A DNA stretch of 56,011 nucleotides from an uncultured Burkholderiales bacterium (GTDB lineage: Bacteria; Pseudomonadota; Gammaproteobacteria; Burkholderiales; Burkholderiaceae_C): assembly GCA_903844385.1 (NCBI GenBank), contig CAIMTJ010000128.1, positions 1 through 56,011 on the forward strand, read 5' to 3'. The notes below the pieces were generated by a model. The model was not told the origin of the DNA and made no database searches. It saw only the letters and a program-made list of their open reading frames with translations. This document shows positions 1-56,011 of the stretch, piece after piece (position 1 is the stretch's first letter; every line of letters begins with the position of its first letter). A program made the translations under genes and the position numbers.

Positions 1-1305
1 GGTACCTTTTTATCTAATTTGGACGGCGCAATCGCTAACATTGCATTGCCCATTATTTCTCAAGAATTAAAAGCGTCCGCATCTGACACTATTTGGGTTG
101 TGAATGCTTATCAGCTGATTTTGGCCATCACCATCTTACCTTTGGCTGCAATGGGTGAACGAATTGGGTACAAAAAGATTTTCTTATCTGGAGTCTTTGT
201 ATTTATGATCGGTTCACTTGCTTGTTACGAAGCGGATTCAATCGAGCATTTAATTTTCGCTCGGGTTTTACAAGGACTCGGTGGGGGCGGATTAGCGACC
301 ATGGGCCCTGCTTTAATTCGCTATGTCTTTCCAGCTCACTTGACCAGCAGGGGCATTGCGCTCCTTGGCCTGACGGTGGCCATTTCCTCAAGTGCCGGAC
401 CTTCAATTGCAGCCCTTGTTTTGGAGCTGAGCAATTGGCGGTGGTTTTTTGGCATCAACATCCCTTTCGGGCTTGCCATTTTCGTTATCGCATACTTCAC
501 TCTCCCAAAAAACACGCTGACTCATAAGCCGTTTGATCGATTAGGACTGCTCTACAGCAGCTTGGCCATTGCGCTTTTTATCATTGGAGTTGGGAACTTA
601 GGTCAGGGAAATATCTTTGACAACTCAACGTCTTGGATTGAATTGACTGCTGGATTCATCTTTTTTTATTTACTCTTGCGACATGAAAAAAATTGTTTGT
701 ACCCATTGATTCCTCTTGATCTATTCCGAATTCCCTTATTTTCCTTTTCAGTGACTACTTCAATTTTCGCCTATTGTGCTCAAACCCTAGCTTATATCTC
801 ATTGCCTTTTCTATTAAGCACTCAATTCAACAGATCCACTGCGATGGTTGGCCTATTGATCACGCCATGGCCTTTGATCATTGTTTTTATCGCGCCCTTG
901 GCGGGTCGACTGAACGAAAAAATCAATCCCAGCACTTTGAGTTCCTTTGGAATGGCAATTTTAAGTTTAGGTCTTTTGTCGATGTATTCCTTGCCATTTC
1001 AATCTGGGAATTTGTCCATCGTGTCGTGTCTCATGCTTTGCGGAATTGGATTTGGTTTTTTTCAAACTCCGAACAACTTTTTGCTTTTAACCAGTGGGCC
1101 CAAGGAAAGGGGAGCTTCAGCCAGTGGCATGATGTCAATGGCACGGCTCATTGGAACGACGACTGGCGCTGCTACCGCCATAGTGTTCATCAGTGTCTCG
1201 CCAGACCATGGTTTTTTATGGTCTCTTCTTTTTGCAGGTGTCGTTGCTGCGCTGGGGTTTATAACCAGTTTTTTCCGTTTGAAATTTACCAAGCTGTCGT
1301 CTTGA
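1..1305 (+). CDS. MFS drug:H+ antiporter, DHA2 (14-TMS) type, 5' end missing
   Basis: Inner-membrane major facilitator exporter. The frame is open from base 1 and the first visible residues, TFLSNLDGAIANIALP, are the TM1 region of DHA2 (EmrB/QacA-like) exporters, so only a few N-terminal codons lie outside the window and the TTG at position 19 is not the true start. About 430 residues of hydrophobic helices follow, with the family's loop after TM2 (GERIGYKKIF) and a TM5-like motif (GPSIAALVLE). The substrate cannot be read from the sequence. The gene is visibly more AT-rich than the photosynthesis genes to its right, suggesting a different history or the edge of the cluster. No accessory HlyD-type partner is visible in the window. 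Confidence 0.85.
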   Translation, partial: GTFLSNLDGAIANIALPIISQELKASASDTIWVVNAYQLILAITILPLAAMGERIGYKKIFLSGVFVFMIGSLACYEADSIEHLIFARVLQGLGGGGLATMGPALIRYVFPAHLTSRGIALLGLTVAISSSAGPSIAALVLELSNWRWFFGINIPFGLAIFVIAYFTLPKNTLTHKPFDRLGLLYSSLAIALFIIGVGNLGQGNIFDNSTSWIELTAGFIFFYLLLRHEKNCLYPLIPLDLFRIPLFSFSVTTSIFAYCAQTLAYISLPFLLSTQFNRSTAMVGLLITPWPLIIVFIAPLAGRLNEKINPSTLSSFGMAILSLGLLSMYSLPFQSGNLSIVSCLMLCGIGFGFFQTPNNFLLLTSGPKERGASASGMMSMARLIGTTTGAATAIVFISVSPDHGFLWSLLFAGVVAALGFITSFFRLKFTKLSS

Positions 1306-1338
1306 ATGTAGACCGTTTTTCAATTTTTAAGACAGACT

Positions 1339-1366
1339 AAGGCCCCATGAATCGGTGGCCTTTTAT
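1339..1366 (+). terminator. Probable rho-independent terminator of the MFS gene
   Basis: A stem AAGGCC/GGCCTT (1339-1344 with 1357-1362) is followed by a short T-rich stretch, about 35 bases after the MFS stop codon. Position and shape fit a terminator; the stem is only 6 bp. Confidence 0.5.
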
Positions 1367-1913
1367 GTTGACTTGATCTCACTGCGACAAGACGCCCAGC
1401 AGGGTTGACCTCACACCGCGCTTGATCGTGTAGACCATCACTGAGGTCTGTCGGTCTTTGATCGAGTTGACAAAGGCGGACTCACGATTTTTGAGTGCCC
1501 CACATTGAACTGGTGTGCATGGCACACGTCACAAGTTCGACTCATTGAAGCCTTGCTTTTGATTTGATCGCTTCCTTGCTCCCACCAAAGCCCTTCAACG
1601 CTTGGGCGTCACGTTAGAAATTCCTCCATGCTTGGTCCAGTCCGTTGAGCCAAGCCTTGTCAACGTGGAGCCTGTCTTTGTCGCTCTGTGAGTTTGTACG
1701 GCTCACATGGCCTAGACTTTTCATACCACTCATGGCGCCTACATGGACGTGTCTTTCAATGGTAAAGCGCTCAACCCCTTGGGACTCTTGGGCCTGGTTG
1801 TCGCGCTCTTCAAAGCAGGACACCCACTCATCAGCCCTTCGCCATATTGCACTGCAACAAAAAGATTCTCAACATCAATTATTTTCACCTGAGAAAAAAT
1901 CTTTCGCTTTTGG
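1367..1913. other. Non-coding or decayed sequence left of the LH2 genes
   Basis: No intact gene is visible in about 550 bases. Two stretches read like broken coding sequence. On the minus strand, ending at a stop at 1379-1381, there is a protein-like tail (for example DRQTSVMVYTIKRGVRSTLL). On the plus strand at about 1580-1840 there is a frame interrupted by several stops (for example NPLGLLGLVVALFKAGHPLI). I recognise neither. They may be remnants of genes or of a mobile element at the edge of the photosynthesis cluster, or chance open frames. Confidence 0.35.
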
Positions 1914-1957
1914 TGTATATTTAAGTTGACTTTTCAATGTGTACACCTAGAATGACA
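1914..1957 (+). promoter_or_regulatory. puc promoter with two tandem PpsR/CrtJ-type boxes
   Basis: A sigma70-like promoter, TTGACT (1926-1931), 16-bp spacer, TAGAAT (1948-1953), is covered by two palindromes of the PpsR/CrtJ type (TGT-N12-ACA). Box 2 (1940-1957) is perfect; box 1 (1914-1931) ends in ACT instead of ACA. They are 8 bp apart, the spacing at which CrtJ/PpsR is known to bind cooperatively. The predicted transcript has a leader of about 95 nt before pucB. Repression of LH2 synthesis by oxygen or light is the expected outcome. Confidence 0.75.
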
Positions 1958-2055
1958 CATTAATGGCAATGTTTTATGATTCCTGACCATGACGGCCATG
2001 GAAAACCTTGGTGCAGGTTGAGCACTGTATTTGAACTTTGATAGGAGAAAAACCA

Positions 2056-2205
2056 ATGACAGACCATAAAGTTTGGCCAACAGGTTTAACCGAAGCTGAG
2101 TCAGAAGAGCTTCATCGGCATCTCATCCAAGGAACACAATTCTTTGGAATGATTGCTGCCTTTGCTCACCTTTTGGCTTATATCTATTCGCCATGGCTTA
2201 AATAA
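2056..2205 (+). CDS. pucB: LH2 light-harvesting beta polypeptide
   Basis: A 49-residue single-span antenna polypeptide of the peripheral LH2 ring. It has a polar N-terminus, the beta-chain pattern LTEAESEELHRHL with His20 (conserved near the B800 site), one membrane helix, and His38 in AFAHLL as the ligand of a B850-type bacteriochlorophyll, followed by the aromatic end IYSPWLK. A good ribosome-binding site (AGGAGA, 2043-2048) precedes the ATG. pucA starts 17 nt downstream, giving the usual beta-alpha order. It is too short for ordinary gene callers with a 60-residue cutoff. Confidence 0.95.
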   Translation: MTDHKVWPTGLTEAESEELHRHLIQGTQFFGMIAAFAHLLAYIYSPWLK

Positions 2206-2222
2206 AAAGAAAGGTAACGCAA

Positions 2223-2408
2223 ATGATTTACGGAAAAATGTGGTTGGTGGTCAAGCCCTCCGTGGGCGTGCCACTTATTATTGCCGCCGTGGCTGTTGCA
2301 TCGTTTTCGGTGCACCTGGCCATTTTGAGCAACACAACTTGGGTGAAAGCTTTCCTTAATGGAAACGCTGACAAAGTTGCTGTTTCAGCGCCCGCAGCTG
2401 CCAAATAG
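2223..2408 (+). CDS. pucA: LH2 light-harvesting alpha polypeptide, B800-820 (LH3)-like residues
   Basis: A 61-residue LH2 alpha chain that aligns without gaps to the classic Rhodoblastus acidophilus alpha chain: GKMW near the N-terminus, the KPSVGVP segment, one membrane helix, and His31 (SVHLAIL) as B850-type bacteriochlorophyll ligand, then SNTTW. Residues 44-45 are Phe-Leu (AFLNG). Ordinary B800-850 chains have Tyr44-Trp45, which hydrogen-bond the bacteriochlorophyll acetyl groups; Phe44-Leu45 is the pair found in B800-820 (LH3) complexes. A blue-shifted antenna is therefore inferred. The C-terminus is an Ala/Val/Lys tail. Ribosome-binding site AAGGTAA lies just upstream. Confidence 0.95.
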   Translation: MIYGKMWLVVKPSVGVPLIIAAVAVASFSVHLAILSNTTWVKAFLNGNADKVAVSAPAAAK

Positions 2409-2420
2409 CTACTGGTGATG

Positions 2421-2456
2421 CACATGGCTCCAGCGAGCTGGAGCCATGTGCTTTTA
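2421..2456 (+). terminator. Strong hairpin after pucBA (terminator or attenuator)
   Basis: A perfect 14-bp inverted repeat (2421-2434 with 2437-2450, effectively 13 bp plus a 4-base loop) is followed by CTTTTATTTC. It lies 12 bases after the pucA stop and before pucC. It should end most pucBA transcripts or stabilise their 3' end, keeping pucC at lower level than the antenna genes. Confidence 0.8.
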
Positions 2457-2527
2457 TTTCTAATCCATGACTTGGATTTAAATAACACTGCACACAAAAT
2501 TGAATCGCATCCAAATTGCCGTCAAGC

Positions 2528-3910
2528 ATGACCAAAAGTTCTTTTAGCCAGAAATTGATCTTTTCATGGCTTCAACGTGGGACGAAGTACTTACCCTTCT
2601 CCGACGCGGCTTCTGTTGACTTACCCCTCACGAGACTCCTCAGACTCTCCCTATTTCAAGTTTCGGTTGGCATGGCTTTGGCGCTGCTGATCGGTACTCT
2701 CAACCGCGTGATGATTGTTGAGCTTCATGTTCCGGCATCATGGGTCTCCGTTATGGTGGCCATGCCCATCGTGGTCGCACCCTTTAGGGCACTCATTGGA
2801 TACAGCTCAGACACACACCATTCAGAGCTCGGATGGAAACGTGTTCCCTTCATTTGGAGAGGAACCATGGTGCAATTTGGCGGATTGGCATTGATGCCCT
2901 TTGCGCTATTGGTTTTATCAGGACAAGGACACTCATCGCAGGCCCCGATTTGGATTGGTCACTTGGGTGCGGGAGTTGCCTTCTTGCTCGTGGGTGCGGG
3001 ACTGCACACCACCCAGACGGCTGGATTGGCCTTGGCCACCGATTTGGCGCCCGAGGAGTCCAGACCCAAGGTGGTGGGACTCATGTATGTGATGCTGCTC
3101 GTCGGCATGATCATAAGCGCCGTGGGGTTTGGTACATTTTTGAGTGACTTCAGCCCTGGGCGCCTCATCCAAGTGATACAAGCTGCAGCCATACTCACCC
3201 TCGTCTTGAACGTCATCGCACTTTGGAAGCAAGAAAGCCGCGTCCGAATACCTTTGAACCAACGGCCCAAGAATGAGACTTTTCAAGAGTCATGGACCCG
3301 CTTTTGCCATGGTGGGCAAGCCATTCGTCGCTTGATCGCTGTGGGCATGGGAACCATGGCGTTCAGCATGGAGGACATTTTGCTCGAACCCTATGGCGGA
3401 GAAATTCTTCACTTGAGCGTGGGTGCCACCACCGCTCTCACCGCCACATTGGCTCTAGGGGGGTTGCTTGGATTTGCTTTGGCCTCCAATGTCCTTGGCA
3501 AAGGATATGACCCCTTCAAAATGGCCAGTATTGGAGCATTTTGTGGTATCCCCGCATTTTTAGCGGTCATTTTGTCAGCTTCCATGGGGTCCGCCTTGAT
3601 GTTCGCCATCGGCATTGGCGCCATTGGATTTGGAGGCGGACTTTTTGGACACGGCACACTCACGGCCACCATGAATCTTGCGCCGCGCGGACAAAGCGGC
3701 TTGGCCTTGGGCGCTTGGGGAGCCGTGCAAGCCACTGCTGCGGGGGTGGCCATCGCTGCGGGAGGCGTGATCCGAGATTTGATTGATGCCCTTTATCAAG
3801 CACCCTTGGGCTATGACATCGTCTACGCTCTCGAGATCATGATGCTTGTCATCACCATGCTCACCATGATGCCATTGATCAAAAAATTACCACAGACGGT
3901 ACCAGTTTAG
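2528..3910 (+). CDS. pucC: PucC-family light-harvesting assembly transporter-like protein
   Basis: A polytopic inner-membrane protein of the BCH2/PucC branch of the major facilitator superfamily, about 460 residues with 12 predicted helices. Family landmarks are visible: LPFSDAASVDLPLTRLLRLS near the N-terminus, GTLNRVMIVEL, RALIGYSSDTH after TM2, QTAGLALATDLA and MEDILLEPYGGE. PucC proteins help deliver chlorophyll to or assemble LH2. The position directly after pucBA supports the LH2-specific paralogue; two relatives occur here (14672-16243 and 27045-28469). I chose ATG at 2528; a TTG four codons upstream (2516) is possible. No clear ribosome-binding site is visible at either. Confidence 0.9.
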   Translation: MTKSSFSQKLIFSWLQRGTKYLPFSDAASVDLPLTRLLRLSLFQVSVGMALALLIGTLNRVMIVELHVPASWVSVMVAMPIVVAPFRALIGYSSDTHHSELGWKRVPFIWRGTMVQFGGLALMPFALLVLSGQGHSSQAPIWIGHLGAGVAFLLVGAGLHTTQTAGLALATDLAPEESRPKVVGLMYVMLLVGMIISAVGFGTFLSDFSPGRLIQVIQAAAILTLVLNVIALWKQESRVRIPLNQRPKNETFQESWTRFCHGGQAIRRLIAVGMGTMAFSMEDILLEPYGGEILHLSVGATTALTATLALGGLLGFALASNVLGKGYDPFKMASIGAFCGIPAFLAVILSASMGSALMFAIGIGAIGFGGGLFGHGTLTATMNLAPRGQSGLALGAWGAVQATAAGVAIAAGGVIRDLIDALYQAPLGYDIVYALEIMMLVITMLTMMPLIKKLPQTVPV

Positions 3911-3967
3911 GATTTTTTTGAAAGATTTTGCGATAATTCACTCTGTCACTTTAACCAAGGAAATGAA

Positions 3968-4081
3968 ATGCACACAACTACATTGCTCTTTATCATATGG
4001 GTCGTGGGATGCTTGTTTTGGATTGCCAATCAATTTCACGCCAGCAATTTGCGCCGAGAGTATCCTGGACAGATCAAGTAA
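3968..4081 (+). CDS. Small single-span membrane protein, 37 residues, unknown
   Basis: This ORF reads MHTTTLLFIIWVVGCLFWIA then a polar, basic end (NLRREYPGQIK): one hydrophobic helix of about 18 residues and a charged C-terminus. A ribosome-binding sequence AAGGA (3958-3962) lies 5 bases before the ATG. It follows pucC by 57 bases on the same strand and is followed by an inverted repeat. A longer overlapping frame (3918-4154) has no membrane helix and looks less protein-like. I do not recognise the family. Location in the puc operon makes an LH2-associated small subunit or assembly peptide conceivable, but this is inference. Confidence 0.5.
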   Translation: MHTTTLLFIIWVVGCLFWIANQFHASNLRREYPGQIK

Positions 4082-4100
4082 GTCCGCCGAGCCAACTTTT

Positions 4101-4127
4101 GATCCAATCGCAAGCCTTGATTGGATC
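4101..4127. terminator. Inverted repeat, possible terminator of the puc operon
   Basis: GATCCAATC (4101-4109) and GATTGGATC (4119-4127) form a perfect 9-bp stem with a 9-base loop, 20 bases after the 37-residue ORF and just before the convergent gene at 4141-4425. There is no T-run on the plus side, so a terminator role is only likely. Confidence 0.4.
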
Positions 4128-4140
4128 GTTGGGGATGGAA

Positions 4141-4425
4141 TCAACCCTTGTTAAGGCTATTTCTCCAATTCATCTCAATCTCCTGAGTTGACATGCAGAG
4201 CACTTGCTCTGGCGTGTATTGGCCAGTCGACAAGAGATGCTGTTTGTAGCCGTTGAGTTGTTTTTCCTCCAAGTATTGGTACACAGGAATGAGACCCAAG
4301 ATGGGAATTAAGAACAAGGCCATGCCATAAGGGTAAAGGGGCATGCCGATGAAGACACACAACTTGTAAAGCATAAAAAGAACGGCCACAAAGGCCACAG
4401 TCAATAACAAATTTTTCTTGAACAT
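4141..4425 (-). CDS. Small two-helix membrane protein, unknown
   Basis: A 94-residue protein with two hydrophobic segments (about residues 5-26, LLLTVAFVAVLFMLYKLCVF, and 32-51, YPYGMALFLIPILGLIPVYQ) and a polar C-terminal half with Gln, Glu and Asn. I do not recognise it. It is transcribed away from the 42-residue ORF at 4501-4629 and converges on the puc operon. No photosynthesis family signature is visible. Being inside the cluster, it may be a lineage-specific membrane protein; the absence of any known domain leaves the function open. Confidence 0.6.
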   Translation of the reverse strand: MFKKNLLLTVAFVAVLFMLYKLCVFIGMPLYPYGMALFLIPILGLIPVYQYLEEKQLNGYKQHLLSTGQYTPEQVLCMSTQEIEMNWRNSLNKG

Positions 4426-4500
4426 GTCTTCATTCGCTTTCTAAAAACCGATTCAACTCCACTTTTCTTTCTCTGTTCACGCCACTTCAAAGGACCCCAT

Positions 4501-4629
4501 ATGAACTCACTCATGACCCTTGATAAAGTTAGAAAATTCGTTGACAACAAAGCACTTCTCTTTGTCAGCGCTTTGTTTGTGGCCTTTTGTGGTTTTTTCA
4601 CACTCGCTTATTTGATCAGCAAGATCTGA
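4501..4629 (+). CDS. Small single-span membrane protein, 42 residues, unknown
   Basis: The ORF begins MNSLMTLDKVRKFVDNKALL and continues into one hydrophobic helix (FVSALFVAFCGFFTLAYLI) ending SKI. A strong ribosome-binding site AAAGGA (4489-4494) sits 6 bases before the ATG, which argues for real translation. It is divergent from the 94-residue gene and ends 35 bases before the convergent tspO stop. The family is not recognised. Topology would put the basic N-terminal segment in the cytoplasm. Confidence 0.5.
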   Translation: MNSLMTLDKVRKFVDNKALLFVSALFVAFCGFFTLAYLISKI

Positions 4630-4664
4630 ACGCCTCTTCACCTGAGGGCTGTTCAAAGACTTGA

Positions 4665-5144
4665 TCAAAAACCGTTGAGGACCACCGTTTGCCAATTCAA
4701 GGTCGCTGCAATGCAGACCCAGATCAAATAAGGCAGCACCAGTAGGGATGCCAGCTTGGAGTCTTTCCATTGAAAAAAGATCAAAGCCACAATGGACAAG
4801 CCCAGGAGACTGCACTCCCAAAGTGACCAATCTGGGCGATGCAACTGGAAGTAAAGGATGCTCCAAGTCAAATTGAGCACCCCGTTGATCAAATACAGAC
4901 ACAGATACAAGTATTTGCTGGTTTGAAGCTTTGCCGAGTTCCAAGACAACCAGCCTGCCGCTGCGCACAACGAGAATATCAAGCTCCAAATCAAACCAAA
5001 GGCTGCGTCCGGCGGCTTCCAGCTCGGTTGATTTAAATTGAAATACCAAGTGTCCAAATTAGTGACCAAGGCTCCCCCCGTCGCGAAACCGACGCTCAAA
5101 AGGCAAGCAATGATCAAGGACTGCCAGCGCTGTAGAAATTTCAT
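4665..5144 (-). CDS. tspO: TspO/CrtK tryptophan-rich sensory protein
   Basis: A 159-residue membrane protein of the TspO/MBR (peripheral benzodiazepine receptor) family. It shows five hydrophobic helices and the family motifs: W-x-F near the first loop (DTWYFNLNQPSWKPPDAAFG), WSLIFSLCAAAGWLSW, LNLTWSILYF and the C-terminal NWQTVVLNG. In purple bacteria TspO binds tetrapyrroles and tunes photosynthesis gene expression with oxygen, and tspO (crtK) is a common member of photosynthesis clusters. It lies 60 bases downstream of the alpha/beta hydrolase gene on the same strand and may share its transcript. Confidence 0.93.
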   Translation of the reverse strand: MKFLQRWQSLIIACLLSVGFATGGALVTNLDTWYFNLNQPSWKPPDAAFGLIWSLIFSLCAAAGWLSWNSAKLQTSKYLYLCLYLINGVLNLTWSILYFQLHRPDWSLWECSLLGLSIVALIFFQWKDSKLASLLVLPYLIWVCIAATLNWQTVVLNGF

Positions 5145-5204
5145 GAGGGCTCTTTTGTGTTGGGAAACGGTGGAATGATTTCTAGTATGCGTGTTGGTGG
5201 TGAC

Positions 5205-6146
5205 TCAAGGGGGCTGTGAATGAATGAATTCTAAAACACAGGCCAGTCCCAACTGAGGATTTTCTTCCTGCAGCAAATGGCTCGCTTGGGGCAATATGAC
5301 CGTTTGCGAATCCACAAGGGCTTTTTGGTAATCCAAACTGTTGCTGCTGGGGATCATTGGGTCGTTTTCCCCCCAAAGCAATAAGGTCGGTGCAGTGATG
5401 CGCTTGAGCCGCTCGACAGGGTCGGAGATCACGGTCTGGCGCATCCGGTCCAATATGGCCCGCCTGACCGTGGGTGCCTTGAGCATATCGTTGTAACGAT
5501 CGAGTAAGCCATCAGTGATCAACTCGGCATTGTAAAAAGCTGGCTCCAAGCTTTTCTTGACCAAGTATTTGGGTAAAACGTATTGAATCAAATCAGCAAG
5601 TCGACCAAAGTCATAGGGTTTTTCGCCCAACTTTTGGCCTGGCACAGGAAAACCGTCTGGCGCCAATAACACCAGGCGACGAACGCGTTCGGGGTAGGTG
5701 CTGGCAAAATTCCACGCTATTCGACCCCCCATGGAGTGGCCCAGCAAAATGCAATCAGACACACCCAAGGCGTTCAAAAAATCCTTCAATCGCTTGACAT
5801 CGGCCGCATCGCTGTAATTCTGATCGGGGCTCTCGCCAGTCAGACCAAAACCCGCCAAATCGAGCCGGATCACTCGGTGATCGCGCTCCAACGCGTGAGA
5901 CCAATGGTCCCAAGTATGCAGGCTCGAGCCAAAGCCGTGCAGCATGACGATGACGGGTGCGCTCCTCTGTCCGGTATCGCGGTAGTGAACCCGCAAATCC
6001 TTGACCTGGATGAATTGACTGGGCGCTTGGGCATAGGTCAATTCCAAGTCATGGCGGTTGAGGTCAGGGGCAAAAAATATCATAAAAGCCAAACCAAGAA
6101 AAATCAAGAAACACCACCCCAACAAGTTGAACAATCGACTGATCAT
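5205..6146 (-). CDS. Membrane-anchored alpha/beta hydrolase (possible BchO equivalent)
   Basis: An alpha/beta-hydrolase fold protein of about 313 residues. An N-terminal hydrophobic anchor (MISRLFNLLGWCFLIFLGLA) is followed by the hydrolase core: oxyanion-hole motif HGFGSS (about residue 70), nucleophile elbow GHSMGG (Ser138), an acidic residue in GENDPMIP and a late His in QASHLL. The ATG at 6146 places the start at the membrane anchor; the frame continues further upstream but that part is not protein-like. It is divergent from bchH and no other bchO candidate is in the cluster, so a role next to Mg-chelatase like BchO is possible, but I see no BchO-specific signature. Confidence 0.75.
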   Translation of the reverse strand: MISRLFNLLGWCFLIFLGLAFMIFFAPDLNRHDLELTYAQAPSQFIQVKDLRVHYRDTGQRSAPVIVMLHGFGSSLHTWDHWSHALERDHRVIRLDLAGFGLTGESPDQNYSDAADVKRLKDFLNALGVSDCILLGHSMGGRIAWNFASTYPERVRRLVLLAPDGFPVPGQKLGEKPYDFGRLADLIQYVLPKYLVKKSLEPAFYNAELITDGLLDRYNDMLKAPTVRRAILDRMRQTVISDPVERLKRITAPTLLLWGENDPMIPSSNSLDYQKALVDSQTVILPQASHLLQEENPQLGLACVLEFIHSQPP

Positions 6147-6358
6147 CGTTGTAAATCCATTCAAGCTCGCCGGGGTTGTACCCGTGCGCCCTGCCCGCTC
6201 AACACTTTGTGAACTCGTTAAACCAACCGACACGCCCACCCCCTTGAAGCCGAGTGTGCAAGCCCGTTTCAAATCTTATCTGACAGAGGGAAAAACCATG
6301 GCCTGGATGCGTTAAAAAAAGATACAAAAAAACAAGATGGCCTAGGGTTTTCCCTGTA

Positions 6359-6402
6359 AATAAATTGGAGCTGACATATTCTAATGTCAACATATGTTTA
6401 CA
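6359..6402. promoter_or_regulatory. PpsR/CrtJ-type box in the bchH promoter
   Basis: A perfect TGT-N12-ACA palindrome (6385-6402, TGTCAACATATGTTTACA) lies 42 bases before the bchH start. Exactly 8 bp to its left is a decayed partner (6359-6376) that keeps only the ACA arm. A possible promoter CTGACA (6371-6376), 16-bp spacer, TATGTT (6393-6398) overlaps the box. The divergent hydrolase gene may also be affected. Confidence 0.65.
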
Positions 6403-6443
6403 GTTTGTGTCCATTCTATTCTTAAAACAAACCGGCGTTGCAA

Positions 6444-9400
6444 ATGAATCATCAAGAATCACTGCAGTTGAAGTCCCCTGCACTGCGAGTCCTCCTAGTG
6501 ACCATGGACACGCATTTGAACAGTGCCGTGAAACGAAGCATCGAGACCTTGAAGAAAATTGCGCCTTCAATCAGTTTGAAGATTTACTCGGCCACAGAAT
6601 ACACCAAAGACCCCCGAGTCTTGGACAAACTCAAACACGATATTGACCAATCCGATATTATCTTTGTGGGCATGTTGTTCATTGAAGACCAGTATTTGCC
6701 CATCATCGAAGATCTCAAAAAACGGCGTGAACAATGCGATGCGATGGTGTGTGCCATCTCTGCAGCAGAGGTGGTGAAGCTCACCAAAATCGGCAAATTC
6801 GACATGGGCAAACCCGCATCAGGGCCGATGGCGTTCATCAAAAAGCTCAAAGGCGATACCAGCAAAAAAGACGGTAGCTCAGGTGAGCGTCAAATGAAGA
6901 TGCTCAAACGTGTGCCCAAACTCCTGCGCTTCATACCGGGCACCGCTCAAGATTTGAGAGCTTATTTTTTATGCTTACAGTACTGGCTGGGTGGGTCTGA
7001 AGAAAACATGCTCAACATGGTGCTTTACTTGGCTTCGCGTTACGGCACAGGTTCAACAGAAAAAAACAGAACCTTCTTCTCCAAACTCACCTTTGAGCCG
7101 CCCTTTGAATACCCCGATGTGGGCATCTACCACCCCAGGATGAAGCCTCGCTTGGGAAACAAATTGAGCGCCTTACCCAGTGTGGTGAGCCAAGACAACA
7201 GCAAAGGCCGTGTGGGCGTGCTCATGCTGCGCTCATACTTACTGGCCAACAACACGGAGCACTACGACGCAGTCATTGCCGCCCTTGAGGTCCAAGGACT
7301 TCATGTGATTCCGGCTTTTGCAGCGGGACTCGACGCCAGACCTGCCATCAACGAATACTTCATCCAAGACGGTCGGGTCTTGGTCGATGCGGTGATCTCG
7401 CTTACTGGGTTTTCGTTGGTGGGCGGGCCCGCCTACAACGATGCGCATGCGGCTGAGGAAATTTTGGCAACGCTGGATGTGCCTTATATTGCGGCCCACC
7501 CTGTTGAATTCCAAACACTTGACCAATGGGGGGATTCTCAACGCGGACTCTTGCCCGTGGAGTCCACCATCATGATCGCCATCCCTGAGCTCGATGGGGC
7601 GGTGGTGCCCATGGTGTTTGGTGGACGACCCGGCGCGCAAGGGGTGACTTGCAAAGGCTGCTATAAAGAATGCACGTTCACCAAAAATCAAGTGGAACAA
7701 GACATGTTCACGTGCACCGAGAGAACCGCCATGCTCTCACAACGGGTAGCCAAACTCGTGGCGTTAAGGCGTACCCGGCGTGAAGACAAAAAAGTGACAG
7801 TGGTGCTCTTTAATTTTCCACCCAATGCGGGCAACATTGGCACGGCCGCCTACTTGGCTGTCTTTGAGTCTGTCTACCAAGTCATGCTCAAACTCAAAGC
7901 CGAGGGCTACCACATTGACATGCCCAAAGATGTGGGGCAACTGCAGCAAGACATCTTGGAGGGCAACGCGAAAAAATACGGCGCCGACGCCAATGTCCAC
8001 ACCCTCATCCCCACCCAAGATCACGTGCGACGTGAAAAACACCTCAAAGAAATTGAGGCCCAATGGGGAGTCGCACCCGGCAAGCAACTCAACAACGGCG
8101 CCCACCTATTTGTGCTGGGCAAACAATACGGCAATGTGTTGATTGCCATCCAACCCTCGTTTGGCTACGAGGGTGACCCGATGCGGCTCTTGTTTGAAAA
8201 AGGCTTTGCGCCCACCCATGCATTTTCAGCCTTCTATCGCTATTTGAGGGAAGACTTCAAAAGCAATGCCGTGCTGCACTTTGGCACTCACGGTGCACTC
8301 GAATTCATGCCAGGCAAACAAAACGGTTTGACAGCGCAGTGCTGGCCCGATCGGTTGATCGCCGACATGCCCAACTTTTACCTCTACGCGGCCAACAACC
8401 CCTCAGAAGGCGCCATTGCCAAGCGTCGCTCAGGCGCGACCTTGATCAGCTACCTCACGCCCCCCATGACCGAGTCAGGCCTTTACACCGGACTGCTTGA
8501 TTTGAAGGAAGGGCTGGAGCGTTACCGCAGCCTTGAAGTCGATCAACTCCAAGAGAGACAAGACCTCGCCCTCATGGTCCAAGCCCAAGCCGCCGAATTG
8601 GACTTGTTGCCAGCCAAACCGCTGTGGGTCAATGAGGATCAGTGCCTCACCGCACAAAGTCTCGAGGGGGCCGATGAAGAAATTCAAAAACTCATGCGCA
8701 AGATTTTGGAGCTCGAGTACTCGCTCATCCCTAACGGCTTGCACGTCTTGGGCCAGGTCTCCACGGCTCAAGAGAAACTCGAATTCTTAAAAATCATGGC
8801 CGAAGCGAGTTTCGAGCGCGATCTGCCCATGGAATCCATCCAAGCCATCTCTGACCATTCAAGTGCGGACCGCGTCTTGAAACTCGCCCAGTTGCCCCTC
8901 GATGAGATGCACAGGAGCAAGATTGAAAAACTCTTGAGTTCGAGCAAATTGCTCAATGAAAACGCCGAACTCAACGGCATCTTGAGAGCGCTTGACGCCA
9001 AGTACATCCGCCCGGCCCCCGGGGGCGACATCATTCACAAGCCCGAGATTCTCCCCACTGGCAGAAACCTCCACGGCTTCGATCCGTTTCGAATTCCCAG
9101 CGCCTATGCAGTCAAGGACGGGGGTATTCAAGCGGAGAAACTGCTCGCTCGCTACTGTGAAGACGGACTGCCTTTGCCCGAGTCCATCGCCATGGTGCTT
9201 TGGGGCAGTGACAATTTAAAAACCGAAGGCGCCCAAATCGCCCAGGTACTCAGACTCTACGGTGCCAAGCCGCGATTTGACAGTTTTGGCCGCTTGGTCG
9301 GCGCGAGTCTGATGACGCTTGAAGAACTCGCACGACCCCGAATTGATGTGGTGATCTCCTTGTCGGGGATTTTCCGTGACCTCATGCCTTTGCAGATCAA

Positions 9401-10241
9401 ACTCGTGGCCGAAGCCGCCTTGTTGGCCGCCAGTGCCGATGAGCCCCTCGAGCAAAACTTTGTCCGTAAACACGCCCTGGCCTACATGCAAGACCATGGC
9501 TGTGATTTGCAAACTGCCGCCTTGCGCGTCTTTGGCAACGCCGACAGCGCCTATGGCGCCAATGTGAACAATTTGATTGAAAGTGGTGCTTGGTCCGATG
9601 AGAACGAGTTGGGTGAGACCTACACGCAGCGAAAAGGCTTCGCTTTTGGCGTGGATGGACTGGCCGTGAAGAATGCGGGCATCTTGAAGTCGGCACTGGC
9701 AGATGTGCAGCTGACTTATCAAAATCTCGACTCCGTGGAACTCGGTGTCACCACCATTGACAACTACTTTGACACCTTGGGCGGCATCACCAAGGCCGTT
9801 CAACAAGCCAATGGAGGGGTGAGTAAGCCGGTTTTCATTGGCGACCAAACCCGAGGCGAGGGCAAGGTGAGAAGTTTGTCAGATCAAGTCGATCTTGAAA
9901 TGCGCACTCGGGTATTGAATCCCAAATGGTACGAAGGCATGCTCAAGCACGGCTTTGAGGGGGTGAGACAAATTGAGGTTCACCTCACCAACACGATGGG
10001 CTGGTCGGCCACCACAGGACAAGTTCAGCCCTGGGTTTACAAACAAATCACCGAGACCTTTGTGCTCAACGCCGAGATGCGACAGCGACTCGCCGAACTC
10101 AACCCCACCGCCTCCATGCGCTTGACCAACCGCTTACTCGAAGCCTCACAGCGCAATTATTGGAAACCGAGTGAGGACATGCTCGAGCAGCTCAAACTCG
10201 CCAGCGAAGAGCTTGAAGACCGCTTGGAAGGCGTGTATTGA
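6444..10241 (+). CDS. bchH: Magnesium chelatase subunit H
   Basis: The large porphyrin-binding catalytic subunit of Mg-chelatase, which with BchI and BchD inserts Mg2+ into protoporphyrin IX, the first committed step of bacteriochlorophyll synthesis. At 1265 residues it has normal length for the CobN/BchH family. Visible landmarks include the N-terminal LRVLLVTMDTHLNSAVKRS, the Cys-containing GVTCKGCYKECTF, FGTHGALEFMPGKQNGLTAQ and a conserved C-terminal half (GDQTRGEGKVRSLSDQVDLE region). I use the ATG at 6444, with TTG at 6438 as alternative; neither has a clear ribosome-binding site. It is followed by bchI and bchD and has a PpsR-type box upstream. No second bchH is in the window. Confidence 0.97.
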   Translation: MNHQESLQLKSPALRVLLVTMDTHLNSAVKRSIETLKKIAPSISLKIYSATEYTKDPRVLDKLKHDIDQSDIIFVGMLFIEDQYLPIIEDLKKRREQCDAMVCAISAAEVVKLTKIGKFDMGKPASGPMAFIKKLKGDTSKKDGSSGERQMKMLKRVPKLLRFIPGTAQDLRAYFLCLQYWLGGSEENMLNMVLYLASRYGTGSTEKNRTFFSKLTFEPPFEYPDVGIYHPRMKPRLGNKLSALPSVVSQDNSKGRVGVLMLRSYLLANNTEHYDAVIAALEVQGLHVIPAFAAGLDARPAINEYFIQDGRVLVDAVISLTGFSLVGGPAYNDAHAAEEILATLDVPYIAAHPVEFQTLDQWGDSQRGLLPVESTIMIAIPELDGAVVPMVFGGRPGAQGVTCKGCYKECTFTKNQVEQDMFTCTERTAMLSQRVAKLVALRRTRREDKKVTVVLFNFPPNAGNIGTAAYLAVFESVYQVMLKLKAEGYHIDMPKDVGQLQQDILEGNAKKYGADANVHTLIPTQDHVRREKHLKEIEAQWGVAPGKQLNNGAHLFVLGKQYGNVLIAIQPSFGYEGDPMRLLFEKGFAPTHAFSAFYRYLREDFKSNAVLHFGTHGALEFMPGKQNGLTAQCWPDRLIADMPNFYLYAANNPSEGAIAKRRSGATLISYLTPPMTESGLYTGLLDLKEGLERYRSLEVDQLQERQDLALMVQAQAAELDLLPAKPLWVNEDQCLTAQSLEGADEEIQKLMRKILELEYSLIPNGLHVLGQVSTAQEKLEFLKIMAEASFERDLPMESIQAISDHSSADRVLKLAQLPLDEMHRSKIEKLLSSSKLLNENAELNGILRALDAKYIRPAPGGDIIHKPEILPTGRNLHGFDPFRIPSAYAVKDGGIQAEKLLARYCEDGLPLPESIAMVLWGSDNLKTEGAQIAQVLRLYGAKPRFDSFGRLVGASLMTLEELARPRIDVVISLSGIFRDLMPLQIKLVAEAALLAASADEPLEQNFVRKHALAYMQDHGCDLQTAALRVFGNADSAYGANVNNLIESGAWSDENELGETYTQRKGFAFGVDGLAVKNAGILKSALADVQLTYQNLDSVELGVTTIDNYFDTLGGITKAVQQANGGVSKPVFIGDQTRGEGKVRSLSDQVDLEMRTRVLNPKWYEGMLKHGFEGVRQIEVHLTNTMGWSATTGQVQPWVYKQITETFVLNAEMRQRLAELNPTASMRLTNRLLEASQRNYWKPSEDMLEQLKLASEELEDRLEGVY

Positions 10242-10274
10242 GGCTCGCGCAGTGCGCCCAGAATAGCCCCTTGC

Positions 10275-10313
10275 GCGCTCAAGCCCTAGCTCACGACCTA
10301 GAGGCTCGAGCGC
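10275..10313 (+). other. Hairpin between bchH and bchI
   Basis: GCGCTCAAGCC (10275-10285) can pair with GGCTCGAGCGC (10303-10313), with one G-U pair, extended by CTAG/CTAG inside; T-rich sequence follows within 20 bases. It may be an attenuator or RNA-stability element in the 161-base gap before bchI. The frame open through this gap has no recognisable protein content. Confidence 0.4.
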
Positions 10314-10402
10314 AAAGATCTCTGCCGTTTTTAAGTTTTTTCTCGATCATTCCAAGTCGCCCCCAACCTTGGGCCGACCTGGATCTTTTTTCTAGTGTTC
10401 CT

Positions 10403-11428
10403 ATGGCCATACCCTTTCCTTTTTCAGCAATTGTTGGACAACACGATATGAAGACCGCGATTCAGATCGTGGCCGTTGACGCCAGTGTCAACGGCATCCT
10501 GGCCCTGGGGGATCGCGGCACCGGCAAGTCCACAGCGGTCAGAGCACTGGCCGATTTGTTGCCCCCCATCAAAGTGGTCAAACATTGTCCCTATGGTTGT
10601 GACCCCAAGGATCACAGCGTCTCATGTGAGCAGTGCGCCAAGCTCAAATCGACACACGCAAGCGTTCCCAGCGAGACCGTGCCTGTGCCGGTGGTGGATT
10701 TGCCCTTGGGGGCTTCGGAGGACCGCGTGGTGGGCGCCTTGGATTTGGAGAAGGCATTGAGTTTGGGCATCAAATCCTTCTCGCCGGGACTGCTGGCCAA
10801 AGCCAACCGGGGGTTCTTGTACATTGATGAAGTCAATTTGCTCGAAGACCACTTGGTCGACCTCTTGATTGATGTGGCCGCTTCCGGAGAAAACTTGGTC
10901 GAGCGCGAGGGCCTGAGTGTGCGCCACCCGGCTCGCTTTGTCTTGGTGGGCAGTGGCAACCCGGAAGAAGGCGAGCTCAGACCGCAGTTGCTCGACCGTT
11001 TTGGCTTGTGTGTGGAAGTGAGAACGCCCAAAGACTTGGACGAGCGCATTTTGGTGATCAAGCGTCGCGATGCCTTTGAAAAAAATCCACTTCAATTTCA
11101 ACAAGAGTGGCAAGCGGCCAATGAGGCTTTGCGCGACAAGATCTTGAAGGCCCGAAAGCGCCTGGACAAAGTGGTGCTGGACGATGATTTTTTGCGCTTG
11201 TGCTCCCAGTTGTGCCTCACCCTGGGCACCGACGGCTTGAGAGCCGAGCTCACCCTGATGAGAGCGACACGGGCCTATGCTGCCTTGGAGGGTGACAAAA
11301 AAGTGGACGCCAAGCACTTGAGAGTCATCGCGCCCATGGCCCTGTCTCACCGGCTGCGACGTGACCCCTTGGATGACACGGGATCGAGCGCAAGGGTTGA
11401 GCGTGCGCTTGAAGAACTCGAGCTTTGA
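10403..11428 (+). CDS. bchI: Magnesium chelatase ATPase subunit I
   Basis: AAA+ ATPase subunit of Mg-chelatase, 341 residues, forming the ring that drives Mg insertion. Visible motifs: Walker A GDRGTGKST (residues 36-44), the family insertion with Cys pairs (CPYGCDP and CEQC, about residues 62-78), Walker B LYIDEVNLL (about 139-147), SGNPEEGELRPQLLDRF (sensor/arginine-finger region) and the C-terminal lid helices. The reading frame extends 55 codons further upstream, but the family starts at MAIPFPFSAIVGQ, so the ATG at 10403 is chosen. bchD follows 53 bases downstream. Confidence 0.96.
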   Translation: MAIPFPFSAIVGQHDMKTAIQIVAVDASVNGILALGDRGTGKSTAVRALADLLPPIKVVKHCPYGCDPKDHSVSCEQCAKLKSTHASVPSETVPVPVVDLPLGASEDRVVGALDLEKALSLGIKSFSPGLLAKANRGFLYIDEVNLLEDHLVDLLIDVAASGENLVEREGLSVRHPARFVLVGSGNPEEGELRPQLLDRFGLCVEVRTPKDLDERILVIKRRDAFEKNPLQFQQEWQAANEALRDKILKARKRLDKVVLDDDFLRLCSQLCLTLGTDGLRAELTLMRATRAYAALEGDKKVDAKHLRVIAPMALSHRLRRDPLDDTGSSARVERALEELEL

Positions 11429-11481
11429 GCGGTGCACTCTTTAACCTTGACCAACCCCACCCCACGAAAGCTTGAGACACC

Positions 11482-13392
11482 ATGACGTGCTTGGCCTTGG
11501 ATGATGCGCTGTGGGCCTTGGCCGCTTTGGCGCTCGACACCAAGAGCCTCAAAGGGATTTGGCTGCGCGCACCGTTGGGGCCGGTGCTGCAAGATTGGCT
11601 CCATGGGTTGCACGCGTTGAAATCAGACGTGATCAAAATCCCGAGCAACATCGACACCGAGCGTCTTGTGGGAGGATTGGACTTGGCCATGACCCTTCAG
11701 CTCGCACGCCCAGTCCAACTTCAAGGCCTCTTGGCACAAAGCTCGGGCCAAATTTTGGTCTGCCCCATGGCCGAGCGTCTGCCCCAAGCCACCGCCGCCA
11801 TCTTGACCCAAGCGCTCGACACGGGCCGCGTGCATGCGCATTTCGGCCATGAGAGCACGACCACCCACTTTGGCTTGGTGGCGATTGATGAATCCCTGCC
11901 CCAAGAAACCTCTTTGAGCGCCGGCTTGGCCGAGCAGTTGGCCATCTGGCTGGACCTCACGACGATCAACCCCAAGGACACGGCCTCAGACGAGACCTTG
12001 GACATGCTCGAGCGTGTCATGAAAAAAATGCACCAGCCAGCTCACACTCACTCAGAGGCCATCGCGCAGGTTGCGCTGCCAGACCCCGTGCTGCATGATA
12101 TTTGTGAGTTGGCCATGGGCTTTGGCATCGAAAGCCTCAGAGCCGCTGGCTACGCCGCTCGCTTGGCCAGCGTCTTGGCCGTGCTCAGAGGCGATGATCA
12201 GGTGTGCGCAGACGACCTCGGGCGCGCTGCTCGCCTCGTCCTCACCCCCAGGGCCAAATGCATGCCCTCCCTGCAAGAGCCCCTTTGTGCTGACCAGCCG
12301 CCTGCAACACCACCGCCTCCACCTGAGTCCAACGAGCCGACACCCCCTCAAGAACAAGCTGAAGATAACGACAATGCGCCTGCCAACGCGAGCGGTGCAG
12401 ACGCCTCGCCTGTCGAGGACCCAGCCATCGATTCACCTGAGCCGAGCGCTCCAACGGCTCCCTCCAACACCGACGTTCAGGCCTTGGAGACTCGCATCTT
12501 GGAGTCGGCCTTGGCCACCCTGCCCCTGGGGCTTTTGAATCAACTGACCCAGGGCCAGAGTTTGGCCAAAAAAAGCGCGGGCGGACGCTCGGGACAAGTG
12601 CAAAAAAGCACGCAAAAAGGTCGACCCTTACCTGCCATGAAGGGTTTACCGCAAAACGGCAAGCGCTTGAACGTTTTGGCCACCTTGCGACATGCAGCGC
12701 CTCGGCAAAAAATACGTGACAAGGGCCTTGCAAGCAGGGCGCCAGAGTCTTTGCTCACGCCCCATGGACCCCCGCGTTTACACATCCGCAGTGAAGATTT
12801 TCATGTTCAGCGCTTTGCGCAAAAGAGTGAGAGTTGCATCATCTTTTGTATCGACGCATCGGGCTCTGCAGCACTTGAGCGACTCGCCGAAGCCAAGGGT
12901 GCGGTGGAGTTGTTGCTCAAAGATTCCTATGCCAGGCGTGACCACATTTGCGTGATCAGTTTCAGAGACAAACGTGCGCAACTCCAACTCCCAGCCACCC
13001 GCTCGCTCGTTCGCGCCAAGCGAGAGCTCCAAGCCCTCCCGGGCGGTGGCGGCACACCGCTTGCCAGTGCTCTTGAGCTCGCTTTGGAGACCTCCCTTCA
13101 AGCGCGCCAAAGGGGCATGACTCCCACCGTGGTGGTGTTGAGCGATGGCCGAGCCAACGTGACCTTGGAGGGTCAGGGATCCAGACCCATCGCCAAAGCA
13201 CAATCCTTGTGGTGGGCCAAGCAGTGCCGTGCCAAAGCACTTCACGCCATCTGGCTCGACACCTCGGCACGTCCAGACCCACAGGGCCTAGACATCGCGC
13301 GGGCCATGGGGGCGAATTACGTGCCTTTGCCACTGGCCAACAGCCAGCGCATGGCCAGCACGGTCAAAACGCTGCAAGAGCGCCAACCCTAG
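11482..13392 (+). CDS. bchD: Magnesium chelatase subunit D
   Basis: Mg-chelatase subunit that pairs with the BchI ring, 636 residues. Three parts are visible. An N-terminal AAA-like domain lacks a proper Walker A, as usual for BchD. A Pro/Glu/Ala-rich linker follows (about residues 263-333). The C-terminal von Willebrand factor A domain (about 450-636) has the metal-binding DASGSAA motif, the GGGGTPLASAL segment and VVLSDGRANVT. It is the last gene of the bchHID unit and converges on bchP. No bchO-type gene follows it, unlike Rhodobacter. Confidence 0.95.
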   Translation: MTCLALDDALWALAALALDTKSLKGIWLRAPLGPVLQDWLHGLHALKSDVIKIPSNIDTERLVGGLDLAMTLQLARPVQLQGLLAQSSGQILVCPMAERLPQATAAILTQALDTGRVHAHFGHESTTTHFGLVAIDESLPQETSLSAGLAEQLAIWLDLTTINPKDTASDETLDMLERVMKKMHQPAHTHSEAIAQVALPDPVLHDICELAMGFGIESLRAAGYAARLASVLAVLRGDDQVCADDLGRAARLVLTPRAKCMPSLQEPLCADQPPATPPPPPESNEPTPPQEQAEDNDNAPANASGADASPVEDPAIDSPEPSAPTAPSNTDVQALETRILESALATLPLGLLNQLTQGQSLAKKSAGGRSGQVQKSTQKGRPLPAMKGLPQNGKRLNVLATLRHAAPRQKIRDKGLASRAPESLLTPHGPPRLHIRSEDFHVQRFAQKSESCIIFCIDASGSAALERLAEAKGAVELLLKDSYARRDHICVISFRDKRAQLQLPATRSLVRAKRELQALPGGGGTPLASALELALETSLQARQRGMTPTVVVLSDGRANVTLEGQGSRPIAKAQSLWWAKQCRAKALHAIWLDTSARPDPQGLDIARAMGANYVPLPLANSQRMASTVKTLQERQP

Positions 13393-13422
13393 ACGCTCGG
13401 GTGCACTGCAGGGTCCCCATGG

Positions 13423-13441
13423 GCTGGCGCGACACGCCAGC
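13423..13441. terminator. Inverted repeat between convergent bchD and bchP
   Basis: A 7-bp perfect stem GCTGGCG/CGCCAGC with a 5-base loop lies in the 61-base gap between two convergent genes, the place for a bidirectional terminator. No T-run follows on either strand. Confidence 0.4.
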
Positions 13442-13453
13442 GCGCTTAAGGAC

Positions 13454-14656
13454 TCAGGTGCGAATCAAACCAAACAAGTGGGCCAAGTCTTTGAAGAAAA
13501 TTCTCACATGGGCCATTGGGTCACTTCTGACCAACTCTTTGTTCATGTAGGCATCAAAGGTGAGTTTTTGCACATCCTTGTCTTCGCAGATTTTGACAAA
13601 ACGCTCGCGGCGTTTGTCATTGATGTACCAAAAGTACTGCATGATCCCGAGCACCCAAAAGACTTGGCCGTGGAGCTTCATGAAGCGCTTTCTCGCGAGC
13701 TTGAGGGTATTGGTGTTGCCGCTGAGCAAGCATTCACGCACCGCTTGTGCCGCAAAACGCCCGCCCACCATGGCGTAGTAAATACCTTCGCCTGAGGCCG
13801 GCGCGACCACGCCCGCAGCGTCGCCAGCCAACACCACATCGCGCTCGTTGTCCCACTTGGGCAGGGGTTTGAGGGGAATGGGCGCGCCCTCGCGCCTTAA
13901 AGTCTCCGCCTGAGCAAGACCAGCCGTTTCTCGCAAGCGCATCACCGCTGACTTCAAGGAGTAGCCCTTGTCCGCACTGCCCGTGCCAATGCTCATGGTG
14001 TCTCCGTGGGGAAAGACCCAACCGTAAAAGTCGGGGGACAAGCTGCCGCGGTAATACACATCGCAACGATCGGGGTCGTGACTCGGATCTGCATGAGGGG
14101 CTTTCACGATCTCATGATAAGCAAAGACGTATTTGGTTTTTTCTGCCCCTTCAATGGCTTGCTTGGCCACCTCGGACTTGGCACCATCGGCACCAATGAC
14201 AAAGCGCGCACGCACACTTCGCATCTGCACCTCGCCGCGCCCTTCACGCGCCTCAAAATGCACCCGCCGCGTGCCATCCATGTCTTGGGTCAAGCGCTCA
14301 AACGTGCCTTGTTGACGATGTGCACCATGGTCCACGGCCCGTTGTCTGAGCCACTCATCAAACTCATTGCGATTGACCATCCCAACAAAGCCGCCATCAA
14401 TCGGAATATCCACCCGGTTGTCCTTGGGCGAGATCATCCGAGCTTTTCGAGACTTGGCCACCAACAGATGGTCAGGGATATCGAAATCTTTGATCAAGCG
14501 TGGCGGAATCGCTCCACCACAGGGCTTGATGCGGCCCATTCGATCGAGCATCAACACACTGTGCCCTCGCTGGGACAATTCATGGGCTGCAGTTGCACCC
14601 GCTGGTCCTGCACCCACCACCACGACGTCATAGGTTGTATCCATTTGAATGTCCAC
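13454..14656 (-). CDS. bchP: Geranylgeranyl reductase for the bacteriochlorophyll tail
   Basis: FAD-dependent oxidoreductase of 400 residues that reduces the geranylgeranyl tail to phytyl. The N-terminus has the Rossmann dinucleotide motif VVVGAGPAGATAA (about residues 11-23), then the family segment GRIKPCGGAIPPRLI and the second FAD motif in VVLAGDAAGVVAPASGEGIY (about residues 287-306). It is the third gene of the bchG-bch2-bchP unit on the minus strand. The start MDIQMDTTYDV could be at either Met; the first is used. Confidence 0.96.
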   Translation of the reverse strand: MDIQMDTTYDVVVVGAGPAGATAAHELSQRGHSVLMLDRMGRIKPCGGAIPPRLIKDFDIPDHLLVAKSRKARMISPKDNRVDIPIDGGFVGMVNRNEFDEWLRQRAVDHGAHRQQGTFERLTQDMDGTRRVHFEAREGRGEVQMRSVRARFVIGADGAKSEVAKQAIEGAEKTKYVFAYHEIVKAPHADPSHDPDRCDVYYRGSLSPDFYGWVFPHGDTMSIGTGSADKGYSLKSAVMRLRETAGLAQAETLRREGAPIPLKPLPKWDNERDVVLAGDAAGVVAPASGEGIYYAMVGGRFAAQAVRECLLSGNTNTLKLARKRFMKLHGQVFWVLGIMQYFWYINDKRRERFVKICEDKDVQKLTFDAYMNKELVRSDPMAHVRIFFKDLAHLFGLIRT

Positions 14657-14671
14657 TTCTTTGAATTTGCG

Positions 14672-16243
14672 TTAAATGACTTTGAAATTGTGATTTGAAC
14701 TGGCACTGAAATTGGCATGCACACCGACTCGCCCAGACCTGGGCCCAGAGTCCGTTTGACGGCAAGAGTCCACTGATATGCCCTCCTCATGAGGTGGGCT
14801 CAAATTTTTAACCTGCCAAGCGATGTAGGCTGAGCACAAAAACATCGTGGCCTCCAGGGCAAAAACACTGGCATAGGCAAGGGATGGGTTGCCCATCCAA
14901 TGGCGAGCGAGATCGCTCGCGCCGCTGCCCAAGAGACCCCCGAGCCCAAAGGCCACCGCTTGAGCCCCACCCCACAGGCCCATTCTGAGGCCTGGTCTCA
15001 CGCTGCCGGTATGGGCGTCATCCAAAGCGTGGGCCTGGTTCGATGAAAGGCTGGCAGATGGTTGGGTGGCCAAGCGCATCATGGTGCTGATGGCCGCAAT
15101 GGAGAATAAGCCGTTACCAAGACCCAACACCCACAACACCGGTGTCAGGGGCAGGAGCGCCGCACCACCTGACAAGACACCCGCCGCACTCAGACCCAGC
15201 ATGCCCAGGCACGACAACAAGCAGCCGAGCACCATCCAGGTTGAAACTCGGCCCCATCGGCCCTTGACCCAGTCGCTGCCAATCAAGGCCAAAAGCAGCA
15301 TGCCCATCAACACAGCAGCATGCAATAGGCCAGAGAGTTGTGTGGTTTGTCCGGGCGTGTAGTGATAGATGAGGGCCGCAAAGGGCTCCAAAATCAAATC
15401 TTGGGCACTGTAGGCGAGCATGGAGGTGAACACAAAAAACGTGAACAACCTCGCCTGTGGCTCAGACCACAACACCCTCAAAGCTTGCTTGAACGACTGC
15501 GTTGGTGCGGGAGGTGTTGGGGCGGACTGGGCTAGAGAAAATGGGGCTTGAAGGGGCTTTGTTGGCAAGACTTCATCAACGTGAGGACCCGGGTGTGCAG
15601 TGAGCTCATGCCCCAACATGCGACGCTCCAGCCCCCAAAGTGAGAGCGCACTGATGACCACCGTGATCACGCTCACGAACATGCTCACCTCCAAGAGACG
15701 ATCAAAGGAAAATGGGTCCAAGAATTTGCCACTCACGATGGAGGTGAGTGCAAAACCAAAAATCATCATGGTCCACACCAAGGTGGCCGACGTGGCACGC
15801 TGGTGCTCGCCCACGCCCTTGGAGAGCAAGACCAGCAAGGTGGTGCCACACGCACTCACGCCCATGCCAATCATGACAAAGGCCAAGACCGCACTCACGA
15901 GCCCCAGGAGAACATGTTCACCCATCCAGGTGGTGGCCAAGGCGGCCAAAACACCCCCCAAACTCAAGATGACCATGCCCCCCATGATCCAAGGCGTGAA
16001 GCGCTCTGCCTGGTCTGCCCCAAAACCCATGCGCGGCCGCATGATTTGAACCAGGTAGTGCAAACCAATCAAAAAACCCGGCAGCACTGCGGGCAAATTG
16101 AGCTCAATGACCATCACGCGGTTGAGCGTTGTGGTGGTCGTCACCACCACTGCCCCCATGCACGCTTGCACCAGACCCAGGCAAGCCACATTGCGCCACT
16201 GCGCCTTCACGGCTTGGGGGCTTGAGATGGCGACGTGATTCAC
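14672..16243 (-). CDS. bch2: BCH2/PucC-family membrane protein next to bchG
   Basis: A second member of the PucC/LhaA/BCH2 group, 523 residues with about 12 helices. Landmarks: TTTLNRVMVIELNLPA, HYLVQIMRPRMGFGADQAE and SAQDLILEPFAALIY. In Rhodobacter the bchG-bch2-bchP order is the same (orf428), and the protein is thought to supply pigment for antenna assembly. The start is a GTG at 16243 that overlaps the bchG stop by 4 bases (GTGA), indicating translational coupling; the frame further upstream overlaps bchG and is not used. An Ala/Pro-rich central loop (about residues 213-248) and a polar C-terminal tail make it longer than its paralogues. Confidence 0.88.
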   Translation of the reverse strand: MNHVAISSPQAVKAQWRNVACLGLVQACMGAVVVTTTTTLNRVMVIELNLPAVLPGFLIGLHYLVQIMRPRMGFGADQAERFTPWIMGGMVILSLGGVLAALATTWMGEHVLLGLVSAVLAFVMIGMGVSACGTTLLVLLSKGVGEHQRATSATLVWTMMIFGFALTSIVSGKFLDPFSFDRLLEVSMFVSVITVVISALSLWGLERRMLGHELTAHPGPHVDEVLPTKPLQAPFSLAQSAPTPPAPTQSFKQALRVLWSEPQARLFTFFVFTSMLAYSAQDLILEPFAALIYHYTPGQTTQLSGLLHAAVLMGMLLLALIGSDWVKGRWGRVSTWMVLGCLLSCLGMLGLSAAGVLSGGAALLPLTPVLWVLGLGNGLFSIAAISTMMRLATQPSASLSSNQAHALDDAHTGSVRPGLRMGLWGGAQAVAFGLGGLLGSGASDLARHWMGNPSLAYASVFALEATMFLCSAYIAWQVKNLSPPHEEGISVDSCRQTDSGPRSGRVGVHANFSASSNHNFKVI

Positions 16244-17115
16244 ACCATGCTCCTCAGTGCAAAGGCACTCACCATCATGCCTGATACAAACATGGGCACG
16301 CCAAAGGCACTGACCCAAAGGGCTTTGCCCACCGGGTCTTTGATGAACTTGAACATCAGTGGCCATTGAGCCAAAGACAACACCAGCACCGCCAAGGCAC
16401 TCGTCTGCTGGTGCCCTTGGAGCAGCAACAAGGCCACTGACCATTGCGCCAAGGTCATGATCAAACTCGACATCCAAGCAGCCCCCTTCTCGCCCATCAA
16501 GACGGGCAAGGAGCGCACATTCATCAAGCGGTCCCCCTCCATGGCTTTGAAATCGTTGAGGGTCATGATCCCGTGCGCCCCGAAACTGTAGAGAAGAGCA
16601 AAGACGACGATGATTTTGGGGGGAAATTGGTTGCCCAGCATCACCGCAGCACCGGTGAGCCAGGCGAGCCCCTCATAGCTCAGCGCACAAGCGGCATTGC
16701 CTATCCAGCCATTTTGTTTGAACCGCCAAGGTGGCGCGGAATAGGCCCATGCCAAGACCAGACCCAATGCGCCCGCTCTAAAGGCCCATGGCCCCAAGCC
16801 CCAAGCCCACACGAGCGAGAGCAGCGTCCAAACCAGGGCCAGCCACAGTCCCCAGTGCCCGGGGATGCGACCCGATGGAATGGGTCGTTTGGGCTCATTG
16901 ATGGCATCGACATGGCGATCAAACCAATCGTTACAAGCTTGGCTGCAAGCACACACCATGGGTCCTGCCAAAATGATGCCCCACAGCACCACGCCCCAGT
17001 GCTCCTCGATCGGCACGCCCGTCGACACCACGCCGCAGGCATAAGCCCACATGGGCGGAAACCAGGTGATGGGTTTGAAGAGCTCCGCGATGGCGCTCAG
17101 TTGGGGGACAGTCAT
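16240..17115 (-). CDS. bchG: Bacteriochlorophyll synthase (tail prenyltransferase)
   Basis: UbiA-family membrane prenyltransferase of 291 residues that esterifies bacteriochlorophyllide a with geranylgeranyl or phytyl diphosphate. The Asp-rich first motif is CNDWFDRHVDAINEPKRPIP (about residues 61-80) and the second Asp region is HGIMTLNDFKAMEGDR. Eight or nine hydrophobic helices are evident. The ATG at 17115 (MTVPQLSAIAELFKPITWFP) fits the family start; the longer frame extends over the PpsR box and is rejected. First gene of bchG-bch2-bchP. Confidence 0.95.
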   Translation of the reverse strand: MTVPQLSAIAELFKPITWFPPMWAYACGVVSTGVPIEEHWGVVLWGIILAGPMVCACSQACNDWFDRHVDAINEPKRPIPSGRIPGHWGLWLALVWTLLSLVWAWGLGPWAFRAGALGLVLAWAYSAPPWRFKQNGWIGNAACALSYEGLAWLTGAAVMLGNQFPPKIIVVFALLYSFGAHGIMTLNDFKAMEGDRLMNVRSLPVLMGEKGAAWMSSLIMTLAQWSVALLLLQGHQQTSALAVLVLSLAQWPLMFKFIKDPVGKALWVSAFGVPMFVSGMMVSAFALRSMV

Positions 17116-17144
17116 GCGAACATTTTTGACTTTACAACTCAAGT

Positions 17145-17162
17145 TGTCAATAGTAGTTGACA
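17145..17162. promoter_or_regulatory. PpsR/CrtJ-type box between bchG and bciB
   Basis: A perfect TGT-N12-ACA palindrome (TGTCAATAGTAGTTGACA) sits 30 bases before bchG (minus) and 166 bases before bciB (plus). A possible partner 8 bp away (17119-17136) keeps only its ACA arm. It may control both divergent units. Confidence 0.65.
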
Positions 17163-17200
17163 CCAATATCAAAATAATTGAAGTTCATTACAATGAAAAA

Positions 17201-17332
17201 ATGAAACAATGGGTGTATTTTTGTATTCAAATGGCCATATCGACTTCGCCTCGAGCTCCAGACCAGAGCCCCCAAGATCAAGACGCTAGGGCCAACGCCA
17301 AAAAAGTACCCGCTTTAAAAACGTCGACATGA
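17201..17332 (+). CDS. Possible 43-residue upstream ORF coupled to bciB
   Basis: An ORF starting MKQWVYFCIQMAISTS and ending in a Lys/Ala-rich tail has a TGA that overlaps the bciB ATG (ATGA). The composition is unremarkable and no domain is visible. It may be a leader ORF that couples translation to bciB, or simply an open frame. No good ribosome-binding site precedes it. Confidence 0.25.
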   Translation: MKQWVYFCIQMAISTSPRAPDQSPQDQDARANAKKVPALKTST

Positions 17333-18579
17333 ACCATTCGCCAGATCCGAGCCCAGATCTTCAGCCCAATTCGGCCCCCAGTCCGCACCGCAACTTGTGC
17401 ACCGATTGCGGCATTTCACGCTCTTCCGAGCCCAAACGCTGTGCCAGCGCCTGTCAGTTCATCTCGCCCCAGTACGCGGCCCTGGAGAGCCGCGTCCACG
17501 GCCGAGCCAGAGACCCCAACCGTGCTGATGAATTGCATTTTGGCCCCTTCTTGCACATGCACCGAGCCAGCCTGAAGAAACCCAGCCCGGGGGCACAGTG
17601 GAGTGGCATCACCACGCGCATTGCAGAAGTCTTGTTGGCTAGCAAGGTGATCGACGCTGTTCTCACCATGGAGGCCGACCCCAACGATCGCTGGCGCCCT
17701 TCCCCCGTTTTGATTGACCAGCCCGAGGACATGGCCAAGGCACGGGGCATGCGCATGGGCTATGCGCCACTCTTGTCCTTGCTCGAGCCGGCTCAACAAA
17801 AGGGCTACAAGCGCCTGGCGGTCATTGGAATCCCTTGCCAAGTTTATGCCTTAAGGGCGCTAGAGAAAACGCTCGGGTTTGAGAAAATCTACGTGATCGG
17901 CACCCCTTGCTCAGACAACACGAGCACGGAGAATTTTCATCAGTTCCTCAATTTGATCACGCCCAACCCCAAAGCCGTGACCTACTTGGAGTTCAAAGCC
18001 AACTACCATGTTGAGTTGCGTTATCAAAACGGCAGTCGCCAAGAAATTCCCTTTCTTCAACTGCCGCTTGCAGACTTGCCCAAGGATTTCTTTCCCTTGA
18101 CTTGCCGCACCTGTGTGGACTACACCAATGTGCTGGCGGACATCACGGTGGGCTATATGGGCGGTGAGGGCGAGCAATGGGTCATCACCCGAAACCAAAC
18201 GGGAGAACAATTGCTCTCTCTCTTGGGCGACGAAGTCGAGCTCAAAAAAACTGGCAGTGCGGGCAAACGCCATTCGGCCGTGCTGGGCTTTAAAAAAAAT
18301 GTGGAGCTCGCCGCCGGTGGTCTCCCGCTTCGAAAAATGCCCCAGTGGCTTCGGCCCATCGTCTCATGGATCATGCCTCGCTTGGGTCCGCGCGGTCTCG
18401 AATTTGCCCGCACCCGCGTGGAGATGAAGGCCATCGAGTCGATCATCCACTTAAGGCGTGAGCAGCCCGCGCGCATGAAACACATGCTGCCCGAGCACAT
18501 CTGGGCCCTGGCAAAAGCTTATGATTTAAAACCCCAAGCCGATGAGGTTCAAGTCTCTGGCGCGCGAGCGGCACTTTGA
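17329..18579 (+). CDS. bciB: Ferredoxin-dependent 8-vinyl reductase (BciB, FrhB family)
   Basis: A 416-residue protein of the coenzyme F420 hydrogenase beta-subunit (FrhB) family. The version found in photosynthesis clusters, BciB, reduces the 8-vinyl group of divinyl (proto)chlorophyllide using ferredoxin. Iron-sulphur Cys groups are visible: NLCTDCGISRSSEPKRCASA (residues 22-41), IGIPCQVYALRALEK, IGTPCSDN and LTCRTCVDYTNVLADITVGY. This is the only vinyl reductase seen here (no bchJ). It is divergent from bchG and converges with ppsR, with 26 bases between stop codons. Confidence 0.92.
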   Translation: MNHSPDPSPDLQPNSAPSPHRNLCTDCGISRSSEPKRCASACQFISPQYAALESRVHGRARDPNRADELHFGPFLHMHRASLKKPSPGAQWSGITTRIAEVLLASKVIDAVLTMEADPNDRWRPSPVLIDQPEDMAKARGMRMGYAPLLSLLEPAQQKGYKRLAVIGIPCQVYALRALEKTLGFEKIYVIGTPCSDNTSTENFHQFLNLITPNPKAVTYLEFKANYHVELRYQNGSRQEIPFLQLPLADLPKDFFPLTCRTCVDYTNVLADITVGYMGGEGEQWVITRNQTGEQLLSLLGDEVELKKTGSAGKRHSAVLGFKKNVELAAGGLPLRKMPQWLRPIVSWIMPRLGPRGLEFARTRVEMKAIESIIHLRREQPARMKHMLPEHIWALAKAYDLKPQADEVQVSGARAAL

Positions 18580-18605
18580 AGCCCTCGAGCCCCTAGCAAC
18601 GCCCA

Positions 18606-20027
18606 TCAAGGCTTGTCGTTGACTTCGGCCATGCCGTAGCGGTGCAGCTTGATGTAGAGACTTTGGCGCGAGAGCCCCAGCATTTCGGCCGCTGAGGCGC
18701 GGTTGTTTTGGGTGAGCTCCAGGGCTGACTGGATGCACATTTTCTCAATCATGTCGGTGGTCTCACCAACAATATCCTTCATGGGCATGCGCCCCACGAG
18801 TTGGGACAGTTGCGAGACGGAGCCGGCCATGCTGCTCGACGAGACCGGGCCCGTTTGAGACAAGCGGTGCACGTCACGAATAAAAAAGCCATACCGCTTG
18901 TCAGCACTGTCCAAGACCGAGGCGGAAATATCCACCTCCAAATTCAAGTTCGACTGGCTCACGAGTTCGGTGGCAAAATTTCTGATGGTGGAGAGTTGTT
19001 TCAAATTGTTGACCAAGACACCCCAATCCACCCCGCCGCGGCCCAGCCATGGCTCGAAATGCTGCCCCACGACTTGGGCCAAGGAAAATGCCCCCGACAT
19101 GGCCATGAACTCCTCGTTCACACTCAAGATCAGACCCGACGCATCGGTCACCACAAAACCATAGGGCGCTTTTTGCAGCGCATCCGTGTACCACGCTTGA
19201 ATGGGTTTGTCCGTGATCGTGGCTGAGGTGCTTGACTTGGCCCCCAGACGCACCATCAGTTGCGTACCCCCTTCTTGCACAATCAAGTCCGCTGCCATGG
19301 TGTACGCTTGCCCCAAGGCACTGACCTTGGTCGTGATGCCACTGGTCTTGCCAGTCGTCTGCGCCAGACTGAGCATGGCATCGATCTCTTCACGCTCTGT
19401 GCTGTCGAAACACTGAGAAAACTCCTGGCCCACCAACTTCTTGGCGTCTTGCTGACCCAAGGCCTTGGCCGCTGCCGTGTTGGCCTGGGCGATTTTCTTG
19501 GTCGACAAGTCCAGGACCACGATGGGCTCGGAGGCGGTTTCAAACAGCAATTTGTAGCGCGACTCGGTGTGCCTCAAACGCATGTAGTCGCGCTCCATCG
19601 AGCGTTGCGTGTCCATGAGTTTTTGCTGCATCTTCGACATGGAGCCCAGGTCACGCCCGATCATGACCAGGTGCTCAGCGTCTTGAAACTTGAACAAGTG
19701 AACCAAAAAGGGGGCAGACAATTTGGCCGGAGACAAGAAATTGATATGACGCCACTGAAAATCAGCACCCTGGGCCACAAAATGATCGAGGTTGGTGGGG
19801 GTTTTGAGGAGGTTCATGAACTTGTCAACGGAGTCCGCCCCGGTCCATTGCGAGAGGTTTTCTCCGACCCAACCGTCGAGTTTGACGCGACCGAGCTCCA
19901 GCCCCTTGGTCTTCACAGACAGCACTTGGAAGGTTTTGGGCTGCAAAACCACCACCAAGTCGGCCAGTCCCATGATGAGGGATTCAGACAAGTTCAACTG
20001 CTGAGGTATTTCGAGCACGTTTTTCAA
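18606..20027 (-). CDS. ppsR: PpsR/CrtJ transcriptional repressor of photosynthesis genes
   Basis: A 473-residue PAS-HTH regulator. N-terminal domain (about 1-130), a glutamine-rich coiled linker (KMQQKLMDTQRSMERDYMRL), two PAS domains (about 160-270 and 285-400) and a Fis-type helix-turn-helix at the C-terminus (NNRASAAEMLGLSRQSLYIK). It should bind the TGT-N12-ACA boxes listed here under high oxygen or light. A Cys in the HTH region (EKMCIQSALELT) matches the redox-active Cys of CrtJ by position; the only other Cys is in FSQCFDSTE. A one-mismatch box upstream suggests autoregulation. aerR lies upstream on the same strand. Confidence 0.95.
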   Translation of the reverse strand: MKNVLEIPQQLNLSESLIMGLADLVVVLQPKTFQVLSVKTKGLELGRVKLDGWVGENLSQWTGADSVDKFMNLLKTPTNLDHFVAQGADFQWRHINFLSPAKLSAPFLVHLFKFQDAEHLVMIGRDLGSMSKMQQKLMDTQRSMERDYMRLRHTESRYKLLFETASEPIVVLDLSTKKIAQANTAAAKALGQQDAKKLVGQEFSQCFDSTEREEIDAMLSLAQTTGKTSGITTKVSALGQAYTMAADLIVQEGGTQLMVRLGAKSSTSATITDKPIQAWYTDALQKAPYGFVVTDASGLILSVNEEFMAMSGAFSLAQVVGQHFEPWLGRGGVDWGVLVNNLKQLSTIRNFATELVSQSNLNLEVDISASVLDSADKRYGFFIRDVHRLSQTGPVSSSSMAGSVSQLSQLVGRMPMKDIVGETTDMIEKMCIQSALELTQNNRASAAEMLGLSRQSLYIKLHRYGMAEVNDKP

Positions 20028-20057
20028 ATCAACTCAACCCGGTTTAACGCGCTAATG

Positions 20058-20075
20058 CGTCAACGTTAATGGACA
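20058..20075 (-). promoter_or_regulatory. One-mismatch PpsR box upstream of ppsR
   Basis: CGT-N12-ACA on the plus strand (TGT-N12-ACG read on the minus strand) starts 31 bases before the ppsR start codon. One arm base differs from the consensus and no partner lies 8 bp away, so binding would be weaker; autoregulation is inferred. Confidence 0.4.
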
Positions 20076-20132
20076 AAAGGACCGGGGAAATCACGCATCA
20101 ATTGGCGCATTATTCCCGTTCCTGACAACCTC

Positions 20133-20154
20133 ATTTTAGGAGGAACCCTAAAAT
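20133..20154. repeat. 8-bp inverted repeat in the ppsR upstream region
   Basis: ATTTTAGG and CCTAAAAT are separated by 6 bases. It could be an operator or a short hairpin in the ppsR leader. No T-run follows. Confidence 0.35.
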
Positions 20155-20212
20155 TTCTATGTGTTTTCAACAACATATCTGCAACCATTGAACTCTCAAT
20201 TTTACTTTTTGA

Positions 20213-20231
20213 TTATAAATACTATTTATAA
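20213..20231. repeat. 19-bp AT palindrome between aerR and ppsR
   Basis: TTATAAATA-C-TATTTATAA is a perfect 9-bp palindrome around one central base, in the AT-rich gap of 269 bases downstream of aerR and upstream of ppsR. It does not match the PpsR, FNR or Fur consensus. It may be an operator or a promoter element. Confidence 0.4.
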
Positions 20232-20296
20232 GTCATGGTTGCTTTACAGTAGACGACGTCTTGCAAAGTCACCATTTTCATGACCATTGTGTTGTT

Positions 20297-21415
20297 TTAC
20301 CCCACCCCTTGAGCATATCGCCTTGAGTTTGACGATTGGCGTGAGGACGCCTTGTGCAGCTTGGATGCGGGCAGTGGGTTCGGTTTTCGGCTCGATGAGG
20401 TCACCAACTTCGGCTGAGTAAGAGCCTGATCAAGGGGTGGCGAGGCGGCCAGGGACAGGCTCAACTCGGTGGCCGTCAAGGCATTGAGTTTTCTCACCTT
20501 GCGATGGATTCGCACGAGTTTGAGCCCCAAGCTGTGTGCCTCTCGGGCGTTGTAACAAAGTCCGTGCACCCCCATGCGGGCTTGCAGCTCCTGCTCCCAA
20601 GCCACCACAGGGCCACCGAGCAAGCACTGAATATCTTGATTTTTAGAGACGGACTTCACGCGCTTGATCAGTAACTGCAAACCAGGCAAGTCACTGCTGG
20701 TGGACGCACTCACACAAAACAAATCCACCCATTGGGTACTCACCAATTGAAGGATGTCTTTCTCGCTGCGCTCAAAACCAGGGGTGACATTCCATCCCTT
20801 TCGTTGCAGGTACTGAGACACCAACAAAGGGCCCAGGGTATGCTGCGAGCCATCTGCCATGCTGACCATGGCCTGAAAGCGATGGGCCATGGGGGTGAGG
20901 GTCAACACATCGGGGCGGACAAACTCGGTGCTGCCCAGCAGCACAAAGCCTTTGACGATCCAAGATGCGCGGGTGACATCAAAAAAAGTAATTTCATCGC
21001 GCTCCCACAAATCTTGCAACAAGCGAACCGTCTTGGGGATCACATCCAAATAAAAGACCTCGATGTCCAAACCCGCTGCCAGCGTGCCCTGCGCATACAC
21101 CAAGAACTCGTCGGCCGTGAGGTCCAAACTCGCCCGAGAGCACTGCTCAACGTGGCGGGTCAAATCGAAGGGGTCGAGACTGCTTTTGGCCTGCGAGTGA
21201 AGGCATTGATTGACCATGGTGGTCATGGGGGGCGACGCCACCGACACGGGTGCGCCCTCCCGGGTCGATGCACTGGGGCTTGGGGAGTTTTGAGCGATCA
21301 CGCGAACCAAATCAGGGATGATTTCGCTCACCAAGGACGTGAACAGACGGGACAAATGTGGTTGATTCAATTGCGATTGCCCTCTCTCTGTGCTCCAAGT
21401 CATCGATGAATTCAT
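20297..21415 (-). CDS. aerR: AerR/PpaA cobalamin-binding photosynthesis regulator
   Basis: A 372-residue regulator whose middle and C-terminal part is a B12-binding domain of the SCHIC type found in AerR/PpaA. Visible segments: VRLLQDLWERDEITFFDVTR (helical cap), GSQHTLGPLLVSQYLQRKGW with the His expected to bind cobalamin, VDLFCVSASTS and QCLLGGPVV. AerR antagonises CrtJ/PpsR in a light-dependent manner in Rhodobacter. The start is probably at MNSSMTWSTERG (21415). The C-terminus carries a Ser/Lys/Arg-rich tail of about 35 residues (SSRKPNPLPASKLHKASSRQ) that could touch nucleic acid. It lies upstream of ppsR, same strand. Confidence 0.88.
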   Translation of the reverse strand: MNSSMTWSTERGQSQLNQPHLSRLFTSLVSEIIPDLVRVIAQNSPSPSASTREGAPVSVASPPMTTMVNQCLHSQAKSSLDPFDLTRHVEQCSRASLDLTADEFLVYAQGTLAAGLDIEVFYLDVIPKTVRLLQDLWERDEITFFDVTRASWIVKGFVLLGSTEFVRPDVLTLTPMAHRFQAMVSMADGSQHTLGPLLVSQYLQRKGWNVTPGFERSEKDILQLVSTQWVDLFCVSASTSSDLPGLQLLIKRVKSVSKNQDIQCLLGGPVVAWEQELQARMGVHGLCYNAREAHSLGLKLVRIHRKVRKLNALTATELSLSLAASPPLDQALTQPKLVTSSSRKPNPLPASKLHKASSRQSSNSRRYAQGVG

Positions 21416-21491
21416 GATCCGCCTCAGCAGCCTCAGCCAAGGCTGCAATCCAACACGATTGCACACTCGCCAAGGTGTGGGATGCCCACAG

Positions 21492-21570
21492 TGTCCAATA
21501 AAAATGACAGATCAATACTAGTGAAAACCCCTAATCTGTAATTCAAATTTAACGTCAATTTAAGTTGACA
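21492..21570. promoter_or_regulatory. Two PpsR-type boxes between aerR and bchF
   Basis: A perfect box TGT-N12-ACA at 21492-21509 and a one-mismatch box CGT-N12-ACA at 21553-21570 lie 43 bp apart in the divergent aerR/bchF region. TTGACA (21565-21570), an 18-bp spacer and TAAAGT (21589-21594) form a possible bchF promoter overlapping the second box. The wide spacing differs from the 8-bp pairs elsewhere. Confidence 0.6.
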
Positions 21571-21625
21571 CGCCACCCCATTCAGACATAAAGTCATGCC
21601 ATGTGAGGAACCAACCCTGAGCACC

Positions 21626-23499
<1,874 letters not shown>

Positions 23500-23573
23500 A
23501 GCACCCCAACACGCAACCCTAACCTTCTTCACTTCTTCACCGCTTCACCTCCACACCCGACAGCTCAAGCCCT

Positions 23574-25298
23574 ATGCAACTCACACTCTGGACTTACGAA
23601 GGCCCCCCGCACATCGGTGCGATGCGGCTGGCCACCTCCATGACAGATGTTCATTACGTTTTGCATGCCCCTCAAGGCGACACCTACGCTGACTTGCTCT
23701 TCACCATGATCGAGCGCTTGCCAAGACGCCCGCCCGTCACCTACACCACCTTCCAAGCCCGAGACCTGGGAGGCGACACAGCGCAGCTCTTTATCGACGC
23801 CGTCCTCCAAGCCCAAGAGCGCTTCAAGCCCAGCGCTTTGTTGGTCGGGGCATCGTGCACGGCCGAGCTCATTCAAGACGACCCCGGTGGTTTGGCCTTG
23901 GGCCTGCAGCTCAAGACCCCGGTGATTGCACTCGATTTACCCGCCTACCAGCGCAAAGAAAATTGGGGCTGTGCCGAGAGCTTTTATCACCTGGTGCGCC
24001 ATCTCCTCAAGCGCCAACAAGCCCAGGAGCAAGAGAGTGAACCAGCCCACGCGCAAAAGTCTACCCACCCCAAGACAACAGGTCCGCGATGCAATCTGCT
24101 CGGCCCTACGGCGCTTGGGTTTCGTCACCGCGATGATGTGATTGAAATCAGCCGTTTATTGAGTGACTTAGGGATCACGATCAACGTGATCGCCCCCTTG
24201 AACGCGAGCGTGAGTGACATTGAGCATTTGCCACAAGCCGACTTCAACGTGGTGCTCTATCCAGAGACGGCGCACACGGTGGCGACCTGGCTAGAGCGAG
24301 AGTACAAGCAGCCCTTCACCAAAACCATCCCCATCGGACACCGCGGCACCATCGCCTTTATCCGTGAAGTGCTCGCCTTGGCCCACTTGCCAGTGCAAGA
24401 AGACTTGATTGACACACTGTCAAAGCGATCGCACGCGTCTTGGTATGCCGCGTCGGTGGACTCGACCTACCTCACCAACAAACGGGTGTTCATCTTTGGC
24501 GACGCCTCACACGCCATAGCGGCCGCACGTGTGGCCCACGAAGAGATGGGCTTTCATGTGGTGGGACTGGGCACCTACAGCCGAGAGTTTGCCAGGGATA
24601 TCCGAGAGGCTGCAGCGCTCTACAACATCAAAGCCCTGATCACCGACGACTACCTCGAGGTTGAAGAGCAAATTGAGGAGTTGCACCCCGAGCTCATTTT
24701 GGGCACCCAAATGGAGCGCCACATAGCCAAGCGACACGGCATTCCTTGCACGGTGATCTCCGCACCCATGCACGTGCAAGACTTTCCAGCGCGTTACGCA
24801 CCCCAAATGGGGTTTGAAGGCGCCAATGTTCTTTTTGACACCTGGGTTCACCCTTTGATGATGGGGCTTGAGGAGCACTTGCTCGGGATGTTTCGCCAAG
24901 ATTTTGAATTCAACGACGAATCGGCGCCCTCTCATTTGGGTGGCGCAAAGAAGGCGTTGGGCGTCAAGGCTTTGGATGATGAAGCGCCTGGCCATGCGAC
25001 TGCCCACGCCCCTGCCCATGCCTCGGGCCCCGAGCTCGAACACGCCGGTGTGGCCGCGGGGGTTCAGGTCCAGACAACACAGGCGCTTGACGCCCCCTTG
25101 AGCCACACCAGTGGCGAGCAAAACCTGCAAGATTGGGTTCAAGTCTGGAGCCAAGACGCGCAGCTTGAACTCAAAAAAATACCTTTTTTTGTTCGCGGAA
25201 AAGCCAAACGCAACACTGAAAAATTCGCCAAAGAAACGGGGGTGATCCACATCACCGTCGAGACTTTGTACGAGGCAAAAGCTCACTTTAGCCGCTGA
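23574..25298 (+). CDS. bchB: Light-independent protochlorophyllide reductase subunit B
   Basis: The BchB partner of BchN, 574 residues. N-terminus [36 protein letters not shown] and [13 protein letters not shown] are family segments, and the C-terminal helical domain ends [20 protein letters not shown]. The protein is somewhat longer than most BchB (about 510-535 residues). Two low-complexity insertions account for this: residues about 152-170, and an Ala/His/Pro-rich linker at about 463-514 ([19 protein letters not shown]). These look like flexible spacers. bchL follows 54 bases later. Confidence 0.96.
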
Positions 25299-25316
25299 CA
25301 GCGTTAGAACCCATGA

Positions 25317-26264
<948 letters not shown>

Positions 26265-26310
26265 TCTGCCACGACCCCCCTATTTTTCACCCCTCGACTT
26301 GAGTGTGACC

Positions 26311-27048
26311 ATGAACCCAACCCATCCAGCCTATTTGCAAAGACGCGGTGAAATCGAGCACTATTTCGACCGCACAGCCCATAAAACCTGGGAGCGATTG
26401 ACCTCCACCGACCCTGTGGGGCGCATCCGCGCGACGGTGCGTGCTGGCAGAGATGAGATGCGAGCCACGCTCATGTCTTGGCTGCCCGAGGACATGAACG
26501 GCATGCGGCTGCTCGACGCGGGCTGCGGCACCGGTGCGCTGGCGCTTTGCGCGGCCGATCGTGGTGCTCAGGTGTTGGCGATCGACCTCTCGGCCAATTT
26601 GATCCAGGTTGCACAACAACGCTACGCGGCCTTTGCCCCCTTGAGCGCTGGGGAGCCAGGCGCGAAGGCGCGCGGCAGCGTTGAGTTCGCCAGCGGCGAC
26701 ATGCTCGACCCAGAGCTTGGTGAATTTGACTATGTGGTTGGCATGGACTCCTTGATCCATTACGATGCGCCCGAGCTCATTGGCGGCATTCAAGCGCTGA
26801 GCGTTCGCACCAAGAAGGCCATCCTTTTCACCTTCCCGCCGCGCACCCCCTTGCTTGCTGTGGCACACCGTATCGGGCGCTTTTTTCCGCGCTCAGACCG
26901 CTCGCCCACCTTGGCGCCCGTGTCGCAACAAAGGATACGCGAGTCTCTTGAAAAAACCATCGTTGACCAAGGCTGGCGTGAAGGCCAGACCACTCGAGTC
27001 TCGCGCGGCTTTTACACATCCCAAGCCTGGGAGTGGGTGCGTTCATGA
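26311..27048 (+). CDS. bchM: Mg-protoporphyrin IX O-methyltransferase
   Basis: A 245-residue SAM-dependent methyltransferase acting after Mg-chelatase. SAM motif I is LLDAGCGTGALA (about residues 68-78), followed by the acidic strand end VLAIDLS and the post-motif GMDSLIHYDAPEL typical of BchM. The N-terminus EIEHYFDRTAHKTWERLTS also fits. The ATG at 26311 is chosen; the longer frame overlaps bchL. The stop overlaps the lhaA start (ATGA). Confidence 0.95.
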   Translation: MNPTHPAYLQRRGEIEHYFDRTAHKTWERLTSTDPVGRIRATVRAGRDEMRATLMSWLPEDMNGMRLLDAGCGTGALALCAADRGAQVLAIDLSANLIQVAQQRYAAFAPLSAGEPGAKARGSVEFASGDMLDPELGEFDYVVGMDSLIHYDAPELIGGIQALSVRTKKAILFTFPPRTPLLAVAHRIGRFFPRSDRSPTLAPVSQQRIRESLEKTIVDQGWREGQTTRVSRGFYTSQAWEWVRS

Positions 27049-28469
27049 TCAAATTGTCACTGCTTGTGCGACAAAAGCTCAGCCATGTCGCACTTCGCTA
27101 TGTGCCTTTTGCCGATGCAGCGTCGGCCCAGTTGCCTTTGCCCAGGCTCATGCGTTTGTGTCTCTTTCAAACCGCCATTGGCATGACCATGGCCCTCTTG
27201 GTGGGAACGCTCAACCGCGTGATGATCGTCGAGCTCGGTGTGCCGGCCTGGTGGGTGGCGTTGTCGGTGGCGATCCCGCTATTGTTTGCACCGCTGCGCA
27301 CCCTCATCGGCTACCGAAGCGACACCCACCCCTCGGCCTTGGGTCTGCGGCGCTTACCCTACTTGTGGCTTGGGAACATCTTTCTCTTTGGCGGCTTGGC
27401 CATCATGCCCTTTGCCCTTTTGCTGCTCAACGACACGACACTTCAAACGCTGTGGATGGGTCGATTGGGGGCGTGCTTGGCCTTTTTGATGGTCGGTGCA
27501 GGCATACAAACCACACAAACAGCCGGTCTGGCCTTGGCCACCGATCTGGCCGAGCCCGATAAGCGCCCGCGTGTGGTGGCCTTGTTGCATGGCGCGATGT
27601 TGGTGGGCTTGATCGTTGGCAGCGCCTTGCTCGCTTTCATGCTCGACCACTTCACGCCCACCAAATTGGCCCAAGTCGTACAAGGCAGTGCGCTGGTGGT
27701 GGCGGCCTTGAATTTGACGGCCCTGTGGAAACAAGAAGCGCGTCAAACCAAGCGCGGTGCCCGTGAGCCCGATGGTTTTTCAAAGAACTGGCAGCAAATC
27801 ATTGAGCTGCCCAACATGAAACGGTTTTTGTGGACCGTGGGCATTGGGACTTGTGCGTTCAGTATGCAAGACATCATTCTTGAGCCCTTTGGTGGCGAGG
27901 TCTTGCATTTGGATGTGAGCTTCACGAGCTCACTCACCGCCTTGTCCGCAGCCGGTGCGCTCATTGCATTTGCATTTGCCGCCAAGCTCATGGGCAAAGG
28001 GCTAGACGCGTGCAGGGTCTCGGCCATTGGGCTCTTGATGGGCTTGCCTGGATTTGCCTGCGTGCTGCTCGCCTCCCCCTTGGACTTGGTTTGGTTATTT
28101 CGTTTGGGCACGGCCTGCATTGGTTTTGGTGGGGGTATGTTCTCTGTGGGCATGCTCATCATTGCCATGGAGATGCCTCAAAAAGCGATGATCGGCATGG
28201 TCCTTGGAGCCTGGGGCGCTGTGCAAGCGACCTCAGCGGGCGTGTCCATGGCCGTGGGGGGAGTCTTGAAAGATGTGTTTTCCGTCTTTGCCAACAGCGG
28301 CGTTTTGGGAGACGCCCTCATGAATCCCTCCAGTGGTTACGGCTTGGTGTTTGCGCTGGAGATGCTGCTGCTGTTTGCAGCTCTTGTCGCCATGGCGCCC
28401 TTGTCCAGAAAAAATCCCCGTTCATACCCTCACGCCCTGAAATTTGGACTGGCGGAGTTACCCAATTGA
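27045..28469 (+). CDS. lhaA: LhaA, LH1 assembly protein (PucC family)
   Basis: A 474-residue 12-helix membrane protein of the PucC/LhaA group, close in sequence to the pucC product encoded at 2528 (shared YVPFADAASAQLPLPRLMRL, GTLNRVMIVEL, IGYRSDTHPSALGLRRLPYL, TQTAGLALATDLAE, MQDIILEPFGGE). Its place between bchM and puhA is the classic lhaA position, so it is expected to help LH1 assembly. The ATG at 27045 overlaps the bchM stop. Confidence 0.93.
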   Translation: MIKLSLLVRQKLSHVALRYVPFADAASAQLPLPRLMRLCLFQTAIGMTMALLVGTLNRVMIVELGVPAWWVALSVAIPLLFAPLRTLIGYRSDTHPSALGLRRLPYLWLGNIFLFGGLAIMPFALLLLNDTTLQTLWMGRLGACLAFLMVGAGIQTTQTAGLALATDLAEPDKRPRVVALLHGAMLVGLIVGSALLAFMLDHFTPTKLAQVVQGSALVVAALNLTALWKQEARQTKRGAREPDGFSKNWQQIIELPNMKRFLWTVGIGTCAFSMQDIILEPFGGEVLHLDVSFTSSLTALSAAGALIAFAFAAKLMGKGLDACRVSAIGLLMGLPGFACVLLASPLDLVWLFRLGTACIGFGGGMFSVGMLIIAMEMPQKAMIGMVLGAWGAVQATSAGVSMAVGGVLKDVFSVFANSGVLGDALMNPSSGYGLVFALEMLLLFAALVAMAPLSRKNPRSYPHALKFGLAELPN

Positions 28470-28480
28470 ACCCTTTTATC

Positions 28481-28510
28481 AATCTCAATCAATCTCAATC
28501 AATCTCAACC
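28481..28510 (+). repeat. Three 10-bp tandem repeats in the puhA leader
   Basis: CAATCTCAAT occurs twice and CAATCTCAAC once, head to tail, ending 16 bases before the puhA start and just before its ribosome-binding site (AGGAGA, 28515-28520). Confidence 0.8.
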
Positions 28511-28526
28511 CTTAGGAGATGAGCTC

Positions 28527-29285
28527 ATGGAAACAGGCGCAATCACCCAATACATCGATGTGGCACAAATTGTGTTGTACATTTTTTGGGCATTTTTTGC
28601 TGGCATCATTTATTACCTCTTGCGAGAAAATCACCGCGAGGGCTATCCACTGGACAATGGGCGCGAAAACGGCCCCAGGCAAGTGGGTTGGCCCTTTCCC
28701 GACCCCGTCACTTACAAGCTCGAAGACGGACGCGAGATCAAGATCCCCGATGTGAACCGTCCCGATGGTCAATATGCCTACACGCCTGCCCACGGCTGGC
28801 TGGGCGCACCCTTGGAGCCCAAAGGGGATCCGCTGACCTCGGGCATGGGACCGGGTGCTTGGGCCGCCAGGGAAGATGTCATTGAAAAAGACCCCCATGG
28901 TCACCCCAAAATTGTGCCCCTGCGCGTGTCTGTCGAGCACGGTGTGGCCCACCAAGACAATGACCCCAGGGGTTTCATTGTTTATGACGCCAAAGAGCAG
29001 CCCGTCGGTGAGGTCATTGACCTGTGGGTTGACCGCATGGAGATGCTGTTTCGCTACCTGGAGGTGAAACTGCCCTCAGGCAAATCGGTGCTCTTGCCGG
29101 TCAACTTCTCGCTCATCAACCGATTCAACATCCACGTGCACGCCCTCTTGGCCGCCCAGTTTGAGAACGTCCCAGCACTCAAAAATCCTGAACAAATTAC
29201 CCGATTGGAAGAAGAAAAAATCTGCGCTTACTACGGTGCGGGAACGCTTTACGCCACCCCTGAGCGTCAGGAACCCATGATATGA
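28527..29285 (+). CDS. puhA: Photosynthetic reaction centre H subunit
   Basis: A 252-residue H subunit with one N-terminal membrane helix (about residues 13-33, AQIVLYIFWAFFAGIIYYLL) and a cytoplasmic beta-barrel domain that caps the L and M subunits near the quinones. Conserved segments: REGYPL, VGWPFPDPVTYKL, LPVNFSLINRF and the acidic IVYDAKEQPVGEVIDLWVDR. Strong ribosome-binding site AGGAGA. The stop overlaps puhB by 4 bases (ATGA). Confidence 0.97.
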   Translation: METGAITQYIDVAQIVLYIFWAFFAGIIYYLLRENHREGYPLDNGRENGPRQVGWPFPDPVTYKLEDGREIKIPDVNRPDGQYAYTPAHGWLGAPLEPKGDPLTSGMGPGAWAAREDVIEKDPHGHPKIVPLRVSVEHGVAHQDNDPRGFIVYDAKEQPVGEVIDLWVDRMEMLFRYLEVKLPSGKSVLLPVNFSLINRFNIHVHALLAAQFENVPALKNPEQITRLEEEKICAYYGAGTLYATPERQEPMI

Positions 29286-29974
29286 AAGCCACCCACGAGC
29301 ACGAGTTCGAGGCGCAACCGGGTTTGCCGGAAAAGCTCCCCAAGGGCGAGCACATTTTGTGGCAAGGAGCCCCCCACTGGTGGGCCTTGGGGGTGCATGC
29401 CTTTCACCTGCAGAGTTTGGGCATTTACTTTGCCCTCATGCTCGCACTCCAAGCCAGCTTTTTGAGCGGTCAAAGCGAAGACTGGAGCCTTCGCCCCCTT
29501 CTCATCACCGGAACGCTCATTGCCCTCACCTTGTGCGCCTTGGCCGCTTGGGCCTGGATGAGTGCGAGCACGAGCCTTTACACCATCACCAACAAACGGG
29601 TGGTCATGCGCGTGGGTGTGGTGTTTAGCTTCACGTTCAATTTGCCACTGCACCAAATCGAAAGTGCCCAAGAATTACACCGCAAAGACGCGAGCTCAGA
29701 CATCAGTCTCACACTCAAGAAGTCCGATCGCATCTCTTGGCTTCACTTGTGGCCCCATGCTCGGCCTTGGGTACTGCATCACCCAGAGCCCACTTTGCGC
29801 TGCATCCATGAGGGCACTCAATGCGCCCAGATCCTGCGATCCGCTTGGGAGCGAGTCAACGCCCAAGCAGCCGCGAGCGCCTTTGGGGGCACCCCAGCTT
29901 CTGAGAGCCAGCCTAGCCACCCAAGCGCTGGGGCCGCGTGCGAACTCAAAGCCTCCCTGATGGAAAGCGCTTAA
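29282..29974 (+). CDS. puhB: PuhB photosynthetic complex assembly protein
   Basis: A 230-residue assembly factor for the reaction centre. GEHILWQGAPHWWALGVHAF, two hydrophobic helices (about residues 47-60 and 77-96), and then a bacterial PH-like domain (TNKRVVMRVGVVFSFTFNLP) typical of PuhB. The C-terminal 40 residues are Ala/Ser/Pro-rich. It overlaps puhA and is followed 4 bases later by puhC. Confidence 0.93.
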   Translation: MKATHEHEFEAQPGLPEKLPKGEHILWQGAPHWWALGVHAFHLQSLGIYFALMLALQASFLSGQSEDWSLRPLLITGTLIALTLCALAAWAWMSASTSLYTITNKRVVMRVGVVFSFTFNLPLHQIESAQELHRKDASSDISLTLKKSDRISWLHLWPHARPWVLHHPEPTLRCIHEGTQCAQILRSAWERVNAQAAASAFGGTPASESQPSHPSAGAACELKASLMESA

Positions 29975-29978
29975 GACC

Positions 29979-30539
29979 ATGACAGGATACGCATTGCCCA
30001 ACCCGAAAAACCCTGGCCGTCAAGACGCGCCAGCCACGAGCTCAGGACCGATTGGCGTGCGGCAGGCTCAAATGATGATGGCCGTGATGCTGGCCACTCT
30101 TTTGTATGTCGCCTACGTCACCCAATGGAGCAGCAAGGCGAGCGTGGAGTCCACTCGCGCACTGGTGACCCAGCAACTCGTCATCAAAGACGCCCCCAAT
30201 GGCGACATCTTGATTGAGCTGCTCTCCACGCCCTCACACCCCATCCCAGCGGGCGAGCCGAGCCTGCGGTTTTCGGGAGAACAAGGTTTTTTAAGAGGCA
30301 CGCTGCGAGCGCTTGCCAGAGAGAGAAAAGTCCGTCATTTGAGCCCGCTCTCGCCCTTTGAATTGGCTTTGCACGAAGACGGTCGCCTGTCCATCACCGA
30401 CACCCTCACCCATCAAGGCATTGACCTGGAAGCCTTCGGACCCGACAACTTGGCGGTATTTGTCCAGATCCTGCAGGCCTCGGCCCCGCAAGCCTTCCCA
30501 AGCGCTTCTCTCACCCCCATACCCAAGGAGAACCAATGA
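29979..30539 (+). CDS. puhC: PuhC photosynthetic complex assembly protein
   Basis: A 186-residue protein with one N-terminal helix ([19 protein letters not shown]) and a periplasmic domain with [20 protein letters not shown], the PuhC family hallmark. PuhC is needed for normal RC-LH1 levels. It lies between puhB and acsF; the TGA overlaps the acsF ATG by 4 bases. Confidence 0.92.
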
Positions 30540-31651
30540 ACGCCAACACCGCTTTCATGGACACGGACTTCACGCAGGTGCTTGTGAGCAATGTGGAGTC
30601 GGCCGCCGACGCCAACCAACGCGCCCTCACCAACACGGTGATTTCGCCGCGTTTTTACACCACCGATTTTGACGCCATGGACAAGCTTGACGTGAGTGCG
30701 GTGCGCCAAGAGTGGGACTTGATGATGCAAGAGTATGAGGGCGACAACAACCACGATCACTTCCAACGTGATGCCGAGTTCGCCCAAGAGGTCAAGACCT
30801 TGATGGCCAAACTCGATGAAAAGTTAAAGCAAGAGTTTTATGACTTTCTCATCAGCTCCCTCACCTCGGAGTTCTCGGGCTGCATTTTGTACAACGAGGT
30901 CAGAAAAAACGTGACCAACCCGGACATCAAAAAACTCATGACCTACATGGCTCGCGACGAGTCACGCCATGCGGGATTTTTGAATTCGTCTCTCAAGGAT
31001 TTCAATTTTGGCATCGATCTTGGAGAGTTGAAAAAATCCAAGTCCTACACTTTTTTCCGCCCCAAATTCATTTTCTACGCCACTTACCTTTCAGAAAAGA
31101 TTGGCTATGCGCGCTACATCACCATTTTTCGCCAATTGGAGAAACACCCCGACAAGCGCTTTCACCCCATCTTTCGCTGGTTTGAGCGGTGGTGCAATGA
31201 CGAATTCCGCCATGGCGAGTCGTTTGCACTGATCATGCGCGCCAACCCCAAACTGCTCGAGGGTGTGAATGTCTGGTGGATTCGGTTTTTCTTGGTCGCC
31301 GTCTACGCCACCATGTATGTTCGCGATCACACCCGCCCGGCTTTGCACGACGCCATGGGGTTCAAGTCCACCGAGTACGATTTTGAAGTGTTTCGCATCA
31401 CCTCAGAGATTTCACGCCAAGTCTTCCCCATCTTGCTCGACATCGATCACCCCCAATTCAAAGTGAGCTTGGACAAATTGACCGCCTTGTCCTTGACCAT
31501 GAGCTTGGCCAAGGCCCAAGGCGGATGGTTGAACCGGGTCAAACAAGGGTATTGCGCAGTGGCGGCCAGCGTTGAATTCGCACGGCTTTACTTTTTGCCT
31601 GTTATAAAATCCAAGCTGCCAACACAAGTGCGCCTCACGCCCACTTGGTAA
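30536..31651 (+). CDS. acsF: Aerobic Mg-protoporphyrin monomethyl ester oxidative cyclase
   Basis: A 371-residue di-iron enzyme that forms ring E with oxygen. Glu/His iron ligands are visible in [10 protein letters not shown] (about residues 139-148) and [10 protein letters not shown] (about 221-230), with an additional [11 protein letters not shown] segment. This is the only cyclase in the cluster (no bchE), so pigment synthesis is expected to need oxygen unless bchE lies elsewhere. It is coupled to puhC by an ATGA overlap. Confidence 0.96.
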
Positions 31652-31669
31652 CGCGACCACCCACCCGCC

Positions 31670-32548
31670 ATGCAAGATTTCTCAACCCTCTTTCTTGAAC
31701 CCGCACTGATTGCATTGGTGTCGTGGTGGTTTGGAACAGGGATCATCTTGCTGTTGGTGAGACTGCCCAAGGCATGGTTTTCCATCGCCAGGGGGGGATG
31801 GACACTGCTGAGCATCCCGGCCCTCTTCTTATGTGTGCAGTCCATGCAAGACAACACCAATGCCAATGCTTACCTGGGCTTCATCAGCACCATTGTGATT
31901 TGGGGCTGGCATGAGTTGTCTTTTCTCACTGGATGGATTTGTGGGCCACGAAAAACAGCACTCGACCACAATTTATCGTTGGGCCAACGATTCAAGCAGT
32001 CGGTGGAGGTGATTTGGTACCATGAGTTGGCACTCTTTTTGAACTTTTTATTGCTCATCGCGCTTCAAATTGGCAACCCCAATCACACGGCCTTGTGCAC
32101 GTTTGCATTGCTGTGGCTCATGCGACTGAGCTCCAAATTCAATTTGTTTTTTGGGGTACCCCAAGTGGGCGAGCAGTACCTCCCCACACAATTGGCCTAT
32201 TTGGGGAGTTACTTCCGCAAAAAACCCGTGGGTGTATTTTTTTACTGCACCTTGGGTGTGTCCATCCTCAGTTGGCTGGGACTGCTCTGGCAAGCCCACG
32301 CTGGCCAAGTGGCCATCACCAGTCAATGGGTCTTGCTCGCGAGCTTACTGGGCTTGGCCATCTTGGAGCACGTCTTGATGATGATGCCTTACTCACTGGA
32401 GCGGGTTTGGAACTGGGCACTCAAGCCCAACATCACCACGGCGCCAAGCCTGGAGTGCCGAGCCCTTGACCTCCCGCTTGACGACCCCATCATCTTGCCC
32501 CTGACCAACACGCGGCTCGCGAGCGGTTCTGGCGTCGAGACCAAGTGA
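31670..32548 (+). CDS. puhE: PuhE, putative photosynthetic complex assembly protein 2
   Basis: A 292-residue polytopic membrane protein (about seven helices) of the DUF3623/PuhE family. Family segments: STIVIWGWHELSFLTGWICG, WYHELALFLNFLLLIAL and RLSSKFNLFFGVPQVGEQYL. Usual partner of puhABC and acsF. In alphaproteobacteria the next gene is often hemA; here crtI follows. Confidence 0.93.
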   Translation: MQDFSTLFLEPALIALVSWWFGTGIILLLVRLPKAWFSIARGGWTLLSIPALFLCVQSMQDNTNANAYLGFISTIVIWGWHELSFLTGWICGPRKTALDHNLSLGQRFKQSVEVIWYHELALFLNFLLLIALQIGNPNHTALCTFALLWLMRLSSKFNLFFGVPQVGEQYLPTQLAYLGSYFRKKPVGVFFYCTLGVSILSWLGLLWQAHAGQVAITSQWVLLASLLGLAILEHVLMMMPYSLERVWNWALKPNITTAPSLECRALDLPLDDPIILPLTNTRLASGSGVETK

Positions 32549-32635
32549 GGGTTTGGGCCGACCACTGTCATACTCTTGTGCCGCGCCCGAGAAGCCGGCT
32601 CGACCCCCCGTGTTCGCGCGTTGTATGACCTTATT

Positions 32636-32674
32636 GTTTGATCTCTTTGTTTGATCTCTTTGTTTGACCTTTTT
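32636..32674 (+). repeat. Three 13-bp tandem repeats abutting the crtI start
   Basis: GTTTGATCTCTTT is present twice (32636-32648, 32649-32661) and a third, changed copy GTTTGACCTTTTT (32662-32674) ends directly at the crtI ATG. The repeat occupies the place of a ribosome-binding site, and no purine-rich site is visible. Confidence 0.8.
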
Positions 32675-34234
32675 ATGCCCAACGCTTCAACACAACACCC
32701 AGCCCAACGGCCCAAAGCCGTGGTCATTGGCGCGGGTTTTGGGGGATTGGCCAGTGCCATCCGCCTGTCGGTCAAGGGCTACGATGTGCAAGTGCTGGAA
32801 AAACTCGACGCCGCTGGTGGCCGAGCCTATGTTCATCACCAAGATGGTTTTACCTTCGATGCGGGCCCCACCATCATCACCGCCCCGTTTTTGTTGGAGG
32901 AGTTGTGGGCCTTGTGCGGCAAACGCATGCGAGACGATATTGATCTGATCAAAATGTCACCGTTTTACCGCATACGCTTTTACAACGGAGAGACTTTTGA
33001 CTACAGCGATGACACCGAGGCCATGTGCCGAGAAATTGCCAAGTTTGATGCACGCGACATCCCTGGCTACCACCGCCTGATGAAAGCGGCCGATCAATGC
33101 AAACGCTTGGGCTTTGAGCAAATGGGCGATGTGGCGTTTGACAGCTACATGGATCTGCTCAAAGCCCTGCCCGCCTTTATCAAAATGCGGGCATGGAAGA
33201 GTCTTTATAGCCTCGTGGCCGAAAACATTAAACACCCCTTGCTGCGCGTGGCTTTTAGTTTTCATCCCTTGCTCATTGGCGGCAACCCTTACAGTGTCAC
33301 GCGAGCCTACGCCTTGATTCACTCGCTTGAAAAGACCTGGGGGGTTCACTCCCCCATGGGGGGTACCGGCGCCTTGATCAAGGGCTTGGTGGATTTGCTC
33401 GCACACCTGAAGGTGCCCATTCGCTACAACGCCGCGGTCAAGCGCATCTGCATCGAAAATGGTCGCGCCTGTGGTGTCGAGTTGGAACCTGTAGACAGGG
33501 CCCAGAGCAGCGCTTTGCCGCTCAACCCTCATCAGCCCAGTGAACCGACTGAGCGTATTGACGCGGACATTGTGGTGTGCAACACCGATTCAGCCTGGAC
33601 TTACAAGTACCTGATTGCGCCCGAGCACCGCCGACACTGGAGCGACGCACGCATTGAGCGAGGACACTACTCCATGGGGTTGTTTGTCTGGTACTTTGGC
33701 ACCAATCGCACCTACCCGCAAATCCCCCACCACATGATGGTTCTCACCGAGCGCTACAAAGCGCTCTTGCACGACATTTTCAAAAAACACCATTTGTCTG
33801 AGGACTTTAGCCTATACCTTCATCGCCCAACCGCCACCGACCCGTCCCTGGCGCCACCGGGGTGCGACACCTTCTACGTCTTGGCGCCGGTGCCCAATTT
33901 GGACAGCCACACCGATTGGCCCCGCATCAGTGAGTCGTTTCGACAGTCCATCCAAGAGCACTTGGAGGCCATTTTGCTCAAGGACTTGGGCCAACACATC
34001 GTCACCTCCAAGGTCACCACGCCGCTTGATTTTCAAAACCGCTTGTACTCCTACAAAGGGGCTGGGTTTGGGCTTGAGCCCCTCCTCACCCAAAGTGCCA
34101 TTTTTCGCCCCCACAACCGCAGCGAAGACATCCCCGGACTCTTTATGGTGGGCGCGAGCACCCACCCAGGCGCCGGCGTACCGGGTGTGTTGATGTCGGC
34201 CAAGGCGCTGGAGAAAGTCATCCCACATGCTTGA
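32675..34234 (+). CDS. crtI: Phytoene desaturase
   Basis: A 519-residue FAD-dependent desaturase that converts phytoene to neurosporene or lycopene. N-terminal FAD motif VVIGAGFGGLASAIRLSVKG, then GGRAYVHHQDGFTFDAGPTI, and the C-terminal CrtI signature around LFMVGASTHPGAGVPGVLMS. The ATG at 32675 is chosen; the longer frame would be encoded by the tandem repeats. Its 3' end overlaps crtB by 8 bases. Confidence 0.95.
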   Translation: MPNASTQHPAQRPKAVVIGAGFGGLASAIRLSVKGYDVQVLEKLDAAGGRAYVHHQDGFTFDAGPTIITAPFLLEELWALCGKRMRDDIDLIKMSPFYRIRFYNGETFDYSDDTEAMCREIAKFDARDIPGYHRLMKAADQCKRLGFEQMGDVAFDSYMDLLKALPAFIKMRAWKSLYSLVAENIKHPLLRVAFSFHPLLIGGNPYSVTRAYALIHSLEKTWGVHSPMGGTGALIKGLVDLLAHLKVPIRYNAAVKRICIENGRACGVELEPVDRAQSSALPLNPHQPSEPTERIDADIVVCNTDSAWTYKYLIAPEHRRHWSDARIERGHYSMGLFVWYFGTNRTYPQIPHHMMVLTERYKALLHDIFKKHHLSEDFSLYLHRPTATDPSLAPPGCDTFYVLAPVPNLDSHTDWPRISESFRQSIQEHLEAILLKDLGQHIVTSKVTTPLDFQNRLYSYKGAGFGLEPLLTQSAIFRPHNRSEDIPGLFMVGASTHPGAGVPGVLMSAKALEKVIPHA

Positions 34235-35300
34235 GCCCTACGACCAAAACGCAGCCACCTTGCGCAACTTTGATGAGTGCGTGACGCTCATGAAGGGCGG
34301 GTCAAAGACGTTTTTTGCAGCCAGCAAGCTCTTGCCCAAGAAAGTCCGCCAAGCGTCCATTGCGCTTTACGCGTTTTGCCGCGTGGCCGATGATTTGGTT
34401 GACAACGCCACGGCACCCCTCAAAAGCCTGGAAGAGCTCCAACACCGATTGGACTTGATCTATGCGCAAAACCCGGTTGATTTGATCGAAGACCATGCCT
34501 TGTCGCATGTGGTGCATCAATTCAAAATGCCCAGAGCGCTCTTGGACGCGCTCATGGAGGGCTTTGCTTGGGACACGCAGGCGCGGTTTTACCCCACCCT
34601 TGAATCGGTGCATGATTATGGCGCCCGGGTGGCGGGCAGTGTCGGTGCGATGATGAGTTGGATCATGGGCGCGCGAAACTCGAGCACCTTGGCGCGCGCG
34701 TGTGAGTTGGGTGTGGCCATGCAACTCACCAACATCGCGCGCGATGTGGGAGAGGACGCGAAAAACGGGCGACTTTATTTGCCCCTGGAGTGGCTGCACC
34801 AAGAAGGCATTGATCACACCCAGTGGCTCAAAAACCCCGTGCTCACGCCTGGCATTCAAACGGTGGTGGGCAAACTCTTGGACGAGGCCGATCGCTTGTA
34901 CGAGCAGTCCAGTGTCGGTGTGGCCGACTTGGCGCCTGAGTTCAGAGCGGCGATATTGTCAGCGCGGTTGATTTACGCTGAAATCGGTCAGCATTTGCGT
35001 GCGCAACAACTCGACTCCATCACCCAACGCAGCGTGGTCCCGTTTGGGCGCAAACTCTGGCTGCTTTTTCAAGCCAAGCTCCAAGCGCCCTGGATTGTGA
35101 CCCCCAAAGTGCCGGCACCCCCCTTAGAGGCGATCGCCTACTTGGTGCAAGCCTGCGAGGAGCAGTGCGCTCAGTTTGGTCTCAAGCACGAGGGATTTCC
35201 CAACCGTGGTTTCCCGCAGCGAGTCGAGTGGGTGCTCGAGCTCATTGAGCGTCGACTCGAGGACGATGAAAAGTTCATGAACCCGTCGGCCAAATCCTAA
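34227..35300 (+). CDS. crtB: Phytoene synthase
   Basis: A 357-residue squalene/phytoene synthase that condenses two GGPP molecules. Motifs: SKTFFAASKLLPKKVRQASI, the first Asp-rich motif RVADDLVDN (about residues 52-60) and the second RDVGEDAKNGRLYLP. It is the last gene of the plus-strand array and converges on crtC with a 78-base gap. The start overlaps crtI. Confidence 0.96.
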   Translation: MLEPYDQNAATLRNFDECVTLMKGGSKTFFAASKLLPKKVRQASIALYAFCRVADDLVDNATAPLKSLEELQHRLDLIYAQNPVDLIEDHALSHVVHQFKMPRALLDALMEGFAWDTQARFYPTLESVHDYGARVAGSVGAMMSWIMGARNSSTLARACELGVAMQLTNIARDVGEDAKNGRLYLPLEWLHQEGIDHTQWLKNPVLTPGIQTVVGKLLDEADRLYEQSSVGVADLAPEFRAAILSARLIYAEIGQHLRAQQLDSITQRSVVPFGRKLWLLFQAKLQAPWIVTPKVPAPPLEAIAYLVQACEEQCAQFGLKHEGFPNRGFPQRVEWVLELIERRLEDDEKFMNPSAKS

Positions 35301-35378
35301 AGCCGCTGAGACCTGAGGCCAAAGACCTGAGAGCCTTCGCCCAGGGAAAACCTCGCTCAAACGAGAGATTGAGGGTCT

Positions 35379-36293
35379 TTATCGCCATTCGCTGACTTTG
35401 GGCTTGCCCATCCAACGCGGCATGCGCCATGGCAACAAAGCCTGCACCCATGCGCTGTCAAAGCGCTGGGCGTGGAGGGTTTCGTGAAAACTCTCCACCT
35501 CCTCCCCCAGCAACCGGTTTGTCACGACAGCGCGTTGGTAAAACGGGGTATCCTCCAAGGATTGGATCTTGCCAAGGGGTCCATCGCTTCTGAGCCGGCG
35601 CTCCAGACCCCAAGCGGTCCTGGGCATGGATTGCCGCGCTGGGGCGGCAAAAGACTCCACCTGTCCGTTGCTCAAAAAGCGCAGCGCCAAGAGTTGATCG
35701 TCCCCCTTGGGATACTGACAATCGTAGAGCACCGTGCTTGAGCCGTCCTTCATGTGGGTGCGACTCCAGTCCCATTGGGTGAACGCGCAGGCAATGGGCT
35801 CGACCCCTTCGTTGGAGTCCACATAACCTCGTCCTCGCCACGATTGCCCGGGGTGAGACAAATTCACCTCCACGCGAGCCAATGGCGCAATGGGGCCCCA
35901 GTGATGGCGCGCCTGGGGGTCCAGGGGTGTGGAAAAATCAAACAGCTGCTCTGGGTAGACGCTCACGCGACCTTGGAGCCGTCTGGGAATGGGCACCGAC
36001 CATTCGTTGATATCGATGTGCAAGGCCTCCCCGTCCCAGTGCAGTGAAGACGGCCCGATGACAAACTCTCGCTCACTGCGCTGCACACTCACACTGGGCC
36101 GCTCGGTCATGCTCCAATACTTGGACCTGGGGTTGTAGAGGGCCACATTGAGCGCACAGTGGTTCTCAGGATGCGGGTTGATCCCTTGTTTGATGGCTTT
36201 GGCATAGTAGGGCGAGAAAACGCTGCCCACAAAGGCAATCAGACTCAAGCCGTGCTCGCCACAGTCACTCAAGGCGTCGATGTACCACCACAA
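35379..36293 (-). CDS. crtC: Carotenoid 1,2-hydratase (hydroxyneurosporene synthase), start unclear
   Basis: CrtC hydrates the psi-end of neurosporene-type carotenoids. The family core is intact: YLWWYIDALSDCGEHGLSLI, AFVGSVFSPYYAKA, NPHPENHCALNVALYNPRSK and LHWDGEALHIDINEWSVPIP. The normal N-terminus (about GAPRFDQGVTSGGYLWWY, coded from about 36338) contains no ATG, GTG or TTG before the TTG of YLWWY, which I mark as the nearest formal start (36293). An ATG one base out of frame lies at the right place, within the last codons of crtD. A non-standard start, frameshift or sequence error is possible. Confidence 0.85.
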   Translation of the reverse strand: MWWYIDALSDCGEHGLSLIAFVGSVFSPYYAKAIKQGINPHPENHCALNVALYNPRSKYWSMTERPSVSVQRSEREFVIGPSSLHWDGEALHIDINEWSVPIPRRLQGRVSVYPEQLFDFSTPLDPQARHHWGPIAPLARVEVNLSHPGQSWRGRGYVDSNEGVEPIACAFTQWDWSRTHMKDGSSTVLYDCQYPKGDDQLLALRFLSNGQVESFAAPARQSMPRTAWGLERRLRSDGPLGKIQSLEDTPFYQRAVVTNRLLGEEVESFHETLHAQRFDSAWVQALLPWRMPRWMGKPKVSEWR

Positions 36294-36307
36294 ATAGCCG
36301 CCTGAAG

Positions 36308-37912
36308 TTACTCCCTGGTCAAACCGAGGTGCGCCATCGCGGCCCCGGCCGCCATGCGCCCCGACAGTGCCGTCATCGGCAGCCCCGGCCCTGGGTGCAC
36401 GCTCCCGCCGCCCAGGAACAGCCCCGAAATCGGCGTGGTCGCTTTCGACCTGGAAAACACCTGCATCCAGCCGTGGGTGGCCTGGCCGTAAAGGGCCCCA
36501 CCGGTGGCGGGAAAGCGTTGGTGAAACTGAGATGGCGTGGTTTGAAGGGTGAACTCTGGCGCTGTCTTGAGCGACAGGCCACAACGCTTGAGAAGAGAAA
36601 AGGCGGCTGTCTCGCATGCTGCTAGCTCCTGGGGTGTCCAAACTCGGGTGTCGCCCGTGGCTGGGGCGTTGATTAAACAAAAAAGAGATTCTCGGGGCTC
36701 TGAATGGGGATCGGTGGCGAACAATGCCGCGCCCCGAGCCAAGCCCCGCTCTTGGGCGCAAACGTAGACGGTTGGGGTTTGCGGCAAGCGCTGGTGGGTG
36801 AAGATGTCGGTGAACTCATCTTGGTAATGGTCTTGAAAAAACACATTGTGGCGCTCCAGCGTAAAGCGCTCCTCACGGACCGCGCACCTCATGCTCCAGG
36901 TGAGCGCCGACAAGGAGCGCGCGCTCCTTCGCCCGAGCTTGGCGAGCATACCGCGCTCAACGGCCTCACCCAAAAGGCCGGTGTGCAAGGCCTCAATGTC
37001 ACCATTGAAGACCACGGCATCAACGGGCAAACGCTCGCCGCGCTCAGTTTGCACGGCGCACACTCGCGCGCCTTCGAGCTCAATTTCGCGACAACGCGTT
37101 TGAAACTGAAACACAACACCACGCGCTCGGCACAAGCGCTCGAGCACCGAGGCCAAGGCCCGAATGCCACCCTCAACCGACCACACCCCGTCCATCTCGA
37201 CTTGAGCAATCAGCATCAAGGTGGCAGGCGACGCCCAAGGAGACGAGCCGCAATAGGTCGCGTAGCGGGCGAAGAGTTGGCGCAAACGCGGGTCCTTGAA
37301 ATAGCCCCCCAGACTGTCCCACAAACTGCGCATGGGCCCAATGCCTGCCAGGGCGGCCAAACCGCGAGGCCCCAAGGAGAAGGCTAGTTTTTTGACACTC
37401 GGCTCGGCCTCACGGATGATGCTGCCCTCCAAAGCGCCATAAAGCGCCTTGGCCGAGCGACAAAAGTGTTGGAAACGTTGGGCCTCCGCCGCCCCGGCAA
37501 ACTCGGCCACCGCCTCGGTGCTGCGCGCGGGGTCGGCGTAAAGCGAGAGTTGAGCCTCACCCCGATCGGCACTCCACGCGTGTTTGGCCAGCACGTCGAG
37601 TTGCGACACACCAAGCTCACGCTCGAAGTGCAAACCCACGGCGGCAAAAATCTCCTCAAACACCCACTTCATGGTGAGCACCGTGGGGCCGCTATCGATG
37701 CCGCACTCACCTGACTGGGGCGACTGGCGCTCAGCGCCAGGCCAGAGTTGGCGAATTTTTCCACCCACTTGCTCCCCCGCTTCGAGGACCGTGACCTGGG
37801 CCCCAGCGTTGGCGAGCAGCAAAGCGCTCACCAAGCCCGCCATCCCCGCACCCACGACCACCACCTGGGGCGTCTTCAATGGGGAGCGTGTTGTCATGGC
37901 GGCCTGGGTCAT
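36308..37912 (-). CDS. crtD: Methoxyneurosporene (C-3,4) dehydrogenase
   Basis: A 534-residue FAD-dependent desaturase of the CrtI/CrtD family that introduces the 3,4 double bond. FAD motif VVVGAGMAGLVSALLLANAG and GGKIRQLWPG near the N-terminus; DSGPTVLTMKWVFEEIF; C-terminal GLFLGGGSVHPGPGLPMTAL is specific for CrtD. Start at MTQAAMTTRS (37912), with the second Met (37897) possible; the longer frame runs through the crtA-crtD gap and crtA and is rejected. The gene lies between crtA and crtC on the minus strand. Confidence 0.93.
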   Translation of the reverse strand: MTQAAMTTRSPLKTPQVVVVGAGMAGLVSALLLANAGAQVTVLEAGEQVGGKIRQLWPGAERQSPQSGECGIDSGPTVLTMKWVFEEIFAAVGLHFERELGVSQLDVLAKHAWSADRGEAQLSLYADPARSTEAVAEFAGAAEAQRFQHFCRSAKALYGALEGSIIREAEPSVKKLAFSLGPRGLAALAGIGPMRSLWDSLGGYFKDPRLRQLFARYATYCGSSPWASPATLMLIAQVEMDGVWSVEGGIRALASVLERLCRARGVVFQFQTRCREIELEGARVCAVQTERGERLPVDAVVFNGDIEALHTGLLGEAVERGMLAKLGRRSARSLSALTWSMRCAVREERFTLERHNVFFQDHYQDEFTDIFTHQRLPQTPTVYVCAQERGLARGAALFATDPHSEPRESLFCLINAPATGDTRVWTPQELAACETAAFSLLKRCGLSLKTAPEFTLQTTPSQFHQRFPATGGALYGQATHGWMQVFSRSKATTPISGLFLGGGSVHPGPGLPMTALSGRMAAGAAMAHLGLTRE

Positions 37913-38003
37913 GGTGGGTTCGAGTCCGTGCAAGCCAGACTGATGGCCAAGACTCGTGTGACTGGGATGAGCCGCGCGCCCAAGCACCTGCCCCGAGACC
38001 GCC

Positions 38004-38786
38004 TCAAGCCGCGAACTCCAAGGCTTGCAGCACAGGCGCATTGGTTTCAAACGTTTGCGCCCCCCAAAGACCGCGCATGTGCAGCACTTGCATGCGAACA
38101 AACATAGACTCGGTGAAAAAGCCGTGTTGTTGTGCGGCAGCGATGGCCTTTTGGTGGGCGCCTTGGTGGGCATAGTTGAGCAAGGACTTGGTGTCTTTCC
38201 ACACGGAGAAGGTGCACTGCCTGAGCAGCGGCGCTTCCCCCAGACCCATGGAGAGCTCACAGCCCGGGGCTTCATTCAAATCCTGCTGTGCACCTGGTGC
38301 ATAACGCCAAAAGGACATGGCTTTGGACGCGCGCACACTGCCACGCGTCAAGGAGGCGACGTGTTGGCTGTTGGTGCCATGAGCGTCCTCTGACCAAAGC
38401 CCCTGGCTTTGCCAACTTTGTTGATCCCAGCTCCCACGACACGAATTCACACCCAAGATGCCCTGCCACCATTCACGCGCTTTCTCGCGATAAATCGCCA
38501 ATTGTGGGCTGTTCAAATAACGGTGAGCACTGTGTAAACCATCAAAGAGAAAAATCAAACCCTGGTGGCTTGAACTCGGCCGCAGACTAAAACCCCCACC
38601 CTCACCCGAGCCCATGACTTTGGCAAACAAAAGACCCGGCAAGGTGTTGTAAAAGCCTCGGGTGCCTTGCATGAGTTTGAGCCAAGCCCAGGAGCGGTGT
38701 TGGGGTAAAAAATCAAACAACACGACCACCACCACGCCGTTCAAGGCGCGCGAGGCGGGGTTGGCGTGTTGCAAAGGCTTGGACAT
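38004..38786 (-). CDS. crtA: Spheroidene monooxygenase
   Basis: A 260-residue oxygen-dependent enzyme that converts spheroidene to spheroidenone. Family features: VVVVVLFDFLPQHRSWAWLK, MGSGEGGGFSLRPS, SFWRYAPGAQQDL and the C-terminal His-containing TFSVWKDTKSLLNYAHQGAH. Its presence predicts keto-carotenoids under oxygen. It lies 257 bases downstream of pufC on the same strand and upstream of crtD. Confidence 0.92.
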   Translation of the reverse strand: MSKPLQHANPASRALNGVVVVVLFDFLPQHRSWAWLKLMQGTRGFYNTLPGLLFAKVMGSGEGGGFSLRPSSSHQGLIFLFDGLHSAHRYLNSPQLAIYREKAREWWQGILGVNSCRGSWDQQSWQSQGLWSEDAHGTNSQHVASLTRGSVRASKAMSFWRYAPGAQQDLNEAPGCELSMGLGEAPLLRQCTFSVWKDTKSLLNYAHQGAHQKAIAAAQQHGFFTESMFVRMQVLHMRGLWGAQTFETNAPVLQALEFAA

Positions 38787-38824
38787 ACAAAGCGTGCTTT
38801 AGGTTGATCCCCCAAGCCCATCAC

Positions 38825-38848
38825 GATGGGTTGATGGGTTGATGGGTT
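38825..38848 (-). repeat. Three 8-bp tandem repeats upstream of crtA
   Basis: GATGGGTT is repeated three times exactly (AACCCATC on the crtA strand), 39-62 bases before the crtA start. Confidence 0.75.
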
Positions 38849-39043
38849 CATAGGTTGGGGGGCATTCAAAATCAGGGCACTTTCAAGAACAGGCCATCAA
38901 GCGTTGACGTCCTCGAAGGCCACGCCATGACCTCTGAAGGCCACCCGCGTGCCGCTCGCAGTCGTGGCGGCCTGCGAGCCAATCCTGATCAACGCCCGCG
39001 TGAGCAAAGGCTCTCAGCGCAACAGCGCTCACCGAGCACTGAC

Positions 39044-40087
39044 TCAGCGCTTAGAGACCTTGACCTCGGCGGAGCTCGATGTGGTGGACTTGAGTTCAGG
39101 AAAAGCGTCCACCATTTTGGCACCGTTCAACGGCTTGTTCACGCCTTGGTGACACGTGGCGCAGTAGACCTTGGCGACGTCGCCCGTTTCACCCAAACGC
39201 GTTTGCGGGAAGGTGCCCAGCAAAGGCTCCAAATACTGCAAATTCACATCGCGCACCATGCGTATGCCATACCACGCGGTTGCGCGCTGCGGTGGACTGG
39301 CTTGCCAGCTGGCAAACGAGCGTGTGTTGTGGCAATAGGTGCAGTTCACACCCAGCGACTCAGACATGTGGGTCATGAGCCCATAGGTCCACTCGGCTTG
39401 TTTGATGGAGTGACGGTTCTCGTTGGGCAGCGCGGTCGTTCCATTGACCCGAATGTCTTGAGTGCCCAACAAAAAAGGCGTGAAAGGATCATTGGGCAAG
39501 GAGCTCAGACCCACGCTGGCAGCAGGCTCATTTTGACCAGCACGGTCGCCCATGAAGTCCGCACCCATGGGGCTAGCGTCTTTTTTGAACCAGATTTGCT
39601 GAGGAATGTTGTTGCCGCGGTGACAGGTGTAGCACGTGACACCCGTGGTGGAGACGTGCTGAGACCAATCGCTGTTGATGTGCTGCGTCATTTGTATCAT
39701 GCGACGCGCCACCACCTTGGTGTACTTGGAGTCATCGGCAAAATTGACCGGGTTGTGACAATACACACATCCCTCATTGGGGGCCACCCAAGAGGTCATC
39801 GATACCATCAAGCGGGTGAACTGGGCCGTGGACAATCCGCCCAACACTTGCACATTCTTGTACGTTTGGCTCGCGCGCGGGCCATCGGTGGGGGCCGCTG
39901 GGAGGGCAAACGGTGGCGTATTGTTGGCGGCTTGTTCCTCCAAGATGCGGGGGTTTTTGACCTGCACCATGCCGGTTCCACGGTAGCCGTGCTGCTCACT
40001 GAGCATGGGAGGGCGTTCACAACCGGCGAGCAAAACCACAGCACCCAAGAGCGCCCAAGATAAAAAACGAGACGTCACGGCCTTCAT
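39044..40087 (-). CDS. pufC: Reaction-centre tetrahaem cytochrome c subunit
   Basis: A 347-residue lipoprotein cytochrome that re-reduces the special pair from the periplasm. Signal peptide with lipobox LLAGC (Cys23 lipidated) and four haem motifs: CVYCH (107-111), CYTCH (152-156), CTYCH (249-253) and CATCH (309-313). Met residues for axial ligands are nearby. The ATG at 40087 overlaps the pufM stop by 4 bases; the longer frame overlaps pufM. It ends the puf genes, in the order pufB-orf74-pufA-L-M-C. Confidence 0.96.
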
Positions 40088-41061
40088 GGTTTGCCTCCAA
40101 TCAAAGTTGCGGGATCCACCACCGCAGGGAAAACGTTGGGATAAGGAGGAGCCACACCGTGCTTGACCGCCCACAAATACCAGTTGTCGACGACGGTACC
40201 GGTGAGCAAGATGCCGATGCCACCTGCCAAGGGACACAGCACTGCAAACCACCAAGCCCAGCGGTGAATGGACTCCATCGTGGCGTTAAAGCCCATGGTC
40301 CAGCGCCAAAATAGCGCTGCCCGCTCGGAGGCCGTACCACGGTCAACGATTTGTTCAATCTCTCGTTCACCGCCGTAGCGACTCACCGCCAAAATGGTCG
40401 CACCGTGCATGGCAAAAAGGAGCACCGAGCCGTAGAGGAACACGATCGACAAGGCATGAAAGGGGTTGTAAAACAAGTTGCCGTAGCGCAAAGAAAATGC
40501 GGCAGTCCAGTCCAGATGGGGGAAGATTCCAAAGGGGACGGCCTCACACCAGCATCCCATCAAAAGGGGCCTGAAAAATCCAAGCACCAGATAAAGCCAA
40601 ATCGCACCCACAAAGGCCCAGGGCACATGGGTGCCCATGCCCAGTTGCCTGGCACGCCGGTAGGTTCTGACCCACCAGAGCAAAATGGAGACGGTCAAGA
40701 ATAAACCAGCAATCATCCACCAGCCGCCTTGGTTCAGGGGTGGCATGTGCAAGCCATACTGCGGCGCAGGCGGCTCCAAGGCCAGCCAAAAGAGTTGTCG
40801 AATGAACTGAATCGGGTCGTAATTCACCGAAGCGAGCATGTTCATGCCGATGATGTTGAAGGCGATCATGCCAAAAAACAATGAAGCCACCCCCATGCTG
40901 CCCAAGTAAACTGGGCCAATTTGTGCATTGCCCAAACGACCGGCCAAATGCAGCATGAATGGTTTACCCACACGAGGGTCGTTCCCTCGCCCAAGCGCGA
41001 TGCCATCGCTGGTCGGGCCAGTGACTTGGACCGCCGTGAATAAATTTTGATATTGGGGCAT
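40084..41061 (-). CDS. pufM: Photosynthetic reaction centre M subunit
   Basis: A 325-residue five-helix M subunit. Key residues sit at the same numbers as in Rhodobacter: His182 (accessory pigment), His202 (special pair), Tyr210, His219 and His266 plus Glu234 (non-haem iron). The C-terminus ([20 protein letters not shown]) is the extended form found in species with a bound cytochrome. It overlaps pufC by 4 bases. Confidence 0.98.
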
Positions 41062-41146
41062 GCTGACCTTCCTTTAATGTTTGTCAATGAGTGCGACGCT
41101 CATTTTTACTTTGTGAACCGTGCCTGGCGTGCTCGATGAGAGCGCA

Positions 41147-41971
41147 TCAATGCCAAATGGGCATGTTCAACCACCAACCCCACCACTCAGGCCATCCACG
41201 CGACCAAAATGGTCCACTGATGACAATGCAAACGGCTGAAAAGAACACAGCGGCCAATGCCAAAAAGAGTCCCAAGCGGTGTATACCGAGCGTTCCAACG
41301 GAGTAGCCGACGATGTCTCTAAAAAACGTGTCCTCATGCTCAGGCGACTTGACGCTGCCCCCCGGTATTGGATTGGTGGCCGACAACACCAAGGCACCGT
41401 GCAAGGCCAACGCAAACGTGGTGGTGAAGAAAAAAGTCACCGCAATCATGTGCGCAGGGTTGTAGTGAAAATGCAAGTACTGGTAGCCCACATTGGAGAC
41501 CCAGTCCAGGTGACTATAAATGCCATAGGGAAACGCATGTCCCCAAGCGCCCATCAAGACTGGACGCACGACTTCTAGCGTGAAATACGCAAAAACAGCG
41601 AAACTGTAGGCAACAGGCACATGCAGTCCCATGCCCAGTTTGCGGCAAATCTCGACTTCTCTGAGCGCCCAAGAGATGAAGGCCCCCAAAGCACACACCG
41701 TGATCCACTGCCACAATCCACCTTGGAGCATCGGCGCGAGCTTGAGGCCATAGGACAAATCAGGTGGTGCAATGCTGATTTGCCACAGATTCCAGGTCGG
41801 CCCCATGGCTGCACCGTACAAAATGAGGGTGGTACCAAGTACTGAGAAAAATAATGTCGTGACACCAAAAAAGCCCATGTAAAACGGGCCCACCCAGAAG
41901 TCAAACAAGTCACCCCCAATCAGGGTGCCTCCTCGGATTCGGTATTTTTTCTCAAAACTCAACATGGCCAT
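41147..41971 (-). CDS. pufL: Photosynthetic reaction centre L subunit
   Basis: A 274-residue five-helix L subunit. With the initiator Met counted, His154, His169, His174, His191 and His231 correspond to the usual His153, 168, 173 (special pair), 190 and 230 (iron). Glu105 and Tyr163 match Glu104 and Tyr162. N-terminus [20 protein letters not shown] is standard. 85 bases separate it from pufM, and a stable hairpin precedes it. Confidence 0.98.
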
Positions 41972-42033
41972 TTTGAAGCCCTCCTATGCCGAAATTGGCA
42001 AAAACAAAGCACTGATCAATCTATTTGTCAAAA

Positions 42034-42079
42034 GCAAGCACCCATCACTCGGGGGACAAGGCCGAGGTTGGGTGCTTGC
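42034..42079 (-). other. Intercistronic hairpin between pufA and pufL
   Basis: A perfect 11-bp stem (GCAAGCACCCA with TGGGTGCTTGC) with a 24-base loop lies between the pufA stop and pufL. In Rhodobacter, stem-loops at this place protect the pufBA message and give the excess of LH1 over reaction-centre transcript. The same role is inferred. Confidence 0.7.
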
Positions 42080-42095
42080 ACCCTACCCTGAGCAA

Positions 42096-42299
42096 TCAGG
42101 ACTTCGCTTCAACGCCACGGGTTGGCATGGGCGCGTTTTGCGCCGTTGCCCCAGCAGGCTTCACACGAGGACCATCAAACCAGTTGTACTTATTGGTGCT
42201 GAGCAAGACGAGATGAATCATCGCAGCAAGACCAAACAGAAAAATTCCCTGAACCACCATGGCTCTTAAGGGATCAAACAGTCGCCAAATTCTCCACAT
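42096..42299 (-). CDS. pufA: LH1 light-harvesting alpha polypeptide
   Basis: A 67-residue core antenna alpha chain. [20 protein letters not shown] is the family N-terminus; His29 in [10 protein letters not shown] is the bacteriochlorophyll ligand; NKYNWFDG follows. A Pro/Ala-rich C-terminal extension of about 24 residues is present. Ribosome-binding site AGGAGA sits in the 10-base gap after orf74, so translation of the two may be linked. Confidence 0.96.
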
Positions 42300-42309
42300 G
42301 GCTATTCTC

Positions 42310-42534
42310 CTAATTGATATGGGACATAAAGGTGTAAACCGCCGTCTTGATGCCAACGATAATATTGTGTGAATCCTCAGCACCGCTGAGCCAGGTCCGC
42401 CAATGGATACCGATCAGTTGACCGAGTAAGGCCACAGCCAACAAAACCACAAAGCAAGGCACAAACATCACCATCTCACCCCAACGCTCTTTAGGCGCTG
42501 GCGAAGGATGACTTTCGTTGAACATGGTTGACAT
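42310..42534 (-). CDS. Single-span membrane protein between pufB and pufA (orf74), unrecognised
   Basis: A 74-residue ORF with its own strong ribosome-binding site (TGAGGAG, 7 bases before ATG 42534). A polar N-terminus with [10 protein letters not shown] precedes one hydrophobic helix (about residues 20-43, [20 protein letters not shown]), then [10 protein letters not shown] and an amphipathic C-terminal helix ([18 protein letters not shown]). It lacks the Ala/Gly-x-x-x-His pigment motif of alpha or beta chains. Sitting 34 bases after pufB and 10 before pufA, it is co-expressed with LH1. The overall plan resembles Rhodobacter PufX (short polar start, one span, amphipathic end), but there is no clear sequence match; a core-complex accessory subunit is inferred. 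MFNES at 42525 is an alternative start. Confidence 0.75.
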
Positions 42535-42568
42535 GGTTAAACTCCTCAGAAAAAAAACTACCGTTGAA

Positions 42569-42712
42569 TCAGAACCAGGGCCGCCATGCCCAGACCAACA
42601 TGTGAGCAATTGCAGCAACCGCTACAAACCCCACTAATCCTTGGACCCAGTAATGGTGGAACTCCTGAGCTTCTTCGTCGGTCAGGCCGGAAATTGACGT
42701 CCGATTAGACAT
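42569..42712 (-). CDS. pufB: LH1 light-harvesting beta polypeptide
   Basis: A 47-residue core antenna beta chain: [17 protein letters not shown], one helix, His37 in AIAHML as bacteriochlorophyll ligand, and the WAWRPWF end. The ribosome-binding site GAGGAG lies inside the last codons of orf63, whose stop (TAA) overlaps the first codons of pufB. It is too short for callers with a 60-residue cutoff. Confidence 0.96.
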
Positions 42713-42896
42713 ATGAATGCTCCTCGTTGATGAAAGTGGTCACATGGACCATTGGCGCTGAAGCCCGCGCACCCTGGGCAGCCGCAACCCGTCGTTGCTG
42801 CATCTCTTGGGGGGACACTTCAACGCACGCCTGAGGGGCAGAGGCGATGAAGGGTGTTCCCGTGTTCATGGGGTTAGGGTTGGTGGAGACGATCAT
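42705..42896 (-). CDS. 63-residue soluble ORF between bchZ and pufB (orf63)
   Basis: The ORF starts in an ATGA overlap with the bchZ stop and ends (HSYV, TAA) inside the start of pufB, so it is coupled on both sides. It reads [20 protein letters not shown] and continues with [20 protein letters not shown]; no membrane helix or known domain is visible. In Rhodobacter pufQ sits between bchZ and pufB, but PufQ has a membrane helix and this does not resemble it. It may act mainly as a translational bridge carrying the pufB ribosome-binding site, or encode a short regulator. Confidence 0.6.
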
Positions 42897-44401
42897 GCCG
42901 TCACACCTTTGATGTCGTGAGCATGGGCGTCTTGCTCTGCAGGCTCCCAACCAAATGACTTGGCCACGGCCCTCAGCCGCTGGGCGCTCACCTCGCTCTC
43001 ACCGGCCTCAATGGCAGCGCGGTCTGTGGTGTCACGCAAAGTTTTGGCCGCTGAGATCTGCACCAAGACTGGTTGCGCGCCAACGCATGCGCGCATCAAG
43101 CTTTGAGCCTCTTCGCTCCAAGGCAATTGGCTTGGTGCCACCACCCCTCGCGATAGCGTGGACTCAGCGCGGTCCATCTCTGTGCCCAAGGGCAAAATAT
43201 TGAACAGCGCATCAAACAGCGCATTGCAAACCTCTTGCACCAAGTAAGAAGCTCCGCTGTAGCCCATGAACGGCGTGCCGATGTGTCTGCGAATGATGGC
43301 GCCTGGGAAAGAGGCTGGAATAAAGCACGGCCGCATGGGCCCACGCGCGCCAATCTCACTCAAGTACATGCGCTCGTTGTAGCTGCCAAACATGATGAGC
43401 GGGGTCTCCTTGTAGACCTTTTGACGAACCTCTTCGTTGTTGGTCTTTTGACCGGGCATGCGAGAGATGGCAAAGCGGCAGGGTAGCCCCATCTCGACTT
43501 CCAAAAAGTTCTTCAAGCCACGTGTGTACGTCTCATTGGCCACCACAGCGAAACTTGCGGTGGCAAAAAAGTCTTGGGTCACCGAACGCCACAAATCCCA
43601 TACGGGCTTTAAGGTGGTGTGCTTTTCGCGCTCAATGAAGGGCTCGGGGTCAAGCCCCGTGAGCTCGCCGAGTTTGCGCAAGAACAAGGTGGTGCTGTGC
43701 AATCCAATGGGGGCTTGCAAATAGGGACGCTCCAGTGTTTCACACAGCAATCGACCAAACTCTCGGTACATGCAGATATTGACATCCGATTCGACCAGTC
43801 GCGACACGTCAGACAAATGCGAGCCCAATGGAAACACCATGTTGATCTCGGCACCAATGCCTTGCACGAGACGCCGGATTTCAGCCACATCACTGGCCGA
43901 GTTGAAGGTGCCGTAGCATGGACCAATGATATTCACCCGGGGTCGCTCACCGTCTTTGCGAACGCGCTTGGGGACCTTTTTAAGGCCGTACTCACTCCAG
44001 AGCCAAGACATGGCCCGGTTGGCACACTGCCACTGGTCTTCGTCGATGGTTCTGGGCAAAAACCGCATCAAATTGGTGCCCTCAGGGGTCACACCGCCAC
44101 CGATCATCTCGGCAATGGAGCCCGTCACCACCACCGAGGGCAAATCCGGGTCCAAACTGGCGTGGGCGCGTTTCATGGCGCCTTCGGTGCCTTCACGACC
44201 GAGTTGCTCCTCGGCCAGACCGGTCACCACAATGGGTAACTCGTGGGGGGGCAAGGCATCGGTGTAATGCAGCACCGAGGTCACTGGCAAATTCTCACAG
44301 CCCACCGGACCATCAATGACGACTTGCAGTCCCTTGATGGCGGTGAACACATAAACAGCGCCCCAGTAGCCGCCGGCTCGGTCGTGGTCAATGACAAACA
44401 T
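42893..44401 (-). CDS. bchZ: Chlorophyllide a reductase subunit Z
   Basis: A 502-residue nitrogenase-like subunit; with BchY it reduces ring B of chlorophyllide a. N-terminal [20 protein letters not shown] and [20 protein letters not shown] carry the Cys ligand; [17 protein letters not shown] lies mid-protein. Its start overlaps the bchY stop by one base (TGATG) and its end overlaps orf63. Confidence 0.96.
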
Positions 44402-46005
44402 CAGCCCATCTCCTGCGCTTTGCGCTGTTTGTTTTTTTTCTCCATCTGGCGGCGGTTTTCAGCCCTGAACTCAGGATGCTCTTTGGGTTTGTCCGACCAC
44501 ACACCCGAAGAATCACCCTGGCCCACCGAGCCAAAGAATTCTTTCATTTGATGGAAACGGTGTTGGTTGCTCATGGCGGCATTGACCACTTCAATCAAGG
44601 AGCCCGCTCCCGCAATGCCCATCAAGGGGCGAGCAGAAATCAAATTGGTGAAGTAAAGCGATGGGATACAGGCCTCTTTGGCGTACTGCACCACGGGTGT
44701 CGTGCCAACAGCCAAATTCGGTTCAAACTCTTTCACGGCGTCCAAGTCTTGCTCAAGGGACGCTCTGAACTGAACCTTCACGCCCTTACTTTTGAGCCAC
44801 TCAGCATCGGTGGCGTTCCACGGTGTTGCCGGACAGGCCGAGCCCACGTAACGCAAGTCTGCACCGCACTCCACCAAGAGTCGGCCCACAATCAATTCAG
44901 ACCCCTCATAACCACTGAGGGTGATGCGCCCATGGATGGGCTTGGAGGCCAACACCCCACGGATGGCGCTCAGTGATTTGTTTCTGGCGGCATCAATTTG
45001 GTTTTGTGACACACCCACACTTTGACCAATCTGCTGCAGCCAGTCATGGGTGCCCTCAACACCCACTGGGGCCGAGCCCACGACGGGGCGTGAAGCGGCT
45101 TCGAACTCGCGAACACAGGCGGTATAAAACGGATGAATCGCCGCCACCACGCTGCCGTCCAAGGCGGCATAGAGCTCTCTCCATTCGCGAGTGGGCACAC
45201 TCGCGCCCACGGCCAAGCCCATCGGTTCAATCAATTGCGCAATCCCCATGGGGTCGGCAGGGAACATCTCACCGAGCAAGGTCACCGTGGGCAATGCTTG
45301 TCGCCCACGCTTGGGTGCGGGTACGGGTCCACTCATGACCTCATGCCTTGCATACTTGAGCATGGCGCCTGCGAGCACGTCTTTGGCCTCGGCATGGGTG
45401 GGCACACCAAAGCCTGGCACATCGATGCCAATGATGCGCACGCCGTTGATTTCTTTGGGCAGCAGCTGCAGCGGCACACCGCTGGCGGTGGGCACGCACA
45501 AGTTGATGATCACGATGGCATCGTATTGATCAGGGTTGGCCTGCAAGTGAACGGCTTCACGGATGTCTTCAAAGAGCTTGCCCGTCACCAAGGTCTCCGA
45601 GTTGAAGGGCACGTAGCCGACGCTGCGGCGAGCGCCATAAAAATGCGAGGTGAAGGTGAGTCCGTAGACACAGCACGCCGAGCCCGACAAGATGGTGGCT
45701 GTGCGACTCATCCTGAGCCCCACGCGCAAAGAACCAAACGCGGGGCACATGCTCTGGGGTTGATCGTGGGGGCCTTTGGGGTAATCCAAGGCGTAGCGCT
45801 TAAGAATTTCGCTCTTACCCGCCGCTTGTGCAGCCGATATCAACGATTCCTGCGGGGCGTGACACGCCCCAGCTTCAGGTACGGCGTCTTGCACGGCTTT
45901 GATCGGAATGGTCTTGATGTCCATGGCGGCTTGGAGGTCTTGTAGGCTGAGGGTGGGATGGCGTGAAGGCAGCGTTAAAGTGGCGTTGGCGTGTTCGCGT
46001 GTCAA
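44401..46005 (-). CDS. bchY: Chlorophyllide a reductase subunit Y
   Basis: A 534-residue nitrogenase-like subunit and partner of BchZ. Cys-containing segments typical of Bch[41 protein letters not shown] and [19 protein letters not shown]. The listed start is a TTG overlapping the bchX stop (TTGA); an ATG at 45924 ([10 protein letters not shown]) would give 507 residues, nearer the usual length. Neither has a strong ribosome-binding site. Confidence 0.94.
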
Positions 46006-47027
46006 GCCTCGTCGTAGATCACTTCAAGGGTTGGCTTGGTGAGCACACTCGCTCCGCGCATGTCCACCTCGGTGGCCGGCTGCAGCACCACATTGCGACC
46101 CACCGAGTCGGCGCTAAAGAGCGACAAGAGTTCGTCTTGGCTCAGGGGCTTGGGGCGCTGGGGGGGTGCATCAGCGACGTTTTGCGCCAGTTCGGCAAAC
46201 AAGGGGCCCCATTGACTCTCGGGGCGACCGATGATCTCGTAGCTCGCACTTTTTCTGCGGATGTCTTCATTGGCGGGAATGGCCGCCAGCACTGGAATGC
46301 CCACAAGCTCGGCAAATTGGGCGGCTTCCCCTGTGCCGTCATCTTTGTTGATGACCACGCCAGCCACGCCAACGTTGCCACCGAGTTTTCTGAAGTACTC
46401 CACGGCTGAGCACACATTGTTGGCGACATAAAGAGACTGCAAATCATTGGAGGCGACAACGATCACCTTTTGGCACATGTCACGGGCAATGGGCAGACCA
46501 AAACCGCCACAGACCACGTCGCCCAAGAAGTCAAGCAGCACATAGTCAAAGCCCCATTCATGAAAGCCCAACTTCTCCAAGGTCTCAAAACCGTGGATGA
46601 TGCCGCGTCCACCGCAGCCGCGACCAACCTCTGGGCCGCCGAGTTCCATGGCAAACACACCATCGCGTTTGAAGCAGACGTCGCCAATGCTCACCGCCTC
46701 ACCGGCGAGTTTCTTTTTGGAAGACGTCTCAATGATGGTCGGACAGGCTTTTCCACCAAAGAGCAAGGACGTGGTGTCGCTTTTGGGGTCACAACCAATG
46801 AGCAAGACTTTTTTACCTTGCTGCGCCATCATGTAACTCAAGTTGGCCAAGGTAAAGCTCTTGCCAATGCCCCCTTTGCCATAAATGGCAATGATTTGGG
46901 TCTCTTTGGTCACCTCGCCCGAGTGCACCTGGTCGGGTTCGTGATGGGCTTCATCGCGCAGGCGTTGGGTGAACTGGATGGTCTGCTCTAGGACTTTGGA
47001 TTCGCTTGCATTCGGTGTGGTTGTCAT
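46002..47027 (-). CDS. bchX: Chlorophyllide a reductase iron-sulphur ATPase subunit X
   Basis: A 341-residue NifH-like ATPase and electron donor to BchYZ. P-loop [10 protein letters not shown] (residues 50-59), GCDPKSDTTSLLFGGKACPT, Cys ligands in GGPEVGRGCGGRGI and [15 protein letters not shown]. The ATG shares one base with the bchC stop. Longer than BchL, as is normal for BchX. Confidence 0.96.
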   Translation of the reverse strand: MTTTPNASESKVLEQTIQFTQRLRDEAHHEPDQVHSGEVTKETQIIAIYGKGGIGKSFTLANLSYMMAQQGKKVLLIGCDPKSDTTSLLFGGKACPTIIETSSKKKLAGEAVSIGDVCFKRDGVFAMELGGPEVGRGCGGRGIIHGFETLEKLGFHEWGFDYVLLDFLGDVVCGGFGLPIARDMCQKVIVVASNDLQSLYVANNVCSAVEYFRKLGGNVGVAGVVINKDDGTGEAAQFAELVGIPVLAAIPANEDIRRKSASYEIIGRPESQWGPLFAELAQNVADAPPQRPKPLSQDELLSLFSADSVGRNVVLQPATEVDMRGASVLTKPTLEVIYDEA

Positions 47028-47974
47028 CAGTTACTCCAGTCAAGAATCATTTTGAGGCAATGGGGATCGCAAAATGCGGTTTCATAAGCAGTCTGCGCCT
47101 GGGCCGGCGCGCTGTCGTGGGTGATCAATCCGTCAAAGGACAAACGACCCGTGTTCATGAGCTCACAGACCGCATCCAAGTCGCATTTCTTCCACTGCGC
47201 AGACACCCGAATCTGGGGCTCTTTCATGAAAGCCGATGCAAACGTAAAGGACAGATCTTGGGTGTAAAAGCCCGCCAACACCACCTCCCCGCCAGGCGCC
47301 AAGTGGCCAATGAGTTGGTTGAGCAAGGACGAGTCCCCGCTCACGTCATAAATGGCTTTGTAGTCTTTTTTGGTGTCTTCTCGCGGATCCATCACGATGT
47401 AGCCCTGCGCACCAGTGGCGCGGGCAGGATTGATCTCCCACACGGTCGGGGGCTGCATGCCGGCCGCCACCGTCATGCGGGCCAACAAACGGCCCATGAT
47501 GCCGTGGCCCACGATCAAATCGGGGGGTTGCGCAGGATTGATGGCACCTCCCTTGGAGACGCTGTGGTAGACGGTCGCCGCCAGCGCCAAAAGGGTGGCA
47601 TTTTTTGCGTGTTCATCGGCCACCCGCACCACGCGCTTGGCAGGCACCACCAGTTGTGAGCCCGAGCCCCCAAACAGGTTGTGAACATTTTTAAAGGAAT
47701 AAGCCCCCGGCACAAAGACAAATTCACCCTCTTTGAAAGCGTGTTGTGAATGGTTTTTGACCACCCGTCCCACTGTCTCGTAACCTGGCACCAATGGGTA
47801 GCCCATGCCTGGGAATGGGGGCATGCTGCCGTCCCACAGCAGTCGCTCAGTTCCGGTGCTGATGCCACTGTAAGCAACCTCAATTTTGATGTCCCCATCC
47901 ACCATGTCAGCGATGTCCAAGGGACTCAGCTTGATGTTTTTGGGGCCTTCAAAAAGTACGGCATGTGCATTCAT
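47027..47974 (-). CDS. bchC: 3-hydroxyethyl bacteriochlorophyllide a dehydrogenase
   Basis: A 315-residue medium-chain dehydrogenase that oxidises the 3-hydroxyethyl group to acetyl. N-terminus MNAHAVLFEGPKNIKLSPLD; GISTGTERLLWDGSMPPFPG and VPGYETVGRVV are conserved; GHGIMGRLLARMTVAAG is the NAD-binding Rossmann turn. The ATG at 47974 is chosen; the 7-codon longer frame runs into a PpsR box. The possible promoter puts the transcript start at or next to this ATG. First gene of bchCXYZ. Confidence 0.95.
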   Translation of the reverse strand: MNAHAVLFEGPKNIKLSPLDIADMVDGDIKIEVAYSGISTGTERLLWDGSMPPFPGMGYPLVPGYETVGRVVKNHSQHAFKEGEFVFVPGAYSFKNVHNLFGGSGSQLVVPAKRVVRVADEHAKNATLLALAATVYHSVSKGGAINPAQPPDLIVGHGIMGRLLARMTVAAGMQPPTVWEINPARATGAQGYIVMDPREDTKKDYKAIYDVSGDSSLLNQLIGHLAPGGEVVLAGFYTQDLSFTFASAFMKEPQIRVSAQWKKCDLDAVCELMNTGRLSFDGLITHDSAPAQAQTAYETAFCDPHCLKMILDWSN

Positions 47975-47976
47975 AT

Positions 47977-48020
47977 TGTCATTCTTTTTGTACAATTTAA
48001 TGCGTCAATGTTAATTGACA
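47977..48020 (-). promoter_or_regulatory. bchC promoter with two tandem PpsR boxes
   Basis: Box A (47977-47994) is a perfect TGT-N12-ACA; box B (48003-48020) has one mismatch (CGT arm on the plus strand). They are 8 bp apart. On the minus strand TTGACG (48008-48003), a 16-bp spacer and AAGAAT (47986-47981) form a promoter like that of puc. It lies between crtF and bchC, giving the bchCXYZ-puf genes their own control. Confidence 0.65.
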
Positions 48021-48047
48021 CTATCAAACTGAGTATTAGGGGAAACA

Positions 48048-49307
48048 CTAGGTTTTGTGGGCAATCAAAATTCGAGCGTGGGTGGGCATGGGGTTGGAGA
48101 GGAGTTCAACGCGCGAGAAACCGGCATGCTGCATCATGGACGAGAGCTTTTGCGGCGTTCTCAAACGCCCCTCGCCCATGGCCATCAAGTAAAAATGGAA
48201 ATACGCATCCTGACGGTCTCCCCGCGCGTCGGCCATGGGCTCGGCCAACAGCAGCCGCCCTCCTGAGGGGAGACCTGCGTGGATCTTGCCCAGCAGCGCT
48301 TGCACATCGGCGTCGCAGTGATCGTGGGCCACTCGAACGAGGGTGACCAAGTCGGCGCCGCTTGGAATCGGATCGGTTTTAAAACTGCCCGGTATAAAAC
48401 GCATGCGCGAGACGTAATGGGTGTTCACATGGCTGCGCTCGGTGAGCTTGACCACCTCCGGCAAGTCCATCAAGAGGAGTTCCAAGCCAGTGTGGTGTTG
48501 GGCCAGGGTACTGGCAAAACGCCCCAACCCACAACCAATGTCCAAGACGCATTGGTGGTGCATGAAGTCATAGTTGTCGATGATTTCTTGAATCACAAAG
48601 TTTTGTGACACGGACATCAACTGTGAGTAACGCTCGCTCGATTGGGCAGCGTCAAGCTCGTGGTGCGGGCCGGTGGCAAGCACTGGGTTGGGCGTGATCC
48701 GTTTTTTCGCCTGTTCGCCAAAGGTATAGGGCCAATAGTGGTGCATTTGCGCGTTATCAACCCCCTCTGGACTTTTGAGCATCTGGGGTGTATCGGCCAT
48801 GTCCGCATACAGCAAGGCGTTGTGCTCGACCATGGCTTCAATGCCGGGGTAGCTCACCACCAAGGCCCCCAGAGGACCAATGCCGTAACGAGCCCCAGAG
48901 CGTTGATCCATCAGCTTCAATGACACCGCTGACCACACCAATCGATCCAATCGATCGGGCGGCAAACCGACATGGCTGGCCAATTCTGCCAAGCTGCATG
49001 GGCTTTGCTGGACACGGGCCAACACGCCCAGACGCAAACAATTGAGCAGCACTTGAAAGTGCACAAACCCCGCCATCAAATCAAAGACTTCACGGGTACG
49101 CTTTTGTGTGTACCAGCGGGTGAAAAACGTGCTCACACTCAGGCGGTAAAGCTGAGGCGAAACCATCCAGCGGTCGATGCGGTTACGAAACCGCTCTCGC
49201 CAGTCAAGCTTGACCTCCACTGGGGTGCTTGGATTTGACGAGGCTTGGCTCAAACCCATGGCTGGCGAGATGGATGGGTAACGCTTGAGCTCGATGTTGA
49301 GCGTCAT
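48048..49307 (-). CDS. crtF: Hydroxyneurosporene O-methyltransferase
   Basis: A 419-residue SAM-dependent methyltransferase that methylates the 1-hydroxy group in the spheroidene pathway. N-terminal winged-helix dimerisation region (LAELASHVGLPPDRLDRLVW), SAM motif VLDIGCGLGRFAS, then LVTLVRVAHDHCD and GGRLLLAEPMADAR. The ATG overlaps the crtE stop (ATGA). bchC follows after a 73-base gap with PpsR boxes. Confidence 0.94.
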   Translation of the reverse strand: MTLNIELKRYPSISPAMGLSQASSNPSTPVEVKLDWRERFRNRIDRWMVSPQLYRLSVSTFFTRWYTQKRTREVFDLMAGFVHFQVLLNCLRLGVLARVQQSPCSLAELASHVGLPPDRLDRLVWSAVSLKLMDQRSGARYGIGPLGALVVSYPGIEAMVEHNALLYADMADTPQMLKSPEGVDNAQMHHYWPYTFGEQAKKRITPNPVLATGPHHELDAAQSSERYSQLMSVSQNFVIQEIIDNYDFMHHQCVLDIGCGLGRFASTLAQHHTGLELLLMDLPEVVKLTERSHVNTHYVSRMRFIPGSFKTDPIPSGADLVTLVRVAHDHCDADVQALLGKIHAGLPSGGRLLLAEPMADARGDRQDAYFHFYLMAMGEGRLRTPQKLSSMMQHAGFSRVELLSNPMPTHARILIAHKT

Positions 49308-50224
49308 GCCATGCTCACCTGTGTGCGCTGATGGGTTTGCAAATACGCCTGATAGGCCTGCTGCGGGACAAGGCGCTCTGACTCTTTGAAAATCATGCCC
49401 CTGAGCAAGTCACGGCCAACACAATCAGGCACGCTCTTGGCGGCTGTGTCAATCAAGTGCTTGAATTGTGAATTGGCACCCTCGAGACCCAAAGCCTGGG
49501 CGGCACTTGGGCGACCGTGTTCTGCATCTTGCCCCACGGGCTTGCCAATCATGTCCATGTGACCAATGACGTCTCGAATGTCATCGGCGATTTGATAGGC
49601 ATCTCCCAAGCTCTCGCCCAAGACGTGCCATGGGGCGGGATTGGCACCCGCTGCTACGGCGCCCAGGCTCGTGCTCGCTGAGAACAAGGCGCCTGTTTTA
49701 GCGCGTTGGTACTGCCACAAATCCACCTTGGTCTCGCACTCCCAGGCTTGACCGGCCACAATACCGCTCGGTGCTCCAACGCCTTGACTCAAGATGTCCA
49801 TCATCTCCAAGAGCCGCTGTGAATGCGCTGCACTCGAGCGCACCTGCGCGCGCTGGCTCAACAAGACTTGGTAGGCCATCACAATCAAGGCGTCTCCCGT
49901 CAAGAGCGCAATCGGCTCAGAGAATTCGGCATGAACCGTGGTCTGCCCCCTTCTGAGCAGCGCGTTGTCAAACGCGGGCATGTCGTCATGCACCAAAGAG
50001 GCGCAATGCATCAATTCAAGGGCCACCGCACCCGCATCGGTGAGACTGGTGTCGTCTTCGCCACACACCATGGCCACGGCCGTGCACAATTGAGGGCGAA
50101 TGCGCGCACCTCCCGGGAAAACCGCATGTTGCATGGCCGCTTTCAAGGTGGGCGGTGTGCTCGCACTCAACACTTGATGGAAATGACGCTCCATGGCATT
50201 TTGAATTCGGGCTTGAATGTCCAT
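49304..50224 (-). CDS. crtE: Geranylgeranyl diphosphate synthase
   Basis: A 306-residue trans-isoprenyl diphosphate synthase that makes the C20 precursor for carotenoids and the bacteriochlorophyll tail. First Asp-rich motif LVHDDMPAFDNALLRRG, second motif DAYQIADDIRDVIGH; also GGARIRPQLC near the N-terminus. It is the first gene of the long minus-strand array and divergent from hemA across a promoter with two perfect PpsR boxes. Confidence 0.95.
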   Translation of the reverse strand: MDIQARIQNAMERHFHQVLSASTPPTLKAAMQHAVFPGGARIRPQLCTAVAMVCGEDDTSLTDAGAVALELMHCASLVHDDMPAFDNALLRRGQTTVHAEFSEPIALLTGDALIVMAYQVLLSQRAQVRSSAAHSQRLLEMMDILSQGVGAPSGIVAGQAWECETKVDLWQYQRAKTGALFSASTSLGAVAAGANPAPWHVLGESLGDAYQIADDIRDVIGHMDMIGKPVGQDAEHGRPSAAQALGLEGANSQFKHLIDTAAKSVPDCVGRDLLRGMIFKESERLVPQQAYQAYLQTHQRTQVSMA

Positions 50225-50311
50225 TCTTAACTCCTGTTGGTATGAAGAGCAACCACTTGAATCATTGACAAGCCAGTTTTTTGACTCAAAAGACCAGCTT
50301 GTAAATAAAAT

Positions 50312-50369
50312 TTGACAATAATTAATGTCAATGTATCATTACACAAAGATTTGTCAAGTTTGATGGACA
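50312..50369. promoter_or_regulatory. Divergent crtE/hemA promoter with two perfect PpsR boxes
   Basis: Boxes at 50326-50343 and 50352-50369 both match TGT-N12-ACA exactly and are 8 bp apart. Plus-strand promoter (hemA): TTGACA (50312-50317), 16 bp, TATCAT (50334-50339). Minus-strand promoter (crtE): TTGACA (50357-50352), 16 bp, TACATT (50335-50330). The two promoters overlap each other and the boxes, so one repressor complex could close both. Confidence 0.75.
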
Positions 50370-50487
50370 AAAAAAACTTGGAATAAACCCTTGGTGGTCA
50401 AGCCAGTTTTGCCGTGGGCCAAAACGGCCCGTCATTGTTCAACTTAGCGCCACAGTCCATCGCACTGTGGACCTGAAGGGATTAAGC

Positions 50488-51768
50488 ATGAGCGTTTGGG
50501 CACTGGGGCTGAATCACAACACCGCCCCCCTCGATGTGAGAGAACAGTTTGCGTTCGCGGCCGACCAAGTCAAAGCGCTTTTGGTCGACTTTAAATGTCA
50601 ATTTGGCAACCAAGCAGAAGCTGCGGTGCTGTCAACTTGTAACCGCACGGAAATTTATTGCGCCATGCAGCCCAGCCACTTCGAACAAACCAAAGACTGG
50701 TTTGCCGCCTTGGGCCGGGTCAACACCAACACCCTGCAAGACCACGGCTATACCCACGAACATGACTCGGCCGCTCGGCACGCGTTTCGTGTGGCCAGTG
50801 GGCTGGACTCCATGGTGCTGGGAGAGCCACAAATTTTGGGGCAACTCAAAACCGCAGTTCAAACCGCACGCGAAGCAGGCGTCTTGGGCTCGACCTTGAA
50901 TCAACTCTTTGAGAGAAGCTTCTCCGTGGCCAAGCGAGTGAGAAGCTCAACGGAAATTGGCTCACACTCCATCAGCATGGCCGCAGCGGCAGTGCGATTG
51001 GCCACCCAGCTCTTTGAAGACCTCGGCAAAATCAACATTCTCTTTGTGGGTTCAGGCGAGATGATTGAGCTTTGCATGACGCATTTTGCGGCACGTCGTC
51101 CAAGGCAAATGGCGGTGGCCAACCGCAATTTTGACAAAGGACAAGACCTGGCCAAGCGCTTTGAGGCTCAAGCGATTGCACTGGGACAAATTCCTGAAAA
51201 ACTCCACGAATTTGACGCCGTGATCAGCTGCACCGCCAGCACCCTGCCCTTGATCGGCTTGGGTGCGGTGGAATCGGCGTTGAAAAAAAGAAAGCACAGT
51301 CCCATGTTCATGCTGGACTTGGCCGTTCCAAGAGACATTGAACCCCAAGTGCAAGACTTGAAAAACGTCTACCTCTACAGTGTCGATCACTTGAGCCACG
51401 TGGTGCAAAGTGGCAAGGACAATCGCCAAGCCGCCGTGAGCCAGGCCGAAAGCATTGTGGATGAAGGCGTGCACGGGTTTTTGAATTGGCTGCACAACCG
51501 CGACGACGTGCCCTTGATCCAACGCTTGCATCAAAAAACCGATCAATGGCGCGAGCTAGAAATTCAGCGGGCCAAAAAACTGCTTGCCAAGGGCGAAGAC
51601 ATCAGCCAAGTGCTCGAAGCCATGAGCAAAGGCTTGACGCAAAAAATCATCCACGGCGCCATCGCTCAACTGCACTCTGAAGACCATGCCTCCAGAGATC
51701 AGGCACATCACGCCATTGAGCATTTCTTTTTGCAAGGCTGCAAAGGACCGCGCACCCCCACCCATTGA
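50488..51768 (+). CDS. hemA: Glutamyl-tRNA reductase
   Basis: A 426-residue enzyme that makes glutamate-1-semialdehyde for 5-aminolevulinate by the C5 pathway. N-terminus LGLNHNTAPLDVREQFAF, catalytic Cys51 in STCNRTEIY, then RVASGLDSMVLGEPQILGQL and the NADPH domain (NILFVGSGEMIELCMTHFAA). The ATG at 50488 (MSVWALGL) is chosen. Because proteobacteria with this enzyme usually keep hemA next to prfA, this may be a second, photosynthesis-dedicated copy; the window cannot prove it. Confidence 0.96.
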   Translation: MSVWALGLNHNTAPLDVREQFAFAADQVKALLVDFKCQFGNQAEAAVLSTCNRTEIYCAMQPSHFEQTKDWFAALGRVNTNTLQDHGYTHEHDSAARHAFRVASGLDSMVLGEPQILGQLKTAVQTAREAGVLGSTLNQLFERSFSVAKRVRSSTEIGSHSISMAAAAVRLATQLFEDLGKINILFVGSGEMIELCMTHFAARRPRQMAVANRNFDKGQDLAKRFEAQAIALGQIPEKLHEFDAVISCTASTLPLIGLGAVESALKKRKHSPMFMLDLAVPRDIEPQVQDLKNVYLYSVDHLSHVVQSGKDNRQAAVSQAESIVDEGVHGFLNWLHNRDDVPLIQRLHQKTDQWRELEIQRAKKLLAKGEDISQVLEAMSKGLTQKIIHGAIAQLHSEDHASRDQAHHAIEHFFLQGCKGPRTPTH

Positions 51769-51897
51769 AGCGCCGTATTGAGGCTCGGCATTGAAGCCGT
51801 GTTGGCGGTCAATGGGAGTTCAGTCGAGAGACCTTGAAATTTGCGCCATCGCGCTCCAACTCACAACTCTACCGCAACGACAAAACGCCCCAGCGCA

Positions 51898-52869
51898 TTA
51901 CTCGCGCTCGATTTTGGCGTCCGTCATCACGCGTGACCATTTGGCACTGTCGTCTTGCACAAAGGCTGCAAACGCCTCCAAGCTCATGGTCATGGGCTCT
52001 GCACCATTGGTAGCCAATTGCGCTTTGATCGGCGGCAGTTGAGACACCGCCCCCACTTCACGCGCCAAGAGCGCCAAGATTTTGTCTGGAACGCCTTTGG
52101 GTGCAAACAATCCATACCACAGCGAGCTGTCAAAACCCTTGAGACCCGATTCATTGAGTGTGGGCACATCGGGAAACAAACTCGAGCGCTTGAGAGTCGT
52201 CACAGCCAGGGGTTTGACCTTGCCGCTTTTGATGAACGCGCTCACGGTCGGTGCAGGCGCAAATATCACCGACAAACGGCCCTCTACCAAATCAATCAAA
52301 CCTTGATTATTACCCTTGTAGGGGATGTGGGTGAGACGAGTGGAAGCGCTCAAATTGAACAACTCGCCCGACATGTGAGGCGAGGTCCCTGGACCAGCCG
52401 TGCCGTAAAAGAGCCCATCGGGGTGGCTGCGCGCGTATTGGATCAATTCTTGAACACCATTGAGACCCAGTGTTGGACTGGCCACCACGATGTTGGTGGC
52501 AAAGCCCATGGGTGCAATCGCTTTGAAATCTTTGGCAAAATTAAACGGCAACTTCTTGAAATAACTCTCGCCAATCGCATTGGCCACAGTGCCAAGATAG
52601 AGGGTGTAGCCATCGGGCTCGGACTTGGCCACCACATCGGCGGCCAGATTGCTCGACGCCCCCGCTTTGTCCTCGACCAAGAATTGAACCCCCAGTTTGT
52701 CACTGAGTGCATTGGCATAAATGCGCGCCAAAATATCAGCCGAGGTGCCCGCCGGAAAACCCACCAAAATTTTCACCACTTTGCTGGGATAGGCCTCGTC
52801 GGCCCAAGCACCAGAGAAAGCGAGGAGCGCAATCCACCCCCCCAGGAGCCAACGTGTCAATGTCGTCAT
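51898..52869 (-). CDS. Bug/TctC-family periplasmic solute-binding protein
   Basis: A 323-residue tripartite tricarboxylate transporter-type receptor (Bug family), very numerous in Burkholderiales. Signal peptide (WLLGGWIALLAFSGAWA), then YPSKVVKILVGFPAGTSADI, the carboxylate-binding PAGTSADI region and FYGTAGPGTSPHMSGELFN. Ligand unknown; no TctA/TctB membrane genes are nearby, as is common for orphan Bug proteins. The ATG overlaps the stop of the upstream hydrolase gene by 4 bases, so the two are co-translated. Confidence 0.92.
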   Translation of the reverse strand: MTTLTRWLLGGWIALLAFSGAWADEAYPSKVVKILVGFPAGTSADILARIYANALSDKLGVQFLVEDKAGASSNLAADVVAKSEPDGYTLYLGTVANAIGESYFKKLPFNFAKDFKAIAPMGFATNIVVASPTLGLNGVQELIQYARSHPDGLFYGTAGPGTSPHMSGELFNLSASTRLTHIPYKGNNQGLIDLVEGRLSVIFAPAPTVSAFIKSGKVKPLAVTTLKRSSLFPDVPTLNESGLKGFDSSLWYGLFAPKGVPDKILALLAREVGAVSQLPPIKAQLATNGAEPMTMSLEAFAAFVQDDSAKWSRVMTDAKIERE

Positions 52870-54614
52870 ATGTTCTTGTCCTTTGAACGCTCAATGATGG
52901 GAAGCAACAGATAAGGGCTGTGCTCGGGATCGAAATGCAAGCTCACCGGGGCGGCAAAAATGTCCGCAGGGCGGTCCACCGGATCTTGGTGAACAAAGGG
53001 TCCCACCCCGGCCATCTCATAGCCGATGCCCGGCACGCGAATGACGGGACCATCGTATTGGTAGTCACGCCCCAAAACGCTCAAGGCCACGGTGTACCCC
53101 TTGGGGACCACAATGCAAGTGGGCCAAATCTCAATATCAAGTGCCACCACCTCACCCGGCACCAAGGGCTCGCGCTTGGCGTGCGTGTGATAGGGTCGAT
53201 AAGGCGTGGAGAGTGCCTCGTCGAGTTGACGATGCGAGGCGCGCAACCACCCCAGCCCAATCGGGGTGTTGGGGTCGTTCGAGCCTTGAAAGAGCACTTC
53301 ACTGCCATCGGGTTTGAAAACCCGCAAGACCAAAAACACATCGGCATCGACCGATTCACTCGAGAGCCACAACTTGCATGCCACGGGACCGGTAATCTCC
53401 ACCTCTTGTTCAAGAGGTGGGGTTCTGAAGGTCACCCCTTCACCCATGGGGTCATAGGTGATGCGTTGAGTCGCTCCAGAGCCGCTTGTGGACAGCCCCA
53501 AGGTGTGGGGATCCAAATAAAAGCGCTTCCATTGGGTGTCATGCAAGGGCCACTGCGACTCGGCCCGCACTTCAAAGCGGTCGACGTGTCGCACTTGCAG
53601 CTGAACAGGCGGTTGCTCGAGCCAGCCGTTGTTCTCGCCCTTTAAAAAATGGGCAAAAAATTTCTTTTGCAACGCCACGCCATAGTCGGTGTAAAAATGC
53701 GTCCAGTGTGACTGCCCGTGCACTTCCAGCCACTTGTGCTCAGAAGCTGAGCGGCTAAAACCCTCAAAATTGCCTCTCGGGTGCAAGCCTTGTCCACCCC
53801 AATTTGCTGCGGACAACAGCGGAACCTTCACCCGTCCAAACTTCGTTGAACGGTCTTGGTGGTATGCATCATTCAAGGGGTGTTCGCGCAAAGACTTCAC
53901 AATGTCGATGCGGTTGGCCAGCAAGACCTCTTCGGGTAAGGTCTCAGGACCTGCGACCCATTGCGAATTGTTGGGGTTTTGAAACCCCCTCTCCCCCACC
54001 CCGTGCTGCACACGCCACACCGCCCAGGGGTAGAGCTTGGACAAAAATTGACACAAAATGCCGCCGTGATAGGTATTTTCTCGGTAATAGTCCGAAGCGC
54101 CCTCCCAGGGACAAATGGCCGCGAGGTGGGGCGGCTGCATGCCCGCCACATACCATTGGTTGGTGGCAAAGTATGAAATACCGTTGAGCCCCACTCTGCC
54201 GTTGCTCCAGGGTTGAACACCTGCCCACTCGATGCATTCGTACAAGTCCTCGGTCTCTTGAACCGACTTGGGATTGAGAAAGCCCTCTGAGCGCCCCGCG
54301 CCCCTAGAGTCCACTCTCACGCAAATGAAACCATCGGGGACCCACTTCTCGGGATCCACCACTTCAAAATTGGCGTACTTGGCACTGGTGCCGGCCACCA
54401 CCTCAGGGTAAGACTGCACCAAGCGATTCCACCCCCCGGAGAAGCCTTCTTGAAACGACAAACCTTTGCCGTAGGGGCCTGAGCTCAGAATCACCGGATA
54501 TTGACCTTCGCTGAGCGGTCTGAACACATCGGCACGCAAGACCACGCCATCGGCCATTTTGATGGGCACATCCCAATCGATGTTCATGCCATCGGCCACC
54601 ACACTCAACTGCAT
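52866..54614 (-). CDS. CocE/NonD-family (X-Pro dipeptidyl-peptidase-like) hydrolase
   Basis: A 582-residue serine hydrolase of the CocE/NonD (peptidase S15) family. N-terminal ADVFRPLSEGQYPVILSSGP with the oxyanion Tyr, VRVDSRGAGRSEGFLNP, nucleophile motif GLNGISYFATNQW (Ser in GISY), and the C-terminal jelly-roll domain (DADVFLVLRVFKPDGSEVLF). Likely cleaves an ester or amide; the substrate is unknown. Start ATG at 54614 with GGGAGA upstream. It forms a two-gene operon with the Bug-type protein. Confidence 0.88.
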   Translation of the reverse strand: MQLSVVADGMNIDWDVPIKMADGVVLRADVFRPLSEGQYPVILSSGPYGKGLSFQEGFSGGWNRLVQSYPEVVAGTSAKYANFEVVDPEKWVPDGFICVRVDSRGAGRSEGFLNPKSVQETEDLYECIEWAGVQPWSNGRVGLNGISYFATNQWYVAGMQPPHLAAICPWEGASDYYRENTYHGGILCQFLSKLYPWAVWRVQHGVGERGFQNPNNSQWVAGPETLPEEVLLANRIDIVKSLREHPLNDAYHQDRSTKFGRVKVPLLSAANWGGQGLHPRGNFEGFSRSASEHKWLEVHGQSHWTHFYTDYGVALQKKFFAHFLKGENNGWLEQPPVQLQVRHVDRFEVRAESQWPLHDTQWKRFYLDPHTLGLSTSGSGATQRITYDPMGEGVTFRTPPLEQEVEITGPVACKLWLSSESVDADVFLVLRVFKPDGSEVLFQGSNDPNTPIGLGWLRASHRQLDEALSTPYRPYHTHAKREPLVPGEVVALDIEIWPTCIVVPKGYTVALSVLGRDYQYDGPVIRVPGIGYEMAGVGPFVHQDPVDRPADIFAAPVSLHFDPEHSPYLLLPIIERSKDKNI

Positions 54615-54629
54615 ACCGTCTCCCAACAA

Positions 54630-54833
54630 CGTTGATGATCACAATCCATTCTAGCGTGTTCCTTTTGAAAAAATGACGATCGATAGAGGGCAGGGTTGGT
54701 GCAGACTTGATGGCTGCCAACATGGTCATCGTGAAGACCACATCCATGGAGCGTTGACCCAATGGGGATGGAGTCTTTGAAGAACGGGGAAATGGGACAC
54801 TGTGGAATCAGTGCTGCTGACCAAGGGGGACGA
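54630..54833. other. Intergenic region, nothing recognisable
   Basis: Left part of the 389-base gap between the divergent hydrolase and cyclase-family genes. I see no coding or structural element here; a promoter for the hydrolase operon must lie in it but is not clear. Confidence 0.4.
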
Positions 54834-54862
54834 TTGACTCAGGTACCAAGTGGCACAATAAT
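54834..54862 (+). promoter_or_regulatory. Likely sigma70 promoter for the cyclase-family gene
   Basis: TTGACT (54834-54839), a 17-bp spacer and AATAAT (54857-54862): each hexamer matches consensus in 5 of 6 bases, on the plus strand, about 140 bases before the gene start. Confidence 0.5.
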
Positions 54863-55003
54863 GGATTGAGAAGTGGTGACTTTAAATCATCGCGATGGGT
54901 AAGCAACGAAACTCACCAATGAGCCCATCTTCACTCAGCGCCTGAGCGGCATGTGGGGACTTTCCCCAGCGGGGTTCTACACCAACTATTTGGAGAACAA
55001 GAA

Positions 55004-55801
55004 ATGGACTTCTCACGCTTGCAATTCATCGACATCTCCATGCCACTGGACAATGACATCACCAGTGACCCCGAGTTCATGAGGCCCCACATCGAGTACC
55101 TCAATCATGATGAAACCGTGGCTCGCATCCAGACTTTCTTTCCAGGCCTCAAGCCCGAGGAATTGCCCGACGCAGCGGGGTGGGCCATTGAGAAGATCCA
55201 ACTCACCACCCACAATGGCACCCACTTGGACGCGCCCTACCATTTTCACCCGACCATGAACCACGCCAGTGGACACGCCGAGCGCGCGATCACCATTGAC
55301 GAAATTCCGCTCGAATGGTGCTTTAGACCGGGTGTCAAATTGGATTTTCGCCATTTTGGCAATGGCTATGTGGCCACGGCTCGTGATGTCGAACTCGAAC
55401 TCCAGCGCATTGGTCACGAACTCCAACCCATGGACATTGTGGTGGTGAACACTGCTGCAGGAGAGCGCTACGGACAAGACGACTACGTGAGTACCGGCTG
55501 CGGCATGGGGCGAGAGGCCACCTTGTATCTTTTAGAGCGAGGCGTCAAGCTCACAGGAACAGATGCCTGGAGTTGGGATGCACCCTTTGTTTATACCAAT
55601 GAAAAAGTGCAAGCCACAGGCAACAAACAATTGATCTGGGAAGGCCACAAAGCTGGACGCGATATCGGCTACTGCCACTTGGAGAAACTCCACAACTTAG
55701 AGGCTTTGCCCTCACATGGCTTTGCGGTCAACTGCTTTCCCGTCAAGATCAAGGCTGCATCTGCAGGTTGGACAAGGGCTGTGGCAATTATGGGCTTATA
55801 A
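55004..55801 (+). CDS. Cyclase-family (kynurenine formamidase-like) metal-dependent hydrolase
   Basis: A 265-residue protein of the cyclase/formamidase family (PF04199). The metal-binding motif HNGTHLDAPYHF (about residues 70-81) is clear, followed by GCGMGREATLYLLERGVKL, TGTDAWSWDAPF and an EKLHNLEALPSHG end. The reaction could be hydrolysis of a formamide or lactam-like bond; no tryptophan-degradation gene is near. The ATG at 55004 has GGAGA 7 bases upstream and starts at the domain, so the longer frame from 54953 is not used. Confidence 0.88.
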   Translation: MDFSRLQFIDISMPLDNDITSDPEFMRPHIEYLNHDETVARIQTFFPGLKPEELPDAAGWAIEKIQLTTHNGTHLDAPYHFHPTMNHASGHAERAITIDEIPLEWCFRPGVKLDFRHFGNGYVATARDVELELQRIGHELQPMDIVVVNTAAGERYGQDDYVSTGCGMGREATLYLLERGVKLTGTDAWSWDAPFVYTNEKVQATGNKQLIWEGHKAGRDIGYCHLEKLHNLEALPSHGFAVNCFPVKIKAASAGWTRAVAIMGL

Positions 55802-56011
55802 AAATTAGGCGACTGAATATGGTGTAAGAGCAATCGTGTCAACGCACTGTGCACATTCATTGATAAGAGACCGACGATCAACAAGCACGAACACGAATTA
55901 GTGCCTACAGGTGTAAGGGCATAGATCCCGAAACTAATAAATTATTGAAATATCGAATTACCGAAAGATTGGATCGAATGACAATTATGTATTTTAAAAT
56001 CATTATCAAAA
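55802..56011. other. AT-rich right end, nothing recognisable
   Basis: About 210 bases after the cyclase-family gene, becoming AT-rich toward the window edge. No gene start, RNA or repeat is evident. Confidence 0.5.

Follow-up and report, generated by a model that had tools for sequence, protein, structure and literature searches.

The window is the whole stretch of DNA that we analysed, 56,011 nucleotides from an uncultured Burkholderiales bacterium. Its minus strand carries a photosynthesis gene cluster in which an open reading frame of 74 codons, referred to here as orf74, stands between pufB and pufA, the genes for the beta and alpha polypeptides of the LH1 antenna. In the direction of reading, the features at this locus are:

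42893..47995, minus strand: bchC-bchX-bchY-bchZ, lying 5' of the puf genes and named by eye from their sequence and order
42569..42712, minus strand: pufB, LH1-beta, 47 residues, a short, tailless form ending in RPWF, matched by NCBIfam NF040862 and Pfam PF00556
42542..42547, minus strand: Shine-Dalgarno sequence of orf74, GAGGAG
42310..42534, minus strand: orf74, a 74-residue single-span protein and putative LH1-beta paralogue, with no bacteriochlorophyll (BChl)-ligand His (Gln39 stands in its place) and with a conserved tail, residues 45-73
42307..42311, minus strand: Shine-Dalgarno sequence of pufA, AGGAG, overlapping the orf74 stop codon
42096..42299, minus strand: pufA, LH1-alpha, 67 residues, matched by Pfam PF00556
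41147..41971, minus strand: pufL, reaction centre L
40084..41061, minus strand: pufM, reaction centre M
39044..40087, minus strand: pufC, reaction-centre cytochrome, named by eye from its CxxCH motifs and position, with the start chosen at MKAVTSRF...

The frame runs from an ATG at 42534 to a stop codon at 42312-42310, beginning 34 nt after the pufB stop and ending 10 nt before the pufA ATG. A first-pass annotation, made from the sequence alone, had described it as an extra membrane-protein gene with a strong ribosome-binding site of its own, and both points hold. The sequence 5' of the ATG is TTTCTGAGGAGTTTAACC, in which GAGGAG lies seven bases before the start; by eye, this site and its spacing are equal in quality to those of pufB and pufA. 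The arrangement recurs in relatives, where 141 of 146 operons have a loose four-letter ribosome-site motif ahead of the orf and the distance from the orf stop to the pufA start is 9-26 nt (median 11, 146 operons). The same annotation correctly described a single-span protein lacking a pigment-binding His: the only hydrophobic segment, placed by eye at residues 21-43, has a mean Kyte-Doolittle value of 2.55 and contains no His. The C-terminal helix, which it called amphipathic, is only moderately so, with a moment of 0.37 that 57 of 2000 shuffles of the helix's own letters reached. A search of positions 39000-48500 against Rfam returned nothing at the gathering score.

An ORF1 upstream of pufB is named in the available portion of PMC12817894. 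We found 112 frames ending near the pufB start, and among the 30 listed both the peptides and the frames vary between genomes, so we see no conserved protein at this position. From 42713 to 42900 in the window, and at the same place in relatives, the DNA seems alike while the reading frames change (translations compared by eye), pointing to a regulatory element and not to an ORF1 protein.

orf74 is a real gene. A protein search matched 45 of 101 genomes of relatives; one of the matches (G089) is a tailed PufB, so the orf is present in 44, of which 42 were read at the locus and two (G011 and G021) are counted from the match. Reaction-centre genes (PF00124) occur in 46 of the 101 relatives, and all 45 matches fall among these. 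The orf is found in 44 of these 46 genomes, the exceptions being G089 and a genome whose contig starts inside pufL (G045), and in none of the 55 that lack reaction-centre genes, an occurrence far beyond chance. The order pufB-orf-pufA was seen in 30 of 30 loci inspected. Homologues are encoded in 309 stretches; among the best 80 of these are Rubrivivax gelatinosus DSM 1709 and IM 151, R. benzoatilyticus and Piscinibacter, together with metagenome bins labelled Polynucleobacter, Limnohabitans and Oxalobacteraceae.

Codon substitutions, which the first-pass annotation had named as a check alongside conservation in relatives' puf operons, indicate purifying selection. Within the genus, the median dN/dS of the orf is 0.19 (176 of 351 pairs usable), compared with 0.10 for pufB and 0.07 for pufA. 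Constraint is less strict across all 46 loci tested, which reach beyond the genus, with a median of 0.32 and a maximum of 0.85 (431 of 1035 pairs usable), compared with 0.13 for both pufB and pufA. The codon test omits three loci (L020, L021 and L023). Separately, one locus (L128) offered no ATG within range. The dN/dS values bear on an alternative in which the frame is a relic or a neutral ORF that merely spaces pufB from pufA or couples their translation. The position of its stop codon, within the pufA ribosome site, is what such a frame might show, but a within-genus dN/dS of 0.19 and a tail that is near-invariant over 139 distinct sequences make this very improbable.

A relative's orf protein (L033) had no match among plasmids at E 0.01, and PHROGs held no family for orf74. 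A puf operon of betaproteobacterial type is also carried by two metagenome bins whose titles, Fonsibacter lacus and Bordetella parapertussis (L168 and L178), are probably wrong unless the bins are mixed.

Profile comparisons indicate that the orf74 family is homologous to LH1-beta. We compared a profile of 74 homologues, from whose alignment 7 of 81 diverse sequences had been left out, with 177,635 PDB sequences and obtained 42 matches at E values of up to 10. The top 40 are light-harvesting chains, led by 8z81_B at E 3.6e-16; most are labelled beta and some only antenna or light-harvesting protein, and the window's PufB likewise hits every one of them. The remaining two are unrelated (E 3.2 and 4.6). 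With a smaller profile of 15 rows, all 14 matches found at the same cut-off were light-harvesting chains. In hhalign comparisons, run pairwise and without database calibration, the orf family scored 99.5% (70 columns, E 3e-23) with four tailed PufB sequences from Burkholderiales. With seven from Alphaproteobacteria, also tailed, the score was 98.7%, and with 47 short PufB sequences from the same operons it was 96.6%. The controls were Rhodobacter-type PufQ, at 12.6%, and PufA, at 1.7%; on the latter score we reject orf74 as a relative of LH1-alpha. The orf aligns with LH1-beta through the helix without a gap, its residue 39 standing opposite the BChl-ligand His of beta.

In Pfam and NCBIfam, the window's orf74 protein has no light-harvesting match. 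Among the 74 homologues, the Pfam LHC model PF00556 matches three with an E value no higher than 0.1 (lowest 0.00046), DMT_YdcZ matches three (best 1.2e-5), and the unrelated DUF2567 matches eight (best 6.5e-5) as well as a tailed PufB. As a candidate member of the LH1-beta/LHC family, orf74 shows sequence homology and lies beside pufA in the puf operon, and it lacks both a PF00556 match and a BChl-ligand His in the membrane helix. AlphaFold models, both of low confidence, show a long helix followed by a C-terminal one in the two kinds of protein: residues 14-48 and 56-73 in orf74 (mean pLDDT 64.2), and 16-47 and 57-77 in a tailed PufB (mean pLDDT 70.3). No betaproteobacterial RC-LH1 structure was identified among the PDB matches, whose table gives no organisms; the best match of the window's PufB is 9m8m_B, at 58 bits.

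None of 139 distinct homologues has a His at positions 24-43, and residue 39 is Gln in 99, Ser in 14, Thr in 12 and another residue in 14, never His. The Ala four positions before residue 39 is kept in 136 of the 139 and the Trp nine positions after it in 128. In LH1, residues at such positions flank BChl; Gln could accordingly hold a pigment here, though it need not. The most conserved part of the protein is the tail, WRxWLPGAE...GVKAAVYTFMS, which is periplasmic in our reading; the most invariant residues, lying within it and immediately ahead of it, are W45, R46, W48, P50, G51, A52, E53, G61, V62, V66, Y67, T68, F69, M70 and S71. When the tails are compared alone, the orf scores 98.0% with tailed Burkholderiales PufB and only 25.0% with alphaproteobacterial PufB. 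One locus (L181) has an orf with an intermediate tail, ending ...GVRKAANSVIPLMFM. In four others (L183, L188, L192 and L197) the orf tail has VYTVMSQ, VYTVISQ or VYSVISH in place of VYTFMSH; the PufB of these loci is unusual (...YxLWAxGAFxAHSLVW...), and in L192 and L197 so is PufA.

Our only evenly drawn set covers 399 genomes from across the order, and reaction-centre genes are present in 48 of them. Thirty-eight of the 48 combine a short PufB with the orf. Five (G089, G226, G240, G314 and G344) have a tailed PufB and no orf, with PufB tails of 27-28 residues such as LPGSEGYTSMYEGIKAAVYNVVPYAFMG. Three genomes of one genus (G129, G249 and G280) have a short PufB and no orf, and in the last two (G207 and G361) the region is cut by contig ends. 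Within this sample, the tail is found either on PufB or on the orf, never on both. The first-pass annotation had taken adjacency of pufB and pufA as the norm; in this order it is not, with the orf in 38 of the 46 genomes whose pufB-pufA region is intact. One further genome (G335), outside the 48, has pufB-orf-pufA at a contig end and no reaction-centre genes, and a profile match in G161 was spurious.

The further loci that we read were mostly chosen for holding the orf and, for tailed alphaproteobacterial PufB, by a match to the orf profile (15 of the 176 were incomplete). In 147 operons with the orf, L120 and L137 included, PufB has a tail of 1-2 residues, and none of 11 operons with a tailed PufB has the orf; in those 11, the PufB stop lies 11-16 nt from the pufA start. 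In a set of 398 genomes drawn from the phylum, the matches inspected outside the order (L060-L066 and L068) are PufB or tailed PufB, and the weaker ones, with E above about 1e-4 and mostly uninspected, look like chance matches. In the genus with neither orf nor tail, just 73 nt separate pufB from pufA (L199-L201, in G129, G249 and G280), a natural experiment on whether phototrophs can do without the orf. The existence of this genus implies that the function of the orf is not needed everywhere.

We infer that an ancestral tailed pufB was duplicated and that the copies underwent reciprocal loss. One copy, the present pufB, would have retained the His but not the tail, and the other, orf74, the tail but not the His. 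In a tree of beta-like proteins, the orf and the tailed Burkholderiales PufB sequences are grouped together by a branch whose support is only 40/68; on the best tree the orf group requires two changes, and a single clade is not rejected (p 0.31). These family trees have too few alignment columns to fix the order of duplication. In a PufL tree, three Burkholderiales with tailed PufB (L182, L184 and L179) lie near the root with weak support, a position compatible with the PufB tail being the older state. A fourth (L180) falls among the orf carriers together with two alphaproteobacteria, and the outgroup in this tree does not form one side of a branch.

A different ancestry would make orf74 the betaproteobacterial PufQ, a regulator of porphyrin flux, moved to the other side of pufB. 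The two share a length and an operon, and 61 relatives yielded no PufQ match over the curated cut-off, with only sub-cut-off matches (E up to 1) in 43 of them. Some encouragement might also be drawn from Methylobacterium-like genomes, in which the ORF at the PufQ position scores 93.6% with the orf family and in one case matches PF05398 weakly (E 0.021). But PF05398 matches just one of 74 orf homologues (E 0.015) and does not match the window protein, and the low score of Rhodobacter-type PufQ with the orf family comes from nine Rhodobacter-like genomes. The Methylobacterium-like ORFs themselves score 4.9% with Rhodobacter-type PufQ and 93-97% with tailed PufB (97.0% with the tailed PufB of Burkholderiales), and one of them matches the NCBIfam pufB model (E 0.0012); their tails score only 1.3% with the orf tails. 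We consider descent from PufQ improbable and have rejected it in favor of descent from LH1-beta. The Methylobacterium-like loci (L060 and L062-L066) are of interest in their own right: the ORF upstream of pufB has a related helix and a tail ending ...VFGEAKAMAVSAIPFAFMG, and it may represent a second His-less beta lineage.

The first-pass annotation had likened orf74 to PufX, which opens the LH1 ring in Rhodobacter, and had suggested a profile comparison with PufX, protein-W and LH1-gamma. That likeness has not survived. In neither set of PDB matches up to E 10 (14 and 42) is any chain labelled as PufX, protein-W, protein-U or gamma, and orf74 lies between pufB and pufA instead of after pufM. 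The latter is the position given for pufX in the available portion of PMC9640540, where PufX is related to the N-terminus of PufC.

These observations lead us to propose, with a probability of about 0.62, that orf74 encodes a pigment-less paralogue of LH1-beta, a 'beta-prime', whose tail acts in LH1 assembly or ring architecture. A role in the core complex is likely, and the product probably helps to build or shape the LH1 ring. The protein would enter the membrane as beta does, with its N-terminus in the cytoplasm and its tail in the periplasm, and could take a beta-like place beside PufA without offering a normal pigment site. From there, the conserved tail could act on the growing ring or on the reaction centre. 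The protein might be a partner in assembly that is present only transiently, or else a ring subunit, substoichiometric in amount, marking an end of the ring or a gap in it; we weigh these two about equally.

As a structural subunit comparable to PufX or protein-W, one or a few copies of beta-prime would replace an alpha-beta unit, interrupt the pigment ring and leave a gap for quinone. A beta-like helix without the ligand His, a gene placed among the LH1 genes and a conserved tail would all suit this part, and the ring gaps that PufX, protein-W, protein-Y and other proteins maintain appear to have arisen by convergent evolution (PMC10214105, excerpt). Against it, orf74 has no homology with PufX or W, and the five tailed-PufB operons of the order sample have no such subunit, which implies that they can manage without a gap-maker, unless the PufB tail itself does the work. 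We regard this form of the proposal as a real possibility, somewhat short of an even chance.

As a transient assembly factor, beta-prime would use its beta-like face to hold PufA or the nascent ring, deliver the signal carried by its tail, and then be released or degraded. The gene order, B-orf-A, with the orf stop overlapping the pufA Shine-Dalgarno sequence, is what one might expect of such a factor, and elsewhere PufB itself carries a similar tail. A precedent for losing a tail comes from Rhodopseudomonas palustris, in which 13 C-terminal residues of LH1-beta were unresolved and mass spectrometry pointed to cleavage (PMC7806223, excerpt). This suggests that a finished complex can lack its LH1-beta tails, although R. 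palustris is a single species with a different tail. We regard this form as possible, though less likely than not.

The frame itself is already in print. The first-pass annotation had presented it as a possible new subunit, and as an ORF it is not new. According to the available portion of PMC12817894, which cites Nagashima 1994, the puf operon of Rubrivivax gelatinosus contains two ORFs of unknown function, one of which, ORF2, lies upstream of pufA, the same operon position as orf74. The homologues that we found in R. gelatinosus DSM 1709 and IM 151 are 69% identical to our search query. That paper aligns ORF2 with PufA1 and PufA2, reports 10.1-14.5% with PufA2 and rejects ORF2 as the source of the Gemmatimonas pufA2; in the portion available, ORF2 is not linked to LH1-beta. 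Similarly, Roseateles depolymerans has an ORF74 (RD2015_RS05155) that locus tags place between pufB and pufA (PMC10037100, excerpt) and that we liken to orf74 from these tags and the length in its name. It is co-transcribed with pufB and pufA (PMC10037100, excerpt, citing Suyama 2002). In a sigma-factor mutant, 2.34% of its transcript was left, and it was one of the three most changed loci, together with pufB and pufA; the available portion of the paper proposes no function or family for it. We found no text in the open-licence literature that links the ORF to LH1-beta.

On this reading, an ORF that PMC12817894 traces to 1994 becomes a testable matter of what the tail of LH1-beta does and whether a second protein can supply it. 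An antenna polypeptide that gave up its pigment and retained its scaffold would, moreover, make a simple case in evolution. Betaproteobacteria such as Limnohabitans and Rubrivivax are widespread freshwater phototrophs. More tentatively, and below even odds, we extend the proposal to most phototrophic Burkholderiales, whose core complex would contain, or be built with, a tailed beta-prime that is pigment-less or Gln-ligated (AxxxQ). The LH1 of this large freshwater group would in that case be more than a plain ring of alpha-beta units.

Among known systems, PufX, protein-W, protein-U and LH1-gamma are small accessory membrane proteins of the core complex and resemble orf74 in plan only; for protein-W, three helices are predicted (PMC7806223, excerpt). 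If the orf74 product is present in the complex, this LH1 would have an extra subunit derived from the antenna, with an origin unlike that of PufX. The LH1-containing complex of Halorhodospira halochloris includes a single-copy chain of 105 residues with an LH domain (PDB 8k5o chain 4), which might be a precedent for a specialized beta-like subunit. A close comparison is with LH1-beta (in the PDB, 8z81_B, 9m8m_B and 7xxf_B), especially the tailed forms from other Burkholderiales and from Alphaproteobacteria; it has its helix register and the WRxW motif in common with orf74 and, in the Burkholderiales forms, a similar tail. In contrast to LH1-beta, orf74 has lost the BChl-ligand His and the N-terminal EFH motif, and unlike the tailed forms it is a separate gene adjoining a short PufB.
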